Translations under genes and position numbers: made by a program
The notes under the pieces: generated by a model
Database searches by the model: none
The model's input: the letters and a program-made list of their open reading frames with translations, nothing else
Told to the model about the DNA's origin: nothing
Shown here: one piece after another, positions 1 through 64,000 of the stretch
How positions within the stretch are numbered: position 1 is the stretch's first letter
Layout: each line of letters starts with the position of its first letter
Origin: Natrinema versiforme
GTDB lineage: Archaea > Halobacteriota > Halobacteria > Halobacteriales > Natrialbaceae
Length of the DNA: 64,000 nucleotides
Assembly: GCF_005576615.1 (NCBI RefSeq)
Contig: NZ_CP040331.1
Location: 310,001 to 374,000 of the forward strand
Reading direction: 5' to 3'

Positions 1-967
1 CGAACACGGCGTCGTGGATATGGCGACCGTCAACGGTGTCGACGAGGACGACGCGCTCGGGCTGGCGGCAGCCGTCGAGAGCGACTCCGAACACATGATC
101 GCGCGAGCGATTCGCGAGGCCGCCGACGAGCGAGACCTAACTACTCCCGACGCGACCGCCTTCGAGGCGATCAAAGGGCGAGGGGTTCGCGCAAACGTCG
201 ATGGAAACGAGGTGTACGTCGGTGGGCCGAACCTGTTGACCCAGCTCGATAGCGAGATCCCCGCCCATCTCCAGCGCTTCGCTGACGAGGCGGGACAGAA
301 CGCCCAGACAGTGGTGTATCTCGTTCGTGACGGCGATCTGATCGCTGCTTTCGCGATGGCCGACGTGATCCGTGAGGAGAGTTTCCGCGTCGTCGATGCC
401 CTCCACGACTTGGGCATCGAGGTGGCGATGCTGACTGGGGACTCCCAGGACGTGGCCGACGCTGTCGCGGACGAGCTGGGCATCGACACGGTGTTCGCCG
501 AGGTCCTCCCCGAGGACAAGGACGAGAAAGTCCAGGAGCTCCAGGACCAGGGGAAGCTCGTGGGGATGGTTGGTGACGGTGTGAACGATGCGCCGGCGCT
601 GACGCGAGCCGACGTCGGGATCGCCATCGGGAGCGGCACCGACGTCGCCGTCCAGTCGGCGGATGTCATTCTCGTGCAGAACAACCCGATGGATGTAGTG
701 CGACTCGTGAAACTCAGTAAGGCGAGCTACCGGAAGATGCAGGAGAACATCGTCTGGGCGGCCGGCTACAACGTCTTCGCAATTCCGCTTGCAGCAGGCG
801 TGTTGGCACCGATCGGGATTCTGCTGTCGCCCGCCGTTGGTGCGCTCCTGATGTCGTTGAGTACAGTAATCGTCGCGATCAACGCCCAGCTCCTCCGCCG
901 CGTGGACCTGTCCATCCCCGAACTGCCAGGCAGCACACCATCCACGGAGGCACAGCCTGCTGACTGA
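1..967 (+). CDS. copB: CopB-type heavy-metal P1B ATPase, C-terminal part
   Basis: The reading frame is open from the first bases, so the gene begins before the window; only the end of the ATP-binding domain, the HAD hinge and the last two membrane helices are present. GDGVND (572-589) is the invariant P-type ATPase hinge. The metal-site residues in the last helices fit the P1B-3 (CopB) pattern: YNVFAIP (767-787) matches YN-x4-P and MSLST (851-865) matches MSx(S/T)T, rather than the MxxSS of CopA. Such pumps export copper, possibly silver, across the cytoplasmic membrane. The phosphorylation site lies outside the window. The family is certain; the metal is inferred from these motifs. Confidence 0.9.
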   Translation, partial: EHGVVDMATVNGVDEDDALGLAAAVESDSEHMIARAIREAADERDLTTPDATAFEAIKGRGVRANVDGNEVYVGGPNLLTQLDSEIPAHLQRFADEAGQNAQTVVYLVRDGDLIAAFAMADVIREESFRVVDALHDLGIEVAMLTGDSQDVADAVADELGIDTVFAEVLPEDKDEKVQELQDQGKLVGMVGDGVNDAPALTRADVGIAIGSGTDVAVQSADVILVQNNPMDVVRLVKLSKASYRKMQENIVWAAGYNVFAIPLAAGVLAPIGILLSPAVGALLMSLSTVIVAINAQLLRRVDLSIPELPGSTPSTEAQPAD

Positions 968-1185
968 AACGCTCCCGATCGCTTCGGAGGGTTTCATTCA
1001 ATTGAGTCCGGTTGGTGGACAGCAAATGGCGACACTGCGTAATTTCGGTGGGTATCGCTATGCAGTCACCGATTCCACAGTTTTCCCGAAGGGTGCATAG
1101 TTCGGTATACACAGACGCTTCCTCTGATGGGCTACATTGCTGCGCCAGCACTAGGTTTATACCGTTAGACGGGTTTCTTTCTAGT

Positions 1186-1290
1186 ATGAGCCTCGAAGAG
1201 ACGGTTGACTACCTCGCCGAGGAACTCGACCTCGAGCGAAGTGAACACGTCCGTGAGGTTGGTCAGTCAGTCGCCGAACTTCGCGACTGA
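1186..1290 (+). CDS. Small acidic protein, 34 aa
   Basis: A 34-codon ORF starting MSLEETVDYLAEEL, predicted to be mostly helical. A TATA-like TTTATA at 1155-1160 lies about 27 bases before the ATG, the spacing of a leaderless haloarchaeal promoter, which is why this start is preferred over in-frame codons upstream. It stops exactly where the convergent Fic-like gene ends. It resembles a short antitoxin-like N-terminus, but no family is recognised. The 218 bases before it show nothing else. Confidence 0.5.
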   Translation: MSLEETVDYLAEELDLERSEHVREVGQSVAELRD

Positions 1291-2178
1291 TCAGAACATT
1301 TCTCTGAAGTCCCGTTCGACGAGCCCGGCCTCCAGATACGTGATGAACTCTTGTTTCGTGGGTCCTTGACGGTCGAGCAGATCGTCCCGTTCTGCTCGTT
1401 CGAGAACCGCCTGCGCGAAGTCCGTACAGTGGGATTCGTGCTGCTCAGCGTATTCTGAGAGGGCTTCTCGCCAGTGCATATCAAGCTCGAACTCGGCTAA
1501 TCGGATTTGAATCCCGTCTTTCCGTTCGACGAGGTCGACGTCCAACTCTTCGAGCTGCTTGAAACGGAGATTGTTCCGGCGGACCGTGATGAGCCGCTTG
1601 GAATCGACGATATAGGGATCAACCCACTCTCGCCAGGTATCGTCGTCGACGTGCGTTCGTGGCATCTCAAAATCCGGGTCCACACTCTCAATACAGAACT
1701 GCAGCATCGCGATGCTAGTTCGATGATTCGCATTCGGGAGGGAATGTCGGAGGATCAAATTCGCCATCACCTCTCCAGCGACGGTCGGAAGTGGTGCTCC
1801 CCAGGAGACGTGATCGAGTGCCTGCTGGATCTTTTGCGGTTCGAACTCCTTGTAGAGCCGGAACTCATCCTCATCTCGAACATCGACCGCGGCTTCGAGC
1901 AACTCTACTAATCGGAATGCGACAACCTGCCCAGCACGGGGGAGGTCACGAATACGGTCGCTCAGCCATTCCTGATCGAAGTCGATATCTTGGGCTGATT
2001 CGATCTCTGAATCGCCTTCGTAGAGCACATAGACTGGAGCTTCGAAGGGGTACCCGATGAGCTTTGTCGACTCGCCGGATTGCTCTCGCTGAGACAGGAT
2101 TTCTGCCACCGATGCCGAGCTATATTTGAGTGAGAAATTCTCGGCCTGTGGGTGGTGATAGAAGACGAGCCGAGCCAT
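1291..2178 (-). CDS. Fic/Doc (Fido)-like protein
   Basis: 295 aa. The central segment HSLPNANHRTSIAML aligns with the Fido active-site loop HxFx(D/E)GN(G/K)R, with the histidine, second Asn and Arg in place but Phe, the acidic residue and Gly replaced by Leu, Asn and Ala. Fido proteins transfer AMP or other phosphate-containing groups onto target proteins, or phosphorylate EF-Tu (Doc). The flanks are helical and acidic. The altered loop means activity is uncertain. The gene is convergent with the 34-aa gene and has no obvious Phd-type antitoxin beside it. Confidence 0.55.
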   Translation of the reverse strand: MARLVFYHHPQAENFSLKYSSASVAEILSQREQSGESTKLIGYPFEAPVYVLYEGDSEIESAQDIDFDQEWLSDRIRDLPRAGQVVAFRLVELLEAAVDVRDEDEFRLYKEFEPQKIQQALDHVSWGAPLPTVAGEVMANLILRHSLPNANHRTSIAMLQFCIESVDPDFEMPRTHVDDDTWREWVDPYIVDSKRLITVRRNNLRFKQLEELDVDLVERKDGIQIRLAEFELDMHWREALSEYAEQHESHCTDFAQAVLERAERDDLLDRQGPTKQEFITYLEAGLVERDFREMF

Positions 2179-2231
2179 CTTACTGTGGATTCGTGGGAAG
2201 TGGGTAAAGCAGTCCCGTTTTTATAATGACT

Positions 2232-2528
2232 CTACGACGTAGTGGGTGCGTTCACATCTTCTAAATACTGACTTTCCCACTCACGTCGCGCCTCGATTTC
2301 CCGCAATCCGCGTTGCGTGACCGTGTACACGTTCGTCCGCTTGTCGAGTTCACCCTTCTCCAGCAGTCCTTTGTTGACGAGATCGTCGAGATTCGGATAG
2401 AGGCGGCCATGATTGATCTCCTGCTCGTAGTAGTCGTCGAGTTCGTCCTTGATTGCGAGCCCATGTGGTTCCTCGAGCCCGGTGGTTACGTACAAGATAT
2501 CCCGCTGGAACCCAGTTAGATCGTGCAT
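2232..2528 (-). CDS. PadR-family transcriptional regulator
   Basis: 98 aa winged-helix protein beginning MHDLTGFQRDIL; the start is set by alignment with the paralogue at 36511, which agrees at most positions. The motif HGRLYPNLDDLVNKGLLEKG is the PadR recognition helix and wing. These dimers bind operator DNA and respond to small molecules or stress. It is divergent from the histone-like gene at 2665, so the 136-bp gap probably carries both promoters and an operator. An annotated longer N-terminus is unlikely because the family starts here. Confidence 0.85.
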   Translation of the reverse strand: MHDLTGFQRDILYVTTGLEEPHGLAIKDELDDYYEQEINHGRLYPNLDDLVNKGLLEKGELDKRTNVYTVTQRGLREIEARREWESQYLEDVNAPTTS

Positions 2529-2664
2529 CTGCCTGTTCTCTATTTTTGAGGGGTGGCATATGTTCTCTCTGGTACTCAGATGCCAATATTCGATACGACG
2601 AGGCGAGAACCCTGCGTGAGAACTTCGAACCTTTATATGGTGGACAAGAGAAGTCCGCGATGGA

Positions 2665-2832
2665 ATGTCTGACCTAATCGTCAAAGCAGCCGTGAAGGAC
2701 GCGCTCTCGGACCACAACGTCTCGGCAGATTTCTACGACGCCCTCAACGAAGAGGTCGCCGAACTGCTCGACGACGCCGCCGAGCGTGCCGAGGCCAACG
2801 ACCGGAAGACGGTCCAGCCCCGCGACCTATAG
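2665..2832 (+). CDS. DUF1931-type histone-fold small protein
   Basis: 55 aa, starting MSDLIVKAAVKDALSDHNVS and ending with a basic KTVQPRDL segment. Length and pattern (two helices around a central long helix, conserved V/QPRDL end) match the haloarchaeal single-domain DUF1931 histone-like proteins. TTTATAT at 2632-2638 is 27-33 bases before the ATG, giving a leaderless transcript. Too short for the usual ORF cut-off. Role presumably in nucleoid structure; function not proven for the family. Confidence 0.75.
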   Translation: MSDLIVKAAVKDALSDHNVSADFYDALNEEVAELLDDAAERAEANDRKTVQPRDL

Positions 2833-2930
2833 CCTGACTCCGTACGTCAGACCAGAGCACCAAATCGCAATACGCGGACGGTAGCAAGTGTAGCGGGCGA
2901 TATTTATGGGTGACTCCACGAAAAATAGGC

Positions 2931-3491
2931 ATGCCTACTCCTGCGTCGTTGGATATCGATTATCAGTCCCATGAACGTGTGAAGAAGCTGATTGACATCC
3001 TCAAGTTCTGTCTCGAGGATATTAGTTTGGCATTCGAGTCTTGGGATGAACCGTATGTCACTGGTCCGGGACTCTATTTTGCCATCGTTTCGGGACACAC
3101 AGTGAGAAATCACGCAGATCCGATGGGAGCGAATCGATGGCCCGTATCTACATCCAGGGATGTCCTTGATGACGTCGATAGTTTCTATGAAGCAACGACT
3201 GAGGTCGCTCGCGAGCGTGACGGAGCTGTCGTTATCAGTGTGGACGGGATTGTCCAGGAGCAGATGGTCCGATTCCATGATTATTCGTCTGATCCGAATC
3301 AGTCGACCGAATCTCGCATTCAGTATGCCGATTGGATGGGATCACGCCATATGAGTGCCGCCGACACGTCTGCGCGGCCTGATGCCGTTACGACGATGAC
3401 CCTTAGCGCTGAGACAGGGCGCGTAACGGTATTCGACGATGGAGAGTACTCTACGACGCCTCGTGATGAACTCTATCAAGCGTGGCAGTAA
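2931..3491 (+). CDS. dacZ: DacZ-like diadenylate cyclase (DisA_N domain)
   Basis: 186 aa. The C-terminal half has the DisA_N core: DGAVVI (the DGA nucleotide-binding motif), then GSRHMSAADTS and DAVTTMTLSAETG, a run typical of cyclases that condense two ATP into c-di-AMP. The usual RHR triplet reads RHM here, so the last catalytic Arg is missing. TATTTATG at 2901-2908 supports the ATG at 2931 over the GTG at 2910. It lies at the edge of a block of K+ and osmotic-stress genes, which are classic c-di-AMP targets. It could be a second, weak or non-catalytic copy beside a chromosomal DacZ. Confidence 0.7.
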   Translation: MPTPASLDIDYQSHERVKKLIDILKFCLEDISLAFESWDEPYVTGPGLYFAIVSGHTVRNHADPMGANRWPVSTSRDVLDDVDSFYEATTEVARERDGAVVISVDGIVQEQMVRFHDYSSDPNQSTESRIQYADWMGSRHMSAADTSARPDAVTTMTLSAETGRVTVFDDGEYSTTPRDELYQAWQ

Positions 3492-3567
3492 TCGGATTTT
3501 TCGTTCCAAATTGGAATGTCGAAGGTCGGAGAATACGTGCTCTCCTTCGAGAGATATTTAGACGAAG

Positions 3568-3723
3568 TTATCGACGGGAAGAGGGGTTGACTTCGAGAAT
3601 TTCCGGATCATCAGCCATCGAGCGGGCGCAGTTCTGACACAGATACGTGATAATCTTCGCTTCACTCTGGAATCGGATCTCCATTCGCACCCCATCTCCT
3701 GATTCACAACGGTTACACTCCAT
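3568..3723 (-). CDS. Small CxxC zinc-ribbon-like protein, 51 aa
   Basis: An ORF of 51 codons starting MECNRCESGDGVRMEIRF with a second CQNC pair at residues 29-32, giving a four-Cys zinc knuckle. It lies in the 300-bp gap between DacZ-like and MscS genes and reads opposite to the former. No family name can be assigned. Confidence 0.55.
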   Translation of the reverse strand: MECNRCESGDGVRMEIRFQSEAKIITYLCQNCARSMADDPEILEVNPSSRR

Positions 3724-3797
3724 ACGAGAGAGACGAATTGACCGCCATTAATGAGTTCGGAGAATATCGGGGACGAGCGTTGAACGAGGAGATCTAT

Positions 3798-4940
3798 TTA
3801 GTTGTTTGATTCATCCCTAGACGGTTCTACCCCCTCCTCATCGTATGTTCGTTCTACAGGCTGTTGTGGAGGGACGTCTTGTTCCGAATCGAGGAAGCTG
3901 ATTTCCCGTTGCGGGAAGGGGATCACGATATCCGCCTCGTCAAATTCGTCATACACGAGCCGGTTGATCTGATCGATTGCTCGGAGTTCGCTAAATGGAT
4001 GAGCAACGAAGGCCCACAGTTCGAAGAGGAGTGCAGAATCACCGAATTCCCGGAACATTACCCGAGCCGAGGGCGATTCGAGGAGGAGCGGAATCTCATC
4101 ACAAACGCCCAGTAGAATCTCTTCCACTTTTTGATAGTCCGTCCCGTACGCGACCGTAATCGGCACTCGAATCCGCTTGCGACGCTGTGGAGCGGACTCG
4201 TTGACGACCGAGGCGGAATTCAACACGGAATTCGGTACTGTAATCAAGACATTGTCACGGGTGAGGACTGTCGTACTCCGAATACCGATGTCAGTCACGG
4301 TCCCTCGCTGTCCGTCCTCTAAAATGATCACATCCCCCGTTTTGTACGTGTCGTCAAAATACAGCGATACGCCACCGATCAAATTCCCAATGGCTTCCTG
4401 AGCGGCTAACCCAAGGATGATTCCGATAATCCCTGCCGAAGCGAGAAACGGTGTGACGTTGATCTCCCAGATAATGAGGAGGCTGATACCGGTCCCAATC
4501 AGGAGAAGGATGGTCCAGAAGTTCTTGAATATCGGGGAAAACTCGTAGTCACTTTCTGTAGCATTCACGGCTTCGATCCACTGACTTCCAATACGAGTCG
4601 CTGCTCGCATCCATAGCACAACGAGTATCGAGAGGATAGCACCGACGATGTAGTAACTCGATTCGACGAATCCGAGAACACTCAGGCTACCGTATATTCC
4701 GCCAAGAGCCACCGAGACGTACAGCGGCATATGGATTTCCTCGAAGAAGATACGATTGATTGAGTCGTCAGGCCATCGATCGGATTGATCCAATAGCTTG
4801 TGTCCGCCCCACTCAATAAGCCGGGAGAGAAAGTACGCACCTATGAGAATCGCGATGACGAGCATCCACGGCTGATTGCTGAAAGGAAGATCGTCGGCGC
4901 TTTGCAGCAAGATTTCGAGGTCAGGAGAAATACCGAACAT
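3798..4940 (-). CDS. mscS: MscS-family mechanosensitive channel
   Basis: About 380 aa with five predicted membrane helices and a cytoplasmic C-terminal domain. The pore helix ASAGIIGIILGLAAQEAIGN with its Gly/Ala packing pattern (residues ~165-185) and the following LIGGVSLYFDD...GDVI beta domain are diagnostic. It releases solutes on hypo-osmotic shock. The ATG at 4940 is chosen because TTATAT (4969-4974, minus strand) lies 29 bases upstream; a TTG at 4946 is the longest alternative. It lacks the periplasmic domains of large MscK types. It stands alone, flanked by two tiny zinc proteins. Confidence 0.9.
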   Translation of the reverse strand: MFGISPDLEILLQSADDLPFSNQPWMLVIAILIGAYFLSRLIEWGGHKLLDQSDRWPDDSINRIFFEEIHMPLYVSVALGGIYGSLSVLGFVESSYYIVGAILSILVVLWMRAATRIGSQWIEAVNATESDYEFSPIFKNFWTILLLIGTGISLLIIWEINVTPFLASAGIIGIILGLAAQEAIGNLIGGVSLYFDDTYKTGDVIILEDGQRGTVTDIGIRSTTVLTRDNVLITVPNSVLNSASVVNESAPQRRKRIRVPITVAYGTDYQKVEEILLGVCDEIPLLLESPSARVMFREFGDSALLFELWAFVAHPFSELRAIDQINRLVYDEFDEADIVIPFPQREISFLDSEQDVPPQQPVERTYDEEGVEPSRDESNN

Positions 4941-5069
4941 CACCAATACCGTTTCCTAGTTGATATGGATATAAGTGTGTGGCGAGTAACTCCCGAAAAA
5001 TCACCGCTCTATTGACATCCTCTGTAAATGAAGGCTTTTCACACTCTTCCAATTTCTTAGTGCAGCGCC

Positions 5070-5201
5070 TCACTCACTTGGAAAACTAAAATTAGTACCC
5101 CCACAGTCAGGGCATGAATCCCATTCTTTTGGCTGGGGGACAGCAGTGCCTACAGCTCGGAGAACAAAGCCGCAGCCGTCGCACTCGATGTATTCCCCCA
5201 T
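5070..5201 (-). CDS. Small zinc-ribbon protein, 43 aa
   Basis: Starts MGEYIECDGCGFVLRAVG and carries CDGC and CPDCGG pairs 21 residues apart, a rubredoxin/zinc-ribbon layout. Such 40-50 aa proteins are common and uncharacterised in haloarchaea. The 158 bases between it and the UspA gene hold nothing recognised. Confidence 0.6.
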   Translation of the reverse strand: MGEYIECDGCGFVLRAVGTAVPQPKEWDSCPDCGGTNFSFPSE

Positions 5202-5359
5202 CTGTGCCGGGCATTACTGTCTAACGGCTATCAGTCTTGTCCTCTACTAGTTTGGTAGTTGACAGAGATAGACAAAGCAACCGTCGCACATTTCGGCGAC
5301 CACTGTTTCAAGAACGAGTTCCAAGGAATAGAACTCCTACGGAATCAGGCCCACAAATT

Positions 5360-6250
5360 TCAGCGTCGAGCGAGGGCCGCGTTACGTCGGATGCGTGAGG
5401 CGAGCCGTGCAAGCCGTGAGGGGAGATTTTGATGCGCTTTGACCATCAGCACCGAACTCTCCGACTGCCTGCCTACTTGTTCCGGTAGCGATCCGATAAC
5501 GGAACGACGGAAGAGATCTTCGGAAGTCGCTCCGAGAACAACGAGGTCAACGGTCTTTGATTGCTTTATGATTGTCTCGCTGACTGAGTCGCTCTCAACG
5601 GTTTCCTGAGTGATGAGTGGGACACCAGTAAACCCTGCAATCACGTTCTCTAACGTTGTTTCCCGCTCGTTACGTGCTGTCTCCGATTCGGTCGGTGTAT
5701 TGACGATGATGACGTGGATCTCTGCATCGTGTACCCGAGCAAGGGAGCCCGCCATGCTCGCTGCTAATTCGGTGTTTGGACCACCAGCAACAGGCAGGAG
5801 AATTCGCTGTATATCCTCGTTATCGTCCATTCGTTTCACGAGAACGTCGCACGGTGCCTCCCGGAGTACGTGATCGAGATGCGACCCCAAGATAATGTCT
5901 CGGCGACGCGGTCTTCCCCGCCACCCCATGAGGATCGTGTCGATATCCCGTTCGTTCGCTACGCTGAGGATGCCGCTGGCAATCGAGCGAGCAAAGCGGA
6001 TCCGGCTGGTCACTTCGACCGCTTGATCACTGACCAACTCCGTCGCATAGTTGAGCGTCTCCCGTTCGTTCGAAACCAGCCGCTCACCTTCGGAAAGCGG
6101 GAGTTGTTCCGGGACCCTAATCACGGTCAGCAGGTCGAGTGGGCGTCCCGTATCCGTCGCCAAATCCACAGCGGTCGAGACCAGTTGGTCTGCCGTCTCC
6201 GGATTTGCGATCGGCACGAGAATTGAGCCTTGGGAGGTCGAAGTAACCAT
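5360..6250 (-). CDS. Tandem universal stress protein (UspA x2)
   Basis: 296 aa with two UspA domains (about 1-145 and 146-275) and a basic tail rich in Arg. Domain 1 has the ATP loop G-x2-G-x9-GS (GWRGRPRRRDIILGS); domain 2 has a near-match (GATSEDLFRRSVIGS) with Ser in place of the second Gly. Such proteins bind ATP and often sit next to transporters, as here beside two antiporters. TATATT at 6273-6278 (minus strand) fits a leaderless start at 6250. A 100-bp gap separates it from the antiporter operon, so it has its own promoter. Confidence 0.85.
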   Translation of the reverse strand: MVTSTSQGSILVPIANPETADQLVSTAVDLATDTGRPLDLLTVIRVPEQLPLSEGERLVSNERETLNYATELVSDQAVEVTSRIRFARSIASGILSVANERDIDTILMGWRGRPRRRDIILGSHLDHVLREAPCDVLVKRMDDNEDIQRILLPVAGGPNTELAASMAGSLARVHDAEIHVIIVNTPTESETARNERETTLENVIAGFTGVPLITQETVESDSVSETIIKQSKTVDLVVLGATSEDLFRRSVIGSLPEQVGRQSESSVLMVKAHQNLPSRLARLASRIRRNAALARR

Positions 6251-6352
6251 TACGTCTTGAATGTTCGACAGTGAATATAGGGGTTTGGCTCAAACAGAAC
6301 CTCTGAACCACTGCGGTACTCCACGATTTCAGGCCCGATTCAGAACGCCCTA

Positions 6353-8002
6353 CTATCGAAATTCGAGTTCCTCGTGGAGACGGTGTTTGTTCTGTAATCG
6401 CCACTGCTCGAGGGAGACGTCGTCAGTAAGGACCGTTCGTATCTTCTCCAATAACTGTTCCGAGGCCAGGAAATCAGGAACGATGACATAGCTTGCGCCT
6501 GCGCCTAACAGGCGATCCGCTTCGTCGACACGATTCGACCGGAGCACGACGTCTGCCTCCGTGTCTAGCCCCAGAATTCGCTTTGACACACGGGGATCAT
6601 CGACTGTCGAGAGGATCAATCGAGCAGTATCGGCGTTCGCTCGTTGCAACGTCTCGTTGCTTACCGCATCTCCGAAAATGTGGTTCTCGTGGTTCGTGGC
6701 TAATTCGTGATGATCTGGATCGTGATCGATGACGACGAAGGGCTGGTCCTCCTCCTCACAGGTCTGCGCGGCCAGCGTACCAAGTCGCCCATACCCGACG
6801 ATAATGACGTGGTCTCGGAGAGATGAGTCGACCGAACTTCGGCTGTTCAGCTTGGAGTGTGTCGATTCCAATGGGAGACGTTTGGATAACACTCGATACA
6901 GCGGCTCGCTGTACTGGCGGGTAACGGTCGACGTGATCATCGTCAGTGCTGCAACGAGAATGATCGCCTCGAAGACATCCGGCTGAATTCGCCCGAGGAT
7001 CAACGCTTGGATCGCGATGATGAGGGCGAATTCACTCACTTGGTCGAGTCCGAAACTTGTCAGCGATGCCGTCCTGGTCTCGTATCCCTGGTAGAGTAGT
7101 GCGTAGATCGTCACGAGTGGCTTGAGGACGACGATAACGAGGAACAGAACGGCCGCAAACAGAAGTGCTCGTGTCGTGGGAATCGTAATCAGGCTTCCGA
7201 CCGTGACGAAGAAAATCGCCGCGAAGAAGTCGTCGAACGATTCGAGCCCTGCTTCGAGTGCCAATTTGTCCGGGAACTCTCTCGTGATCGCCAACCCGGC
7301 GGCGAACGCTCCAATGACGATCGAGATACCGGTCATTTCCGCGAGGCTGATAAATCCGAGAAGCAGCGCGACCCCCGTCAGAATGATGAGTTCGTCGGAG
7401 TCGCCCGACAGCGACACGAGAACGTCGAACAGGTACACCCGGACGAGCGCGGCGACGAGGAGGATGACAACGCCGTACCCGAGTTTGAGTGCGATGCCGT
7501 CGGGCGTGAAGACATCCGCGCTCAACACGAGAATGAGAACGACCGCGAACAGGTCCTGCGCGAAGTGAATCGACGAGATGAGGCGTCCCTGGATGAGGTT
7601 GCGACGAATATCGTGAACGGCGAGTTCCCGGCCGACGAGCGACGAACTGAGGGCAGCTGCGCTTGCGAAGTATACTGCGTTCAGCGTATCAAGCCCGAAG
7701 ACGAGTCCTAGACCGAAGACGAGCGACCCGATCAGCAGTACCTGAAGGGCCGCAACATGCTCGCTGTCACGCGCGACTGCGCGGAACCGCCCCGGTTCGA
7801 CTTCGACACCGAAGGTAAACACGAGGAACGCGACTCCCCACTGCGCGAGTTCCAGGGTCGTCCCTTGTGGGATGAACGGCGCGAGGAAGAGCCCGACGAT
7901 GATATACACCGGGACCGCAGGGATACCCACCCGTGTTGCAACGATCAGAAATAGCGCAGCGGCGATGAAGATCGCACCCAGGGGCGTCAGGAGCTCAACC
8001 AT
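6353..8002 (-). CDS. Kef-type CPA2 cation/proton antiporter with TrkA-N domain
   Basis: 549 aa: about 12 membrane helices (residues 1-375), then a Rossmann RCK/TrkA-N domain beginning HVIIVGYGRLG near residue 400, and a short tail. Predicted to exchange K+ or Na+ for H+ under nucleotide control. The ATG at 8002 overlaps the previous gene by 8 bases and has a GAGGTG ribosome-binding site just upstream, so it is preferred over the GTG 33 bases earlier. It is the second gene of a two-antiporter operon. Confidence 0.88.
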   Translation of the reverse strand: MVELLTPLGAIFIAAALFLIVATRVGIPAVPVYIIVGLFLAPFIPQGTTLELAQWGVAFLVFTFGVEVEPGRFRAVARDSEHVAALQVLLIGSLVFGLGLVFGLDTLNAVYFASAAALSSSLVGRELAVHDIRRNLIQGRLISSIHFAQDLFAVVLILVLSADVFTPDGIALKLGYGVVILLVAALVRVYLFDVLVSLSGDSDELIILTGVALLLGFISLAEMTGISIVIGAFAAGLAITREFPDKLALEAGLESFDDFFAAIFFVTVGSLITIPTTRALLFAAVLFLVIVVLKPLVTIYALLYQGYETRTASLTSFGLDQVSEFALIIAIQALILGRIQPDVFEAIILVAALTMITSTVTRQYSEPLYRVLSKRLPLESTHSKLNSRSSVDSSLRDHVIIVGYGRLGTLAAQTCEEEDQPFVVIDHDPDHHELATNHENHIFGDAVSNETLQRANADTARLILSTVDDPRVSKRILGLDTEADVVLRSNRVDEADRLLGAGASYVIVPDFLASEQLLEKIRTVLTDDVSLEQWRLQNKHRLHEELEFR

Positions 8003-9752
8003 CGAACTCACCTCGGATCCAGCGGAGGTGGCCAATATCGCGGTCTACCACCGACCAGAACGCCTCCGGCTCGTTGAAATACTGGCGAAGATGCTCGGCG
8101 AGCTTTTCACTCGAGAGTGCTGTACTGAGGATGACGTAGTGAGCCCCGCGGTCGTACAGATTACTCGCATCAGTGGTCGATTCGGCCTCAGCGAACACGA
8201 CCGCCTGTTCTCCGGTTTCTTCGAGCAGCGTCCGGTTGATGTCGGGTTCGACCGTCGAACTCAACACGAACGCCGCTCGCTTGAGCCCGGCAGCGCTTCG
8301 AATCTCACCGTGTTTGAAATCGCCGTAGATGTAGTCGTAATCCGCGGACTGATGGATCTCAGCGTGGGCTGGGTTTCGGTCGACGACGACGACGTCTCCG
8401 AAGTGTTCCTGGAGCACCGGCAACGCCGCCCGAATGATCTCGTCGTAACCAACGACAACGGCGTGGTCTCGGTAGACGTGGAGGTCGACGTCTCGCTTCT
8501 CGTCGCCTTCGAAGCGGGCGAGGTAGGGTTTGACACGCTCGTAAATCTCGTAGTTGTAGTTGATGAGGTACGTCGAGAGGCTCATCGTGACGATCGCCAT
8601 CAGACTCAGATAGCCCAGAATCGACGCGTCGATGAAGCCCTGAGTGACTGCCAGCGCACCGACGACGAGTGAGAACTCGCTCACTTGAGCCATGTTGAGA
8701 CTTCCGATGAACGAGGTCTCCGGCGTGAACTGTTCGCGGTCGATGAGATAGAAGATGATCAGGAAGTTCCCGATCATGAGGGCAGCTGAGGCAATCAACG
8801 CCTCAACCCAGTAGGCGAGGAGGCTATCCGCAGCGAGTTGGAGGCCGATACTGGTGAAGAACACGACCATGAAGAAGTCGGTGATTGGGCGAACTCGCTC
8901 GGTGAGCTCGCTCGTGTACGGGACCTGTGCGAGACTCAATCCCGCGAGGAACGCCCCGACTTCGAGCGAGAGGTTGAGCTGTTCGGTCCCCAAGATGAAG
9001 ACGAACGCCCAGGCGATACCGACGATAAAAAACGCCCTCCTGTCGTCCGCGACGGCCTTGAACAGTGACGGGAGGAGATACCGGGCGGAGAGATACGAGA
9101 CGATACCAACGCCACTCATCAACAGGAGTATCGTTCCGACACTGACGGCGATTTCCGTGGGATTCGAGAGTGACTCAGCGCTCAGAACGGCGAGGAGGAT
9201 GACGAGATAGATGTCCTGAATGATGAGGACGCCGACGTCGATCTTTCCGGGAAGCGTCGCCAGTTCGTCTTTGTCGGACAGCAGCTTCACGATGATCGGC
9301 GTGGCCCCGAAAACGGTCGCCAACGCGATGATGGTCGTTTCGAGGAGCGTAAAGCCCAGCGCGAACGCGACGACGAAGGCGAGTGCGGTCTGCAGGATCG
9401 TCTGCCAGATGGCGATGTTGACGATGGGTCGGAGGATCTCGCGGATGTCGTCGATACGCATCTTCATCCCGATGAGGAAGAGGAGGAATCCGAGCCCGAG
9501 TTCGCTCATCAAGACCACGAGTTCCGACTGAGAAACGACGTCGAGGAAGACCGGTCCGAGAACGAGGCCCGTGAAGATATACGCGACGATCGTCGGTTGA
9601 CCCGTCAATCGAGCGATATAGCTCAGCAGGACCGCCGTGATGATAATGACCGCAAAGTCAGTCGCAAAGGGAAGCGACCCAGCCTGCAGAGGTACAATCA
9701 CGTCTGGCCAATCTCTCCCGAAATCAATGAAGATAGTGATTATCCACGTCAC
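7995..9752 (-). CDS. Kef-type CPA2 cation/proton antiporter with degenerate TrkA-N domain
   Basis: 585 aa with an N-terminal antiporter domain of about 12 helices, including the typical VFGATPIIVKLLSD and SLNMAQVSEFSLV segments, followed by an RCK-like domain from about residue 430. There the nucleotide loop reads VVGYDEII instead of GxGxxG, so NAD(H) binding may be lost or altered. The GTG at 9752 is the first possible start because a stop precedes it. First gene of an operon with the antiporter at 6353; the two may act as a pair. Confidence 0.87.
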   Translation of the reverse strand: MTWIITIFIDFGRDWPDVIVPLQAGSLPFATDFAVIIITAVLLSYIARLTGQPTIVAYIFTGLVLGPVFLDVVSQSELVVLMSELGLGFLLFLIGMKMRIDDIREILRPIVNIAIWQTILQTALAFVVAFALGFTLLETTIIALATVFGATPIIVKLLSDKDELATLPGKIDVGVLIIQDIYLVILLAVLSAESLSNPTEIAVSVGTILLLMSGVGIVSYLSARYLLPSLFKAVADDRRAFFIVGIAWAFVFILGTEQLNLSLEVGAFLAGLSLAQVPYTSELTERVRPITDFFMVVFFTSIGLQLAADSLLAYWVEALIASAALMIGNFLIIFYLIDREQFTPETSFIGSLNMAQVSEFSLVVGALAVTQGFIDASILGYLSLMAIVTMSLSTYLINYNYEIYERVKPYLARFEGDEKRDVDLHVYRDHAVVVGYDEIIRAALPVLQEHFGDVVVVDRNPAHAEIHQSADYDYIYGDFKHGEIRSAAGLKRAAFVLSSTVEPDINRTLLEETGEQAVVFAEAESTTDASNLYDRGAHYVILSTALSSEKLAEHLRQYFNEPEAFWSVVDRDIGHLRWIRGEFDG

Positions 9753-9847
9753 CTATATTGATTATTGGCACCCCTGCTCGCTTCTACACACTGGACGGAA
9801 ACAGTGATGACACTGTAGTTTTAGTGGATGCGAAATCGTTTGGAAGT

Positions 9848-10915
9848 ATGGAATCCGACATTTCTGAACCGAAACCCTTCAGATACGACGCAGAGGTCGA
9901 TCCTGGTGAGAAACGCCAGATCCGGTATGAAGTGGGCGAGAGTTATCTCGGTGATCCGGTCGAGATCCCGGTTACGATAATCAATGGTGCCCATGGGGGA
10001 CCGACAGTGTTTCTGACTGCGGCCATTCACGGTGACGAACTCAACGGGGTCAAGGTTCTCCAGGAAGTCGCGGACCGGTATCGGCCCGGAGAACTCCACG
10101 GAACCATTGTGTGCCTCCATGTTGTGAACGTGCCGGCCTATCACGCTCAGCAGCGATACATTCCGATCTACGATCAGGACCTCAACCGGGCGTTCCCTGG
10201 TCGAGAACGGAGCAATACCGCCGAACGGATGGCCCACCAGATTTACAGCCGGTTTATTAGTAACTGCGATTTGGGGATCGATTTCCACACGTCGACGCGT
10301 AACCGAACCACGATGTATCACGTTCGGGCAGACCTCGACAACGAAGACGTCGAGCCGCTTGCTCGTTCCTTTGGAGCGAACGTAATCCTGTATGGGGCAG
10401 GCGAATCGAACTCACTGCGATCGGTCGCAACGTCGAATGGCATTCCGACAATCACGGTGGAGATGGGCCGAGCTCACCGGTTCCAACCGACGTTGATAGA
10501 GAAGGCGATAGACGGCGTCGAGAGCGTCTTAGCACAGTACGGTGTTCTCCGGGATGTCCCGGTCCAATGGCCCGGCTGGTACAAGGTTACGGCGGCCGAT
10601 AGCGAAAAGCGATGGCTGCGAGCCGACACGGGCGGACTCGTTGATATGGAGTGGGGCCCGTATCCGCTTGTTCACGAGGGTGAAACGATCTGTACAATTA
10701 CGGATCACTTCAAAACCGAGGAGCACATCGTAACCGCTCCGTTCACGGGACTGATCGTCGGAGCACTCGAAAACCCGATTGCACTACCGGGACATCCGCT
10801 CTGTCATCTCGTCCGACTGGATACGGAGACGCGTGATGAAATCGAGCGTGAGATTCGCCGTGGCGAATTCGATGGGTATCGGAAGTACAACGGTGATTTC
10901 AGCGCAGATGCCTGA
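9848..10915 (+). CDS. Succinylglutamate desuccinylase/aspartoacylase-family zinc hydrolase
   Basis: 355 aa. Zinc ligands of the AstE/AspA carboxypeptidase fold are visible: HGDE near residue 60 and DFHTS near 145, with the NRAFPG substrate loop between; the C-terminal 110 residues form the beta barrel seen in the family. It would cleave an amide bond of an N-acyl amino acid or deacylate an osmolyte-like substrate; the substrate cannot be read from sequence. TTTTAG around 9819-9824 supports the ATG at 9848 over the ATT/ATA-rich upstream extension. Its position among ion genes hints at a role in compatible solutes or glutamate, which is inference. Confidence 0.82.
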   Translation: MESDISEPKPFRYDAEVDPGEKRQIRYEVGESYLGDPVEIPVTIINGAHGGPTVFLTAAIHGDELNGVKVLQEVADRYRPGELHGTIVCLHVVNVPAYHAQQRYIPIYDQDLNRAFPGRERSNTAERMAHQIYSRFISNCDLGIDFHTSTRNRTTMYHVRADLDNEDVEPLARSFGANVILYGAGESNSLRSVATSNGIPTITVEMGRAHRFQPTLIEKAIDGVESVLAQYGVLRDVPVQWPGWYKVTAADSEKRWLRADTGGLVDMEWGPYPLVHEGETICTITDHFKTEEHIVTAPFTGLIVGALENPIALPGHPLCHLVRLDTETRDEIEREIRRGEFDGYRKYNGDFSADA

Positions 10916-10971
10916 CCCACCGTTGGGACAAGACCCGAGGGCATTCGACCTGTCGCGGCTGTGAGGCTTCA

Positions 10972-12003
10972 TCATCCGTATCCCTCACAGTGTACGTGTC
11001 GGGATGGGACCCCCAGACGCCGGACAGCAGTCTCGAGACTGTATACCATCGCGTTAATTCCACAAGCGTACACTTCCAGTTCGTGCGGGTCGATCCGGGT
11101 GTCCAACTTGATCGGTGGCCTGTCGTCGAGAAGATCGGCCATATGGCGACCGAACGCAGCATCGTCGAGCGACCGCTCGTCGACGAATTTCAACATCGCA
11201 TCTTGGATGTATTCCGTTTCGCCGGCCCATGAGTTAAGCCATGCCTCCCGGGAGAGGCACGGAACGTAGTGGAAGTTGCCATGGCTTTCCGAGAGGTTCT
11301 CAAACGCCTTGTGGTATGGTAGGTCGTCTTTCCACGCCGCGCCGAGAAAGAGCCACACATCCCGTTTTTCGTCTCGGAATTCATCTCGTCCTTCTTCGAA
11401 CGTATAATCGATCATACTCTTCATCGGTGCAACGCCGGTTCCCGTGGCGAGAAACACCAGATCCCGTTTCGACGGATCTTCAAGGAGGAGATGTCCGTTC
11501 GGCCCCCTAATCGTGAGCCGATCGCCGACGGAGAGTTCGTTACACAGTCGTGGTGAAAGACGGCCATCCGGGACACGACGGATGCAAAGTTCCGTCTCAT
11601 CTTGGTTCGGAGAACTAGCAATCGAGTATGCACGTGTCCGATTTCCGTATCGGAGTGAGAGGTACTGCCCTGCTGCGAAATTGATTGGGTCCTCCGTTTC
11701 GAGGGTAATCTTGACAAGGGCCGGATGTGCTCGTTCGTATCGGTCACGCAATGCGCCGATCCTCGGGGCTAGCTTTCGGGTTGCGTGTGTCGCCGCGGAA
11801 AACACTTCATCCCAGTCGATGGGGCCGCGATCAGGAATCACCGCCTCGAAGCCATGTTTGGTACCTAACTTGAGTAACGCATTCCGAATCTCAGTCCTCC
11901 GGTCGCGGTCCATTGCTTCGACTGCCGTGACGGTCGCAGATTCCGAAATTAATGGAAGCGAGGCGGCGTGATCATGTTGGGAGTTGTGCTCTCGTATAGT
12001 CAT
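10972..12003 (-). CDS. Ferredoxin-NADP+ reductase-like flavoprotein with extra N-terminal region
   Basis: 343 aa. A roughly 85-residue N-terminal region of unknown fold precedes the FNR module: FAD site RAYSIASSP (about 130), NAD(P) site ATGTGVAPM, and the C-terminal YACGINAMV...HCEGYG that closes over the nicotinamide. It moves electrons between NAD(P)H and a ferredoxin or oxygenase partner. The ATG at 12003 is preferred over a TTG 21 bases upstream. It is convergent with the hydrolase at 9848 and divergent from the TrkA-C pair. Confidence 0.82.
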   Translation of the reverse strand: MTIREHNSQHDHAASLPLISESATVTAVEAMDRDRRTEIRNALLKLGTKHGFEAVIPDRGPIDWDEVFSAATHATRKLAPRIGALRDRYERAHPALVKITLETEDPINFAAGQYLSLRYGNRTRAYSIASSPNQDETELCIRRVPDGRLSPRLCNELSVGDRLTIRGPNGHLLLEDPSKRDLVFLATGTGVAPMKSMIDYTFEEGRDEFRDEKRDVWLFLGAAWKDDLPYHKAFENLSESHGNFHYVPCLSREAWLNSWAGETEYIQDAMLKFVDERSLDDAAFGRHMADLLDDRPPIKLDTRIDPHELEVYACGINAMVYSLETAVRRLGVPSRHVHCEGYG

Positions 12004-12153
12004 ATTCTCCGAAATGGTGAGCAACCCATTGAATCTTCGCTGTAGGAACTATGTCGGTAGAGAAGGATTCGTGGTCTCGCCACTTCAGCTGATCGCAGTG
12101 CAAACAGTGAACAAACAGTATGTCTATACTCCTCCAGTTATTGAAGGCTGTAT

Positions 12154-13377
12154 ATGGTTTTGGAATCGGCATCTGAACTCCTACTTGGAGTGTACCTTGG
12201 GTTGCTTGCAGCTATTTTTCCTGCCTTCATCGCATTCTCCATCGGATTCATTTTCAAATACTTCACCACTGTCACCATTCCGGGACTCGGCGTTGTCGCA
12301 CTCGGCGGGACCCTGGCCGGCGTCTCCGGTGGTTTAATGGGATTGATAGACCCCACGTTAGCTGGAAGTTGGACCGGTATCACAGCGGTATTAGTCATTC
12401 TGATGGCGAGTCTCTGGGCGCATAGCCAGGGCGACAAGCTCGCCACTGCGACACCGCGGAAACTCACGTTAAAGGCGCTGCGGGAAACGACACTGTCCGC
12501 GGACCTCGCGGAGCGTATTGATTCGTACGGACAGGTCCACATTCGTCCGATCGGTGGGATATCCGATATCGAAGGGTACCCACCGCTACCGGATAATCTC
12601 CGTCATCAGGTGGGCACGAGTTCGTGGCGATTCCCCGCGACTCTCTCGCTTTCAGAGCTTGAGACAAAGCTCGAAGAACGATTGTTGACTGATTATGAAC
12701 TCGCGGAAGCGTCCGCCACGATTGACAAACAGGGGCGAGCCCAGATCGCAGCCGCACCGACCGCTGCTGGCCTCTCGCGACGCGTCCCCTCTGGTCGGCG
12801 AGCTGTGTCGATTCAAACAGTGTTGCCGACCGGTGTGGGACGGGGTGATAGAGTCACAGTAAAACTCCCGGATGGTGACGTTACAGGCCCGGTTGTGAGT
12901 GCTCGGACCACTGGTGCTGAAGTTCCGACCGAACCGACGGAAGCAGAAGCGAAACAAACCGACGGGGGTGACGAACCCGTCACACAGCTCACTCCGAAGA
13001 TGACGACGACAGGTGGTGAAGGAGAGGTAACGATTGCGGTCCCGTACGAGGACGGACGACGTGTTATTCGATCGGAGTTCGCGCCGATGACCATCCATTC
13101 GCGTGGAAAACAACGAGAATACGAGATGATCGGTATACTCAAGCGGGGAGGAAATCGGTTCCGAACGGTGATGGTCGCCGACGGGAGTCCTCTCGCAGGT
13201 ATGACGGTCGGTGACCAGCAGGTCCGCTCGAATTACGGGGTCACGATCCTGGCGATTCGGCGGCCGGAGGGTTCGATCATCGCCCCGACAGGATCCACTG
13301 AGCTTCACGCCGGTGATTCGCTGATACTCGCCGGTAAACCAGAGAAATTACGCGAGTTCGAGGAGGTGATGGCGTGA
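12154..13377 (+). CDS. Membrane protein with TrkA-C (RCK_C) domain, first of pair
   Basis: 407 aa: two or three N-terminal helices (about 5-90), a middle region with internal charge-rich linker around residues 245-280, and a C-terminal TrkA-C domain (about 330-405: the GMTVGDQQVRSNYGVTILAI and LHAGDSLILAGKPEKL strands). TrkA-C domains bind regulatory nucleotides including c-di-AMP and gate K+ transport. The next gene starts within its stop codon (GTGA overlap), so the two are translationally coupled. It resembles haloarchaeal K+ transport regulators of unknown partner. Confidence 0.78.
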   Translation: MVLESASELLLGVYLGLLAAIFPAFIAFSIGFIFKYFTTVTIPGLGVVALGGTLAGVSGGLMGLIDPTLAGSWTGITAVLVILMASLWAHSQGDKLATATPRKLTLKALRETTLSADLAERIDSYGQVHIRPIGGISDIEGYPPLPDNLRHQVGTSSWRFPATLSLSELETKLEERLLTDYELAEASATIDKQGRAQIAAAPTAAGLSRRVPSGRRAVSIQTVLPTGVGRGDRVTVKLPDGDVTGPVVSARTTGAEVPTEPTEAEAKQTDGGDEPVTQLTPKMTTTGGEGEVTIAVPYEDGRRVIRSEFAPMTIHSRGKQREYEMIGILKRGGNRFRTVMVADGSPLAGMTVGDQQVRSNYGVTILAIRRPEGSIIAPTGSTELHAGDSLILAGKPEKLREFEEVMA

Positions 13378-14618
13378 GTCTCCTATCGACAGTTGCCGCT
13401 CACCCGCTAATAGCGGCACTTGTGAGCGTTCTAGCGCTCTCGCTGCTCGCGTTCGTGGTTACTACAATCGTCACACTCGTGTTTCGTGTGAGAACAGGAA
13501 ATATGTTCCCAGAAGGTGCGACGCTCATCGTTGGGCTCGGGGTGGTCGCCGTGTATCTCAATACTCGCCTAACACTCATTCAATTCATTTCTAGTCGTGG
13601 TGAGGTGGTGTCGCCCAGCGAAGCATTACTCAATATCTCCGTATTTGTTGCAGCAGGAGTCGCATCCTACGGTGGTCGACGTCTCGGCGATGCCATGGGC
13701 TCTTCCGATCGGTTCACTTGGAAACGACTTCAACCGGATTTAAGCCCTATTGTGCGCGCAACTGGCAGATTTATCACCGTCACGGTCCCCGAAACTGTCG
13801 AAGATATAGAGGGATACGACCCCGTCGATGCGGAGACGAAACGCGTGATTGCGGGAAAATCGATGGATTTCCCCAAAGGGCTCACGATCGAGGAACTCCA
13901 CTCTCAGGTGATCGCACGCCTCAAGGAAGAACACGACATTGGGTACGTCGACGTGGATATTGGTCCAGATGGGGCCGTTACGTACCTCGCTGTTGGACAG
14001 CGGGCTGCCGGATTGGGCCAGACAATACCTCCGAACTCCGTCGGCGTGGCAGTTCCCACGGATCCACCGTTTAGCGCTTCTCCCGGAGATACCGTTCAGC
14101 TGTGGCGTACAGATGGTGACGAGACAGAGACGAGACTCGGAACGGCTGAACTCCGAGCCAGTGTCGGTTCGGTGGCGACACTCGTAATCGACGAGGCGAC
14201 AGCGGCTGAGGTCGATCCAACGGCAGACCACCGGTTGATGACACTTTCGGCGAACTCTCACCCGGAACGGGAATTCGCCGCGATGCTCCGTCGGAAAGAC
14301 GAAACCATGAGCATTCTCGAGATAGCAACTGAAAGCCCGCTCATCGGTGAGTCTCTCGGCAGTCTTGATGTCACGGTCATTGCTGTACGCTCTGCTGACG
14401 GCGAGACCGAAACGATTCCCGACCACCATTATCGGATCGAGGCCGGTGACGACCTCTTCGTCCTCGGCTCTCCCGAAGCCCTTCGGAAACTCGAATCCCT
14501 TGAACAGGTCTGGCTCTCGAGTCCTGATGAGGAGTTCGATCCACAAATTTTCGAATCGAACCGCCCTGAGGACGCCGATAGTGGAGACGGACAGCCTCAG
14601 GAACGAACACTCAAGTAA
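13374..14618 (+). CDS. Membrane protein with TrkA-C (RCK_C) domain, second of pair
   Basis: 414 aa, same layout as the preceding protein: N-terminal membrane helices (about 8-110), a cytoplasmic segment with a similar I-E-GYDP... start, and a TrkA-C domain at about 320-385 ending LFVLGSPEALRKLE. Starts with GTG overlapping the previous stop. The likely arrangement is a hetero-oligomeric membrane sensor or channel subunit pair. The acidic 30-residue tail after the TrkA-C domain is not seen in the partner. Confidence 0.78.
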   Translation: MSLLSTVAAHPLIAALVSVLALSLLAFVVTTIVTLVFRVRTGNMFPEGATLIVGLGVVAVYLNTRLTLIQFISSRGEVVSPSEALLNISVFVAAGVASYGGRRLGDAMGSSDRFTWKRLQPDLSPIVRATGRFITVTVPETVEDIEGYDPVDAETKRVIAGKSMDFPKGLTIEELHSQVIARLKEEHDIGYVDVDIGPDGAVTYLAVGQRAAGLGQTIPPNSVGVAVPTDPPFSASPGDTVQLWRTDGDETETRLGTAELRASVGSVATLVIDEATAAEVDPTADHRLMTLSANSHPEREFAAMLRRKDETMSILEIATESPLIGESLGSLDVTVIAVRSADGETETIPDHHYRIEAGDDLFVLGSPEALRKLESLEQVWLSSPDEEFDPQIFESNRPEDADSGDGQPQERTLK

Positions 14619-14678
14619 CGTGTATTTTGACGGGGCTAGGCAACCCAATTCAATAGAACCGCGTCCAAAGAACGAGGT

Positions 14679-14915
14679 GTGGTGAAAGAGATCCACGAAG
14701 TCACAGGCCACTCGGTCTTTACGTATCCGAGCGAGATCGTCGTCGAACTCCGTGGCCAGACAATCGACGAGGAATTCACTTCCATCACTTATCAGTTTGA
14801 ACCGATCCGATCCGGGTCGGAACAAGTGCAACCACGCGAGCCGATCGACGATTCCCACCGTAATATCGTCGATAACGCCTTGGCTGAGGCTGGGTACGAA
14901 CTGATGTCGAAATAA
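14679..14915 (+). CDS. Hypothetical protein, 78 aa
   Basis: Starts at one of two consecutive GTG codons (14679 or 14682). Acidic, mixed alpha/beta sequence (HEVTGHSVFTYPSEIVVEL near the start) without recognised motif. It follows the TrkA-C pair by 60 bases on the same strand and may be cotranscribed. Two Arg/Asp-rich turns suggest a small soluble domain; no function can be assigned. Confidence 0.45.
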   Translation: MVKEIHEVTGHSVFTYPSEIVVELRGQTIDEEFTSITYQFEPIRSGSEQVQPREPIDDSHRNIVDNALAEAGYELMSK

Positions 14916-14948
14916 CAGTAGAAATTAACCACGAAGGTGACTGACCTA

Positions 14949-15104
14949 ATGCCAACAACCGTTACTTGTCCACGCTGTGACGCCCCGATGGACACACCGA
15001 ATTCTGATGATCGGGCTACTGCTGCTTCTAGTACTATTGTGTACACATGTCAGACAGAGTCTTGTCCACAGATGGCGGTAATCCACGTTCGAAATCACTT
15101 CTGA
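14949..15104 (+). CDS. Small zinc-finger protein, 51 aa
   Basis: MPTTVTCPRCDAPMDTP at the start and CQTESCPQM near the end give CxxC plus Cx4C, a likely zinc site. It lies 33 bases after the 78-aa gene in the same direction. Confidence 0.5.
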   Translation: MPTTVTCPRCDAPMDTPNSDDRATAASSTIVYTCQTESCPQMAVIHVRNHF

Positions 15105-15233
15105 TCTAACATTCGTGGGTGAGAAGTAATCCAGCTGAATCGCAAGATCCCGGTCGGGACTATAGATATCCTAATCCTCGTCAAACTCCTCAATCCCACA
15201 GGCTATAAGTCCGTGCTTACAGTTTCAGCATCC

Positions 15234-15632
15234 ATGATTCCGTTTTACATCGGGGAAGTAATGCGCAAGCGAGCAGCGGAACTCGAGAAGGACCGGAAGG
15301 CTTCTCGAGCCGTTGAGAAGCTGACTGAACCGGATGCTGAATTAGTAGTTGTGACAGAAGACGGGGACCCGGTCGGAGTTTTCACTCATTCTGAGGTGGT
15401 TACGTTAGTCGATGACGAAACGGATGTCTCTACCACGACGCTTGCGGAATGCTCACTATCACCGGTGGCAACGGTCAACGAATCGGAAAGTATCGAAACC
15501 GCGGCCGCGATGATGAAGAAGAACGGCCTCAGGTATCTACTCGTCACGAAAGCGAGTGAGATCATTGGCTACCTCACGGATCGCGATATCTCCCAGGCGG
15601 TCGCAGATTCCGAAAAAGAGTCATCCAAGTAG
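15234..15632 (+). CDS. Two-CBS-domain protein
   Basis: 132 aa with two CBS motifs (about 20-65 and 72-125), including the second motif's YLLVTKASEIIGYLTDRDIS. CBS pairs bind adenine nucleotides and regulate transporters and enzymes; in this setting, between TrkA-C proteins and a K+ channel, a sensor role is likely but inferred. CTATAAG at 15203-15209 puts the leaderless start at the ATG 15234. A longer form from GTG 15213 is possible. Confidence 0.8.
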   Translation: MIPFYIGEVMRKRAAELEKDRKASRAVEKLTEPDAELVVVTEDGDPVGVFTHSEVVTLVDDETDVSTTTLAECSLSPVATVNESESIETAAAMMKKNGLRYLLVTKASEIIGYLTDRDISQAVADSEKESSK

Positions 15633-15821
15633 GTCAGAATATGCCAGCCACATATTCCGGATTGTGAATACGAGTAAGAAGGCGAGGAATGCAAGCGTCG
15701 CATATTCAGTATGACCGAATACCCAGAGCCCCCCGGCTAGGACGAGTATCACCAGTACGTAGGGATTGAGGTTATATGCGATAATGTCACTCACGCCACT
15801 GCCGCCATCTCTACTACTCAT
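15621..15821 (-). CDS. Small two-helix membrane protein, 66 aa
   Basis: Two hydrophobic helices (about 20-38 and 42-58) after a short polar N-terminus MSSRDGGSGVSDII. Its end overlaps the convergent CBS gene by 12 bases. No family recognised; probably a small membrane subunit or stress protein. Confidence 0.5.
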   Translation of the reverse strand: MSSRDGGSGVSDIIAYNLNPYVLVILVLAGGLWVFGHTEYATLAFLAFLLVFTIRNMWLAYSDLLG

Positions 15822-15883
15822 TTGATGTGGCTCATTAAACCCAAGAGAGGTAATATATCTGGTTGAACTCTATCCATCTTAGA

Positions 15884-16750
15884 TCACTGTTCTCGTTCCA
15901 GTTCGTCGTGAACATGAGGTTGGGGGGGTTCGTCGACGAGTTCGTCGACTTCCTCTCCGCAGTGGGGACAATACTGTTGCCCTTGCCGTCGGCGCTCCAG
16001 TTCCTCGACAAATCCGGAAGCGACGATACCAGCAGGGAGTGCAAACAGCGCAATACCGAGGAGTGCGACTGTCGCCCCCAGTGCACGGCCAAGTGGCGTC
16101 ACGGGGACGACATCGCCGTATCCGACGGTCGTCAGCGTAACGATGCCCCACCAGATCGCAGCCGGAATGCTGGAAAATACCTCGGGCTGTGCGGCCCGCT
16201 CGACGTAGTACATCAGGCTGGAAACGAACACCAACCAAATGCTCATCACAAGGACGGTGATAAGCAATTCCTCAGATTTTCGCCGGAAAACGTTCGTGAT
16301 CAACGTCAGCGAACTTGAGTATCGCGCGATCTTCAGTAGGCGGAACAGCCGGAAGATACGGAGCATCCGTTCTGCGCCCGCCTCGCCGAGTACGATCGGG
16401 AGGTAGAACGGGAAGATCGCGATCAGGTCAATAAGCGCGTAGGGGGAAAGCATGAACCGAATGCGACCACGAATCGGGCTCGAGTAGCGCTCGTCGACCG
16501 TACACGACCAGACCCGGAGCAGGTACTCGACAGTGAACACACCGACACAGAACACGTCGAACGCAGCGAAAAGTTGGCCGTATCGGGCACCGATCCACGA
16601 CACCGTCCCCGCAATGAACGTCGCAACGTTGAGGACGATAAGTGCCATAATGAAGAGGTTCGTCCCCAAAGAGAGCCAGCTCTCTTTATGCCTCCCGTCG
16701 AGCAGAAGATAGACGCGCTCTTTCGGCGGCCGAGACGAATCCATCGCCAT
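15884..16750 (-). CDS. Voltage-gated K+ channel (6 TM) with C-terminal zinc site
   Basis: 288 aa. Six helices with a charged S4 (RMLRIFRLFRLLKIARY), a pore loop with the K+ filter TVGYGD, and the S6 gate. After the pore there is no RCK domain; instead a short cytoplasmic tail carries CPHCGEEV and a second His (PHVHD), suggesting a zinc knuckle. TATAAG (16781-16786 on the plus strand; TTATA on the coding strand) is 31 bases upstream of the ATG at 16750. Function: K+-selective, voltage-dependent flux across the membrane. Confidence 0.9.
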   Translation of the reverse strand: MAMDSSRPPKERVYLLLDGRHKESWLSLGTNLFIMALIVLNVATFIAGTVSWIGARYGQLFAAFDVFCVGVFTVEYLLRVWSCTVDERYSSPIRGRIRFMLSPYALIDLIAIFPFYLPIVLGEAGAERMLRIFRLFRLLKIARYSSSLTLITNVFRRKSEELLITVLVMSIWLVFVSSLMYYVERAAQPEVFSSIPAAIWWGIVTLTTVGYGDVVPVTPLGRALGATVALLGIALFALPAGIVASGFVEELERRRQGQQYCPHCGEEVDELVDEPPQPHVHDELEREQ

Positions 16751-16900
16751 TATTTACTGCTTACTCAGTTGAACGACCGATATAAGAACGCTGGTATCAC
16801 TTAGCCTCCGTTGCCACAGGAACAGCGAGACTCCTCCTCAGGCGAAATTGAGAATCCTTGGCGACCGAACAATGATTACGCTGCTCGGTCCACTACGAGT

Positions 16901-17287
16901 ATGAAGGTATTCGAGACACACCTACCCGGAGTTGGACAGCGATACCGTATCTCGTTTCCAGACGGCGGAACGTTCACGATCGTCATCCACAACGACGGAT
17001 CACGACGGGTGTTTTGGGGAAGCGATTCGGACAGCGATAGTGAGAAACTGTTCACGGCGACTGAGCGCGATGCCCAGAAAATCGCGGAAATCTTCGAGGG
17101 CGTCTTCTTCGACCCCGTCGCCGACGATCTCGACGATGCGCTCTCGGGGGCGCAGATCAAGTGGGTAGCCATTCCGGATGATTCACCAATTGCGGCGATA
17201 ACAAACAGGGCTGCTACCTCTGCCGGGAGTGTCACGATTCAGTCCACGACGGCGGCGCACAACCATCGGCGGACAACGACTGGCTGA
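16901..17287 (+). pseudogene. khtT: KhtT/TrkA-like antiporter regulator, truncated
   Basis: Residues 1-90 (MKVFETHLPGVGQRYRISFP ... DLDDALSGAQIKWVAIPDDS) match the N-terminal half of KhtT-type regulators of K+/H+ antiporters, ending where the C-terminal TrkA-C domain should begin. From about 17180 the sequence switches to unrelated DNA in a different gene's frame, leaving about 35 foreign residues. So the nucleotide-sensing domain is gone. An insertion or deletion edge with the plasmid DNA to the right explains it. The remnant may still be translated. Confidence 0.65.
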
Positions 17288-17451
17288 TGAGCGCGGTCGA
17301 GAACCTCGTCGAACACCACCTCGAGTACCACGGCGAGTTAGACAAGCACGAGCTCCTCAGACGCTACAACGTGACTTCGGAAAACCTCGTAGAGTACGCA
17401 ATTCAGGAAGTCCGAGCGGCCACTGGTTGCGATGGAGGCACATCAGCATGA
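17182..17451 (+). pseudogene. Zinc-binding plasmid protein, N-terminus missing
   Basis: A frame different from the KhtT remnant encodes TNCGDNKQGCYLCRECHDSV followed by a helical, acidic tail ending GCDGGTSA. Its Cys pairs look like a zinc ribbon. An in-frame stop at 17179 and no start codon show the 5' end was lost at the junction with the KhtT gene. Its stop overlaps the next start (ATGA, 17448-17451), as in an intact operon. Confidence 0.5.
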
Positions 17452-17740
17452 GTGCGACGAAAACTGACGGCGGTGACGATCCCGCCACTGACACCGCGGA
17501 GGAAACGATCACGATTGACGAGACCGTCGACGGCGCCGCAGTCGAGTTCCCGATCGCCGAACGGCTCGGCGTGTCGACGATGTCTCGAAGGCCGCCTTGG
17601 AACTCGAGCGTTGGAAGATCGTCTCGAAAGGTCGGGCCAACGATGGGATGATGGTCGATCTCAATGTCGACGGGATCGAAGGGGTCTGCCAGGCCGCAAC
17701 GGAGCGCGAGAAGACCGAGCAACTGATGGTAGACCTTTGA
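17448..17740 (+). pseudogene. Frameshifted small plasmid protein
   Basis: The N-terminal frame (MSATKTDGGDDPATDT ... EFPIAERLGV) is good coding sequence until about 17568; from there the coherent sequence (VSKAALELERWKIVSKGRAN ... LMVDL) continues in another frame to the TGA at 17738. One net frameshift near the GTCGAC at 17568-17573 therefore splits a protein of about 96 residues. Either a real mutation or a base-call error. Function unknown; a small acidic DNA-associated protein is possible. Confidence 0.5.
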
Positions 17741-17889
17741 CTCCTACTAGCTCGCTTTGTTCTCGAGAAGGAAGGTGGTTCAATCGGGATATACTACGAT
17801 CTAGCCAAATCACACTACTGTAGAACTTCTGAGACTGCTTCGCCAAAGGCCGGTCTGAACTCAGTTCGGTCGAGGTACGAAAACGAGAA

Positions 17890-18138
17890 TTATTGGGTGG
17901 CGGCAGCGAGCAGCCCTAGCCCGATGATGACTCCGAGTCCGACACCTGCACCTGTAGCCGCAGCACGGCGGACCTCTGGATCTTTATGGATCTCTTCAGC
18001 AAGTGCGCTACCCACTTGCTTTCCAGCTTCTTGACCAAACTCCTGAATAAGGAGATTGATCGGGTCAGCGGTTTCGCTGTTCGTTTGAGGGCGATTCTCG
18101 GCCTGAACGGTCGGGACAGTAGTATTGGTATCAGTCAT
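17890..18138 (-). CDS. Small protein with Gly-rich C-terminal membrane helix
   Basis: 82 aa: a polar, disordered start (MTDTNTTVPTVQAENRPQTN), an amphipathic helix, and a C-terminal helix of Gly/Ala/Leu (AGVGLGVIIGLGLLAAA) with a GxxxG-like pattern. Read with the upstream 200-aa gene, 9 bases apart, as an operon. Possibly membrane-anchored partner of that protein. No family name. Confidence 0.55.
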   Translation of the reverse strand: MTDTNTTVPTVQAENRPQTNSETADPINLLIQEFGQEAGKQVGSALAEEIHKDPEVRRAAATGAGVGLGVIIGLGLLAAATQ

Positions 18139-18147
18139 CGTGTGCTG

Positions 18148-18750
18148 TTACATTTCCTCATTGTTTTCGTCCATTCCACCTGCAGAGACGGTGATCTGGC
18201 TGTCAACTGTACTCTCGTCTTCATCGGGTGTGGTGCTACCCCCAGTGTTCGACTCATTACCACTTGAGGTAGCTTTCTGTTTGGTCTCCCGTTTTGCAGT
18301 CGTAGATTCGTCGAATAGCCCACGTGCGATCTCGGCAGCTGGGGTCTCTTGATCGCGAGTTCCCTCGGTTTCAATAACCATCCGGGCCAGTAGCCGATCG
18401 ACCTCATTGATTTCGCCGCCTGTCTTCGACTTCTCGATGAGGTGCTCGACGATTCGGCGGTGTTCTGCCAGCATCCGTTGCTGGCTCAGTTCCTTAATGA
18501 TGCCCACCGCCTCATCTACCATGTTCGCTTCGTCGAGCGCTTCCAGAACACCCACAACAGTCGCGCGTGTCTGTTCGATCTGTTCGCGCTTCTCGACTGT
18601 GACTTCGTCAAGGTCCTCTGGATCAATCTCGACGTTCTCTTTCACGAGTTCGTCCAGGAACTCGTCCCACGAACTCGCACCCCACTCTTTTTTCAGGGGC
18701 TCGAGACGTCCTTTCACGTCGTCTGAAACTCCAATCGTTGTGTCTGACAT
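18148..18750 (-). CDS. Helical plasmid protein with RHH-like N-terminus
   Basis: 200 aa. The first 40 residues (MSDTTIGVSDDVKGRLEPLK then SSWDEFLDEL) have the strand-helix-helix pattern of ribbon-helix-helix DNA binders; the rest is coiled, charged helix to about residue 140 and an acidic, low-complexity tail. The ATG at 18750 is taken rather than the GTG two codons earlier. With the 82-aa membrane protein downstream this might be a segregation or regulation unit; inference only. Confidence 0.55.
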   Translation of the reverse strand: MSDTTIGVSDDVKGRLEPLKKEWGASSWDEFLDELVKENVEIDPEDLDEVTVEKREQIEQTRATVVGVLEALDEANMVDEAVGIIKELSQQRMLAEHRRIVEHLIEKSKTGGEINEVDRLLARMVIETEGTRDQETPAAEIARGLFDESTTAKRETKQKATSSGNESNTGGSTTPDEDESTVDSQITVSAGGMDENNEEM

Positions 18751-18995
18751 CGACACTTATCTATTGTGAGTATGACTACCTCAAACTTCTCGTGTGACCA
18801 TACCATACTCCCAGTATACTCGCATTGGAGCCGAGTAAGTTCGAGTACTGGATAGGGCCAAAGTCGGATCGACAGGTAGGTGTTGACCCGTGTCAACGCA
18901 GTCTTCGACAAGCCAGAAATCGTCCTTGAGGAGATTGATCGACTGTAGCGTGTTTAGTGGGTACGCTTATTAATCCAGAGTATAAGGCGCCAGGT

Positions 18996-19295
18996 ATGAA
19001 CTGCCCATTTTGTGATGAGTTCAACAACCCAGGTGAGGACCGAGTGAAAGATCATATGGTCGACTCGCATCGGAGCGAACTTCCGAGTTTTACCGACTCA
19101 ATGAACTGTCAGCGCGAAGACTGTGGCGGAACTGTTCCTGCTGGTGCCCGTCGGTGCAACCTCAACGATCACGACCACGCGAGATATTTTGCTGGGATAA
19201 AACTGACTGAAGACGATGTCGTGACCCACATTAACGGTAGATCAATCGATAAGATTCGCGAAGATGGGTATATACCCGAGAAGGACGATGACTGA
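18996..19295 (+). CDS. Zinc-finger protein (C2H2-like plus CxxxxC)
   Basis: 99 aa. MNCPFCDEFNNPGED followed by HMVDSH forms a CxxC...HxxxxH finger; a second cluster (CQREDCGGTVPAGARRC) follows. TTATTAAT at 18968-18975 supports the start at 18996. Its end overlaps the next zinc-finger gene by 8 bases. Likely a nucleic-acid-binding plasmid protein. Confidence 0.6.
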   Translation: MNCPFCDEFNNPGEDRVKDHMVDSHRSELPSFTDSMNCQREDCGGTVPAGARRCNLNDHDHARYFAGIKLTEDDVVTHINGRSIDKIREDGYIPEKDDD

Positions 19296-19494
19296 CGGCA
19301 AATCCACCGATGTCCGAACCTATCCGTGCCCATCCCCCGACGACTGTCCGTTCACTGCTGGCGGTGCAGCGGAACTCCTCGAGCACGTCAACAGCGAGCA
19401 CGCCGGCGAGTACCAGCGCGATGATTGGCCAGACACGCCAGCTGGTCGGGCAGCTCGAGGGGCCGGCGACGAGGACGATGTCGACGACCAATAG
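19288..19494 (+). CDS. C2H2-type zinc-finger protein, 68 aa
   Basis: Starts MTDGKSTDVRTYPCPSPDDC; CPSPDDCPF then 12 residues then HVNSEH make a single finger, followed by GEYQRDDWPDT and an acidic tail. A close relative lies at 53461 on the other strand. The ATG overlaps the previous stop by 8 bases; an in-frame codon at 19264 would add a non-homologous extension. Confidence 0.65.
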   Translation: MTDGKSTDVRTYPCPSPDDCPFTAGGAAELLEHVNSEHAGEYQRDDWPDTPAGRAARGAGDEDDVDDQ

Positions 19495-19507
19495 GAGGAT
19501 AGTTTCG

Positions 19508-19816
19508 ATGGCTGACGAGGACGCCGGCCACGAACTCGCTGGTCGCGAAGAAACACTCGAGCGCCTTGAGGCCGCAGCCCGCGAGCGGTGGGGCGACGAG
19601 TGGGCGATCCGGGCGACGCACTTCGCGGACGGCACTACGCAGGCCTACGCCTTCCACTCGCGTGGCGTCGTCGACGACGATCGCGACGAGAAGACTCTCG
19701 AGCAAGAGCGGCTGTATACCGACGGCGACAGCGCGGTCTTCCAGCGCGTTCACATCCAGCGCGAGGGCGTCGTCGACGTGCTCGAGGAACGCGAATTCGA
19801 ACGCGATCACGACTGA
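19508..19816 (+). CDS. Hypothetical acidic protein, 102 aa
   Basis: MADEDAGHELAGREETLERL starts a helix, then beta-rich segment (WAIRATHFADGTTQAYAFHS) typical of a small alpha/beta domain, ending in basic-acidic repeats. 13 bases after the zinc-finger gene, same operon. No family recognised. Confidence 0.55.
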   Translation: MADEDAGHELAGREETLERLEAAARERWGDEWAIRATHFADGTTQAYAFHSRGVVDDDRDEKTLEQERLYTDGDSAVFQRVHIQREGVVDVLEEREFERDHD

Positions 19817-19872
19817 TTTTCTGGGTTCGTTCTGCTACGGCGGCTTAAGCGTGATCGTGGATAATGTATAGT

Positions 19873-20139
19873 ATGCCGAGAACGATCCCACAAGGCCCGT
19901 CGAAATTGGCGAATAGCCGGGTGCGGTTTTCGACCAAGGTTGCGCTAGCGACTATCCCGATGTTTATATCCGCGTGGCATCTGATCGCCGGAATCGCATC
20001 CGCCATTCTGTTGCTTTACGTGTCGCAAAAGGCCAAGAGCGAATACGAGGTCGCGAACGAGAGGCGAATTAAGTATGAGGCGAAAACCGAACTTCATCAA
20101 GAACGTCGAGAAGCCGATCGCCAAGACCCGCTGAGGTGA
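19873..20139 (+). CDS. Small membrane protein with one helix
   Basis: 88 aa from ATG 19873 (ATG 19864 is an alternative). One hydrophobic helix (MFISAWHLIAGIASAILLLY) is followed by a long basic/acidic coiled tail (KAKSEYEVANERRIKYEAKT). CTTAAG at 19843-19848 may be its promoter. Unknown function. Confidence 0.5.
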   Translation: MPRTIPQGPSKLANSRVRFSTKVALATIPMFISAWHLIAGIASAILLLYVSQKAKSEYEVANERRIKYEAKTELHQERREADRQDPLR

Positions 20140-20146
20140 AGTCGAA

Positions 20147-20404
20147 TTGAATTCGTATACGTACTTTATCACTGACTATTCCAGCGCGCCGGTCGGGTCA
20201 TGCGACCGTTCGGCCGCTCTCGAGCGTACGCGAGATAGATTCTCGAGTGCTGTTTCTCACCACACCTGTGGCTGTGAAGTCATCTACAGCGTCGCGTACT
20301 ACAAGAACGTCACCGACGATGTCCTGGGCGACGAGATTCTCGTCGAGTTCGACGACTACTTCTTCCGCATCTTAAGAGATTCCGGTACTAACGTTCAAAT
20401 GTGA
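20147..20404 (+). CDS. Doubtful ORF, 85 aa
   Basis: Contains a plausible protein-like middle (HHTCGCEVIYSVAYYKNVTD) but no promoter, RBS or known family. It lies 7 bases after the preceding gene. It may be the remnant of a longer gene. Kept because codon use is haloarchaeal and the strand matches its neighbours. Confidence 0.3.
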   Translation: MNSYTYFITDYSSAPVGSCDRSAALERTRDRFSSAVSHHTCGCEVIYSVAYYKNVTDDVLGDEILVEFDDYFFRILRDSGTNVQM

Positions 20405-20424
20405 TCCCGAGGCCAACGGCAGTG

Positions 20425-20616
20425 ATGCCTCTGGACGATCGTCGCGAAGACCTCCTGGTCGCCGTCGCACTGACCGAGTTCAGCGTTCACTACGAAGACG
20501 CCGATCCCGAACTCTCGCGAGCAGCGTGGCAGCTCGCAGCGAGCCGCCTCGTCGATCACGACCTCGAACCGCTCGAGGCCGTCGACGCACTCGAAATTGG
20601 GAAGAAGATATCTTAG
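20425..20616 (+). CDS. Repeated ~60-aa protein, copy A
   Basis: 63 aa: MPLDDRREDLLVAVALTEFS then VHYEDADPELSRAAWQLAAS and a conserved EAVDALEIG end. Same family as 47107 (copy B), 52782 (copy C), 54786 (copy D), pseudogene 51935 (copy E) and tail fragment 21056 (copy F). Predicted all-helical, acidic, Trp once. The sequence GAGGCCAACGGCAGTGATG before the start is a weaker version of the palindrome seen before copies C-E. Function unknown. It ends 4 bases into the convergent gene. Confidence 0.75.
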   Translation: MPLDDRREDLLVAVALTEFSVHYEDADPELSRAAWQLAASRLVDHDLEPLEAVDALEIGKKIS

Positions 20617-20969
20617 TGGCGGATCGATTCCAACTGGAAGTCAGAACTGCGGTAGTCCATCGACAGTTCAAGTGCCTCGTCGATCACTTCTTTCAGATCT
20701 GCTTTCGCATCTTCTGGAATCGTTTCATCATCTTCCATCGTTTCCCACGTCGACATTCGCGAGAGGACTTCCGCTGCTTCTCCTGCCAACCGATCAATCT
20801 CGTCCTTTACAGTTGGATGATGGCCTGCTCCCATCTGGAGGTAGGTGAGCGCCTCGGTCGTATCTCGAGCTGCGTAGAGATAGTCTGCGTTTCGGTCAAG
20901 ATCGCCGTCCTCGAAGTCTTCTTTTCTGTTCGCCAAGTTTCGCTGTGCGGTTGAAGTCCAAGACCCCAT
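20613..20969 (-). CDS. Helical plasmid protein, 118 aa
   Basis: MGSWTSTAQRNLANRKEDFE starts a run of amphipathic helices rich in Asp/Glu. TATATAAC (20996-21003, minus strand) lies 27-34 bases upstream, so a leaderless start at 20969 is well supported. It overlaps the end of repeat copy A on the other strand by 4 bases. No family recognised. Confidence 0.55.
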   Translation of the reverse strand: MGSWTSTAQRNLANRKEDFEDGDLDRNADYLYAARDTTEALTYLQMGAGHHPTVKDEIDRLAGEAAEVLSRMSTWETMEDDETIPEDAKADLKEVIDEALELSMDYRSSDFQLESIRH

Positions 20970-21055
20970 ATCAAACTCCTTTTGTTTGTGTTGTGTTATA
21001 TACTTTCTCCTGATTTGATTGGACAGTAGAAAACGAAGACGATTGTCGAGTCACC

Positions 21056-21210
21056 GATGCCGTCGACACACTCGAGATTGGATAGCTTTCGCTTGACGTC
21101 TGATTGCCTCGAGAAGACCTCAAAAGGTCGCTGGATGGGCACAAGGGGGGGATGACCGCTGGGCGGATATTGGACATGGTTGGGATGGGACGTTGGATTG
21201 TGTCGCGTAG
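21056..21210 (+). repeat. Repeat copy F: tail of ~60-aa gene plus shared downstream DNA
   Basis: The frame GATGCCGTCGACACACTCGA...TAG (21056-21085) encodes DAVDTLEIG and a stop, the end of the repeated gene; nothing of the rest remains. The next 125 bases match, with a few gaps and substitutions, the reverse complement of 52651-52780 behind copy C, including GCCTCGAGAAG, GGATGGGCACA and GACATGGTTGGG. So gene tail and downstream DNA moved together. Confidence 0.75.
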
Positions 21211-21395
21211 AGAACTGAACGAGTGGATTGCATCAATCGTCGAGGACACCCTTCCCTCCACGGTGACCGTTGTATTGGAAAGAGCACTCACTCAAATACA
21301 ATAGTTGATATCTATAGATGAATATACCATATACTTAAATTACTAATAATGCCACCCAGTAGTAACTATTATGTAGCACCAATAAGGAGTATTCA

Positions 21396-21701
21396 GTGCT
21401 GACATTAGGGCACGAAATAATGTTGTGCAAGACTGCTCACACACGAATTCCGATCATATCCGTCAACGCGGTGTTCCCCAGGTGGGGTTGCAGTACCACT
21501 GCCTCCAGGTCCGTTCGAGACGTATTGACTACACGATTGACCAGTTGTGAGAGCACCCCGCAGGACTGGGACGCATTGGTTGCCGATGTGAGTCGTGATA
21601 CAACGTACGACCTCGAGGGCCTGATTGCATCGCTATCCAACGATGAGGACCACCAGCCACAGCCTGACGCACTCCACCCAGATATTGCCACACATGAGTA
21701 A
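21396..21701 (+). CDS. Doubtful first ORF of secretion operon, 101 aa
   Basis: GTG start at 21396 (or ATG 21420), overlapping the pilin-like gene by 8 bases. Sequence is not obviously domain-like; the second half (STPQDWDALVADVSRDTTYD) looks protein-like and acidic. The AT-rich DNA before it (21301-21380, with TACTTAAATTA) could carry the operon promoter. Kept at low confidence. Confidence 0.35.
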   Translation: MLTLGHEIMLCKTAHTRIPIISVNAVFPRWGCSTTASRSVRDVLTTRLTSCESTPQDWDALVADVSRDTTYDLEGLIASLSNDEDHQPQPDALHPDIATHE

Positions 21702-22161
21702 TAGTCCCGCACCCGATTCCGTTGAACAATCTGCCAAACGCCCTGATGAGCAATCCATGTTTTCGGGTCAGTTCCGAACTCTGTCCTCCCGAGTGTCACC
21801 AAAGATACTCCCGGTCGCCATGTGGATGGCATTCCTCGTCATTATGACTGGCTCAGCGGCTGCCCAGTCGGATGTCGGTGATGTCTACTGTGGAACTGGC
21901 GTCGAAACAGGAATCACCATCGTCTTTGGAGCAATTGCCGGGCTTGGACTCCCTGCAACGGGTTTCTACGTCTGTCGAGCGGGGCTCTCGTACATGCGCG
22001 CGGGCGGCAATCCCGAGAAAAAGAACACCGCCAAAGAGCGACTGGTGATGTCGGGTGTTGGATTTGGCATCATCGTCCTTGCGCTCATCTCGCCCGAGCT
22101 CATCGATAATGTTGGAAGTCAGATGGGATTCGAGTTCTCGAGTTGTGTGCAGCCATTCTGA
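21694..22161 (+). CDS. VirB2/TrbC-like pilin candidate
   Basis: 155 aa. A 50-residue polar leader is followed by a signal-like helix (ILPVAMWMAFLVIMTGSAAA then Q), then two helices (GITIVFGAIAGLGLPATGFY and VMSGVGFGIIVLALISPELI) separated by a short, positively charged loop (AGGNPEKKNTAKER). This signal plus two-helix layout is that of VirB2/TrbC pilins. Two Cys in the mature part may form a disulfide. It opens the operon that also codes VirB6-, VirB4- and VirD4-like proteins, which supports the assignment. Sequence identity to known pilins cannot be tested here. Confidence 0.6.
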   Translation: MSNSPAPDSVEQSAKRPDEQSMFSGQFRTLSSRVSPKILPVAMWMAFLVIMTGSAAAQSDVGDVYCGTGVETGITIVFGAIAGLGLPATGFYVCRAGLSYMRAGGNPEKKNTAKERLVMSGVGFGIIVLALISPELIDNVGSQMGFEFSSCVQPF

Positions 22162-22172
22162 TCCATTCACAG

Positions 22173-23936
22173 ATGGCCCCGGCCCGTTCGATGCTCGTCG
22201 TGGTCGCCCTCCTCGGCACGAGTAGTCTCTTGGGTGGCCTTGCGAGCACCACAGCTCTCGCAGCAGATTCACACTCGAGTACAGCAGTCACTGCAGGTGG
22301 ACCTGATCACGGCGTCAACGAGTCGCGATTCTATTTACTGTGGTCAGAAGATACAGACCAGGAAAATCTCTCGAGCGACGATTTTGCTGCGAACGCGTCA
22401 TCGTCTGCGGAATTCACACAGCGCCTTTCGAGGTCAACGGACTACCTGTTCGACGATCCAATCGAGGATGTCGAGCAGTGGAATCGCGGCGATTTCGGTG
22501 AGTATACCGCTGGTGATGCAGCGACTTCAGTTCATCCGGAGTCGGCTGACCTCGAGGATGGCCGGTACATCAAAGACGCACACGCCAGCATCTTCGCTGT
22601 TCAACCGTCGACGGTCCTCCAGTCAGGTACCGAGTCAACCACATACATCGCGCCGGAGGGAGAGGTACTTGCGACAGCTGATTATCGAGTTGAGGTTCCA
22701 GACGATCGTGAGAGCGGCCCAGTGCGTGAGGAGTGGTCCCTCGAGGAAGCGGAACTCGATGGGGTGGATCTCCAGGCCGCTGGTCAGCAACTCGATTCCA
22801 ACATCAGCCACCGGTCAACCCTCGAGTATAGCGGCCTGTCAGGCGACCCAACGCTGACAGTTGCGGTAGATATCTCTGCTCAACTCCGACACGAACGGCG
22901 GACGTGTGATGAGTATAATGAGAGTGCGGACTCCTGTGATGGCTCGTGGGAGACAGAGCTCACTCATCCGTCCGACCAACTCACAGTAACTGACTCGCGC
23001 AACACTACTGTCAACCAAATCGACACTGCCACTGGAACCCAAACGACGTTCGAAACCGATGACGAACAGACGGGCGCTGTCGTTCACCCAAGTACCATCT
23101 GGTCAGTGATTGAGATTGACGATGGAACACGAGTTCGCGGGAACTGGCGCTTCTATTCCGCTGGCGACGCCGGCTGGCAAACGATGGTCTCACGGACAGA
23201 GACCGGGACGACTCGAGCAAATTCCACAGTGCGTCCGGCACAGCTCTACGCGGTCCCCATGCAGGCAGAACCGGATGTCTCGAGCGGCGCGACGGAGACG
23301 GTCGAACCACCGCTCGAGATTGAAGACGCCTGGGGGAGTGAACATGCTGGGCCGTCCCTTGCTGAGGCAATCGACGTTACTCCTGTCGATCAGTACGTAA
23401 ACTCATCGTCCGTGGCGCTGCAGTCGGAATCGATTACAGCCGATTCGTTTGACACGGTCACCGTTCACGGCATTGTTCGCGGCCAGTCACAAACAGTCTC
23501 GCTCGCGGACGACGGCATCGTTCGCGAAACCAATCTCAATCTGACCGTGCTCGAGGACGATTACTCAGGAGTGGTCGTCGAAGCAACAGTGACGGAAAAC
23601 GCAACTGGAGAGCCAGTGACGACTGGGCGTGTGGAAGTCGGCAACCAGTCGGCTCCCCTCAACGCCAGTGGCATGGCTCGACTCCACCTCGAGGAGCGGC
23701 CATCGCTCCTGGTTGAGGGAACGTACGTTGCCGAGGATTGGTGGCGTACGGAGACGATGTACGCTACTGCAGAGGATCGAGCAAAGGCTCCGCCGAAGTA
23801 CCCACAGTTTGCTCAACTGGTCCAGTTAGCGCTCGTAACGCTACTCTGGTTCCTGCCAGTTGCCTTGGCCGTCTACGGGTTTGACTACCTGACTGACGGC
23901 GCATTCCTTGGACTCACAGATACCGATGACAGATAA
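22173..23936 (+). CDS. Large secreted, membrane-anchored protein of the secretion operon
   Basis: 587 aa. Signal-like N-terminus MAPARSMLVVVALLGTSSLL ending AALA-ADS; a ~490-residue acidic, beta-rich, Asn-Xaa-Ser/Thr-rich exterior with a CDEYNESADSC disulfide pair; a C-terminal helix (LVQLALVTLLWFLPVALAVY) then a short cytoplasmic tail. Such a layout suits an adhesin or pore-adjacent pilus component. The ATG 22173 is taken because the signal begins there. It overlaps the next gene by 11 bases. No known domain. Confidence 0.65.
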   Translation: MAPARSMLVVVALLGTSSLLGGLASTTALAADSHSSTAVTAGGPDHGVNESRFYLLWSEDTDQENLSSDDFAANASSSAEFTQRLSRSTDYLFDDPIEDVEQWNRGDFGEYTAGDAATSVHPESADLEDGRYIKDAHASIFAVQPSTVLQSGTESTTYIAPEGEVLATADYRVEVPDDRESGPVREEWSLEEAELDGVDLQAAGQQLDSNISHRSTLEYSGLSGDPTLTVAVDISAQLRHERRTCDEYNESADSCDGSWETELTHPSDQLTVTDSRNTTVNQIDTATGTQTTFETDDEQTGAVVHPSTIWSVIEIDDGTRVRGNWRFYSAGDAGWQTMVSRTETGTTRANSTVRPAQLYAVPMQAEPDVSSGATETVEPPLEIEDAWGSEHAGPSLAEAIDVTPVDQYVNSSSVALQSESITADSFDTVTVHGIVRGQSQTVSLADDGIVRETNLNLTVLEDDYSGVVVEATVTENATGEPVTTGRVEVGNQSAPLNASGMARLHLEERPSLLVEGTYVAEDWWRTETMYATAEDRAKAPPKYPQFAQLVQLALVTLLWFLPVALAVYGFDYLTDGAFLGLTDTDDR

Positions 23937-24798
23937 CAATCCAACTCACGAGAGTCGTATCGCTCGCCGATCAATGCTTGCTAGCATCGGACTGAGTACC
24001 GCCGCACTTGCTGGCTGTACGTCGGACTCCTCCACGAATCCGTCGAACAACAGTACAGCGGATGGAACCGGACTCAGCACTGAAGATAGCGATGTCTTCG
24101 CGAACGTCGAGATGAACGGGAAGAATCTCGAGGTCGAAGTGACTGGGGAGAGTTCGACTGCGTTCATCAACCTCGTCGATCCGAATGGCGAGTTATTCGA
24201 CCAAGCCCGTCTCGAGGAAGATGACACTGAAGCCTCGTTCGAGATCCTCGGCAGGTATGAAGACGACCTTCCGACTGGCGAGTACGAACTCATCGCCCTC
24301 GAGAGTCTCGAGAGCGATGATCCAATCGACTCGACGACGATTTCGCTCGATGCAGAGTGCAGAATCACCGACGTGCTCTGGGCGGCAGAGAATCCAGATA
24401 TGGACTGGGACAAGAACTCACCAGTCTGGGATGAGTATGCGGCAGTTGTCATAGAGAACAAGGGAACGATTCCATCCTTACTCACCGAACTCAAGTGGGA
24501 CGGTGCCCCAGTTGCTCGACTCCAATCGAAGGATGCACAATCATACTACCACGAGGTCCGTTTACCACCGGGAGAGACAACCGTCTATTCTGCGGATTCG
24601 GTGTATGGTACCGAAGGAGCTGTGCATTCGCTCAACTGTGGGGAACTCGGTACAGAACCGATGACCGTGACGGCCATTACTCAGGTTGGTCCTGATCCGT
24701 CGTATACCCAGCAAATCGAGTACAGTGATGAGTCGTGTGAGCTCGCTATTGTTGAGAGTGGCCCCGGTGAATCAACGGCTGCTGGAGGTGAGAACTAA
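23926..24798 (+). CDS. Tat-exported lipoprotein
   Basis: 290 aa. RIARRSMLASIGLSTAALAG then C is a twin-Arg signal with lipobox LAGC; the mature part begins with a Ser/Asn/Thr-rich spacer, then beta-rich domains with an FSIE-like repeat and paired Cys. It is likely folded before export and anchored outside the cell membrane. It starts 11 bases before the previous stop and abuts the VirB6-like gene, so it probably belongs to the same machine. Confidence 0.75.
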   Translation: MTDNNPTHESRIARRSMLASIGLSTAALAGCTSDSSTNPSNNSTADGTGLSTEDSDVFANVEMNGKNLEVEVTGESSTAFINLVDPNGELFDQARLEEDDTEASFEILGRYEDDLPTGEYELIALESLESDDPIDSTTISLDAECRITDVLWAAENPDMDWDKNSPVWDEYAAVVIENKGTIPSLLTELKWDGAPVARLQSKDAQSYYHEVRLPPGETTVYSADSVYGTEGAVHSLNCGELGTEPMTVTAITQVGPDPSYTQQIEYSDESCELAIVESGPGESTAAGGEN

Positions 24799-26007
24799 AT
24801 GCCATGGCTGCAGGACCAAGTAGAGAATGGGATCAAGAACATTCTTCAAGACTTCACTGACGCGCTTCTTGGTCTTGTGAACAATATTTATGAGTCACTC
24901 TTGGGACCAATTGTCGGTGTTCCAACCCCTGAATCAGATTCCGGATACATGGTAGTCAATACACCGGATAATGCGCCATGGGATAGCCTGTATCAGGATG
25001 TGTATTTAGCATATATTATGCCGTTAGCGATCATGCTGATTGTGATCGCGTTCGCGTTTATTGGACTTCGCGCAGGCTCGATGAGTTCGTATCGTCGAAA
25101 ACGCCTCATGAGGCGGTTAGGACTCGTGTTTATGGGAACGTTCGTCTGGTTTCCGTTGGTTTCGATTCCGCTTCAATTCGTTGACGCAGTTGGGATGACT
25201 ATCGCTCCTGTTGATGACATGTCTGCAGGACTTGATGGACTCATCCAGTCCTCGCTTGGCGGGATGTTTACGGTTCTGGCAATGGTCGTCATATCGAACT
25301 TTTTCTTAGTAGTTGCTGGATTTGTCGTGGCCCTCCGGTGGATTGCAATTTGTGTATTGACACCGGTAATGCCGCTATTGGGTGTCCTTTGGGCACTGGA
25401 TGTCTGGCCGTTCAGTCCCGCCGCAAATATGGCGCGGCAAGCTGCTGGAATCTATCCAGGATTGGTGCTTGCAGGGATACCGCCGGCGATCCTTTTTCGA
25501 CTCGGATGGGAAGTTGGAGGTCTCGAGTCCTCTGTGAAGGGTCTGTTTTCGTTGTTCATCGGATTGACCCTGATTCCTGCCGCGATCATCGCGATGATCA
25601 TGACCGTCTACTGGAGCAGCCCTGCTGTCCGGACGATCGCCCAGAAGAGTGTTACTGCCACGAATCCGGCATCGGCTGCTGCTGGGGCCAGCAAAGCAAA
25701 AGCTGCCTCTGGAAGTGCTGTGCGTGGTGCTCGAAATGTCCACCGGGGGTACGCAAACGGAAAGTACGGTCCTGTGACCAAAAGCGGCCAGACGAAACTC
25801 GAGAACAGCAACTCGAAAGCGTACAAGCTGGGTCAATCAGCGAACTCGACGAAAGCCCATGCGCGCCGGTACAATAACCTCCGAAAATCGGAGTCGGGCC
25901 GGATGCGCGACAAAGCCAAAGATGACGCCAAACAGGTCACACGGAAAACGTCGACCAAAGCCAAGCAAGGACTCAGAAACACCAAAGAAAAGGTCTCGAG
26001 GTGGTGA
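24799..26007 (+). CDS. VirB6/TrbL-like polytopic membrane protein
   Basis: 402 aa. About six hydrophobic segments between residues 70 and 275, including LRWIAICVLTPVMPLLGVLW, followed by a ~120-residue basic, Lys/Arg/Ala/Ser-rich tail that is probably cytoplasmic. The multi-helix core and long charged tail, next to VirB4, match the inner-membrane channel protein of type IV secretion systems. Starts at the base after the previous stop. Family assignment rests on topology and neighbours. Confidence 0.6.
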   Translation: MPWLQDQVENGIKNILQDFTDALLGLVNNIYESLLGPIVGVPTPESDSGYMVVNTPDNAPWDSLYQDVYLAYIMPLAIMLIVIAFAFIGLRAGSMSSYRRKRLMRRLGLVFMGTFVWFPLVSIPLQFVDAVGMTIAPVDDMSAGLDGLIQSSLGGMFTVLAMVVISNFFLVVAGFVVALRWIAICVLTPVMPLLGVLWALDVWPFSPAANMARQAAGIYPGLVLAGIPPAILFRLGWEVGGLESSVKGLFSLFIGLTLIPAAIIAMIMTVYWSSPAVRTIAQKSVTATNPASAAAGASKAKAASGSAVRGARNVHRGYANGKYGPVTKSGQTKLENSNSKAYKLGQSANSTKAHARRYNNLRKSESGRMRDKAKDDAKQVTRKTSTKAKQGLRNTKEKVSRW

Positions 26008-26012
26008 TTCAG

Positions 26013-29000
26013 ATGAGCTCGAATACAGCAGACAGCGAGTACAATGCGCGGAAAATCCACCAATCACTGGGTGGCACGACAGCGTTCTTCCAGGGCTATA
26101 CGATCGGCGAGCTCATGTTGTTTCTGACGGTGGCGTTCGTCACCGTCATCGCAGCAACGTTCGTCCCCTCTGCACTGACGATCCCGATTCTCGGGTTTGG
26201 AATTATGCTCACTATCCTTCTCTTTCTCCTCCATAAGGTCAAACCCGACTACCTCTGGCTCACCGAGTGGCTCGTCGCTCGATTCGGCTGGGCGATCAAA
26301 AACAAGGAATACACGCACGGTGGCGAGGACAATAGCGAAGTTCGCTATCTGACCCGTCTCAATCGGGTGTATCCACACGCTATCGAACGTACTGATGGTG
26401 CACTCGTCGGAGCGATGAAAGTTGAGCCAGCGAACATGGCCCTCGAGGACGACGAGGCCTGGGCGAAGGCCGTGCAGTCACTTTCAGAGTTCGTCAATTC
26501 GACTGTCGACTTCCCTGTGAAGATCTACATCACCAGCCGCGAAATCGACGAAGACGACATCGTTCGCGAACACCAGAATCGACTTGGCGATGCTGACGTT
26601 CGCTCGCGGCCAGTCCTGAAACGCCTCCTCGAGGAGTACGTTGCTGCCAATACGAACGAAAACGAGGATATCGACTCTGAAACGACGACAATACGAGAGT
26701 ACTATCTCATCACTGCGGTGACCGACAGCGACATCGAACAGTTCGATGAAACCGGTGATAGTGTACTGGCCTATCTCGCAGATGTACCAGTTCTCGGGCG
26801 ACTCTTCGGCCGCTTTCAGTCTGAGGAATTGAGTGAGTCCAAGCGCGACCAACTCAAAGAAGAGAAACTCGAATCACGACTCGCACAACTCCGCCGAGGT
26901 GGATCGTCGCTCTATCGGTGTTCGATCAGCCCCGTCGACGCGTATGACCTCGCTCGAGTCACGAAGGAGTACTGGACGTGCCAATCGCAAGACTACGCTG
27001 ACATGACGAGTGCGATTGGGACGTTCCCAGTCGTCTCTCACGGCATCAGCGATGGTGTGCCAGCGACGCCAGATCCAAAGGATGTCCTTGATTCGATGGA
27101 CGACAGCAGTGACGAAACTGCGGACTGGGAGTACTCCCTCGAGGATCTCGATGAAGAAGACACTGCTGACGACCCATCGGTTCCCGACGCGAATCGTCTG
27201 CCGGACACGTCGACGATGCACCAGTCAGTGGTTGCCCCGTCGTCGATCGATTGGGAGACAACCTACGCCGTGATCAACGACGAGACGTTCGTTCGCACCT
27301 TCTGGATTGAACAGTTCCCCGAAGAGCCCTCGGATGGCCTCCTTGAGCGACTCTTGCTCGAGACAGATTTGCAGACGGATCTCAGCATCCACCTTGATCC
27401 GTTCGATAGCCAATCGGCCCAGGACATGATGGCAGATTGGATTTCGGACTTGAAGATCAACCAGCACGATTCGAACAGTCTCAAAGCCGAAGACCTGCAG
27501 GAGGATATCGACCAGGCGAAGTACATGCGGTCGCTCGTTCGGGCGAACAAAGCCTCGTTCTATCGAGGCGGCGTATTCATCCGCTTGGCTGCCGAGAGCC
27601 AGCAGGAACTCGAGAACCAGACGACCCGGTTACGGTCAGTCATCAAGGACGCACCAGCCAACTGTACACTCAAAGTCGCCAGTCGATGGCAGGAACGTGG
27701 GCTTGCGACCGTCTCGCCGCTCGGACGGAATGAACTCGGTCGCGATCGAATGTCGACGCTGACCAACCAAGCGATTGGCGCGATGTTCCCATTTTCGTCG
27801 AACTACCAGATGATGGATGATGGAATCGAATACGGCTATCATGGTCACAACGGTTCTCCGATTCGCATCAACCCGTGGGACCTCGAGACCGGGCATAGTG
27901 AACTCGTCGTCGGGATGCCCGGTGCCGGGAAGACGTTCGGCGGGATCATGCGCCACCTGCGGATGATGAAGCGGCGCAACGACACGATGCTCGTCCTCGT
28001 TGATCCAGTCGGCGGCTTCCGTGGTATCGCGGATGCCCTGAACGCGAAGACAATCACTGTCGGCGGCGATACGAAACTGAACCCGCTCGAGATCCGTCAG
28101 ACGCCCCAGCACGTCCTCGAGTCCAGCGACGGGGTCTCTCCCCTCTCGGCGAAGAAAGACGAGGTCTACGCCGTTCTCGAGAACTTCCTTGACGCTCGTG
28201 ATATCGAACTCGGGGCCGAAACTGGTGTCCTCTCGTATGTGATCGACGAAGCCTATCGGCAGGCAGGGGTCGTTGAGGATGACGTCTCGACACACACGTC
28301 AGAGAACTCGCCGACGATGCAGGATGTCCACCAGATCCTTTGTGATATCGCTGAGAATCCGGACGAGCATAACATCGCTGCATCCGAATCCGCTCGCGAA
28401 CGGGCTGCACAGTACGCGGATGAACTCGCGATTGCCTTCCAGCCCTTCCGCGAAGGTGGCTCCTACGAAAATCTCTCACATCGCTCAGAGATCGATATTC
28501 TCGAGGGCGACAACAAGGTCGTCTACATCGATCTGGGCCAGATTGAGGGGAGTGCCTCGGGGATCGATCGGCAGACGTTCCTTATGCAATTGCTGCTGTC
28601 GACGATCTACCAGCAAGCAAAGAACACCCAACGGAACGTCGAACTCGCGATCGACGAGGCACACTACCTTTTCGAAGACCAGGCGAACCTTGACTTCCTC
28701 GAGACGGCGTTCCGTCACCAGCGCCACGCCGGCCTTCGAATGGTATTGCTCTCCCAGACCGCTCAGGAGTTTTACGAGACTGAGCAGGCCGAGAAGATCA
28801 TCGGGATGTGTCCGATCAAAGTCTTCCACAAACTCCCCGAATTGGACGATCGGACGGCCGACAAAATCGGGTTGACGAAAGAACAGCGCCAGTACATCAG
28901 AGGTGCCGACGCTGGGAAAGCGGACCTCGGCTACAGTCAATCACTCGTTCGCGTCGAGGAACACGGCACCTATCCTGTGCATGTGGTCGCAGACGACTTC

Positions 29001-29321
29001 GAAAAGCGAGTTATCGACTACGAACCCGAGGATCAGGCCTTCATCCAACAGGCAATGAACGACGAGTCAGCGGAACTGCTCGCTTTCGAGGAATTCGTCG
29101 AGACCGAAGCACAGCAAAACGCGCTTGCGACCCGCCTCGACATCACTGCTGAGACGGCGAGCAAACTCCTCGAGGAGGATCTCACCAAGACAGAAGTCCT
29201 TGATGCAGTCGTCGAACAGGCTCTTGAGACAGAGACGGACATCGAAGAGGCATCGATCCAGACCGATGACGGAGCGTCAGCTCCCGAACAGCGCACAACC
29301 GAACCCGAATATGACAACTAA
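26013..29321 (+). CDS. virB4: VirB4-like ATPase with fused VirB3/PrgI-like N-terminus
   Basis: 1102 aa. Residues 1-100 hold two adjacent helices (about 33-75) and a short loop resembling VirB3/PrgI; then a long acidic alpha-beta region; then the HerA/FtsK-type motor. Walker A is GMPGAGKT (634-641), Walker B LAIDEAH (878-884), followed by the sensor segment RMVLLSQTAQEF. It hydrolyses ATP to drive assembly and transfer in a type IV secretion machine. ATG 26013 is chosen; a GTG at 26001 overlaps the previous gene. Overlaps the next gene by 11 bases. Confidence 0.85.
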   Translation: MSSNTADSEYNARKIHQSLGGTTAFFQGYTIGELMLFLTVAFVTVIAATFVPSALTIPILGFGIMLTILLFLLHKVKPDYLWLTEWLVARFGWAIKNKEYTHGGEDNSEVRYLTRLNRVYPHAIERTDGALVGAMKVEPANMALEDDEAWAKAVQSLSEFVNSTVDFPVKIYITSREIDEDDIVREHQNRLGDADVRSRPVLKRLLEEYVAANTNENEDIDSETTTIREYYLITAVTDSDIEQFDETGDSVLAYLADVPVLGRLFGRFQSEELSESKRDQLKEEKLESRLAQLRRGGSSLYRCSISPVDAYDLARVTKEYWTCQSQDYADMTSAIGTFPVVSHGISDGVPATPDPKDVLDSMDDSSDETADWEYSLEDLDEEDTADDPSVPDANRLPDTSTMHQSVVAPSSIDWETTYAVINDETFVRTFWIEQFPEEPSDGLLERLLLETDLQTDLSIHLDPFDSQSAQDMMADWISDLKINQHDSNSLKAEDLQEDIDQAKYMRSLVRANKASFYRGGVFIRLAAESQQELENQTTRLRSVIKDAPANCTLKVASRWQERGLATVSPLGRNELGRDRMSTLTNQAIGAMFPFSSNYQMMDDGIEYGYHGHNGSPIRINPWDLETGHSELVVGMPGAGKTFGGIMRHLRMMKRRNDTMLVLVDPVGGFRGIADALNAKTITVGGDTKLNPLEIRQTPQHVLESSDGVSPLSAKKDEVYAVLENFLDARDIELGAETGVLSYVIDEAYRQAGVVEDDVSTHTSENSPTMQDVHQILCDIAENPDEHNIAASESARERAAQYADELAIAFQPFREGGSYENLSHRSEIDILEGDNKVVYIDLGQIEGSASGIDRQTFLMQLLLSTIYQQAKNTQRNVELAIDEAHYLFEDQANLDFLETAFRHQRHAGLRMVLLSQTAQEFYETEQAEKIIGMCPIKVFHKLPELDDRTADKIGLTKEQRQYIRGADAGKADLGYSQSLVRVEEHGTYPVHVVADDFEKRVIDYEPEDQAFIQQAMNDESAELLAFEEFVETEAQQNALATRLDITAETASKLLEEDLTKTEVLDAVVEQALETETDIEEASIQTDDGASAPEQRTTEPEYDN

Positions 29322-30513
29322 GACCATGACTATGCTCAACCGTTTCACGAAACTGCTTGGTTCATCGCCCCAGTACGAGGCGACGCAACTCGAGTTTGGA
29401 GAGAAGGGATCGTTCGTCCAGCAGCAAGCAGATACGCCAGGACTGCTCCTTCGGATCCGCCCCTACAAGGAGAACAATGGTGTCGTGGATGGGGCCGGCG
29501 TTCTGCAATCAGTTCACGACGTGACGATGAACTTTCGCGGGAAGAATACGAGCGATCACCACTCGTTCGAGGTCTGGTTCGATGAGGGCAAAATTTCGTT
29601 CTATATGCACGCTGCTACCGAGGCAGCCGCAGACAAGTTCCGACGGCGTGTCGGGAACAACTACGCGAACAGTGAGATTTTCCCTGTCGAAGAGGGCCAT
29701 GCGTTCCCGGTCATCGATTCTGACCAGTACGTCGCCGGTGCGTGGCTCGAGATGGAGAAAATTCCGTACTACCCGATCCGCCATCACAACAGCGAAGGCT
29801 TCGAGACGGATCCCTACGGCGAGATAACAAGCGAGATGCTGTCGCTCGACGAGAGTACAGTCGTTACACAGGTTATTTTCCGGCCTGCAAAGCAGTCGTG
29901 GACTGACGGCGACCGCTTCAAGCACAATAGCGTCGACGAACTCGCTCATGCACTTCGCCAAGGGACATCCGTAGGGTGGCTGAGTCCCCGAACACGACCG
30001 GCGAGCGCGAAGGACAAGCAGGCCGCAAAGACGATTGAACAGCAACGCGGGCAACAGGCGTTCCACGTGAATATTCGCGTATTGGCGGCCTCGAGTGAAC
30101 AGGCCGAGGCTGAGGCTCGAGCCCGCGGCGTCGCAGGGATGTTTAGGAAGTACTACAACGCGATCACGGAGCAGGGACTCGACGATAATCCAGTCTGGCA
30201 TCGCAACGAGCGAAAGCGGGCTGAACAGCTTCGACGATTCATCCACCGAATGCGTGATCGCGAATGGGTCGACCGGCATATGATCATGACCGTCGACGAA
30301 CTCGCCGGCGTCGCACATATCCCGAACGCAGAGATTGAGACGCCGAAGATCGACTGGCGATACACGCAGCGTGGTGATCGCCTCCCATCGGATGGGTCTC
30401 AACACCCATCTGACGAATCGCCGATTGATGGGCAGACACCAGCTGTGCCAGATGAGACAGCAGTCACCGTTGATGACTCTACTCGAGATCAGGAGGGATT
30501 TGATGGTATTTGA
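29311..30513 (+). CDS. Conserved partner of VirB4/VirD4-like ATPases
   Basis: 400 aa (or from ATG 29326). An N-terminal beta-rich domain (KNTSDHHSFEVWFDEGKISF) of the kind that precedes HerA-type motors, then helical segments to about residue 340 and an acidic tail. No Walker motifs. It lies between, and overlaps, the VirB4-like and coupling-protein genes, so it is probably their cytosolic adaptor. Neither function nor family name is known to me. Confidence 0.6.
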   Translation: MTTKTMTMLNRFTKLLGSSPQYEATQLEFGEKGSFVQQQADTPGLLLRIRPYKENNGVVDGAGVLQSVHDVTMNFRGKNTSDHHSFEVWFDEGKISFYMHAATEAAADKFRRRVGNNYANSEIFPVEEGHAFPVIDSDQYVAGAWLEMEKIPYYPIRHHNSEGFETDPYGEITSEMLSLDESTVVTQVIFRPAKQSWTDGDRFKHNSVDELAHALRQGTSVGWLSPRTRPASAKDKQAAKTIEQQRGQQAFHVNIRVLAASSEQAEAEARARGVAGMFRKYYNAITEQGLDDNPVWHRNERKRAEQLRRFIHRMRDREWVDRHMIMTVDELAGVAHIPNAEIETPKIDWRYTQRGDRLPSDGSQHPSDESPIDGQTPAVPDETAVTVDDSTRDQEGFDGI

Positions 30514-33500
30514 TCGGTTCTTTGGACCCGGTGAGGAGTCTTCGAATAGCGATAATGAGCATGAACCAGTAGATGATGCGTCCGGTGAAGAAATCCCCTC
30601 CACAGGTAGTGACAATCAGACAGAAACCAAGAACGCTGTCGCTGAGTCGTCTCCTGATCAGCAACCAAACTCCGACGGCGAGCAGTACCAAATCGTCGAT
30701 CAAAACACGACTCGTGTCGGTGGCAAGCCGGTTCTCACAGAGACAGCCAACGAAGGCACGGTTGCAGGCCCGTTCGTTCGAGAAATGTTCGAGGCCGGGA
30801 TGTACAATGCCCCTGCTCCACTCTGGATTGGCTACACGGAGGACCCCCAAACGGGCTTTCGTGAGGCCCCGCTCCGGTTTGACTCACTCTTCCGGCATAA
30901 CTGGATCGCTGGGACGACCGGCTACGGAAAGACGACTCAACTCCTGAATATGATGGTGCAGTGGGCGTATTCGGGCTACGGCTTCACGTACTTCGATCCG
31001 AAGGGCCGTGATTCTCGAGAACTGCTCCGGATGCTCCCCAAGCATCGCCTCGAGGACGTGGTCTGGATCGAGCCCGGGTCGACCACCCACGAGAACACGG
31101 TCGGGATGAACTTCCTCGAGGTACCCGACTGCGAGACGACTGAGGAACTCGAGAATGAGATCGAAAACCGGGTCGAGAACCTGAAAGCAGTCTTCGATAC
31201 CTCCGACTACTGGGGCATCAACATGGAAGCGATCACCGAGTCGATGGCTCGGGCGATGATGAAATCCGAGCAACCGTTTTCGGTCATCGATATGTATTTC
31301 ATCTTGCTGAATGCCGATCGACGGGAGGATTTCGCGCTCGATGTCGAGGACCCCTATATCAGAGAGTTCTGTCTCGAGATCGCGAATATGGAGGAGGAGA
31401 CGGTTCGACCACTTCTGAAACGGATCAAGTCGTGGGTTGAGAACTCGGTGATTCGTCGGATTATCGCTCACCGGGAGAGTACGATCAATTTCCGCGATAT
31501 CATTGAGAACGACCGAATCGTCATTGTCCGAACGCCAGTCGAGAACACGGATATCAAGAAGATGGTCACCCTCGGCGTGATGCGGAATTTGTGGAGTGCG
31601 ATTCAGCGGCGGTCATACGAACTCGATACCGATCCAGACCCCTACTTCGTTCTCTGTGACGAGTTCGACGATATCGCGAGCGACAATCTCGATATCGAGT
31701 CGATGCTCGCCCGTGCTCGATCGATGCGTCTCTCTGTGACCTTAGCCTCGCAGTATCCCTCTCAGTTCGATGAGGACACGCTGAAAGCGATGCAGAACAA
31801 CTGTGATAACCTCCTCACGTTCTCGGTCAACGACAGCGACGATGCCGAGTTGTTGATGAAACGCTTCCGTGATTACACAGCTGAAGACCTCATCACGACC
31901 GATCAGTTCAAAGTCTGGACGCGGATCCCGCTCTCGGGCGGGCGCTACTCTGAACCCGTCTTGATCCGGACGTTTCCGCCCTACCCGCCCCTTCGGGAAC
32001 CAGATGCTGTCGATCGAATCATCGAACAGAGTCTTGAGCGGTATGGGACTGATCCGCTGACGGACGCTGAAATCCTGCAAGATCTCATCTATAGCGATTC
32101 GAACGAAGCAGCGAACCCCAAGCAGATTCTTGGGGAGACGATGGCAGAAGCCGTTCGTGCAGTCCAGATTCGAGAGAGTGTGCGGGCGGAAAACGGCTGG
32201 GTCGATGTCACTGTCGTCGACGAGGAACTTGCGGCCCGTCTCGAGAATACCGAGAGTGAGATCGACGTTACCCCTGAAGACTTGCCTGACGTTCGTGAGG
32301 AATCCAGGTTGCTTGAGGTTATGCTACAGAACGACGATATCGTAGTTCGGCTCACTGACGACGGAGAAACAGTGGTCGAACCGGAGACAGGCACTGTCAG
32401 ATCTGCCGGTGGCTCTACACACGATGCAGTCCTCCTCGAGACGGAAACAGCGCTTACAGAGCGTGGGTTCAGTGTCGAAATCCTCGAGCAGGACGGAAGC
32501 GAGCAACCGGACGCCATCGCGACGCATCCAGATCACGACGTCGTGTTTAACATCGAGGCTGAGACAACGACGCCAGACCGACCCGTCAAGGTCTTGCAGA
32601 ATCTCAAGCGAGCCCACGAAGCAGATCGGATTCCGATCTTCGTCGTCCGTCCTGGTGACTCCGAGACAGAGTGGGCGACTCGGGTCGAGAATATCCTTTC
32701 GCCACCGCTGCAAGAACGAGCCGATGGCACTGAACAATTCTACAACTGCGACGAGGTCGTGACCTTCGGTGGTGGTGCGACCGCTCACGGTGGCGTTACT
32801 GCCGTTCGGCCCAAGACATCTGAGACGAATCGGACGGTTTGGACACGAGAGAATGGTGAGATCGTCCTTTCAGACGGTGAAACAGCGTTTGCCCGTGTTC
32901 CAGATGAGAGTACACTCTCGAAGGACAGTGTGCCAGCCTACTATAGCCATGATCGTGAAGCCGGGCAGTATACTGTCTACGAAGCTGGCGAAACCCATGT
33001 CTACGACTCGAGAGACGACTTTGAGGATGAATGGACGCCGATCAAACGGCCATTCCGACCTGCTGTTGACCTACCAGACTCGGATTATTCACGGGAGAGC
33101 TACCTCATTCTGATACTCTCTGACGATGAGCGTCCTGTACTCTTCCAGCAGGGCGAGACATACGGTTTGTCTGATTCGCCAACCGGTGAGGAACTATGGC
33201 CGGGCATCTCTTCAGGGAATCACTCTCGAGCAACGGAGTTGTCCTCATCAGTAGAGTCAGGTTCATCAGTATCGGAGCCAGTTGAGGTTGACCCAGACGG
33301 CGACGGCATTGAGGCGTTCGCAGCGATGTATATCAGAGAGGCGGATGGGGCACAAATTCCAAAGGCAGCACTGTTTCAGGCCTACTCGAGATGGACCGAC
33401 CAGCACGATATTGATGGAACAAACGCGAGCTGGTTCGGTCGGAAGCTTTCGAACGTCGTCGACTATGAGGATACCCGAGTCAGAGACGGTGACGATCTCG

Positions 33501-33556
33501 TGACTGTCTATGCCGGTATCAATCTGACCAGAGATGGATCAGAGTTCCTTGAGTGA
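30503..33556 (+). CDS. VirD4/HerA-like coupling ATPase with C-terminal wHTH
   Basis: 1017 aa. A ~60-residue acidic N-terminus, then the TraG/HerA motor: Walker A GTTGYGKTT (137-145), Walker B LCDEFDDI around D386-E387, and the sensor TLASQYPSQF. A middle section (about 600-850) is beta-rich with no assigned domain. The last ~90 residues (IPKAALFQAYSRW ... ASWFGRKLSNV ... VYAGINL) resemble the winged-helix end of phage and P4-type primases. It should escort DNA to the secretion channel. AGGAGGG before the ATG is a good RBS. No membrane helix is seen, unlike most VirD4. Confidence 0.75.
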   Translation: MVFDRFFGPGEESSNSDNEHEPVDDASGEEIPSTGSDNQTETKNAVAESSPDQQPNSDGEQYQIVDQNTTRVGGKPVLTETANEGTVAGPFVREMFEAGMYNAPAPLWIGYTEDPQTGFREAPLRFDSLFRHNWIAGTTGYGKTTQLLNMMVQWAYSGYGFTYFDPKGRDSRELLRMLPKHRLEDVVWIEPGSTTHENTVGMNFLEVPDCETTEELENEIENRVENLKAVFDTSDYWGINMEAITESMARAMMKSEQPFSVIDMYFILLNADRREDFALDVEDPYIREFCLEIANMEEETVRPLLKRIKSWVENSVIRRIIAHRESTINFRDIIENDRIVIVRTPVENTDIKKMVTLGVMRNLWSAIQRRSYELDTDPDPYFVLCDEFDDIASDNLDIESMLARARSMRLSVTLASQYPSQFDEDTLKAMQNNCDNLLTFSVNDSDDAELLMKRFRDYTAEDLITTDQFKVWTRIPLSGGRYSEPVLIRTFPPYPPLREPDAVDRIIEQSLERYGTDPLTDAEILQDLIYSDSNEAANPKQILGETMAEAVRAVQIRESVRAENGWVDVTVVDEELAARLENTESEIDVTPEDLPDVREESRLLEVMLQNDDIVVRLTDDGETVVEPETGTVRSAGGSTHDAVLLETETALTERGFSVEILEQDGSEQPDAIATHPDHDVVFNIEAETTTPDRPVKVLQNLKRAHEADRIPIFVVRPGDSETEWATRVENILSPPLQERADGTEQFYNCDEVVTFGGGATAHGGVTAVRPKTSETNRTVWTRENGEIVLSDGETAFARVPDESTLSKDSVPAYYSHDREAGQYTVYEAGETHVYDSRDDFEDEWTPIKRPFRPAVDLPDSDYSRESYLILILSDDERPVLFQQGETYGLSDSPTGEELWPGISSGNHSRATELSSSVESGSSVSEPVEVDPDGDGIEAFAAMYIREADGAQIPKAALFQAYSRWTDQHDIDGTNASWFGRKLSNVVDYEDTRVRDGDDLVTVYAGINLTRDGSEFLE

Positions 33557-33683
33557 GAGATAATATCAGAACAATGAATATAATTCAGGCACTTGGCCCA
33601 CTGAAAATCTCGCCCCACAACCTAAATTCCAAAATCCGATTAGTAACTGGTGTATCTGCCAGTATCCGCCATATAGCCGGATT

Positions 33684-33768
33684 TGTTCAGGGCAAATTTC
33701 CCGTTCAGGTCACGGAATTGGTACCTGTTCAGGGCAAAACCGCAGTACAGTGGCGGTGTTCAGGGCAA
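33684..33768 (+). repeat. Three 12-bp direct repeats before the PrimPol gene
   Basis: TGTTCAGGGCAA occurs at 33684-33695, 33726-33737 and 33757-33768, spaced 42 and 31 bases, close to four and three helical turns; a weaker CGTTCAGGTCA lies at 33702-33712. All are on the same strand in the 356-bp gap between coupling protein and PrimPol genes. Iteron- or operator-like. Upstream DNA (33557-33683) holds nothing recognised. Confidence 0.65.
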
Positions 33769-33912
33769 GTCGGCGCTCAAAACCAACTAGTATACAACGG
33801 GTTGCACCCGTTGGACAGGGTCACGGACAGTCTACCAGCCTACGGCATGTTTATCAGCACACTGATGGGTGGTATGCGACCAGATGGACGCGAAGTACGA
33901 GGCGGATCGGCG

Positions 33913-35169
33913 ATGTCTGAACAGACGGTTTCGGTACTCCCCAAGCAGTTACGTGAGCGTGACCAGTGGGTGTGTTGGCGAGAAGAATCTCGAGATGGGA
34001 AACCAACCAAGATCCCGGTGACACCAGGCAGTGGTGAGTTCGCGTCTTCAACGGATCCAGAGACATGGGCGTCGGTCGAAACCGCGCTCGAGTACGCCGA
34101 TTCGGGGGATGCAAATGGCATCGGGTTCGTGTTTACCGACAATGATCCCATTGTCGGCGTGGATCTCGATGATTGCCGAGACCCGAAGACCGAGACCGTC
34201 GACGATGCAGCGCAGGATATCATTGAGCGACTCGACTCCTATACGGAAATCTCCCCATCGGGAACTGGGTTTCATGTGCTCATCGAGGGAGAGCTCCCAG
34301 ACGGCCGGAACCGGCGTGGAAGTATCGAACTGTACGACACGGCCCGGTTTTTCACCGTGACTGGTGCCACCCTCGAGGAGATGCCCAGTCGCGTTGCTCG
34401 TCGACAGGATGCACTCGAGGCGATTCATCGTGAATACGTCCAAGACAGTGAGAGCGATGGAGCGTCCGAGTCAGGGTACCGTGGTGTGACTGACGAGCAG
34501 GCTTCGACGGACACAGCAGGCGATGTTGATGTTGACCTCGAGGACGAGGAACTGCTCGAGAAGGCTCGAAATGCGTCGAACGGTGAGAAATTCGAGCGAT
34601 TATGGCGTGGCTCGACTGCTGGGTACGAAAGCCAGTCAGAGGCCGATATGGCACTGTGCTGTCTGCTGGCGTTCTGGACCGGCGGCGACCACACTCGAAT
34701 GGATCGACTCTTCCGGCAGTCAGGGCTTCTCCGCGAAAAATGGGACGACGTCCACTATGCCGATGGATCGACGTACGGCGAAAAGACCATCGAACGAGCG
34801 ATTACAAGCACGTCTGAGTTCTACGATCCGGACGCTCGAGACGACTCGAGTGAAGCGAGTTCCAGACAGAACGAGTCGGCGATCACCGGCAGTCGTGACG
34901 AACCAGCGGAAAATCATGCATATCTGGTCGAGAAGAATCGACTGTTGACTGACCGCGTCGACGACCTCGAGGCTGCGCTCGAGGAGAAAGACGAACGCAT
35001 CGATGCACTCGAGGCGACCAACGAAGCGCTTCGAGAACAACTCAGAGACTGTCAGGAGACACTCGAGCGTCGTGATCAGGCTTCGAACCCCGAGATGGAT
35101 GAGGCCAGTGCTAATGAAGGCGACTCGATCTGGGGCCGTGCAAAGCAATTCGTTGGGGACGGCGACTGA
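33913..35169 (+). CDS. PrimPol-like replication protein
   Basis: 418 aa. N-terminal region (about 8-165) has the NrS-1-type primase/polymerase features: RDQWVCWR start, GVDLDDC metal motif, SPSGTGFHVLIEG and ELYDTARFFTVTG. A helical NrS-1-HBD-like segment (about 225-305: SQSEADMALCCLLAFWTGGD) follows, then an acidic linker, a coiled coil (about 340-400) and the end DSIWGRAKQFVGDGD. It could prime DNA synthesis on plasmid or transferred single strands. ATG 33913 is supported by alignment; an upstream open frame covers the repeats. A relic of its tail lies at 49850. Confidence 0.7.
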   Translation: MSEQTVSVLPKQLRERDQWVCWREESRDGKPTKIPVTPGSGEFASSTDPETWASVETALEYADSGDANGIGFVFTDNDPIVGVDLDDCRDPKTETVDDAAQDIIERLDSYTEISPSGTGFHVLIEGELPDGRNRRGSIELYDTARFFTVTGATLEEMPSRVARRQDALEAIHREYVQDSESDGASESGYRGVTDEQASTDTAGDVDVDLEDEELLEKARNASNGEKFERLWRGSTAGYESQSEADMALCCLLAFWTGGDHTRMDRLFRQSGLLREKWDDVHYADGSTYGEKTIERAITSTSEFYDPDARDDSSEASSRQNESAITGSRDEPAENHAYLVEKNRLLTDRVDDLEAALEEKDERIDALEATNEALREQLRDCQETLERRDQASNPEMDEASANEGDSIWGRAKQFVGDGD

Positions 35170-35203
35170 AACCCGATTCATCGCTCCCCGCCGGGTTTAT
35201 CGA

Positions 35204-35222
35204 CTCCCGGAGGGGTGAGGAG
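35204..35222 (+). repeat. GC-rich CCCGGAGGGG element, copy 1
   Basis: CTCCCGGAGGGGTGAGGAG, a nine-base palindrome (CTCCCGGAG) with a G-rich right side. Related copies lie at 43418 and 49948. Only this copy lacks the T-run on its left, though a GGGTTTATCGAC is present. 35223-35362 shows no supported gene. Confidence 0.55.
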
Positions 35223-35362
35223 TTCAACGATGACTGTAATCAACCAGGGAGACGAACAACGCATTGCGTGGTTGTACGGACCGGTTGTGAGGTGTGGCCA
35301 TAATCTGATTTCAGCAATCTCGACGGTACTGTTTTGTGTATGTACTACGAACGTACAAGCGT

Positions 35363-35638
35363 ATGTCCGAAGCTGAAACCAACAATGGTGATCCTGAGAT
35401 TGAACGAATCAACCTTCGGATTTCCCAGTCTTTCCGCGAGGTCGTTGATGAGACGTGGCGCGAGCGGGGATTCAATAGCCGAAGTGAGTTTATTCGCTAC
35501 GCACTGCGAGAGTCAGTGAATCATCCGGAGGGTGCTGGGTTCTGGAAGGACCTTGCAATTAGTGAAGCACAGTTTGATGACGGTGAGAGCCGCTCGAGCG
35601 AGGAAATCAAAGCAGCATATGGGTCCGACGACGAATGA
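35363..35638 (+). CDS. Ribbon-helix-helix antitoxin
   Basis: 91 aa. RINLRISQSFREVVDETWRE and GFNSRSEFIRYALRE form the RHH strand and two helices, followed by a toxin-binding acidic tail. As in other type II modules it would neutralise the downstream toxin and repress the pair. ATG 35363 is taken over ATG 35336 since the domain starts there. It overlaps the toxin gene by 20 bases. Confidence 0.82.
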   Translation: MSEAETNNGDPEIERINLRISQSFREVVDETWRERGFNSRSEFIRYALRESVNHPEGAGFWKDLAISEAQFDDGESRSSEEIKAAYGSDDE

Positions 35639-35912
35639 CGACGATTGGGAGTGGGCATTTTCGTCTCGAGCAGAAAACCAACTTGCGCAGTTACCTACAG
35701 AAACACAGGACCGAATCATCACGAAACTCGATGATGTCGTGTCCTCAGAGTGGCGCGAGCCAGCTGACTTCCTTGAGCCATTGACTAATTCGCCGTACAA
35801 GAAGTTACGAGTTGGGACCTATCGACTGGGGTGTCGGCTTCGATCGGAAGAACGCATCGTACGCGTGGAGAGCGTTCGGAAGCGAGACGGAGCATATTCA
35901 GCGGATGATTGA
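35619..35912 (+). CDS. RelE/ParE-superfamily toxin
   Basis: 97 aa with the RelE fold pattern: FSSRAENQLAQLPTETQDRI helices and LRVGTYRLGCRLRSEERIVR strands, ending in a basic VRKRDGAYS. ParE-type members block gyrase, RelE-type cleave mRNA; the sequence does not decide. Paired with the RHH antitoxin, typical plasmid stabilising unit. Confidence 0.82.
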   Translation: MGPTTNDDDWEWAFSSRAENQLAQLPTETQDRIITKLDDVVSSEWREPADFLEPLTNSPYKKLRVGTYRLGCRLRSEERIVRVESVRKRDGAYSADD

Positions 35913-36154
35913 TAAGTTGTTGAGACTCATAGTGTGGAGAGTTCAACGATAATACCTGAATGAAACGTTCTAATGGCTACTATAGTCCTCGCTTCTTGGA
36001 TCGATAGCTGAGTTGGGCACTCGTAGTATGGAGTGGCAGCCTCTCGAAACACACTCGTTACTGGCATATTCAGGAATTGCCAGTCAACTCAAATCGACGA
36101 CGTCAGACGAGGACACACTAATGACGCTGCCGCTCGAGTACACACCTATAACCC

Positions 36155-36385
36155 ATGACAACTGATCGTTGCAGCCCCCATATCGACCATACTGAGGAGT
36201 TCGCCACTACTATCGGGCTCTACGTGCTCGGTGAAATCTCCCTAGGGAAGGCTGCAGAGCGAGCTGGTATCACCCGCTGGGAGATGACAGAGATTCTCAC
36301 TGCAGCCGGTGTTGAGATTCGACTTGGCCCACAGACTATGGACGATCTCAAGGACGAGCTCGAGACAGCGCTCGACATCGAATGA
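36155..36385 (+). CDS. UPF0175-family antitoxin-like protein
   Basis: 76 aa; LYVLGEISLGKAAERAGITR is the signature helix-turn-helix of UPF0175 proteins, which usually precede a PIN-like toxin. No toxin gene follows here, so it is an orphan. A 45-codon frame from 36028 overlaps its start but has no support. Confidence 0.7.
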   Translation: MTTDRCSPHIDHTEEFATTIGLYVLGEISLGKAAERAGITRWEMTEILTAAGVEIRLGPQTMDDLKDELETALDIE

Positions 36386-36510
36386 GCGAGTCGTCCGCTG
36401 TGGTTTTGTCAAGATCTGAGACTCGCTTCTCACGTACATGCTATCCCTGAATCACGTTTTCTTTCACCAGTTCTCGGAACGCTTATAGCTCTATACTCAA
36501 TAATTTCGAT

Positions 36511-36804
36511 ATGTACGATTTGACTGCCTTTCAGCGTGATGTCCTGTATGTAATCGCCGGCCAAGACGAGCCCCACGGGCTTGCGATCAAAGACGAACTC
36601 GAGAATTACTACGAAACGGAGATCCATCACGGTCGGCTGTATCCCAATCTCGACGAGGTCGTCGACAAGGGTCTCGTCGAGAAAGGCCAACTCGACAAGC
36701 GAACGAACTACTACACGATCACTGCCCGCGGCCAGCGTGAGCTCGAGGCCCGGCGCGAGTGGGAAGACCAGTACGTCGATGGATTTGACGCGAGCGACGA
36801 GTAG
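36511..36804 (+). CDS. PadR-family regulator, second copy
   Basis: 97 aa, close paralogue of the gene at 2232 over its whole length (MYDLTAFQRDVLYVIAGQDE; HGRLYPNLDEVVDKG). CTTATAG at 36482-36488 is 27 bases before the ATG. It is monocistronic between an orphan antitoxin and a MazF module. The two paralogues could bind the same operators. Confidence 0.85.
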   Translation: MYDLTAFQRDVLYVIAGQDEPHGLAIKDELENYYETEIHHGRLYPNLDEVVDKGLVEKGQLDKRTNYYTITARGQRELEARREWEDQYVDGFDASDE

Positions 36805-37004
36805 CTAGTTCAGCCGACTATCGGAGGATGATCCCTTCCTCGTTCGAATACGCCGTTTCCTCGGGTGCCGCGCCTGGTCGAATCGAACAGATTCTCCCGT
36901 CTCGAGTCTCGTTGTGACGTGTAGTTGATATGGAGTGTTTCTCCTCGCTATCGCTGTAACAAACATCCCAAACAGATATGGATCAACGGCACCAACATCA
37001 ATCT

Positions 37005-37364
37005 ATGTCGAGCGGCACCATCGATATCGACGAGTTCGAGAACGCCGACGACGACGAATTCGAGGGCCGAAATAACACCGAGCAAATCGTGCTGTTCCTG
37101 GACGAGAACGACGACCGAGCGTGGAAGGCGGCGACGATCGCTGAACAACTTGAGCTGGATACAGACGCTGTCAGTGCGATTCTCTCGCGACTGAAGGAAC
37201 GAGGTCTTGTGCGGCACAAGCGCCCGTACTGGGCGATCACAGACAACGAGGAACGGCTCCGAACCGCCTACCGACTTCACCAGCACCACCAGACTGCAGA
37301 CGAACAGTACGGCGAAGAGCATCTCGAGGAGTTGAAAACTGACGAGATGGAGGAAGTACGGTGA
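37005..37364 (+). CDS. Winged-helix antitoxin for MazF-like toxin
   Basis: 119 aa from ATG 37005 (an ATG at 36978 is possible). An acidic start, then a MarR-like winged helix: WKAATIAEQLELDTDAVSAI and LSRLKERGLVRHKRPYWAIT, and a His/Glu-rich tail. Its stop overlaps the toxin GTG. It likely binds its own promoter and sequesters the toxin. Confidence 0.75.
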   Translation: MSSGTIDIDEFENADDDEFEGRNNTEQIVLFLDENDDRAWKAATIAEQLELDTDAVSAILSRLKERGLVRHKRPYWAITDNEERLRTAYRLHQHHQTADEQYGEEHLEELKTDEMEEVR

Positions 37365-37702
37365 CGGCGTTCGATGAACTGAAACGCGGCGACATCATCT
37401 GGGGGACCGATCCGCTCTCGGACAAAGGACGTCCAATGCTCGTTCTGGGAACACCTCAGTTCCCAAACCACGGTGTACAGCTCATCACCGTCCTAATCTC
37501 CACAAAGGCGTATCATGAAGAATCACTCACGCTCCGCGACGACGACTACGAGGGCGATCCACTCGGAGAACAGAGTCACGTACTTCCGTGGTCGCTTGCG
37601 ACCCTCAACAGTGCCGCAGAGGTCGAACTTCATATGACGTCTCTTATCGAGGAACGCACTGAAGACATTGCGACACAATCGATCGGCTACATCTCCTCCT
37701 AA
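37361..37702 (+). CDS. mazF: MazF/PemK-family endoribonuclease toxin
   Basis: 113 aa. Begins FDELKRGDIIWGTDPLSDKG RP, with the MazF/PemK core (RGDI, KGRPMLVL, and T..VLI.) and a late ATLNSAAEVEL strand. Such toxins cut mRNA at short sequences. Arranged antitoxin first with GTGA overlap; start codon GTG. Confidence 0.8.
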   Translation: MTAFDELKRGDIIWGTDPLSDKGRPMLVLGTPQFPNHGVQLITVLISTKAYHEESLTLRDDDYEGDPLGEQSHVLPWSLATLNSAAEVELHMTSLIEERTEDIATQSIGYISS

Positions 37703-38409
37703 GGGAACTTGCTGCCATCAACAATCGTACCGGAACCACATGAACTGCTCTACCAAGGGCTGGGAAACGCCCCGCAGCAAGTACAAGCGGTTTATCAAGA
37801 CCCGTGCGTCGCTACTAGACTCTCGATATTAACAGATTTCCGGCTGACGAGTTCCCGTGGGAGCAGAGCTTTCCCGGTGATCAAGATGGCCTCGCCCTCT
37901 CTGAGTCCGCTAGGCATCGGTTGTGTGACCGAGCGTCGAATCCGGATAGACGGTGTTTCCCAACGGCCCGCCCCGCTCGCCGCTGCCGCCTGCCGGTGAG
38001 CAAAGCTCACCGATGTCTCGTTCGCTTCGCTCACGAGACCTCCGCGTCGCTCGCGACCGACCATTCCGGGCTGCCTGCCTGCAGTCGCGGGCGGGCTGCC
38101 GGGCTAAAATGCATGTGCCCTCGGCGCCAGCACCAAGCGCGCTTTCGGTTGCGTCTCTCTCGCTCCTGACGTCGCTCGCTCGACGGACGCGAAACCGGCT
38201 TGTGTGCTGGCCGCTCGCTCCGGGCGGACGGCGCGCGGTACTGGTTGGGACACCTCAGTCAGGCGCGCTCTCGCTCGCGCCCAGTTGGGCGCTCGCGAAG
38301 GCGCGAGCGAGAGCGCGCAGATGGGTCTGTCGGTCGTTATCGTCGGAAAACCGCGATGTAGGGATCGCGGTGGCAGGCGCGTGAGCGCCTTCGGAGTGTA
38401 CTGACTCCA
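37703..38409. other. GC-rich non-coding region with hairpins
   Basis: No supported gene in 706 bases. It is rich in GCTCGC-type runs common in haloarchaeal gaps. CGGTGAGC-AAA-GCTCACCG (37994-38012) and the large inverted repeat at 38263 stand out. Long open frames on both strands here, such as one overlapping the OB-fold gene on the minus strand, are by-products of high GC. Confidence 0.5.
38263..38318. repeat. 19-bp perfect inverted repeat
   Basis: Arms GCGCGCTCTCGCTCGCGCC (38263-38281) and its exact complement (38300-38318) enclose an 18-base loop. The 38319 boundary shows no further match. Located 91 bases before the OB-fold gene; no T-run follows, so it is not an ordinary terminator. Confidence 0.7.
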
Positions 38410-39306
38410 ATGTATAGTAACAACTCGAGTAGCAAGGTCGTTACGGTCGATGAACAGGCGCTCAAACAGGCGGACGAGCAGGAAGTCGATGACGATAGCT
38501 TTCCGGTCGTCGACGAGATACCGGCATTCGAGGCAACGGTCGAGCAAGAGGTCCAAGCAAAGGTGGATGCGAACCACCCGGACGGGATCGTCGATACAAA
38601 CGACGACCGGATTCACGGTGTCACCCTCGAACAGGAAGAGCGGATTCAAGCCAGAGAAGCGGAACTCGAGCGGATCAGTGCACAGGCCGAGTTCGGACAA
38701 CAGCAGGGACGAGCAAAGCGGGCGCGAGACATCGCTGCACGACGAAGTGCAGAGCGACGTGAGCGATTTCAGAAGCGGGCAGGGAGTGTGGATCCGAGAG
38801 CGGATCCAGAGCGGCCGGATCCCCGGACGGACCTCACACGATCGCAACTGGCGGCCGTGAACGAGCAGTCGATACGGTTGGCCGAAAAGATCGATGGCTG
38901 GTCTCGAGCGGCGATCAGTCGACGGCTGGCCGAGGCGGTCGTCGACGGACAGGATCTTCCGAGTACGGTCGTCAGCGTGTTCGAGGAGTTGCAGACAGCG
39001 CCAGGACAGATCGTACCGATCGGGACACTCGAGGATGTGAGCCGACAGAAGGTGAGCATCGAGGGGCGTGTCGAGACACTCTGGGATCCATCGCATCCAA
39101 GCATCGCTCAAGTCGGACTCATCGCAGACGACAGTGGCCAGACTCGAGTGACGATCTGGGAGAAATCAGGCGCGCCGTGGATTAAGGAAGGCGAACAAGT
39201 ACGCATTCATGGGGCTGCACGGAACTGGTACGAGGGACGTGTCTCACTGGCCGTCACCGGCTGGAGCACGATTCAGTTCCCTGAACGCGGTCGATGGTGG
39301 GAGTAA
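38410..39306 (+). CDS. OB-fold single-stranded-DNA-binding (RPA-like) protein
   Basis: 298 aa. Acidic N-terminus, helical middle (ERRERFQKRAGSVDPRADP around 115-135), then a C-terminal OB fold (about 205-290): VSIEGRVETLWDPSHPSIAQ, VTIWEKSG, and VRIHGAARNWYEGRVSLAVT. It resembles RPA-type proteins used in plasmid replication. TGACTAACGCGGCCTTCTTTTTT after the stop could terminate transcription. Confidence 0.75.
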   Translation: MYSNNSSSKVVTVDEQALKQADEQEVDDDSFPVVDEIPAFEATVEQEVQAKVDANHPDGIVDTNDDRIHGVTLEQEERIQAREAELERISAQAEFGQQQGRAKRARDIAARRSAERRERFQKRAGSVDPRADPERPDPRTDLTRSQLAAVNEQSIRLAEKIDGWSRAAISRRLAEAVVDGQDLPSTVVSVFEELQTAPGQIVPIGTLEDVSRQKVSIEGRVETLWDPSHPSIAQVGLIADDSGQTRVTIWEKSGAPWIKEGEQVRIHGAARNWYEGRVSLAVTGWSTIQFPERGRWWE

Positions 39307-39668
39307 CTGACTAACGCGGCCTTCTTTTTTGCTACGTGCCAGACCGACCCAGACCCCACCTCCCCACCCTCCGCTCCGTGCTCGCTTGGGAAGACGAACG
39401 CAGTGAGTCTTCCCAGCTCTCGTTCGCACCGCTCACGAGACCGTCGCTGCGCGCGCAGCAACGACCTCAGAGAGGTCAGCCAAATACTATCCTAGCAGAT
39501 CATTCCGTACCATGCGGAGGAGATCAGCGACGCTCGCAGCTGGGAGACGAATAGTTACGTGCAACGGGCTCACTCGTTGCTTGAGGAACCCTGACGCCGT
39601 CGCTGCCGCCCACTGATCCAGAGTACGATCCGAGTCCCTAGCTACGGGAGAATCAAGACGATGGCTGA
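39307..39668. other. Non-coding stretch with a short hairpin
   Basis: Starts with CTTCTTTTTTG at 39322-39332, a possible T-rich terminator. TGGGAAGAC (39387-39395) pairs with GTCTTCCCA (39407-39415). No gene supported. Confidence 0.45.
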
Positions 39669-40034
39669 GAGCTCCGCACCTACATCCACAACGATTCGTA
39701 CACGCTGCAATGGAACGAGCGATCCCGTCTGGAGATTCGCATCGGCATGGATCTCAAAGACAAGTACGAGTTCAGAACGTACGAACGACTTCGGTTGCCA
39801 GTTCGGGGCAAGCCGAAGTGGCGTGGAGACGGTGGTCGACTCGAAATCTCGTACGACTCGGTCGAAGAGAGCAGATCGGATGGCACTGAGGCCGACGAGT
39901 TCATCGATCACTGTGAGACACCAGTGCCACCGACCCCACTCGAGGTAGACAGCCGAGCCCGTCGTACCTCTCAATCGAACGTTCCAGTACATCCTGGTAG
40001 GGGTTTACCAGTGTCTAGCGCGTATTTCAGATGA
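39669..40034 (+). pseudogene. Chimeric relic: TnpB fragment joined to SWIM-protein fragment
   Basis: From 39669 the frame reads ELRTYIHNDSYTLQWNERSR then LEIRIGMDLKDKYEFRTYER and GGRLEISYDSV, the WNERSRLEI and RLE(I/L)xYD pattern of haloarchaeal IS200/IS605 TnpB. At about 39860 it switches to EADEFIDHCETPVPPTPLEV, matching the SWIM protein at 46078 (DEFRDQCETPAPPTPLEAE). No start codon and no conserved end. Two unrelated coding fragments fused by recombination. Confidence 0.55.
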
Positions 40035-40055
40035 CGGATCTCGAGACGATTCATC

Positions 40056-41327
40056 ATGAGCACAAATAAACCCCACCAGAATCTGGCCATTATCGGCCAC
40101 GTCGATCACGGGAAGAGTACGCTTGTAGGACGCCTCCTCTACGAGACGGGGAGCATACCCGAGCACGTCATCGAACAGCACCGCGAGGAAGCAGAGGAGA
40201 AAGGCAAGGGTGGCTTCGAGTTCGCCTACGTCATGGACAACCTCACCGAGGAACGCGAACGCGGTGTCACCATTGATATCGCTCACCAGGAGTTCTCGAC
40301 GGATACGTACGACTTCACCATCGTCGACACGCCCGGACACCGCGACTTCGTCAAGAACATGATCACTGGGGCCTCGCAGGCCGATCACGCCGTCCTCGTC
40401 GTCGCCGCTGACGACGGCGTCGCGCCCCAGACCCAGGAGCACGTCTTCTTGGCTCGGACCCTCGGGATCGACGAACTCATCGTGGGCATCAACAAGATGG
40501 ATATCCCCGATTACGAGGAGTCGACCTACAACGAAGTTGTCGAGGAAGTCAAGCAGTTACTCAAGCAGGTCCAGTTCAATACCGACGACGCATCGTTCAT
40601 TCCAGTTTCGGCCTTCGAGGGAGACAATGTTTCCGAGCACTCCGACAACACGCCCTGGTACGACGGTGAAACCCTGCTTGAGGCGCTAAACGATCTTCCC
40701 GAACCGAAGCCGCCAACGGACGCACCGCTGCGACTTCCGATCCAGGACGTCTACACGATTTCGGGTATTGGTACCGTCCCCGTCGGACGTATCGAGACCG
40801 GCCTCCTCAACACCGGCGACAACGTCTCCTTCCAGCCCAGCGATGTAGGCGGCGAGGTCAAGACAATTGAGATGCACCACGAAGAGGTGCCCAAGGCAGA
40901 ACCCGGTGACAACGTCGGATTCAACGTCCGCGGCATCGGCAAGGACGACATCCGACGCGGTGACGTCTGTGGCCCCGCCGACGATCCGCCAAGCGTTGCT
41001 GAGACGTTCCAGGCTCAGATTGTCGTCATGCAACACCCTAGCGTAATCACCGCAGGTTACACGCCAGTCTTCCACGCTCACACGGCACAGGTCGCCTGTA
41101 CGATCGAGTCGATCGACCAGAAGATCGATTCCTCGAGCGGCGAGGTCGCCGAGGAGAACCCCGACTTCATCCAGTCGGGCGACGCTGCTGTGGTCACCAT
41201 CCGACCGCAAAAGCCCCTCAGCATCGAGCCGTCCAGCGAGATCCCTGAACTCGGGAGCTTCGCCATCCGCGACATGGGTCAGACCATCGCAGCCGGCAAG
41301 GTCCTCGAAGTCCACGAGCGGACCTGA
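40056..41327 (+). CDS. tuf: Elongation factor 1-alpha
   Basis: 423 aa, full length. GTP-binding motifs: G1 GHVDHGKS (14-21), DTPGH (G3; Thr in place of the usual haloarchaeal Cys), NKMD (G4). Domains 2 and 3 follow, ending [14 protein letters not shown]. It delivers aminoacyl-tRNA to the ribosome. Here it stands alone, not next to rpsJ, amid relics, so it is probably an additional copy; it could also be the sole copy if this replicon is essential. GTATTTC at 40021-40027 could be its promoter element. Confidence 0.92.
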
Positions 41328-41590
41328 CAACCTGTTGGAACCCGACATAGTTCGTGACAGCGCCCGTCTCGTCTTGGACCGGCGCGATGGAGACGCGGTT
41401 CCAGAACTGGCTGCCGTCCCGTCGGTAGTTCCGCAATTCGACGGTGACCGGTTGCGCTTCATCGATCGCCGTTCGCATTGCCTCGACCGGCTCCGAATCG
41501 GTGGCCTCGCCCTGACGGAATCGACAGATCCGGCCGACGATCTCTGCCTCGTCGTAGCCGGTGAGCCGCTCGGTACCGGTGCCGGAACGA
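41328..41590 (-). pseudogene. PAS-domain fragment
   Basis: Minus-strand frame with GYDEAEIVGRICRFRQGEAT, EPVTVELRNYRRDGSQFWNR-like and VGFQQV: a haloarchaeal PAS domain (LOV-like GRxCRFxQG and NYRRDGxxFWNR) without start or downstream domains. It ends against the tuf stop. Residual of a sensor kinase or Bat-type protein. Confidence 0.7.
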
Positions 41591-41954
41591 TGCTCCACGT
41601 CTAGCACAGGAAAGGGGACAAGTTCCGCGAGACACCAGCTCCGCGAGGACGTTCCCGTGAAAATTGTCAGCGACCGCTGTGACGTGTCCTCCAAATAGGA
41701 CGCCCTCATACTCGAGCAGTGCCGGGAGATCGCTGAGAGCTGTCGACACGAGCGGTGACCGTCGAGGCAATACCGAGATCGGCACCGAGACTGAGTGAGA
41801 ACTTCCTCTCAGCACTGGCTGCGGGATCTGCGTAAGTGTCGCGCGAAGAGATCCGGTGTCTCGAGAAACACCAGTCTCTGACCGGTGTTAGAGTGGTGTT
41901 TATCACCCCAGAAGCGGCGAAGGGGCTGATCAGTTGTCCTCTTCGGAGTTATCG

Positions 41955-42878
41955 ATGGCAACGAGAGACATCTACACGACTGCGTTTGACGAAGACGTCC
42001 AGACGACTGCAACTGACTGCCCGGACTGTGGCGGCAGCGTTCGAACAACTAATTGCGAGACGATCTGTGAGGACTGTGGACGCATCCTCGAGGAGACCCA
42101 GATAGACCGAGGACCAAACTGGGGTCGAAGTGACGAGCAAGGATCCAATAGACGAACCGGCGCACCGCTGACACCCACACGCCACGATCGCGGCCTCTCC
42201 ACTGAAATCGGATACAAGCGAGACGCGAACGGAAACACCCTCTCGAGTAGGAAGCGCCGACACCTGAACCGACTGCGTCGCGAACAGTCCCGTGCTCGGT
42301 GGCAGTCAAAAGCCGAACGGAACCTCGCCTACGGTCTCAGTGAAATTCGGCGGATCGTCGCGAGTCTCGGCCTCGCACAGAGTATCCGGAATCAGGCGTG
42401 TTCGCTGTTCCGAACGGCACAGTCCGAACAGCTCTGTCGCGGACGATCGCTCGAGGCGGTGGCTGCAGCCAGTGTCTACGCCACGTCTCGGTGTAACGGA
42501 CTCGGACGATCACGGGCCGAAGTCACAGCCTGTGCACGCTGTGATCAGCAGAGACTCACCACTGCCTACAACGCGATGAACGTCGAACTCGAGCTACCGA
42601 CACAGCCGATTGCAGCAACGGATCGGATTCCGAGGCTTGCGACAGAACTCGAGGTTCCAGATCATGTTCGTCGACGAGCACTCAAACTCGCACAGCAGGC
42701 ACGCGAACGCGGACTGACGATCGGCTGCCGGCCGAGTGGCGTCGCAGCGGGCTGTCTCTATCTCGCTGCCCAGCGCGTCGGCTTGTGTCTCTCGCAACAG
42801 CGGATCGCCGGTATCGCAGGCACATCACCGAACACGCTCCGCAGTCGGCGAGACGACTTACTCGAGATCGATACCTGA
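41955..42878 (+). CDS. tfb: Transcription initiation factor B (TFB)
   Basis: 307 aa. N-terminal zinc ribbon C22-x2-C25 ... C38-x2-C41, a linker with RLRREQSRARW, then two cyclin-like repeats (about 105-195 and 205-300). Both are standard TFB length, though the second repeat carries Cys-rich ACARCDQQRLT. It recruits RNA polymerase to TATA/TBP. Extra plasmid TFBs can alter promoter choice. ATG 41955 is preferred to an upstream ATG with seven more codons. A fragment of another TFB lies at 51405. Confidence 0.9.
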   Translation: MATRDIYTTAFDEDVQTTATDCPDCGGSVRTTNCETICEDCGRILEETQIDRGPNWGRSDEQGSNRRTGAPLTPTRHDRGLSTEIGYKRDANGNTLSSRKRRHLNRLRREQSRARWQSKAERNLAYGLSEIRRIVASLGLAQSIRNQACSLFRTAQSEQLCRGRSLEAVAAASVYATSRCNGLGRSRAEVTACARCDQQRLTTAYNAMNVELELPTQPIAATDRIPRLATELEVPDHVRRRALKLAQQARERGLTIGCRPSGVAAGCLYLAAQRVGLCLSQQRIAGIAGTSPNTLRSRRDDLLEIDT

Positions 42879-42995
42879 GCCAGATACAGCAACCCAGAGG
42901 GATGCTTGCAACCAGTAGTTAGTGGCGCGGTTTCTTTATTCAGATATCTGGGTGAGTATGAATTGGGTGATTCGGTAACTACAGATGCGGAGTGA

Positions 42996-43283
42996 CTACT
43001 CGATTTCTAACTGACCACTTTTGTTGCCCTCTCCACCATCGTTCTCGTCCCATTCGAGTTCGAACTCGATACTGCGTTCAGTCATGTTGCCAGCCGGACC
43101 TTCGCGTTCAGCTTTGACCTCGAAGGTCGGCCGGGCAGGGGGGTTCAGTGTTACAGACTCGGAGCCTGCTTTCAGGTTGATGGGGTCTCCGCTTTCGAGA
43201 TTGTCCGCGACTTTCCGGAGGTACGATGCAATCTCTTCTCGACTCTGGTCTCTCTCTGATTTGAACAGGACTTCTTCAGGCAT
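42996..43283 (-). CDS. amphi-Trp domain protein
   Basis: 95 aa: MPEEVLFKSERDQSREEIAS and VADNLESGDPINLKAGSESV, then FEVKAEREGPAGN and FELEWDE, the full amphi-Trp domain pattern. Such proteins are widespread in haloarchaea with unknown role. TTTATC at 43307-43312 (minus strand) supports the start at 43283. A longer upstream frame is not homologous. Confidence 0.8.
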   Translation of the reverse strand: MPEEVLFKSERDQSREEIASYLRKVADNLESGDPINLKAGSESVTLNPPARPTFEVKAEREGPAGNMTERSIEFELEWDENDGGEGNKSGQLEIE

Positions 43284-43417
43284 ACAGGAGAACGTACACA
43301 GCCTGCACCGATAAATGCGCCCGCTGTACATAACGTGATTTTCGTGCGACATTCTGAATAAAGAAAGCGTACTACTAGCTACTGTAACGGAGCCGCTCGA
43401 GCGGTCCCTCGAGTGTG

Positions 43418-43444
43418 TTTTTCTTCCCCCGAAGGGGTGAGGGG
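43418..43444 (+). promoter_or_regulatory. GC-rich CCCCGAAGGGG element, copy 2 (ArdC leader)
   Basis: A T-run TTTTTC is followed by CCCCCGAAGGGGTGAGGGG (43426-43444), ten bases before the ArdC ATG. The G-rich right side can act as Shine-Dalgarno; the C/G arms could hide it in a hairpin. A perfect CCGCTCGAGCGG lies just before (43393-43404). Confidence 0.55.
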
Positions 43445-43453
43445 CGTTCCAAA

Positions 43454-44416
43454 ATGGAGCGTCCGTCGTCACAAACAATGACTCCGAGTGACTGTTCGCA
43501 GGTGTCCTTCAACGACTCGGACACCAGACGTGAGGAGATGCAGAGCACGATGGAAACGTGGGTCGAAGACCTCGTCGACGAGGTCGATGACGCAGTCTCG
43601 AGCGATGAGTTCCAGCGGTGGCTCGATGTACAGAGCCGCTTTCACGATTATTCACATCGAAATACGCTGCTGATCAATCGCCAGTATCCAAATGCGACCC
43701 GGGTCGCCGGCTATCGGACGTGGCAAAACGAATTCGACCGTCATGTGAAAGAAGGCGAGAGCGCAATTTGGATCTGGGCACCGATCATCGCGAAGCAGTG
43801 TCCCGAGTGTGAGAACTCACCGTCGTATCACGATCGAAGTGACTGCGAATACAACGAGACACCGCCCGAGGAGTGGTCAAAAGGACTCGTCGGCTTTCGG
43901 CCAGCGCCAGTCTTCGATATTTCGCAGACGGACGGGGAACCACTGCCCGAACTCGAGACCGAAGCGACTGGAACTGCGGATGAACTGGTGCCAGCACTTC
44001 TCGAGGTAGCCTCGTCACTCACCGTGGAGGTAGATATCGTTTCTCGAGACAACTGGCCTCACGGCGATGCCAAGGGCGTCTGTCAGTACCGATCGCCTGC
44101 AGAACGACCACTCGTCGAAGCACGTGACCGTGAGAACAGCGCCGATCTCGCTGTGACGCTCGTCCACGAGTACGCTCACGCGCTGTTACACAGTGGCATC
44201 GACGACGAGACTGAACGGTCGAAACGCGAACTCGAGGCAGAAGCAGTCGGCTACATCGTCGGCCGATACTTTGGACTCGATACGAGCGGTTCGGCATTCT
44301 ACCTCGCTGCGTGGCAGGGCGACGAGCCGGAAGCGATTTTCGACCGACTCGAGCGGATCAGTTCAACAGCGGCGGAGATTATCGACACCGTCGACGAGGT
44401 GATCCTAGATGAGTGA
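43454..44416 (+). CDS. ardC: ArdC-like antirestriction protein (ssDNA-binding plus metallopeptidase)
   Basis: 320 aa from ATG 43454. ArdC_N: FHDYSHRNTLLINRQYP, WQNEFDRHVKEGESAIWIW, then a four-Cys insertion (CPECENSPSYHDRSDC). The C-terminal peptidase has HEYAH at about 240 and a downstream Glu (EAEAVGY). ArdC protects incoming DNA from restriction, in keeping with the secretion operon. The next gene overlaps by 8 bases. Confidence 0.8.
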   Translation: MERPSSQTMTPSDCSQVSFNDSDTRREEMQSTMETWVEDLVDEVDDAVSSDEFQRWLDVQSRFHDYSHRNTLLINRQYPNATRVAGYRTWQNEFDRHVKEGESAIWIWAPIIAKQCPECENSPSYHDRSDCEYNETPPEEWSKGLVGFRPAPVFDISQTDGEPLPELETEATGTADELVPALLEVASSLTVEVDIVSRDNWPHGDAKGVCQYRSPAERPLVEARDRENSADLAVTLVHEYAHALLHSGIDDETERSKRELEAEAVGYIVGRYFGLDTSGSAFYLAAWQGDEPEAIFDRLERISSTAAEIIDTVDEVILDE

Positions 44417-44639
44417 CCGGGAACTCCTCTTCGAAATCATCGACACGCTCGAGACGGAAGGACTCGATCGTGACGAGTACCAACTCCACCGAATGATCGA
44501 TGTCGAGTCGCTCGAGCAGCTTGTGAACTCGGCTAATCCACACGCTGGGCTCGAGCTCAGGTTCTCAGTGGGTGAGTTTCGGCTCTGCGTGACGCAGTCC
44601 GATGTGCGGATTCTTACTTCAACAGAGGAAGACAGTTGA
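44409..44639 (+). CDS. HalOD1-like output-domain protein
   Basis: 76 aa: LLFEIIDTLETEGLDRDEYQ, then the HalOD1-type strand pattern ending LRFSVGEFRLCVTQSDVRIL. Such domains appear in haloarchaeal regulators. Starts ATGAGTGA inside the ArdC end, so it is coexpressed. Confidence 0.65.
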   Translation: MSDRELLFEIIDTLETEGLDRDEYQLHRMIDVESLEQLVNSANPHAGLELRFSVGEFRLCVTQSDVRILTSTEEDS

Positions 44640-44787
44640 GTGGCTTTTCCTCTTCAGCAGTGGAACGGATCGGTAGCGATCAGTGGCAGGTAATCCGCAG
44701 TCGCTATAGATGCGTATCGATCAGCGTCAGAGAACGGAATAGCCACCACTTCTATATGTTCACTTAGCCTCGTTCACTCTATCGACG

Positions 44788-44952
44788 ATGAATGATCAGG
44801 GAAGTACAGAGGAAGTATCTATCCACTGTACCGAATGCGGAGCAGTCTATCCCGCGTTTCGGCTTCCTGATGGGACATTGACGCGGGCCAGCAACAGGCC
44901 ATCTTGCCGGTGCGGAAGTGATTCATTTGTTGAATTGAAGAGTGAGGACTGA
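44788..44952 (+). CDS. Small zinc-ribbon protein, 54 aa
   Basis: MNDQGSTEEVSIHCTECGAV plus a later CRCGSD give four cysteines in a zinc-ribbon arrangement. Isolated on its strand. Function unknown. Confidence 0.5.
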   Translation: MNDQGSTEEVSIHCTECGAVYPAFRLPDGTLTRASNRPSCRCGSDSFVELKSED

Positions 44953-45179
44953 GCAGTCTGCTACCTGTCTCTATCACTACAGCCGAATTCTATATTCCCG
45001 GGTTCTCGTATCCAATTATGAGTCCTCAGTTTCAGTTCCCAGTTGTACGCTTGACTAGAGCAGGTTGGTTTTACTGTTAGAGCCGACACCAGTCTGGTAC
45101 TATTGAAGTTGAACGACCGATGTAGGATATCTGGCACCAGCTATCCTCTGGAGTGTGTAGTCACATTCGAATTGTGTAC

Positions 45180-45449
45180 TCACACGTCAGTCTCTGGCGT
45201 CGTCACACGGAGGTCTCCGTCAACCGCATAGAAGTACCCTCGCTCAAGCAGCCGGGTGAGTGCGTAGTCTGCGTCCTCGGACTCGAGAGATATATCAGTA
45301 TCATTGAGAAGAACCGTAAGCGCGTGCTCTCGAGAGACTGACTGGATATCTTCCCCATCGACTGGATCGAAACAAGACGTACAGAGGACATCGTACGCGT
45401 CCACGATCCACTCCGGCAGCGGCGGCCGCGGATCAGTAAGATCATTCAT
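45180..45449 (-). CDS. Hypothetical winged-helix-like protein, 89 aa
   Basis: Acidic. VSREHALTVLLNDTDISLES and ALTRLLERGYFYAVDGDLRV look like helix-turn-helix and wing; CTSC near residue 25 is a single pair. TATTTTTAAG (45486-45495, minus strand) is a candidate promoter. No firm family. Confidence 0.5.
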   Translation of the reverse strand: MNDLTDPRPPLPEWIVDAYDVLCTSCFDPVDGEDIQSVSREHALTVLLNDTDISLESEDADYALTRLLERGYFYAVDGDLRVTTPETDV

Positions 45450-45603
45450 CTCGCGTTCGGTACCAGAATCGTCGATATTGAACGGCTTAAAAATACCCCC
45501 ACAGCAACTGGGAGCCTACCGCTGTAAGACGCCTCGTGAATTTAAGACAGAGTCGATAAGACCGTACATGGGAGTGCCACAGAACAATTCGCATGGGGTT
45601 CCT

Positions 45604-45623
45604 TTCAGTCTATTTAGACTGAA
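45604..45623. repeat. 20-bp perfect palindrome
   Basis: TTCAGTCTATTTAGACTGAA, arms of nine bases and a two-base centre, in the gap before the convergent 63-aa gene. Could be an operator or a short terminator stem. Confidence 0.6.
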
Positions 45624-45667
45624 CTGTCTGTTCACTACAGGTGCGAACGTACCGAAGCGTGCAAACA

Positions 45668-45859
45668 TTATCTCCGGTCTTCCTCTTCTCCCTGATGTTC
45701 GCGGATCTGCCTCTCTAACTCGTGACGCCGATAATATTGCTCACCCATGGAAAATCCGAGTATCAACCCTAACGCAGCCCCAAATACGTGAAAAAGGAAG
45801 AACCCAATAATCATAAACATAACTCCGGGGACGAGAATTGAGACACTTTTTGACGCCAT
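45668..45859 (-). CDS. Small membrane protein, 63 aa
   Basis: One or two hydrophobic segments (SILVPGVMFMIIGFFLFHVF and AALGLILGFSMG) then a charged tail (YYRRHELERQIREHQGEEED). AATAAGG around 45888-45894 could serve as promoter. Unknown function. Confidence 0.5.
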   Translation of the reverse strand: MASKSVSILVPGVMFMIIGFFLFHVFGAALGLILGFSMGEQYYRRHELERQIREHQGEEEDRR

Positions 45860-46077
45860 ATTTTTATCACTACTACTTACGTCCTTATTCGTTTCTAACA
45901 GTAAGTGCGTTAGCTGTACTTACCGCTCGTCGGGTAGTCACAGAATAGATCTGCGAGCCGTTCTCTGACTCCCTCTTGGACATTCGAATCAGACTGACTC
46001 CTCCACTACGTGCCGGTCTACAAGTATTTTTCGCGCCTGACAGGTGAGGCGCGACGACGTGTGCCTCGAGAGTACCA

Positions 46078-46638
46078 ATGAGTACAGATCAACCGATCCA
46101 TCGCGAGCAGCAGCAACCCAACCATGACCGCAGTAACACAGGTGACCGAGAGCAAAGGTATTCCGGAGACGTTGCTCGACTAAACGGGCATGAACTCATC
46201 GCAATCGATGAGTGGCTCCCAGGAAGGGAACCGACACAATACGATCTCGACCTCACCGATAGCTACGAGTATCGCACACGCTACTGGCGCTGTCGGAACT
46301 GTGGGCAAGAACGCAATCGTCGCGACGAGTTCAGAGACCAGTGTGAAACACCAGCACCACCGACCCCACTCGAGGCGGAAGGGTACTCGATCAACGACCC
46401 ACGAACTCGCCGTGCATTGAGCGAGGACATGGACGTCCACTTTGCCACGGCGGGCGCTCTCTACGAGGTTGTGAGTGAGAGTGGACATACCTACGAGGTC
46501 GACATCGAGAAAGAGACGTGTAGCTGTCCAGATTTCGAGCAGCGCCAGCCAGATGACGGCTGCAAGCATCTTCGGCGTGTCGATCTCGAGATTCGAACTG
46601 GACTCGTTCCTGCTCTAGATGGAACATTCATTCGATAA
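46078..46638 (+). CDS. SWIM zinc-finger protein
   Basis: 186 aa. First a four-Cys cluster (CRNCGQERNRRDEFRDQC), then the SWIM motif CSCPDFEQRQPDDGCKH, which binds DNA or protein in transposases and plasmid proteins. Its first half is related to the relic at 39669. A disordered, Gln/Asn-rich start precedes. No partner gene is adjacent. Confidence 0.75.
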   Translation: MSTDQPIHREQQQPNHDRSNTGDREQRYSGDVARLNGHELIAIDEWLPGREPTQYDLDLTDSYEYRTRYWRCRNCGQERNRRDEFRDQCETPAPPTPLEAEGYSINDPRTRRALSEDMDVHFATAGALYEVVSESGHTYEVDIEKETCSCPDFEQRQPDDGCKHLRRVDLEIRTGLVPALDGTFIR

Positions 46639-46793
46639 GAGAGAGGACTCGCTTATTCGAGGTTATTTATCTCCCTTAGAGTGGTGCAGGGGACGCGAAC
46701 AAAGTCCACTGTACGATGTATGGAATCCAGATTCACAGCAATAGCGTCCGGCAGAGCTGAGACGATTCAATTCATGAAACGAGGTATCGCCAG

Positions 46794-46940
46794 ATGACCG
46801 ACCGCGACGAGTGCCGAGTACCGACCTGTACGAGACTCGCCCGTGAACAGGCAGGGTACGGCCGGTTCTGTTCAAAGCGGTGTGAACCCGCTATGAGCAC
46901 CTCCAAACGGACGCTTGAGACGCCGCTCAGGAGGATGTAA
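46794..46940 (+). CDS. Small Cys-rich protein, 48 aa
   Basis: Cys spacing CRVPTC then CSKRC may bind zinc; Lys/Arg-rich end. The same frame continues past its TAA with protein-like sequence to 47060, so it might be a truncated larger gene. Confidence 0.45.
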   Translation: MTDRDECRVPTCTRLAREQAGYGRFCSKRCEPAMSTSKRTLETPLRRM

Positions 46941-47106
46941 TCAGAGGATAGGCCAGAACAGAGTGTCAGCGATGACAAGCGGGTTCCTCTCGACGATATT
47001 CACGAGTCGGTCCTGTCAGCGTATCCCATCCCTCTCTTCTACAAATGCCCCAGTCAAGCACCGATAGTCCTGAGGTTTATCAAAGAAGCCGAACCCAACA
47101 TCGGCG

Positions 47107-47298
47107 ATGTCTCTCACCGATCGACAGGAGGATCTCCTTGTCGCAGTTGCACTGACCGAGTTCAGTGTTCACTATGAGAACGCTGATCCCGAACTCGCTG
47201 AACAGGCGTGGCAGCTTGCAGCGAACCGTCTCGTCGAGTACGACATCGGGCCTGCCGAGGCCGTCGATGCACTCGAGATAGGGGAGACGGGATTTTGA
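47107..47298 (+). CDS. Repeated ~60-aa protein, copy B
   Basis: 63 aa: MSLTDRQEDLLVAVALTEFS ... VDALEIGETGF, intact. TTTATC at 47075-47080 is 27-32 bases before the ATG; GAACCCAACATCGGCGATG before the start is a degenerate form of the palindrome of copy C. Alone between two unrelated genes. Confidence 0.78.
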   Translation: MSLTDRQEDLLVAVALTEFSVHYENADPELAEQAWQLAANRLVEYDIGPAEAVDALEIGETGF

Positions 47299-47443
47299 TG
47301 CTCTCCTCGAGAAAACTGTAAAAGCGCCCGACGAGTGGAGGTATCAACTGTCGCCGGCGAGATTTGAATAATGCCAAGGAGGATGGTGGGTAGATCGGCC
47401 ATGTCACGCGGTGGAAGTGCAATAGAGAATATATGATACCGTA

Positions 47444-49090
47444 TTATTCGTCGCTCAGTTCTGTTTTGATAGTTACCTCGACTATGTCACCACTGTCGAC
47501 ATCAGCGGTCTCTAGAAGTTGCAAGACCTGCTTGTCCGCACCATCGCTCAGTACACGGGCTGAAACCGTTTCCTCGGATCGGTCGAGTGTCGTTTCAATC
47601 GCCTCGAGACGGGCGAGGACGTCTTCCTCGAACGATTGATCGCTCTGTCGGTCGTCCTCGTCACTTTCAGCTGGTTTCGAAGCGTCATTCTCAGGATCGG
47701 GATCGGAATATGGGTCCTCGATAGCTCCTGAAAACGTCTCCTCAAGGGCATCGAGATCGACACCTTCTGCCTCGAGATCGATCGACCCATGTCGACAGCG
47801 AGGGAGTGAGGCGTCGATCTCGAGTGACTGTTCTTGGAGAGCTTCCCACTGTCGGCTTTGAATTCGGCTTGCAGTCGAGTCGGTGATCCAGTCGGGGACC
47901 TGCCACTCGCCGTTCTCGTAGAGACAGTGGATCCCTGTATCGTTCGTTCCCCACGTAAAACAGCGATCGAAGCGCTGCTGAAATTTCTTGAGTGTACGTC
48001 CGCTCGCGTGCTTGATGACGACCTCTTTCGGAGCGATATCGTGGACAATGTCGGTGATCGTCTCGCTACTGGGATGGTTCGACAGTGAAAACGCCTGTGT
48101 GGTACAGCGGGTGTCTGCTGGGTCGACCTCGTCTCCCGTCGTCAATTGAACGAACGCAGCAGCAGGATCGCCGCCGATCGCCTGCAGGAGTCGCTGTGTA
48201 CTGCCGGTCGTCGGCATCTCGGGGCCGGCAATCGTGATCCCGCCATCTGCCAGTACCTCGTTCGTCCGGTCGAAGACCGCTGTCGGTTCGACCCCAGGGA
48301 CATCGTACTCGAGTCTGTCGTAGAGTTTCGCAGCCTGACCGACGAGCGTGATCGGAACCCCGCGTTCGAGTATTTCTGTACAGTGACCCAGCAGTGTTGC
48401 GTAGTGAACGCCCGTCAACGAACTCGCTGCGACGACCACTCGTGAGCCAGCATACGCGTGCTCGAGGGTCGACTGAAGTGACTCATTCAGTGATGTCGTG
48501 TAGGAATCGTTGCTCGCAACGTTTAGCAGGAGACAGTCGATATCGAACGGGTACGATGTTTCCAGCCCCGGAAATCCCGCACACGGTCGCGTCGTGAAGT
48601 CCCCCGAGATGAGAATGTGTTGCTCGCCGTTGAGGGGGTCGTCAGTCGCCGTCTCATCGTGAAACCTGACCAAGAACCCTGCCCCACCAGGCGTGTGGCC
48701 AGCGGCGATCGGCCGGACCTCGAGTCCGTTGAGGATCGACGTCCAGTTGTCGATCGGTTCGAGGGCGTCGAGAGCGGCGGAGACATCACCAAGGTCGTTG
48801 TCCTGTGTGGCTTCCGGAAGGGACTGCTCGAGGATAGCGGCGGTTGTGTCTGCGGTATAGATCGGAGCATTGTGTCGGACGTTCGTTGCGAGCGTGTGAT
48901 AGTGATCGATATGCGGGTGTGTGAGTAGGATCGCGTTCAGATACTCATCGTCTGCAAGTAGTGTGTCGAGATTGACGCCATCTCCTGCGTCGACGAGAAT
49001 ACAAGCACGCGTGCCATCCGCAGCTGTAAACCGTAGCAGCGTCGATTCGTTGCCGCTGTTGATATTTGCATGTTGATAGGAGACACGCAT
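47444..49090 (-). CDS. Metallo-beta-lactamase-fold protein with coiled C-terminus
   Basis: 548 aa. Residues ~20-230 form the MBL core: HPHIDHYH zinc motif, later ISGDFTTR Asp and the loop HTPGG with ligand His. A beta-CASP-like inserted section follows (VVVAASSL, then IKHASG), and the C-terminal ~100 residues are acidic, with a coiled segment. Could be a nuclease or a hydrolase; beta-CASP motifs are not clear. CTTTATAC at 49120-49127 (minus) suggests the start at 49090 (ATG 49105 is an alternative). Confidence 0.7.
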   Translation of the reverse strand: MRVSYQHANINSGNESTLLRFTAADGTRACILVDAGDGVNLDTLLADDEYLNAILLTHPHIDHYHTLATNVRHNAPIYTADTTAAILEQSLPEATQDNDLGDVSAALDALEPIDNWTSILNGLEVRPIAAGHTPGGAGFLVRFHDETATDDPLNGEQHILISGDFTTRPCAGFPGLETSYPFDIDCLLLNVASNDSYTTSLNESLQSTLEHAYAGSRVVVAASSLTGVHYATLLGHCTEILERGVPITLVGQAAKLYDRLEYDVPGVEPTAVFDRTNEVLADGGITIAGPEMPTTGSTQRLLQAIGGDPAAAFVQLTTGDEVDPADTRCTTQAFSLSNHPSSETITDIVHDIAPKEVVIKHASGRTLKKFQQRFDRCFTWGTNDTGIHCLYENGEWQVPDWITDSTASRIQSRQWEALQEQSLEIDASLPRCRHGSIDLEAEGVDLDALEETFSGAIEDPYSDPDPENDASKPAESDEDDRQSDQSFEEDVLARLEAIETTLDRSEETVSARVLSDGADKQVLQLLETADVDSGDIVEVTIKTELSDE

Positions 49091-49224
49091 GCGTTTTATA
49101 TACATTAATCACAGTCCTGTATAAAGGCAGAGGATCTTCTTCCGAAAGTGTCACCCGGATCACGCAGTCACCGTCAGTAGCATTGAACCGACTGGTGAGA
49201 GGAGGACGGTTGAATCAGGCATTT

Positions 49225-49689
49225 TCACAGCGAAATTGACACACGAACTCCAGTGGACTTCGTCGCATCCTTAACCAACACAATGGTCGTACGCGCAAGA
49301 TTGTTGGTTAACACTCGAGGGAGCTGATGAATCTCGACTGTCCACTCTCCTATCTCCACCAACGAGTAACAGCTGTTTCCGCTCGTTTCCAAAGCGGTAC
49401 AGATTGTTGTGTTCGTCCCGAAGTTGGTCCGGATCGAAACCGGTCCCCGTTTCGCCTCAATCATGACCGTCGTATCTGCATCCGCGATCAACACGTCTGG
49501 AATCCGTTCGGCTCGCGGATCGATGCGCGTATGAAACTCGACATAAAACTCATTCGATAGTTCACCTTCGGACAGTTCTAACACCTCGGTGAGCACCGTT
49601 GACCCGAGCAATTCCAGAAACCCAAAGACAATCCGCGTCAGGTTGTCTTCACTCTCAATGTCAAGGTACCTTGCGAGTGCATCCGTCAT
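49225..49689 (-). pseudogene. PD-(D/E)xK nuclease-like gene, frameshifted and cut
   Basis: Residues 1-80 keep a proper frame with RIPDVLIADADTTVMIEAKR, the PD ... ExK active site. After this the annotated frame gives unlikely sequence, while another frame gives GTGFDPDQLRDEHNNLYRFG then NERKQLLLVGG, clearly the continuation; so a frameshift occurred near 49450. Then the sequence hits the inverted repeat 49271-49311 and ends. It is a broken plasmid or defence nuclease. Confidence 0.6.
49271..49311. repeat. 41-bp inverted-repeat element, copy 1
   Basis: TTAACCAACA (49271-49280) and TGTTGGTTAA (49302-49311) with 21 bases between. Copies at 59220-59260 and 60291-60332 have the same ten-base arms and 21/22-base spacers of different sequence. 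It falls in the decayed end of the nuclease gene. Confidence 0.8.
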
Positions 49690-49849
49690 GTCCCGAGATA
49701 CGACGAGTGGTTACTTTATCTTGTTATATAATAACATTACTAGTCGATGGGTACCTCTATGGATAGCCGGAAGAAATCAAAAAGTTCCTCTCCTGAGTGT
49801 TGCCTTCCAATCGAGAGTTTGCTACACTCTGGATTCCACTGTAGATTCA

Positions 49850-49927
49850 GGTCCGGATGCGGACGAATCTGAGGTACCGTCTATGTGGGACCGGACGAAA
49901 CAGTTGTTCGGGAGCGACTCAGAGTGA
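49850..49927 (+). pseudogene. Relic of PrimPol gene tail
   Basis: Encodes SEVPSMWDRTKQLFGSDSE, clearly related to the end of the PrimPol protein at 33913 (SIWGRAKQFVGDGD). It is followed, as there, by a CCCCGGAGGGG element. The rest of the gene is absent. Confidence 0.6.
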
Positions 49928-49947
49928 TGTCAAACCCGCTGCGTAGT

Positions 49948-49975
49948 GTTTTTCACCCCCGGAGGGGCTGAGGGG
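49948..49975 (+). repeat. GC-rich CCCCGGAGGGG element, copy 3
   Basis: GTTTTTCACCCCCGGAGGGG followed by CTGAGGGG, the best match to copy 2. Behind it a 40-codon frame starts at 49999 but is not supported as a gene. The DNA 49690-49849 is AT-rich near 49720 and unassigned. Confidence 0.55.
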
Positions 49976-50128
49976 TTTCCACATTACCCCGGAACCGTAT
50001 GTCTTCTGTACAACTGCACCAGCAACACTGGCGTATCGATCAAGTACCAGCCGAACCGGACGTATCAACGTCATTGGAGAAGACCGCCTTCCCAGAAGTT
50101 ATTTATGAACCGGTGAAGTAATCTATCT

Positions 50129-50806
50129 ATGGGCAGTAAAAGTATCCAAAGAGGCGCCTCACTTGAGCTGGCAGTCCCTGTCCCTTCTACGGACCTCTTC
50201 AGTCACGCCTGTACTGGGGAGATTCTTACATTGCTTGTCGACAATCCCTATACAGCGTTCGGGATTCGGGATTTGAGTCGGGCAACGGATAATCCACATC
50301 GAAGCATTTCAGCAGCCGTTGACGACCTCAAAGCGGTTGGCTTCGTCGAGATCGAGCATAGTGGGCGGAAGAAGCTCGTTCAGATTAATCGTGCCCGACT
50401 CAGCAAGCCTGACGATCCGATTATCCAGATCCCACAAACGGAGTTTCATGCCCCGATTCGAGAACTCGTCTCGAGACTGACTAACAACGTTGACGATATC
50501 CACGGAATCGTCGTCTTCGGCAGTGTTGCTCAAGGGAATGCTGATCGCCGAAGTGATATCGATTGTTTCGTCCTCGTCGACGGTACGCAGGCGACAGCCC
50601 AGCAAACCGCCGACGAACTCACGTCGGAGTTGAACGAGGAAGTCTTCGATGGTGACCGCTACAAATTCCACGTCCTCGTCGAATCCGTTGAGAGTGCGCG
50701 ACGATATGGGGATCGGCTGCGCGAAATCTTCGCCACCGGACTGACGCTTGAAGGATCCGACTCTCTCACCCAACTCAAAGAGGAGGTACTGACGAATGGA
50801 CGATAG
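50129..50806 (+). CDS. MNT nucleotidyltransferase antitoxin with wHTH
   Basis: 225 aa. Winged helix (about 40-95: AFGIRDLSRATDNPHRSISA) then nucleotidyltransferase: GSVAQGNADRRSDIDCFV, the GS...DxD motif. MNT antitoxins AMPylate or otherwise block HEPN toxins. TTATTTATG at 50098-50106 supports the ATG at 50129. The HEPN gene overlaps its end by 11 bases. Confidence 0.85.
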   Translation: MGSKSIQRGASLELAVPVPSTDLFSHACTGEILTLLVDNPYTAFGIRDLSRATDNPHRSISAAVDDLKAVGFVEIEHSGRKKLVQINRARLSKPDDPIIQIPQTEFHAPIRELVSRLTNNVDDIHGIVVFGSVAQGNADRRSDIDCFVLVDGTQATAQQTADELTSELNEEVFDGDRYKFHVLVESVESARRYGDRLREIFATGLTLEGSDSLTQLKEEVLTNGR

Positions 50807-51293
50807 CTACGTCGACGAAGCGCTCTCCGACGCTGAGGTGTCCTTTCAGCGGACCCGTGGACAAACTGGTGAGTCCGATCTGGATGTCTCTAACACCGCT
50901 CTCGTTCAGCTACGGAAGGCCTGTCGGCTCCTCGAAGCAGCACGAACGCTCCGCGAGCAGAACGGATACTATACGGTAGTGATCGAGGCATCGTTTGTGG
51001 CCGCCGAGCGCAGTATTCAGTTCTATCTGCTGCATCGTGGACACGCATCTGGGGAGGACTTACGCTACGAACACACAGAGGTGTACCAGCAAGGTGCGAA
51101 GGTGAATTTGTTCAGCCAAGAGTTCGCTGACCGCCTTACCCAACTCTGGAAGCAAAACCGAGCCGAGGTGTACTATCGCGAGACGGTTGCCAGTGCCGAA
51201 CAAGCCGATGCAATGCTGGCACTTGCCGAAGCAGTTCACCGGTATATTCTGAATGCCGCAACACTACGGCATGAATGCGTCTGCTCTCAGTGA
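50796..51293 (+). CDS. HEPN-domain toxin
   Basis: 165 aa, all-helical with the HEPN pattern; the RNase site appears as NRAEVYYRE, i.e. R-x4-Y-Y rather than Rx4-6H, as in other MNT-linked HEPNs. Forms a two-gene unit with the MNT protein. Function: RNA cleavage on release, used for plasmid keeping or phage defence. Confidence 0.82.
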   Translation: MDDSYVDEALSDAEVSFQRTRGQTGESDLDVSNTALVQLRKACRLLEAARTLREQNGYYTVVIEASFVAAERSIQFYLLHRGHASGEDLRYEHTEVYQQGAKVNLFSQEFADRLTQLWKQNRAEVYYRETVASAEQADAMLALAEAVHRYILNAATLRHECVCSQ

Positions 51294-51404
51294 GCGATGT
51301 GAATGAGTCTCGTCCCAAACGACCCATATATCCATTCCAGGATGACTACTCTGTGACCTTGATTCAGGTGCGCCGGAGATTTCCCGGTGGGTTTGATCGG
51401 TGAG

Positions 51405-51478
51405 TGAGGTACGTCTACAAGACGATGAACGCAGAACTCGGGCTTCCAGCCAAGCCCGTAACTCCCAGTGGTTTGTGC
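51405..51478 (+). pseudogene. TFB fragment
   Basis: RYVYKTMNAELGLPAKPVTP matches the start of the second cyclin repeat of TFB proteins (compare TAYNAMNVELELPTQPIA at 42560). Only about 24 codons; frame broken at both ends. Surrounding 51294-51934 has nothing else supported. Confidence 0.4.
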
Positions 51479-51934
51479 CATGACTTGCGGTAAGTACAAA
51501 GGAGTACTGATCACTCAAGAGAACTCAAAGAAGTACGCGACGGGAAGGAATTGCACCCTCGGCACCCCCGTGGAACGGGCGTGTGTTACGCTACACCACC
51601 GTCGCACTGTCTGCAACGGTACTATCGCACGTATCAGGAAAGGTTATTTAGCCGATACCGGCGCGTAAACCGCCACCATCTTGTTGCCGTGGGCCGCCGA
51701 GAAGTCACAAACCACTGTTCACTACAGCTGGGTACTGAACGCACTGTGAGTGATCAAGGAACGGCGGCCATCGAATCGTCTCATGGTTGGGCCGGTGAAA
51801 CGGTTGATGACCGCCACTCTATGGGAGGGACTGGATCCGATTGTAGAGGAGTACTGCATACACAGAATTTTTATACCGGTATTGAAATTCGAGCATTAGA
51901 ACAGGGAGCGAGCAGCGGTAACGACCCTTGTTGA

Positions 51935-52096
51935 GCGCGACGACAGCCTCTGCCGGCCCGACGTCGTGATCGATGAGGCGGCTCGCTGCGAATTGCCACG
52001 CTCTTCTCGAAAGTTCGGGATCGGCATCTTCGTAGTGGACTGAGAACTCAGTCAGTGCAACGGCGATCAGAGGTTCTCTTGTCGTTCAGTGAGCAT
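51935..52096 (-). pseudogene. Repeated ~60-aa gene, copy E (frameshifted)
   Basis: MLTERQENL then a premature stop; one C is missing at the codon CTC-CTG, after which the family sequence goes on in another frame (IAVALTEFSVHYEDADPELS and AWQFAASRLIDHDVGP). The end is also altered. A palindrome GCCGGCGTTGGC and a GTTTTATC box precede it as in copy C. Confidence 0.75.
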
Positions 52097-52650
52097 CGCC
52101 GGCGTTGGCCGCGGATTCCTTGATAAAACTCAGGACTCGGCGAGTAGGAATCGGAGGGCGAGGGTGATGTCAGACGGATGTTTAGCACAACCGACTTCCT
52201 CGCCAGATCAACGCAGATACTATCTCCTTATCAATCTCGTGGTCACCATTCCGTATCCGATTAGGCACTTTGAGAAGCGCTGGCCAGAGGCCGACGTTGG
52301 AACCCCCTCCCTCAAGTGGTGTGTCAATCAGGTGGGGTCTGAAATCGGGACCAAGTGATGTTCGGTGAACCGACCTCAGTGTAGCGAGAGAGATGTCTCG
52401 GAGTGAATTTGGTGAATCGACCAGGTCTCCTGTCTCTCGCTATCAGAACCTCAATACTCTAATCAATTAGTTCTATTGGCCCCATAGTAGGGGAACAGCA
52501 CTGTTCCGGCCGAAATAGTTGATAGCATCCCTGTTTATTCGTCGCTCGTCGGCAGAATTCCACATGGCCAGTGGGACGATTCTTGCACACTCGGAATCAG
52601 GACGGCGTTGATATAGGTCGGTCCGAACATATTCACTGTCGCGTTCTCCA
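52097..52650. other. Unassigned region with duplicated leader DNA
   Basis: The sequence ATGTCTCGGAGTGAATTTGG (52392-52411) and its neighbourhood matches that near 53311 (ATGTCTCGGAATGAACCGG) upstream of copy C, so the upstream DNA of copies E and C was duplicated with the gene. No gene is supported. Confidence 0.4.
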
Positions 52651-52811
52651 CTACGCGACACGAAATCAGCACCCGAACCCCACCCCAACCATGTCCTGTA
52701 TCCGCCTGGCGGCCATCCCCCCTGTGCCCATCCAGGCGGTCTTTTGAGGCCTTCTCGAGGCACTCAGACGCTGAGCGATAGCTATCCGATCTCGAGCGCG
52801 TCGACGGCCTC
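52651..52811 (-). repeat. Shared downstream segment of copy C (match to 21056)
   Basis: Reverse complement aligns with 21056-21210 through GATAGCT, GCCTCGAGAAG, GGATGGGCACA and GACATGGTTGGG to GTGTCGCGTAG. Includes the last codons of copy C. Confidence 0.75.
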
Positions 52812-52958
52812 CGCGGGTTCGACGTCGTGATCGACGAGGCAATCGGCAGCCAGCTGCCACGCCTGCTCGGCGAGCTCGGGATCAGCTTGCTCGTAGTGGA
52901 CTGAGAACTCGGTCAGTGCGACGGCCATCAGGAGGTCTTCCTGTCGATCGGTAAGCAT
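52782..52958 (-). CDS. Repeated ~60-aa protein, copy C
   Basis: 58 aa: MLTDRQEDLLMAVALTEFSV ... AEAVDALEIG, ending in the shared downstream repeat. Start ATG 52958, with TTTAAATAC (coding strand) 27 bases upstream and the 12-bp palindrome GCCAACGTTGGC between. The most complete example of the repeated unit in this window. Confidence 0.8.
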   Translation of the reverse strand: MLTDRQEDLLMAVALTEFSVHYEQADPELAEQAWQLAADCLVDHDVEPAEAVDALEIG

Positions 52959-52959
52959 C

Positions 52960-52971
52960 GCCAACGTTGGC
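52960..52971. promoter_or_regulatory. 12-bp palindrome in the leader of copy C
   Basis: GCCAACGTTGGC, one base before the start codon. Copies D and E have GCCAGCGTTGGC and GCCGGCGTTGGC at the same place. Position between promoter and start suggests an operator or a translation-blocking hairpin. Confidence 0.6.
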
Positions 52972-53460
52972 CGCGGCTTCGTATTTAAAGAACAGTATGT
53001 GAAAAGCGCCGTGTGGCCCTCTAGTGGGTACGTGACGATGGCCGTGCCTCTGACGTTGGATCGACTCGAGCTGTGGTGGGTCCGATGTCCCAGATTGGAT
53101 GGATGTCATCGACAGCCCGCTTCCACCCCCAGTAGATGATTCGGCCTGTCTGGAGAAAGCGTGGTGGCTGACAGGTAAGGGTGCGCCTCAAAGAAAATGT
53201 TAGCATTTGAGCCCCCTTCCGCGTTGAGATGTGCCTCTAGGGGAGGGTCCGAGACCGAGACAATTTGGCAATTGGCATCACATCCGAATGCAATCGATCT
53301 CGGAAGGCGAGGTATGTCTCGGAATGAACCGGTTGTGAATAAACGACCGGATCTTCTCCTCTCGCCACTATCGTCTCGAGTCCGTTCCAGAATAACTCTA
53401 CTTCCCAAATAGGCAGGTAACAAAGATGTTACCGGAAGATGAACGGAAGAGAAGTCCTAT
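52972..53460. other. Region without supported gene
   Basis: Contains the promoter of copy C near 52985 and decayed DNA homologous to that before copy E. No protein-like frame beyond short chance ORFs. Confidence 0.4.
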
Positions 53461-53661
53461 CTATTCGCCAGCCGACTCGTCGCTGCCGTCTTGCTGCTTC
53501 TTGGCTCGAGCAGCGTCGGTATCCGGCCAATCGTCCCGCTGGTACTCTCCTGGGTGTTCGGAGTTAACGTGCTCGAGGAGTTCAGCTGAGCCACCGGTCG
53601 CGAACGAACAGTCGGGTGATGGACATTCCCACATCTTGACCTCCCCAGTGTTGTTAGTCAT
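53461..53661 (-). CDS. C2H2 zinc-finger protein, 66 aa
   Basis: MTNNTGEVKMWECPSPDCSF then HVNSEHPGEYQRDDWPDT, paralogue of the gene at 19288 on the other strand. One finger CPSPDCx13HVNSEH, then a Lys/Gln/Asp tail. Likely nucleic-acid binding. Confidence 0.65.
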   Translation of the reverse strand: MTNNTGEVKMWECPSPDCSFATGGSAELLEHVNSEHPGEYQRDDWPDTDAARAKKQQDGSDESAGE

Positions 53662-53806
53662 CCTCGAGTCGTTTGTCGTGGCCCTGCATTAACTTCTGGA
53701 ATCAGTCAAAGGACCGCGATCTCGGCTATGGACTGGCGGCCGATGAGTAGCTATACTAGGTCAATTATATCCTAGATTTATATAATTGGATATTTATAGT
53801 TCTTGC

Positions 53807-54781
53807 ATGGGGACAAAACGTAGATCTGTGATAGCAACACTGGGTAGTGGTCTACTCATCTGTGGTGGTTCTAGTGCAGTACAGGCGACCAACAGTGGGG
53901 ATAACGATAACAATAGTATAGAGGATCAGTTATTAAATGATATTGAGAGGTCTATCGGAAACATCGGTAATGAATTTTACAACAAAAAAGAGGCAGGTCC
54001 AGAAGACCTCGCAAGTTCTGTATCGAAGTTTGATGCAGAAGGTGAATTCGACCTCGAGAAATTCAAGAAGGGTGCGTGGGATGCTAACCGCCAAACATAC
54101 CGTCTCCAGCACATTGCTGAACTACTGAACACGGACTTCGGAGCAAAGATCCCCACAAGCTATATCGACGACATAAGTGTCTCAGCAGGAAAAATAAGCT
54201 CATACCTCCCGCTCGTAGCTGCTGGTCAGAATTTGATTGAGGCTGGAAAGAACTATCAGAAAGCGAAAAACAAAGACAACAATGTCGAAGAAGCAGAAGA
54301 GGAATTAGTAATCTCGATGCTGCTCTTCGTATGTGAACTCTGTCTTCTACAGTCTACAGCTACCTACCGACTTTCATTCAGCGGAACACGATATGTGGCG
54401 AATATGGGACTTGTCCGATTCCGGGCGATCTTAGGTATGCGTGGATATGCTCTCATACTAAGTGAGGTCCACTGGGCTATTCGAGGTAAATTAGCTGGTG
54501 TACAAAGTAGAATTGTTGAGAAGTCTGCAACTATTGTAGCGGAGCACCGTTCCGAAGTTCTCGCGGTAGACTATATTTCGCGAGAAGATCTGATTGAACT
54601 GGCGAATCTTAATGAAGACTCTCTCGACTATGAATTTCTGAATGAGAGTGTATCCAATGAAACTCAGGGAGGCAGCGCACCACCTGTAGTTGTTCCTGAC
54701 CAAGATACTACACCTGGTTTTGGATTTATAGCTACAGCTGTAGGTGCCCTACTGGCAATCAAATACTTTGTATCTGAGTGA
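53807..54781 (+). CDS. Exported protein with Tat-like signal and PGF-type C-terminus
   Basis: 324 aa from the ATG 53807 (TTTATATAA at 53777-53785). N-terminal MGTKRRSVIATLGSGLLICG resembles a Tat signal. The middle (residues 35-260) is helical, with one hydrophobic region around residue 165-185 (ISMLLFVCELCLLQSTATYR). The end TTPGFGFIATAVGALLAIKY then a basic-acidic tail resembles a PGF-CTERM anchor processed by archaeosortase. AT content is visibly above that of its neighbours, a hint of transfer. Function unknown; a precursor of a secreted peptide (as in halocin C8) is one option among several. Confidence 0.5.
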   Translation: MGTKRRSVIATLGSGLLICGGSSAVQATNSGDNDNNSIEDQLLNDIERSIGNIGNEFYNKKEAGPEDLASSVSKFDAEGEFDLEKFKKGAWDANRQTYRLQHIAELLNTDFGAKIPTSYIDDISVSAGKISSYLPLVAAGQNLIEAGKNYQKAKNKDNNVEEAEEELVISMLLFVCELCLLQSTATYRLSFSGTRYVANMGLVRFRAILGMRGYALILSEVHWAIRGKLAGVQSRIVEKSATIVAEHRSEVLAVDYISREDLIELANLNEDSLDYEFLNESVSNETQGGSAPPVVVPDQDTTPGFGFIATAVGALLAIKYFVSE

Positions 54782-54785
54782 AATT

Positions 54786-54965
54786 TCATCTCCCAATTTC
54801 GAGCGCGTCGACGGCCTCGAGCAGTTCGACATCGTGATCGACGAGGCGATCGGCAGCCAGTTGGCACGTTCGTTCGGCAAGCTCGGGATTGGCGTCTTCG
54901 TAGTAGACTGAGAACTCGGATAGTGCGACGGCGACGAGGAGGTCCTCCTGTCGATCGGTGAGCAT
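54786..54965 (-). CDS. Repeated ~60-aa protein, copy D
   Basis: 59 aa: MLTDRQEDLLVAVALSEFSV and EAVDALEIGR, intact, with a changed Trp to Cys (RTCQLAADRLVDHDVELLEA). TTTTTATCC (54989-54997, minus) and the imperfect palindrome GCCAGCGTTGGC precede the start. It is convergent with the exported protein gene. Confidence 0.75.
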   Translation of the reverse strand: MLTDRQEDLLVAVALSEFSVYYEDANPELAERTCQLAADRLVDHDVELLEAVDALEIGR

Positions 54966-55025
54966 TGCCAGCGTTGGCCGCGACTTCGGATAAAAAGGTC
55001 AGCATCCACCGTAAGCTGTGGTGAA

Positions 55026-55418
55026 TTAAGGGAGACGCTTTGCAACGAGTTCCGGAATAGTATTTTCCCGTAGAAGTTCTTGCTGGTGGTCGATCTGACT
55101 GTTGGCGCTTTCGGCTCTCCCAGAGGCCTTTTCCCCTAGATTTTCTACAGTCTCAACGTTGCTTTCTTCCCACTCTTGGCCCCTTTCATGCCAGTCCTCA
55201 GCCATACCTCGATTGGCTTCAAGGGTATCGATCAGATTGTTCCTAATTTGAATATCTGCATTCACCGCAGTACATTTCACATCAACCAGACTTGAACACT
55301 CCACCTGTTCGATTTTTTCAGGCCCAGCGTCTGTGGCACTGTTATGCGCGGCAGCCATCGGTGTCACGAACAGTATCGACACTGCCAAGAACATCGTGAG
55401 TATCGTTGCCAGTCTCAT
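55026..55418 (-). CDS. Secreted helical protein
   Basis: 130 aa. Signal peptide MRLATILTMFLAVSILFVTP ends MAAA-H; mature part has two Cys (VECSSLVDVKCTAV) and a long helix, Glu/Asn-rich. No family recognised. It may belong with the neighbouring exported gene, but is on the other strand. Confidence 0.55.
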   Translation of the reverse strand: MRLATILTMFLAVSILFVTPMAAAHNSATDAGPEKIEQVECSSLVDVKCTAVNADIQIRNNLIDTLEANRGMAEDWHERGQEWEESNVETVENLGEKASGRAESANSQIDHQQELLRENTIPELVAKRLP

Positions 55419-55537
55419 CACACCACCAACATCCACGAGTCCATGTAAATAACTTCTGCTGAAAAATACAGCAATTAGTCAGGATGGGCTACAAATACTC
55501 TGTATTGGTACCTCAAATCTGTCTATTATGGTGATAT

Positions 55538-55895
55538 TTGAAGTGTCTACTCAGATTGCTGCTCGTAAACTTCGATCCGTCGCTCTCTTGGGCTGCTCCT
55601 CGGGATCACCGTCCTTGCAGACGACGTCGCGAAGTTCCTCAAGCAACTCCGTGTGGGGCCCTGGGGACCGACCGACACGACCTACTACCGCTGTACCGAG
55701 TGCCACGCCGGCGGTCATATCGCCGACGACAGGGGTAATGAGGTCCGCCAGGGTGGCATCTGCCCACCACTTCGGAACTACGCAACGCGGAGGGCTAGAG
55801 CAAGAGCGACAACGCAATCCGGAACAGCCAACCAGGTAGCGCTCAAGGGCATCGCCACCTCCCTATACGGGAAGTCGACTCCGGATGCGACATAA
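55538..55895 (+). pseudogene. Frameshifted membrane/zinc-ribbon gene
   Basis: A hydrophobic start in one frame (LLRLLLVNFDPS), then LGLLLGITVLADDVAKFLKQ and TTYYRCTECHAGGHIADDRG, in a different frame, with CxxC...C zinc motif and GGICPPLRNYATRR. The two halves only join with a shift near 55590. The intact form would have a membrane helix and a zinc ribbon. Confidence 0.45.
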
Positions 55896-56063
55896 CGCAT
55901 GTTCCGCTTCGGGAAGCGCTCCCGCTCCCGCTGCGATCGCGACGGCGAAGTATGCCGGCGAGATTGTCTCGAACCCCATCAGGGACGCAATCGTCCCGAC
56001 GATACCACCCGCAATCAAGACGAGCCCGGCTGCGTACCGGAGTAGCTCATTCACCCTATCCAT
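55863..56063 (-). CDS. Small two-helix membrane protein, 66 aa
   Basis: MDRVNELLRYAAGLVLIAGG starts the first helix; a second (YFAVAIAAGAGALP) follows, then RIRSRLPV. Overlaps the relic at 55538 by 33 bases. Typical small haloarchaeal membrane protein. Confidence 0.5.
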   Translation of the reverse strand: MDRVNELLRYAAGLVLIAGGIVGTIASLMGFETISPAYFAVAIAAGAGALPEAEHALCRIRSRLPV

Positions 56064-56142
56064 GTGATCATATAGCACACAGGTCAAATTCAGAGTATCG
56101 CTTGCGATCAGGACAGACGAACGTTGAGCACGGTGATAAACG

Positions 56143-56312
56143 ATGAGCGACGACCTCGAAACGGTCGACGAGCCGTCGATCGCTGATCTGCAGGACCAGT
56201 CGATCATATCGAACGAATCGCAGATAGCGGCCACCCACTCGAGGAGTCGAATCTCCAGACACTGTGTACGTACTGCACGAAGCAAAGACGGCCGACGAGA
56301 ACAGTACGATAA
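56143..56312 (+). pseudogene. Possible HNH-nuclease fragment
   Basis: An acidic start MSDDLETVDEPSIADLQDQS, then in another frame DSGHPLEESNLQTLCTYCTK and basic end, like the HNH end (ENLQTLCxxCH). Both frame and Cys/His pattern are incomplete. Weak call. Confidence 0.35.
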
Positions 56313-56382
56313 CTTGAGACACTGCACCAGACGTGACGCTGTCGGACTATCTGGAGCCATAGACTGATCCAGAACGATACAG

Positions 56383-56406
56383 ACACACCCCTCGTTTTCA
56401 GTGAAA
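56383..56406 (-). repeat. ORB-like repeat R1, left origin
   Basis: CACACCCCTCGTTTTCAGTG; complement reads CACTGAAAACGAGGGGTGTG. With R2 in opposite orientation it flanks an AT-rich stretch (56407-56613, e.g. AATAATATAATG). Confidence 0.7.
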
Positions 56407-56613
56407 GGGGGTGAATGTGTGAAAACAACTCTGATCTCAGATAGAACTACATATAAAGGGTTGGCATTAAGAAAGACCATTTCTTTCCATCGCTAGTTAG
56501 AGAAATTATCTATCGACTACTACACTACTACTTTACCTATACCAAAAATAATATAATGTCCCGATCAGAGGATCCGGTCTCGAGTCGAACAGCAGGTTCT
56601 CTTGTACGGAGCC

Positions 56614-56640
56614 TTTCACTGAAAATCAGGGGTGGGTGTG
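56614..56640 (+). repeat. ORB-like repeat R2, left origin
   Basis: TTTCACTGAAAATCAGGGGT then GGGTGTG. Inverted with respect to R1. Confidence 0.7.
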
Positions 56641-56746
56641 TCTGGTATCCTCTCTTCAGCCAAGTTTCATCACGCAGTCCGGGTTGATGATAGTTGGTGT
56701 AGAAGGTGATATCAGGACACCCTTCATGTTCCGACGTATCGAGAGA

Positions 56747-56771
56747 TACACTCGTGATCAGGGGTGTGGTG
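56747..56771 (+). repeat. ORB-like repeat R3, left origin
   Basis: CACTCGTGATCAGGGGTGTG, same direction as R2, close to the end of the Orc1/Cdc6 gene. Weaker match. Confidence 0.55.
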
Positions 56772-56789
56772 AGCGACCGAACCGGGGAG

Positions 56790-58073
56790 CTATGCCAGGT
56801 CTTCCAACCGGCTGTCCCGAAGCACAGATTTCAGCACGATTCCAGTGTCCTGAACCAGCCGATGCTCCAGATAACTGCCCTCACCTCGACCGCCACCAGT
56901 CCGAGTTGATTCAACGACACCGAGGAACGCCTGCTCTTTCAACAGTTCATAGACGCGATGTTCGCTGAGGATTTTTGCGTCGGCTTTCTCTGCCGTCGCT
57001 TGATAACGTTCGTAAATCCGGTTCGTCGAAAATCCGTCCTCATTCGGATTCTCTTCGGTGAGCAGCGCAAGGGAATAGAGGATGAATTTGACCTGCGTCG
57101 TCGATCCTCGTAGCAGTTCCTCGAATCGATCGATTTCAGCCCACTCTTGGGCATCACGAACGTGCTCCTCGACGACCATATCGACGTTTTCTCGCTCAGC
57201 AAGTTCGCCAGCGTGACGGAGAATTTCGATGGCCTTTCTGGCGTCACCGTGTTCCTGAGCGGCTAATGCTGCAGTCAGGGGGATCACGTCATCAGAGAGA
57301 ACTCCCTCGTGGAACGCGTCTCGACGGTGCTTCATAATCTCGCGCAGTTGGTTCGCATCGTAGGGTTGGAAGACGAACTCCTCCTCACGAAGACTGGACT
57401 TGACGCGCTCGTTCAACTGGTCCCGGTACTCGATCTTGTTGCTGACTGCGATGACGCCTAAGTGGCAGTCCGCTTTCCCCGATTCGCGAGCACGCGACAG
57501 TTGCATGAGTATATCGTCGTCATCGAGTCGATCCACCTCGTCAAGGATGATAATAACTGACTCGTAGGCGGTATCCAAAATATCCCAAAGATAGTCGTAG
57601 TATTCACCACTCCCAATTCCTGCCCGTGGAATATCAAAGTCAGTCTCGTCCGTCTCGTTGAGTGTACGGGTCACCGTCCTAGCAACACGCGTCTGCGTAT
57701 TGTGCTGCGCGCAGTCAACGTAAACCGAGCCAACGGACACACCGTTCGACTCCGCAGCTCGGCGAGCTCGTTCGGTAACGTGGCGAGCAACCAGCGACTT
57801 CCCCGTACCCGTTTTTCCGTAAATAATCACGTTGTTGGGCGGATCGCTACGAATGATCGGCCTGAGTTCAGCGGCAACAGCCTTGATCTCGCCATCACGA
57901 CCGACGATACGTCCACTTTCAGGAACATGGCCTACTTTCAGCAGTTCCTTCCGAGCGAAAATGCTGGCACGGTCAGGGTCGTCTTCATCTAAGTTAAAGA
58001 GGGGATCGTCGGAAGGGTCCTCGTAGCCGCCGTCGAAGTCAGAGAGTTGGGATGGTTCCTCAGCCATCAACAT
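56790..58073 (-). CDS. cdc6: Orc1/Cdc6 replication initiator
   Basis: 427 aa. AAA+ ATPase: Walker A GKTGTGKS, Walker B IILDEVDRLDDDD, sensor-1 GVIAVSNKIEYRD, then lid and a C-terminal winged helix (ILSEHRVYELLKEQAFLGVV). It binds origin repeats next to it and loads replicative helicase. Start 58073 (MLMAEEPS) fits TTAAG on the minus strand 26-30 bases upstream; ATG 58067 is in frame. Complete length. ORB-like repeats on both sides strongly suggest it starts replication of this replicon. Confidence 0.93.
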   Translation of the reverse strand: MLMAEEPSQLSDFDGGYEDPSDDPLFNLDEDDPDRASIFARKELLKVGHVPESGRIVGRDGEIKAVAAELRPIIRSDPPNNVIIYGKTGTGKSLVARHVTERARRAAESNGVSVGSVYVDCAQHNTQTRVARTVTRTLNETDETDFDIPRAGIGSGEYYDYLWDILDTAYESVIIILDEVDRLDDDDILMQLSRARESGKADCHLGVIAVSNKIEYRDQLNERVKSSLREEEFVFQPYDANQLREIMKHRRDAFHEGVLSDDVIPLTAALAAQEHGDARKAIEILRHAGELAERENVDMVVEEHVRDAQEWAEIDRFEELLRGSTTQVKFILYSLALLTEENPNEDGFSTNRIYERYQATAEKADAKILSEHRVYELLKEQAFLGVVESTRTGGGRGEGSYLEHRLVQDTGIVLKSVLRDSRLEDLA

Positions 58074-58241
58074 CAGACATCGCGCACGGGAACTACTTAA
58101 TGATTTGGCTACCTCGACAAGAGTGTAAATCGGGCTATGGTCATCTTCTGATGTTTTGTCTCTGGCGTATCATCCTCATAAAGAGTCGAGTCAATCCCGA
58201 GTGAAATAGGGTTCTGGACGACGGGTAACAACTTTAGTCGG

Positions 58242-58520
58242 CACCCCTGATCCAGAGTGAAAACACCAGAATCAGACGAGTTTGCCATACCCCCAGTCCA
58301 GAGTGAATAGCGCATCATCTAGTGAGCAGAACAAACGATCCAGGCCACACCCCTCGTCCCGAGTGTAACACCGAACGAGGCAATCATCAGTTTCCCAATG
58401 AATAAAGAAAATGTCTGACACGGCAGACACCCCTCGTCAAGAGTGAAAAACCCAACGAATAATGGAGTTCATGTATGAAATCTTTGAGAATCAGCTGGCA
58501 CCCCAGGTCAAGAGTGAATC
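58242..58520. repeat. Array of five ORB-like repeats R4-R8, upstream of Orc1/Cdc6
   Basis: All in one orientation: 58242-58263, 58289-58308, 58346-58368, 58427-58450, 58498-58520. Common form CACCCCTCGTC(C/A)AGAGTG, whose complement CACTCTGGACGAGGGGTG resembles haloarchaeal ORB sequences with a G-string. Confidence 0.8.
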
Positions 58521-58740
58521 AGGAGGAACTGTGAAACCTCCTCAAGAATGCGAAAAACAGTTCCAGTGAAAGCAGACGAGTCTCAGTCAGATCGGTCGTG
58601 AACAGGATCTCCGATTTCAACCTGATGATACCGAATTGATGGAATTCATTCCAGATGCGGGATAATAGGTTTCTATGATCGATCATCAATCCAGATACGG
58701 ATTGGTATCTCACGATGGATGTATGATGGAATAGAACCCA

Positions 58741-58765
58741 CACACCCCTCGTCCAGAGTGAAAAA
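58741..58765 (-). repeat. ORB-like repeat R9, origin core
   Basis: CACACCCCTCGTCCAGAGTG then AAAAA, a full match to the consensus, left border of the AT-rich unwinding region. Confidence 0.8.
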
Positions 58766-58860
58766 CTTCGATAGTGTCTCAGTAGATCGGGGCGAAATCG
58801 GAGGCCGGCTCGAGGAGATAACACCGAAATCACGAGATGGGAGGGGATGTATTCATGAAA

Positions 58861-58975
58861 CAGCCTTCACACAAACAACGACTTGCTACATATCAATATT
58901 AGTATTTCTATCTAGAAGTTTTATTACTGTCTCTTCCATACCATTCGCCAAGTGCATTCATTACAATAAGAAGGA
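58861..58975. other. AT-rich candidate DNA-unwinding element
   Basis: Locally AT-rich (CATATCAATATTAGTATTTC, AAGTTTTATTACTG) between the inverted ORB repeats R9 and R10. The 58074-59219 gap holds no supported gene. Confidence 0.6.
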
Positions 58976-59136
58976 CGAAGACGGCATTCGTCCGGGTAGT
59001 TACGAACTGCTGCTCATAATCGCTATTCCTTTCTCTCTATATTTCTACGTCTTAGGCTATCTTTCCGTGGTTCTTTCTGGATACCCTTCTCGGCAACCTC
59101 CGTTTCTTGTGGACCTTGTCCCACTCTCTCGACTGG

Positions 59137-59164
59137 TTTTCACTCTTGACGAGGGGTGTGTGGG
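59137..59164 (+). repeat. ORB-like repeat R10, origin core
   Basis: TTTTCACTCTTGACGAGGGG then TGTGTGGG, opposite to R9 across the AT-rich element. Confidence 0.8.
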
Positions 59165-59219
59165 TCACGTGTTCCGTTTGTCTTCCTCCCACCTAGTATC
59201 GGGACAAACAGCCTCTATA

Positions 59220-59260
59220 TTAACCAACAATCCTTCGGGACTCTCAATTTTGTTGGTTAA
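59220..59260. repeat. 41-bp inverted-repeat element, copy 2
   Basis: TTAACCAACA (59220-59229), 21-base spacer, TGTTGGTTAA (59251-59260). The PolB relic's stop codon (TAA on the minus strand, 59257-59259) lies in its right arm. Confidence 0.8.
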
Positions 59261-60075
59261 CTCTCGTTGAGCTTGGTGAAGGCCGACAAGTTTGTTCCCC
59301 GAGTCTCATCGATTTCGCGTCGAATCTTCCTCTGACCCCATCCGAACGGTGACAGCACACTTTCGACAGCTCTGACGAGTTGGGTCTCGTAGTACGAGGC
59401 GTCGTAGGTCTCAATATCTTCGTGAGCAAGGGCGACGCGGTCCCACGAGGCTTTCTCGTCGTCGACGACTACGTACTTGATATCCTGTCCAGGATGGATG
59501 GCGAGGTTCTGGTCACGAGCCCGTTCGAGCGCCGCCACATTCTGCGTATTCTGCGTGTAGCCTTCGAGTGGCTTGGAGACGCGATTCCGTTCGACGAGCC
59601 GCTCTACAGCAACGTCTCCCGCATGGAGCGCTTCGATCGCTCTCTCGAGGCGACCGAGAACCGCTTCTGGAGACTGTGTTGCATCGAGACGCTCGAGACA
59701 GTCTCGCTGGACGTCTTCGATGAATGGCGGGGTCGACCGCTGGCGAGCCTCGATGCCTCGGATCTTGAACTCGTCGACGCCGGCGGTCGCGGGCATCTCG
59801 TACAGTGTCGAGATAATCCCGCACGTTGAACAGACCAGGATATCTAGGTTCTGATCCTCGAGGCAGTACCGAAACTCCCGCAAGAAGTTGACGTTGAAGC
59901 ACGCGAGGTTCCTGACTGGATACGTGTTTAGCTGCCGTGCCTGCCGCACAAGTGGGGTGATGCGATTGATGTGTACGACGTCGACGGCGAGGACCGACTC
60001 CTCGTCGCGACGGAATCCGGGTCGTCGGGCAGTCTCTGGGTCACCAGTCTCTGAGTTATGAGGATCTCCGACGCA
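59257..60075 (-). pseudogene. polB: PolB with large internal deletions
   Basis: An open frame of about 273 codons without good start. Its N-terminal part (RRPGFRRDEESVLAVDVVHI, NLACFNVNFLREFRYCLE, LDILVCSTCGIISTLYEM) and C-terminal part (KIRGIEARQRSTPPFIEDVQ, VSKPLEGYTQNTQNVAALER, HPGQDIKYVVVDDEKASWDR) are those of haloarchaeal plasmid PolB. Between DEF and KIRGIEARQRS the exonuclease and polymerase core is missing, in frame; a shorter gap after FRYCLE is also likely. It cannot polymerise DNA. Flanked by copies 2 and 3 of the 41-bp element. Confidence 0.75.
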
Positions 60076-60290
60076 TCAGGATGTTCTCCCATGATATGAG
60101 GTGGAAGAACTCATCTCTCAGGGTGCGACAGTACGTCAAAGGGCCACTCGATGTCGTGGCAGCTCAGATGCCTAGTAGAAACGGGAGGTCGAATCCACCA
60201 TTCTAGAATCCAGGCTGAGTTGTCCGATTTCTCTCACCGCTCGCTTGTTCCGAGAATGTTTCCAGAATGTATTGGTCTGGACTGACAGCG

Positions 60291-60332
60291 TTAACCAACA
60301 GACCTGCTCCTCATGTGACGAATGTTGGTTAA
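60291..60332. repeat. 42-bp inverted-repeat element, copy 3
   Basis: TTAACCAACA (60291-60300), 22-base spacer, TGTTGGTTAA (60323-60332). Follows PolB's lost 5' region (60076-60290 otherwise unassigned). Confidence 0.8.
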
Positions 60333-60401
60333 GGCCCGAAATGTCGCCGACTACGATTCTGCGCGACCACGTTGAAGATGCTCTCCACCGAACCCGACGG
60401 T

Positions 60402-60935
60402 ATGTGTGGACGTAATTTGCTCTTCACCGAGCAGGACGACCTCGAGGCCCGGTTCGATGCGGAGGTTGTCGCGGAGGCGGCTATACACCCCGATACAACA
60501 TTGCGCCAGGTGAGGACCTACACATCATCACAAACGAGGCTTCCGACGAGATCGACGTATACCATTGGGGCCTGATACCGTTCTGGGAAGATGAGTCGGA
60601 GGAGGGAATCATCAACGTATGCTCGGCGACAGCCGACGAGAAACGTGTTCTCGAGCGGGCGTGGGAATCCCGTCTCTGCCTCGTCCTCTCGTCAGGGTTC
60701 TACGAGTGGAAAGCACCGAATGGCGGGACGAAACAGCCCTATCGGATTCACCGCGAGAATGATCTGGCGGTCGCGATGGTTGGCTTCTAGGACATCTAGG
60801 AAGGCGACGACGAGACAATCTCGTGCGTGACGATTCTCATGACGGATCCGAACGACGTGATGAAACCCATCCACGACCAGATGACGGTCGTCCTTCCAAA
60901 GGACGCTGAGTCAGACTGGCTCACCGCAGACTCGG
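60402..60935 (+). pseudogene. SRAP/HMCES-type (YedK) protein, broken
   Basis: MCGRNLLFTEQDDLEARFDA starts correctly with Cys2, the DNA-crosslinking residue. Near 60472 a frameshift occurs (GGYTPRYNIAPGEDL goes on in another frame), then WGLIPFW, GFYEWK with catalytic Glu, then two in-frame stops (60788, 60797), then IHDQMTVVLPKD with catalytic His. It would protect abasic sites in single-stranded DNA; now dead. Confidence 0.75.
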
Positions 60936-61060
60936 ATACCTGCTACGTCAAATGCAAGGATTGTAATTTCGAGTTGAACGTAGAGCAAGAGAAGCTCACT
61001 ACCTGTCCTCACTGCTACGGCGAACTGAAAGAGATCGATGAGGAGGAATCTGATCCATGA
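60839..61060 (+). CDS. Zinc-ribbon protein fused to SRAP tail
   Basis: From ATG 60839 the first ~30 residues are the end of SRAP (DPNDVMKPIHDQMTVVLPKD); then VKCKDCNFELNVEQEKLTTC and PHCYGEL form a four-Cys zinc ribbon and an acidic end. The original start of the zinc protein is lost in the fusion. Overlaps the next ATG by 4. Confidence 0.45.
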   Translation: MTDPNDVMKPIHDQMTVVLPKDAESDWLTADSDTCYVKCKDCNFELNVEQEKLTTCPHCYGELKEIDEEESDP

Positions 61061-61305
61061 CTTCTGAAACGTCCGACACGGAACTCTATCTCGGATACTC
61101 GAAAGGTGAGCTTCGCCATTACGACAGTACAGTTCGAGACCTTCTCCGATCAGAGGTTGAGATCGATGTCCTTGGTGACACGCTTCCGTTGCCAGACTCA
61201 GACCAAGACAGTCGGGGACTTATTGAATACAATCTGGCTGATCTTGGTCCCGAATCCGATCTCGAGGAGATCCAGTCCGTTCGAGGTGGTCCGAGTGTCT
61301 GGTGA
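61057..61305 (+). CDS. Hypothetical acidic protein, 82 aa
   Basis: MTSETSDTELYLGYSKGELR, ends LEEIQSVRGGPSVW. ATGA overlap with the zinc-ribbon ORF suggests an operon. No family recognised. Confidence 0.45.
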   Translation: MTSETSDTELYLGYSKGELRHYDSTVRDLLRSEVEIDVLGDTLPLPDSDQDSRGLIEYNLADLGPESDLEEIQSVRGGPSVW

Positions 61306-61355
61306 ACCGTCTGAACACAGATAGAACAATATCCCTGAAGTACACACCAAGCACT

Positions 61356-61643
61356 ATGATCGGTTCAATCCCTCACCCACTGACCCCAGAGATCGCCGAG
61401 AAGATCGAAAGTTCGCCGAAGGTTCTTGAGTTGCACCCAGAAGTGATGTCTCAGCGTATGTCAATGGGTTCGATTATCCCGGCGTTTTTCTTGATGACCG
61501 AAAACAGCGCATGCGCTGTCGTCGAAAACGAATCTCAAGACGGCTATCGACTGTTGACCAAAGGCGAGATTGAAGATGAAGATATGGTCTACTCAGCCCT
61601 CCAAGAATGGTGCGAACAGAATGGATACCAGGAAACACACTGA
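61356..61643 (+). CDS. Hypothetical protein, 95 aa
   Basis: MIGSIPHPLTPEIAEKIESS then HPEVMSQRMSMGSIIPAFFL; likely a soluble alpha/beta protein. AATATCC at 61327-61333 fits a leaderless start at 61356; a GTG at 61302 overlapping the previous stop is the alternative start. Confidence 0.5.
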   Translation: MIGSIPHPLTPEIAEKIESSPKVLELHPEVMSQRMSMGSIIPAFFLMTENSACAVVENESQDGYRLLTKGEIEDEDMVYSALQEWCEQNGYQETH

Positions 61644-61698
61644 CGAGTCCTGAGCAGACCTATCATCTTTATATTGCCCATCTGTGTCTACTTTGTCC

Positions 61699-61899
61699 AT
61701 GGAAGAAATAGAGGTCGAACTACCAGACGAGAAAGTAGAGCAGATAGAAAAGTACGCGGATAAATATGATGTGGACCCTTCAGTCGTCTTTTCTGCTATA
61801 GTCGAAGATGGTATGGATGAAGTTGATAGGATTGCTGAGGAGTACGATATGACCCCTGGTGAGGTTTTGGTGGAGCATTCTCCCGAAGATTTCGATTAA
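61699..61899 (+). CDS. Small antitoxin-like protein, 66 aa
   Basis: MEEIEVELPDEKVEQIEKYA then DVDPSVVFSAIVEDGMDEVD: a strand and two helices, similar in layout to RHH or other small antitoxins. TTTATAT at 61668-61674 marks a leaderless start at 61699. No partner toxin adjacent. Confidence 0.55.
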   Translation: MEEIEVELPDEKVEQIEKYADKYDVDPSVVFSAIVEDGMDEVDRIAEEYDMTPGEVLVEHSPEDFD

Positions 61900-62338
61900 T
61901 AGCCCGGACGGATTGTGCAGTCTAAAAACGACCCCCTGAGATCGGTGTGGCGTCTGGCAACGACCGACGCCGAGTGGATCTGAGACGATGATCGTCTGTC
62001 GCGCAGTCGGGCGCGACGTGTGACGTTATCACACGCAGCGCTATCAATCTCGTGGCCCGCGGGTTCACTCGAAATCTGGTGTGTTGAAAACGCCACGAAC
62101 GGCGCAGGGGAGTGCAAATGCCCGCTCGCGGCGTACTGGGGATGTCGCGCATGTGGAGACGCGACAGGCGAACGGATGCGTGCTGGCCTGTTGAATCTCG
62201 TGCCAACAAGGATTGGCCTACTCTGCCCAATTGGTTTTACTGACGAGTAATACTGTCCAAGCATACTGGGTTGTTTGAACAGTATTACTGGCTTGTCTGC
62301 CGAGTATTTATGTGGGGTTAGAACGACACTCTGCCTGT
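61900..62338. promoter_or_regulatory. ParA upstream region with 11-bp inverted repeat
   Basis: No supported gene in the first 345 bases. At 62246-62289, AGTAATACTGT and ACAGTATTACT enclose 22 bases; further TACTG units lie nearby (62238, 62264). TATTTATG (62305-62312) is the ParA promoter. The repeat sits about 15 bases upstream of that promoter and is a candidate ParB-type binding site or operator. Confidence 0.6.
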
Positions 62339-63205
62339 ATGATACCATACACGGTGTACTCGGAGGCCGGCGGCGTTGGCAAGACCACAATCTCCGGGGG
62401 ATTACTCCGAGCGCACGTCGAACGAGGGCAGAAAACGTTGGGAATCGATATGGACCCACAAGACGGCGGGTTGACCCACCACTACGGCCTTGACGAGGAT
62501 AAAGCGAACCCGGATGCAGACAACCTCGCGTTGCACATGATCGACCGCGGAAAAGGACCACTCGAGGACTTAATTCGCACAAGCGAGGGAATCGATATCA
62601 TTCCGAGCCACAATATGCTCGGCAACCTCCGGGATCTACTCAAGAAGGCCGCTGACCTGCAGGATGAAATGGGTGCGGGAGACAACGAGTTTGTCAAAGA
62701 GAAACGGTTGCGCGAAGTACTGGTTGAGGCGGGTATACCCGAGAAATACGATGTCATTGTGATTGACCCGCCAGCGTCGCAAGGGCAACATCTCTACAAT
62801 TCCGTCTACGCGACGGGCAACCTCCTCATCCCGTTCGAACCATCCCCGAAGGGCGAGCAAAGCGTGAAAGGTCTCCGAGACGTTATCAACGGACTCGAGG
62901 ACGAACTCGGAGATATTGACGTGGGCGTGATCGGCACCGTCCCGAACAATTTCAGTGGGACGAATATCAATCAGAAATATCTCGATATACTCGAGGATGA
63001 AGAACTCCCGATCGCGCCCGTGTCGATCGGCGAACGCGGGTCCATGCTCGGCGAAGCCTGGGACAATCAGGTATCGATCTACGAGTTGGCAGAGAACGAT
63101 GCGTACCGCGACCTCCGAGACTACGAGCAACCGACCCTCGAGAAATTCGATGAACTAGCGGAGTACATCACCGAACAGTTCGCAGCAACCGAGGCTACAG
63201 CATGA
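62339..63205 (+). CDS. parA: ParA-like partition ATPase
   Basis: 288 aa. Walker A EAGGVGKTT, where the signature Lys of the usual KGGxxKT is Ala; IDMDPQDG (switch), VIVIDPPAS (Walker B-like). ParA proteins move plasmid copies apart with a DNA-bound partner. Leaderless start at 62339. The downstream gene overlaps by 4 bases and is its probable partner. Confidence 0.85.
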   Translation: MIPYTVYSEAGGVGKTTISGGLLRAHVERGQKTLGIDMDPQDGGLTHHYGLDEDKANPDADNLALHMIDRGKGPLEDLIRTSEGIDIIPSHNMLGNLRDLLKKAADLQDEMGAGDNEFVKEKRLREVLVEAGIPEKYDVIVIDPPASQGQHLYNSVYATGNLLIPFEPSPKGEQSVKGLRDVINGLEDELGDIDVGVIGTVPNNFSGTNINQKYLDILEDEELPIAPVSIGERGSMLGEAWDNQVSIYELAENDAYRDLRDYEQPTLEKFDELAEYITEQFAATEATA

Positions 63206-63618
63206 AAACAGGCACGACCGATCCGTTTGCGAACGACGACGAGGACGAACAGACAGAACAAACAGACAGTAGTGACAGTCAGACTGACGAGTCAGACTCG
63301 ACCGAACCGTCCGACAGTACGACGGACCAATCCGGCGAGAATCAGTCGCCGTCTGGCAGTAATACCAGACAGTTTGACCGGTCAGACTTACCAAGAATGG
63401 TCGGCCGAGAGAAAGTCAAAGATGATCGCGAGGACGTGCATCAACTGTTCGTCTACGATGACACCGACACGAAAGAGGAGGAGGCCCGGTATGATCTGAA
63501 ACAGCGGTTCGACGACAAGCTCTACAAGCTCGACGCCCGGGAAGCGATCTATCTGGCTGGGATGCAGAACTTAGACGATGCCGAAGAGATCCTCCGCGAG
63601 TGGGGACAGGATTTCTGA
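63202..63618 (+). CDS. ParA partner (ParB-like function)
   Basis: 138 aa. The first 60 residues are disordered and acidic (Asp/Ser/Thr/Gln), then a helical domain (VHQLFVYDDTDTKEEEARYD) without a clear HTH. Position and ATGA overlap, rather than sequence, suggest it is the centromere-binding or adaptor partner of ParA. Confidence 0.6.
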   Translation: MKTGTTDPFANDDEDEQTEQTDSSDSQTDESDSTEPSDSTTDQSGENQSPSGSNTRQFDRSDLPRMVGREKVKDDREDVHQLFVYDDTDTKEEEARYDLKQRFDDKLYKLDAREAIYLAGMQNLDDAEEILREWGQDF

Positions 63619-63677
63619 TAGGTTCGGGTCTTTTTCACCGACTCGAGCGGATAGCCGGGAAGAATTGGTACGTGCTT

Positions 63678-63788
63678 TTAACCGGACAATAGCTTACGCA
63701 CACCGAAGTATCCCAACACACCATAGGCGGGCATGGTGGTTAGGATTCCTGATATCAGTACGGCCATGACAATTAATTCTGTTGCCAT
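63678..63788 (-). CDS. Tiny membrane protein, 36 aa
   Basis: MATELIVMAVLISGILTTMP then a short basic end. One membrane helix. GAAATAG upstream could serve as promoter. No family. Confidence 0.45.
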   Translation of the reverse strand: MATELIVMAVLISGILTTMPAYGVLGYFGVRKLLSG

Positions 63789-63890
63789 ACCGATAGACAC
63801 GACGTTCCCCTATTTCAATTATCAAGGTGGGGGTGGGGTGTATCGAATCATCAAAAAGCTAATCCACTGGCCGGCTGGTTCTACCACTCG

Positions 63891-64000
63891 ATAACCTCCA
63901 TGCCGCCCTCGGGACCGTCGTCACCCTTGTCACCGTCGTCCTCGAGCGCGTTGCCGAGACGCTTAGCTACGGAAATGATACCCGCACTAATCGCACCGCC
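63891..64000 (-). CDS. C-terminal end of an unknown gene
   Basis: The frame is open to the window edge and ends ISAGIISVAKRLGNALEDDG, GDDGPEGGMEVIEW. Mostly acidic, with a hydrophobic part before. No function can be given. Confidence 0.4.

Follow-up and report, generated by a model that had tools for sequence, protein, structure and literature searches.

The Streptomyces transfer protein TraB recognises TRS repeats through a C-terminal winged helix. It is a hexameric transfer ATPase, and the TRS are 8-bp repeats that lie at the clt locus of the plasmid (PMC4170104). For NrS-1 polymerase, the priming site has been published as TTTGGTTA (PMC8718748). Archaeal conjugative plasmids are reported to be devoid of recognisable relaxases (PMC9905601), and for the start of transfer in such plasmids a candidate site, a candidate reader domain and a candidate priming enzyme can be named at the locus described here. 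This locus lies in a 64,000-nucleotide stretch of Natrinema versiforme DNA (NZ_CP040331.1, positions 310,001 to 374,000), hereafter the window. Like TraB and clt, it combines a transfer ATPase with short repeats at a plasmid locus, and TraB/clt is its closest functional analogue. The literature that we searched on NrS-1-type haloarchaeal polymerases and haloarchaeal iteron origins holds nothing on this locus, and nowhere in the whole, incomplete body of literature searched did we find a coupling ATPase that carries a P4/D5-type origin-binding domain beside matching iterons.

Repeats and a conserved core between the T4CP and PrimPol genes

The repeats lie, together with a conserved core, in the gap between the gene of a type IV coupling ATPase (T4CP) and that of a PrimPol:

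30503 to 33556, plus strand: VirD4/TraG-like T4CP, 1017 aa
33557 to 33912: 356-bp gap holding array and core
33684 to 33695, plus strand: iteron 1, TGTTCAGGGCAA, exact copy, -95 from the core
33702 to 33713, plus strand: iteron 2, degenerate CGTTCAGGTCAC, kept in relatives, -77 from the core
33726 to 33737, plus strand: iteron 3, TGTTCAGGGCAA, exact copy, -53 from the core
33739 to 33750, plus strand: spacer motif ACCGCAGTACAG between iterons 3 and 4, conserved (alignment by eye)
33757 to 33768, plus strand: iteron 4, TGTTCAGGGCAA, exact copy, -22 from the core
33779 to 33815, plus strand: core, AAAACCAACTAGTATACAACGGGTTGCACCCGTTGGA, 37 bp, conserved in relatives
33783 to 33787 and 33810 to 33814: outer inverted repeat of the core, CCAAC and GTTGG
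33795 to 33802 and 33806 to 33813: inner hairpin of the core
33913 to 35169, plus strand: NrS-1-type PrimPol, 418 aa, with a helix bundle domain (HBD) at residues 241-306

The PrimPol start was taken as the ATG at 33913, and the in-frame ATGs at 33865 and 33874 are possible starts. The T4CP matches the Pfam families TraG-D_C (25.6 bits, cut-off 22) and TrwB_AAD_bind (22.4, cut-off 20.5); a Pfam scan of the window PrimPol found no SF3 helicase domain.

A check of the sequence bore out the three exact 12-bp repeats, spaced 42 and 31, that a preliminary description had placed here. The degenerate iteron 2, at offset +18, completes a four-copy array before the core, and the offsets 0, 18, 42 and 73 are unchanged in relatives with the same repeat. 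Exact copies of TGTTCAGGGCAA occur three times in the whole 4.67-Mb genome, all in the array, and none of 3000 dinucleotide shuffles of the gap contained any 12-mer three times. The spacer motif has counterparts, aligned by eye, in family B (ATCGCATGACGG) and in families E and J (ACCACCAGACGG). The repeats had also been described as helically phased. This is approximately so in the window, but other repeat families are spaced 44/30 or 42/32 at the same places, and because spacing differs by 1-2 bp among families we dropped phasing as evidence.

The core, AAAACCAACTAGTATA...GTTGG with variants, is common to almost all loci; family B cores are without the GTTGG arm. Its outer arms change together (CCGAC...GTCGG, ACGAC...GTCGT, and a G-C outer pair elsewhere), and these concerted changes exceed those in shuffles and in slid controls. 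Paired changes are also seen in the inner hairpin, whose folding beats shuffles (z -3.6). The bottom strand of the core, CTAGTTGGTTTT, has TTGGTT in common with the NrS-1 priming site, a short match, and we put forward only tentatively that the core might be the PrimPol priming site.

Distribution and repeat families

Related loci were gathered in three ways: by PrimPol, by the array pattern and by the core pattern. The arrangement of array, core, T4CP gene and PrimPol gene recurs across Halobacteria (about 75 loci, 18 examined plasmids). Homologous gaps, in which the preliminary description had proposed to look for repeats, do hold them, with conserved geometry, across this class, and the same repeat with the same spacing is found upstream of PrimPol in other genera. 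Altogether 11 distinct repeat families take up this position ahead of the same core and PrimPol, among them TGTCCACGCAGA, TGTTCCACCCA, TGTTACGGCA, TGTCCGGGGTAA, TGTCCAGGGAAA, TGGTCAGGGGAA and GGTTACGACAG; families C, D and J, for instance, all precede the same core-PrimPol module, and the core travels with PrimPol when the repeats swap. Two array geometries can be distinguished: group I, the window's type, has direct repeats and group II has mixed direct and inverted repeats. One strict form of the core is present in 36 of 391 genomes of the class. When the core was searched for blindly and 30 loci were examined, a T4CP winged-helix gene lay upstream in every one and a PrimPol was detected downstream in 28. 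We dropped the idea that the core is a recombination or integration site, as the upstream swaps in L022 and L034 look, on inspection, like transposase insertions at the core.

A second complete locus (L103, L298; G000:C3:459348), whose iterons are of family B (TGTCCACGCAGA) and whose winged helix matches them, lies on the same 492-kb contig as the window's, in the same orientation and 115 kb apart; its T4CP motor is ~96% identical to that of the window over the part compared. In L013, a solo array stands without an adjacent T4CP, and a matching family B winged helix is encoded elsewhere in the same genome, as expected of a mobilisable site (one case only). In NZ_CP095399.1 (L124), another operon, which contributes an ATPase, a primase and primase-associated genes of its own, has replaced the T4CP; at about 19187-19640, a remnant frame holds an intact family A winged helix that adjoins family A iterons.

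The repeat family follows the C-terminal winged helix of the T4CP

The C-terminal end of the T4CP carries a domain related to origin-binding domains (OBD):

33308 to 33550, plus strand: Pox_D5/P4-OBD/RFX-type winged helix of the T4CP, proposed iteron reader
about 33425 to 33451: putative recognition helix of the winged helix, ASWFGRKLS

The AlphaFold2 model of this domain is a confident winged helix (pLDDT 85). Among solved structures, the RFX DNA-binding domains come nearest in fold (Z 12.0 and 11.6), followed by the phage P4 origin-binding domain (1ka8, Z 9.5) and the C-terminal domain of ASFV PrimPol (7.7). A winged-helix profile compared with the sequences of solved structures matched RFX, weakly, and Pfam Pox_D5 was assigned to 39 of 43 family members (at E values of 0.1 or below, the lowest being 1.6e-9), with a weak score for the winged helix of the window (E 0.045). 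Among the members of the phylum that were sampled, Halobacteria had the long T4CP frames (about 900-1570 aa), and in the other classes the match fell in frames of at most about 870 residues. The one read, in L291, holds by inspection PrimPol, HBD, SF3 helicase and winged helix in one chain; judged from the sequences, the haloarchaeal system looks like an initiator of the L291 type that was split, with PrimPol-HBD in one gene and the origin-binding domain on the coupling ATPase.

The repeat family tracks the last ~80 residues of the T4CP, and neither PrimPol nor the ATPase motor. Within group I, repeat sequence distance correlated with winged-helix distance at r=0.58 (0.79 as a partial correlation on the ATPase, p=0.0005, n=28), against 0.04 for the T4CP ATPase and a weak 0.14 for PrimPol. 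In sliding windows, r peaks at 0.90 in the final 60 residues of the T4CP; the N-terminus of PrimPol, about equally near the repeats on their other side, gives 0.34. Parsimony on the 11 families gave 10 changes, the theoretical minimum, on the winged-helix tree versus 24 on the PrimPol tree. Over 45 common rows the counts were 9 for the winged helix, 16 for the ATPase, 18 for PrimPol and 17 for the length-matched PrimPol residues 1-80, and shuffled family labels gave at least 23. In the WFxRKL motif and ahead of it, the residues are specific to each family. From the first base of the core onward, locus L004 is 95% identical, yet it has other iterons and another winged helix.

PrimPol and an RHH protein had been named earlier as candidate binders of the repeats, and both were rejected: the repeat family does not co-vary with PrimPol, and the RHH gene belongs to a toxin-antitoxin pair that is not consistently annotated near the locus, none being annotated beside it in several other plasmids with array and core. 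The C-terminal winged helix of the T4CP upstream, a candidate absent from the preliminary description, is the likely reader, and this domain very probably binds the iterons physically.

As winged helix and iterons are only ~130 bp apart, part of the co-variation may reflect joint block recombination. In the extreme, another factor would read the array, and array and winged helix would merely be swapped as one block. The correlation indeed climbs gradually across the last ~200 residues of the T4CP and recombinants are visible among the loci. PrimPol, however, lies equally near in the opposite direction without co-varying, the families are convex on the winged-helix tree only, and the winged helix is of an origin-binding type, which together make linkage alone improbable. 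Still less credit is due to the earlier proposal that the repeats are operators through which the PrimPol promoter is regulated. The iterons are upstream of PrimPol and a TATA-like TTTATC stands about 60 bp before its ATG; but the array is 145-230 bp 5' of the start codon with the conserved core between, and neither the concerted changes in the core's inverted repeat nor reading by a T4SS ATPase suits a plain operator.

Gene neighbourhood and the kind of origin

The neighbouring genes bear on the kind of site:

24799 to 26007, plus strand: operon protein with multiple membrane spans, VirB6/TrbL-like by appearance only (no Pfam match)
26001 to 29321, plus strand: VirB4-like ATPase (NF045971, 1e-52)
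29311 to 30513, plus strand: operon protein between VirB4 and T4CP, no confident family by profile comparison
35363 to 35912, plus strand: RHH antitoxin/ParE-like toxin pair, downstream of PrimPol
38410 to 39306, plus strand: OB-fold protein, probably ssDNA-binding (Pfam match just under cut-off)

The idea that the protein at 29311-30513 corresponds to the N-terminal half by which group II T4CPs are longer was rejected (E=0.02 only). Regulator genes, too, lie downstream of PrimPol. The window further holds a complete gene for an elongation factor 1A/EF-Tu-like GTPase (40056-41327; Pfam 1e-62), in a plasmid-like region, a TFIIB-family gene (41952-42878) and a lone tRNA-Gly (tcc) gene on the minus strand (51535-51606), a possible integration site. 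TFB or TBP genes recur near the locus in other plasmids (L124-L128).

The T4CP and VirB4 genes are adjacent to the array. In 16 of 16 plasmids, VirB4/T4CP lie upstream of a core and the OB-fold protein downstream, co-oriented, so that the array divides the transfer genes from a leading region with SSB-type and toxin-antitoxin genes. We consider a transfer role of the array probable, and roughly twice as likely as replication; in favour of transfer, the reader would be the coupling ATPase inside a VirB4 operon. Against transfer we counted that a P4-type OBD and a PrimPol are replication parts, and that the scan of the operon and downstream proteins turned up no relaxase. With these points included, we lean slightly towards an archaeal transfer origin, an oriT analogue, in which the array provides specificity iterons read by the coupling ATPase and the core is the site of opening, nicking or priming. 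The more specific version, a relaxase-independent origin at which a VirD4-like ATPase with an acquired P4/D5 origin-binding domain reads family-specific iterons and PrimPol primes at the shared core, falls just short of an even chance.

In this transfer origin, the array would be the specificity part of a site that initiates transfer in a large family of haloarchaeal T4SS plasmids. Recognition of the iterons by the winged helix would seat the ATPase ring on its own plasmid, a strand would be opened or nicked at the core (CCAAC...GTTGG with the inner hairpin), and the cognate NrS-1-type PrimPol would prime there. The leading region, with PrimPol, the toxin-antitoxin genes and the OB-fold protein of ssDNA-binding type, would enter first and the T4SS genes last. 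Joint swapping of winged helix and iterons would create a new transfer specificity and leave the remaining machine unchanged.

The main rival is a vegetative replication origin, at which T4CP-OBD and PrimPol would form a split P4/D5-type initiator with a T4CP-like motor; the iterons would load the motor and PrimPol would prime at the core. The OBD is homologous to P4/D5 initiators, a relative with PrimPol, HBD, SF3 and PoxD5 in one protein exists (L291), the short direct repeats in a conserved array are as in iteron origins (oriV), and related PrimPol proteins, under the annotation DUF927 or P4-family primase, are encoded on small haloarchaeal plasmids. In NZ_CP026312.1, moreover, the cumulative GC-skew minimum (about 9840) is 5 bp from the core. 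Of 15 single-core plasmids, four had such a minimum at the core or close to it, one of them within 5 bp; striking in the first five plasmids, the signal weakened as the set grew to 16, and we dropped it as proof of replication. In most plasmids the minimum is elsewhere, often at Orc, and all 18 plasmids tested have Orc1/Cdc6 genes. Loci of the same family co-reside in genomes (9 of 26 pairs versus 3.5 expected, although some may be integrated or decayed), which gives no sign of incompatibility, and the window's own contig carries two loci. The site is regularly at the end of a T4SS operon and occurs on chromosome-sized contigs as well. No strongly AT-rich unwinding element was found beside the iterons: the core is 47% AT, and the best 40-bp stretch of the gap (67.5% AT) is at the gap's far end. 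We regard a vegetative origin as less likely than transfer, though as its most serious competitor.

Two of the small plasmids with related PrimPol proteins, NC_019975.1 (12.9 kb) and NZ_CP119995.1, may carry relatives of the ancestor of the split system. The window's contig has six Orc1/Cdc6 matches above the curated cut-off, one of them in the window (56790-58073, minus strand, about 23 kb from the array), which a conventional origin may adjoin.

Of the roles first suggested for the repeats, iterons of a replication or a transfer origin and operators, the last has thus become unlikely; that they are iterons of an origin is well supported by the conserved geometry, the conserved core and the co-evolving DNA-binding domain, with transfer favoured.

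Comparison with known systems

The named components occur across haloarchaea and yield sharp predictions on binding specificity and on mobilisation in trans. Among plasmid records with a PrimPol match, 134 of 136 are typed 'non-mobilizable', and a search by core and winged helix could reclassify many such haloarchaeal plasmids.

As in the TraB/clt system, the C-terminal winged helix of a transfer ATPase appears, from predicted fold and co-variation, to match nearby repeats. TraB, however, is FtsK-like, acts free of a T4SS and moves dsDNA, whereas the ATPase here is VirD4/TraG-like (TraG-D_C/TrwB) and comes with VirB4; in addition, the haloarchaeal winged helix belongs to the Pox_D5/P4 type, and the locus includes a PrimPol together with a conserved core. 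Phage P4 alpha and D5-type initiators share this type of winged helix (1ka8, Pox_D5) and likewise have repeats next to the gene and a primase partner, but P4-type and similar proteins combine primase, SF3 helicase and winged helix in one chain, whereas here the T4CP carries the winged helix and a separate PrimPol lacks SF3. NrS-1 polymerase (PrimPol-HBD-SF3) has the NrS-1-type HBD (PF22763) in common with the window PrimPol, which does not have its helicase domain. Haloarchaeal integrated fusexin elements with HerA, VirB4 and TraG/VirD4 have similar T4SS genes in the same host class; no fusexin was identified at the window locus, and the parts of that report consulted describe no origin for the elements (PMC9259645). 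With bacterial oriT/relaxosome systems the locus shares its position between the transfer genes and a leading region that holds toxin-antitoxin and SSB-type genes (PMC11541004), and differs in that no relaxase was found among the proteins scanned. We do not claim membership in oriT or oriV proper for the system.

Follow-up and report, generated by a model that had tools for sequence, protein, structure and literature searches.

Orc genes and origins are numerous in haloarchaea, and the specificity of Orc-origin pairs is thought to keep replicons compatible. The origins described beside their orc/cdc6 genes share a recognizable anatomy, in which G-string ORBs form an inverted pair around an AT-rich region with the orc gene adjacent, and for several orc genes ORBs have been reported in both flanks (Wu 2012, PMC3528665). 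At Hla_3512 and HQ2959A, a single orc gene is accompanied by two AT-rich regions and by ORBs of two classes (PMC3528665). In H. hispanica oriC2/oriC2D, ORBs flank a cdc6 gene on either side; the 11 ORBs of oriC2D are attributed to the adjacent Cdc6E and have no origin activity alone, and extra ORBs of this kind can lower initiation, probably by titration, so that the sign of the effect of extra repeats on initiation cannot be assumed (PMC3936714). In the same species, origins without a cdc6 gene of their own replicate when the gene is present elsewhere in the cell (PMC3936714).

The orcA locus lies in the window, by which we mean the whole 64-kb stretch that was analysed (positions 310001-374000 of contig C3, which has 492,102 bases), in a 4.67-Mb genome with 20 Orc/Cdc6-lid matches. 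It has the G-string ORBs, the inverted pair around an AT-rich region and the adjacent orc gene of the described origins; unlike them, as far as the accessible part of PMC3528665 describes them, its two flanks hold different ORB classes, the second of which is traced to an initiator encoded in the same genome. ORBs on both sides of an orc gene, and two classes next to a single one, have been published before (PMC3528665). What is new is the identity of the second class: judged by sequence comparison, it is the diverged copy of an origin, and the initiator of that origin lies elsewhere in the same genome. In Hla_3512 and HQ2959A the second element differs and no other initiator is named in the accessible part of PMC3528665, whereas here the second initiator is identified by homology and co-occurrence. 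A search of mainly the open literature found no case in which an orphan origin of one ORB class had been traced to another initiator encoded in that genome. We are fairly confident that, in the anatomy and origin of both parts, these are two origins of different specificity placed back to back; most likely, a cognate OrcA origin has been joined to an orphan OrcB origin that would be reachable only in trans.

Two ORB classes around one initiator gene

The ten ORB-like repeats that the initial annotation placed around an Orc1/Cdc6 gene are all present and correctly located, and the other elements it proposed (an origin associated with Orc1/Cdc6, inverted pairs on both sides and two AT-rich unwinding candidates) were borne out by Pfam matches, by position and strand, and by duplex stability, as follows:

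56355-56663, plus strand: oriB, an orphan origin block of class B made up of R1, an AT-rich core and R2; copy of the C4 origin beside orcB
56386-56405, plus strand: R1, class-B ORB (20-nt core)
56466-56565: candidate unwinding site of oriB, AT-rich, ranking second among the least stable 100-nt peaks of the 64-kb window and containing the conserved core of the oriB family
56615-56634, minus strand: R2, class-B ORB (20-nt core)
56663/56664: junction at which C4-like DNA meets the orcA plasmid module, from blastn end points
56747-56766, minus strand: R3, class-A ORB (20-nt core) immediately beyond the stop codon of orcA
56790-58073, minus strand: orcA, Orc1/Cdc6 initiator of 427 aa, passing the Pfam cut-offs for Cdc6_lid and Cdc6_C
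58242-58518, plus strand: five-site array R4-R8, class-A ORBs upstream of orcA
58242-58261, plus strand: R4, class-A ORB of the array
58288-58307, plus strand: R5, class-A ORB of the array
58348-58367, plus strand: R6, class-A ORB of the array
58428-58447, plus strand: R7, class-A ORB of the array
58499-58518, plus strand: R8, class-A ORB of the array
58743-58762, plus strand: R9, class-A ORB forming the inner arm of the inverted pair
58873-58972: candidate unwinding site of oriA, AT-rich, ranking fourth among the least stable 100-nt peaks of the 64-kb window
58973-58993: conserved dyad GGACGAA-N7-TTCGTCC between R9 and R10 (37 aligned loci)
59139-59158, minus strand: R10, class-A ORB forming the outer arm of the inverted pair

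The GC skew of the window makes no sharp turn at this locus.

The repeats had been taken as one ORB set for one initiator, and this part of the initial annotation did not survive. R3-R10 (class A) follow the pattern CACCCC-N3-TC-N2-GAGTG(A/T)A, with CCAGAG or similar at the centre and T as the first letter of R5; R1 and R2 (class B) read CACCCC-N3-TTTTCAGTGAA, with the centre TTTTCA. On a class-A matrix R3-R10 score 25.7-31.7 bits, and since this matrix was built from the same eight sites, independent support comes from relatives, in which they recur at fixed positions. When the window was shuffled 100 times (first-order), no class-A match reached 20 bits (highest 18.3). R1 and R2 reach only 16.7 and 15.0 bits on the class-A matrix, a level that shuffles attain, versus 32.9 and 31.3 bits on a class-B matrix, and on these scores a single class was rejected. 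The TTTTCA centre occurs in 0 of 306 class-A sites, a count biased by preselection of those sites with the class-A matrix. From these scores and the distribution described below, R1 and R2 are assigned to a different ORB class, tied to a different Orc than R3-R10. A further weak ORB-like site (62064-62083, 15.2 bits) lies upstream of a ParA-like gene; 27 of the 100 window shuffles reach at least this score, so it is possibly a chance match.

The mismatch-free class-B core occurs at six places in the whole genome: R1, R2 and four positions on contig C4 (272369, 272410, 273847 and 274075), which surround the gene orcB. A seventh, class-B-like site with two mismatches (C4:273761) also lies next to orcB, and the reversed control pattern has no match in the genome. 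OrcB is 46% identical to OrcA; no close second copy of it was found in the genome, the C4 gene being the sole orcB. Of 125 family genomes, 23 contain one or more class-B sites (at most one mismatch), and in 18 of them the number is at least two. A match to orcB (E <= 1e-140) is present in 16 of these 18 and, among the other 107 genomes, in G110 only, where it is partial (as are those in G020 and G073); related genomes not being independent, this co-occurrence is to be read as an association and not as a tested probability. The two multi-site genomes without orcB are G055, with two tandem sites, and G089, with an inverted pair.

That all ten repeats nevertheless serve OrcA, giving two OrcA-driven unwinding sites, would agree with the CACCCC and GTGAA ends common to both classes. 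We consider it very improbable in view of the shuffle-level scores of R1 and R2 on the class-A matrix, the position of class-B sites beside orcB and their tracking of that gene across genomes, and the fact that 0 of 48 orcA relatives have class-B sites downstream of orcA.

The OrcA plasmid origin

The upstream side of the locus, oriA, consists of inverted G-string ORBs around an AT-rich region, next to an Orc1/Cdc6 gene with AAA+ and winged-helix domains, and its ORB class is conserved along with its Orc in relatives. Seven sites lie upstream (the inverted pair around the AT-rich stretch and the five-site array) and one past the stop codon. This exact eight-site layout was found by class-A matrix scan in 20 of 48 related loci, a set in which six distant Orcs (L097-L102, 34-53% identical) were kept; the remainder have fewer sites or shifted layouts. 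With this locus and a paralogue at C3:17k, the canonical pattern (an inverted pair, five further sites and one site 20-30 nt beyond the stop) is thus present in 22 of 50 loci, with a pair spacing of 387-402 nt and a positional standard deviation below 1 nt for the three sites nearest orcA. The array, which had been thought exceptional, is the standard layout of the OrcA plasmid-origin family, and we no longer regard it as an oddity of this locus. The strong or regulated initiation that the initial annotation suggested for it could, on the oriC2D precedent, instead be a lowering.

Upstream ORB columns are 0.96 conserved versus 0.86 for the remaining upstream columns, as calculated over the 22 loci that thinning left of the 24 with pattern +------; gap columns may account for the value of 1.0 at -472, which was set aside. 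The arms of the dyad between R9 and R10 are complementary in 246 of 256 cells over 37 of the 39 listed loci (L098 and L101 omitted), with covarying changes on both arms; when one arm was shifted by 1-3 columns as a control, just 14-75 of the 256 cells were complementary. The dyad is possibly a second-protein site or an enhancer, and in position it is reminiscent of an internal inverted repeat by which H. hispanica oriC1 is enhanced (PMC3936714).

The nearest relatives include plasmid pJ7-1 of Natrinema sp. J7-2 and its kin, with an OrcA 96.3% identical and alignable flanks; they differ in lacking the oriB block and in having an annotated type B DNA polymerase gene adjoining. At 59257-59949 the window has a remnant of a family B DNA polymerase gene, where several related plasmids carry an annotated polymerase gene (about 720 aa by coordinates in L105). 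In the plasmid collection, 13 records have an OrcA relative of at least 90% identity. We conclude from these comparisons that class A together with orcA is a conserved plasmid origin, common to many salt-loving archaea. OrcA would bind the inverted pair R9/R10 and the AT-rich stretch between them would unwind, while the array R4-R8 and R3 may load, buffer or autoregulate OrcA (probably buffering or gene regulation). With its fixed eight-site layout and conserved internal dyad across many genera, the OrcA family offers a clean target.

The paralogous OrcA origin on C3 (L022:3005-5447, or C3:17004-19446) lies about 350 kb away, with a canonical layout and an OrcA about 96-96.5% identical. The Halosimplex aquaticum plasmid NZ_CP118160 likewise has two OrcA origins (L061 and L071). 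Internal origin duplication has been held unlikely in haloarchaea (PMC3528665).

Descent and integrity of the oriB block

The 309-nt oriB block is 92% identical to C4:273818-274126, the origin adjoining orcB. Homology to C4 ends at 56663, and homology to other orcA plasmids starts at 56664 (L104) or 56670 (L103). Further C4-like blocks lie to the left in another order (44161-48192 and 49846-51944, each in two pieces, and 51938-52777). A misassembled duplicate of C4 was rejected because the identities are 92% for the oriB copy and 82-96% for the neighbouring blocks, not 100%; the idea that the C4 region had simply been circularly permuted was also discarded, the further blocks revealing a more complex rearrangement. 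A 107-aa ORF lies by orcA in many of the relatives, with good matches in 28 of the 50 sequences searched (which include the window and two C4 stretches) and weak ones in two more; the window itself has none. A fusion or rearrangement has probably put one arm of an OrcB-type element, through the end of oriB, onto an OrcA plasmid, with orcB left out, and the locus would then be a snapshot of the birth of a multi-origin replicon by fusion.

A repeat of about 200 nt has several copies in the window (20411-20600, 47084-47282, 51933-52118, 52784-52980 and 54793-55005) and others on C3 and C4, some of them at the edges of rearranged blocks. At 50129-51293 the window also carries a nucleotidyltransferase-domain gene with a partner ORF, resembling an MNT/HEPN toxin-antitoxin pair; C4 has a copy of it next to orcB, at 96% identity.

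The block has the inverted class-B ORBs and the AT-rich core of its family. Against 81 columns invariant in 11 reference oriB copies (the alignment left out L044 and L112), the window copy and the cognate C4 copy depart at 5 each; by this measure the orphan is as intact as its sister. The two differ at 25 positions, 0 of them in the ORB nucleotides counted. Differences fall at 9 of 143 conserved columns and 16 of 166 others, a depletion that is not significant (Fisher p 0.19), so that constraint on oriB since the duplication is unproven. The window copy is without the extra class-B-like site found beside orcB at C4:273761.

It is quite possible, if somewhat short of an even chance, that oriB on C3 is an inert leftover of plasmid rearrangement and that only the OrcA origin works. 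The gene adjoining oriB is orcA and not orcB, the block sits among rearranged C4-like blocks and repeats, two inverted class-B pairs were found in this genome only among the 125 of the family, and the non-significant depletion would suit a leftover as well; the ORBs and AT-rich core as intact as those of the cognate copy, and an initiator for oriB encoded in the same genome, speak against it.

Possible action of OrcB from C4

If the orphan origin is functional, OrcB made from C4 would act on R1/R2 in trans, and C3 would thereby carry an origin under the control of another part of the genome, serving as a backup, as a competitor or to titrate OrcB. From our analysis, activity of oriB in trans via OrcB is conceivable, at odds of roughly one in three. 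That OrcB from C4 also fires, or is sequestered, at oriB, being shared across contigs and possibly replicons, is on the unlikely side. Were it so, two large elements would have their copy numbers coupled by one initiator, and replication of C3 could begin at either of two origins within 3 kb of each other, one dependent on OrcA and the other on OrcB.

Sequestration without initiation, with R1/R2 titrating OrcB away from C4, has a precedent in what was proposed for the extra ORBs of H. hispanica oriC2D (PMC3936714). That precedent involves a downstream cluster of the adjacent Orc's own ORBs, whereas downstream of orcA only R3 is of class A; the two downstream sites of the other class form an inverted pair around an AT-rich core, an origin-like unit unlike the 11-site oriC2D as described in the accessible part of that paper, and we think pure titration distinctly unlikely. 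A natural orphan origin beside a foreign initiator, its own initiator being encoded elsewhere in the genome, is a ready test of origin cross-talk, backup or titration.

A second orphan can be compared with this one. In G089, with no orcB detected, the inverted pair has lost its AT core and 14 of the 81 invariant columns are changed, which is no clean sign of a missing OrcB since G109, with orcB present, also has a strongly diverged core (26 of 81 columns changed). Going by its layout, the G089 pair (L110:8878-9113), with its AT core deleted, is likely a decayed orphan origin.
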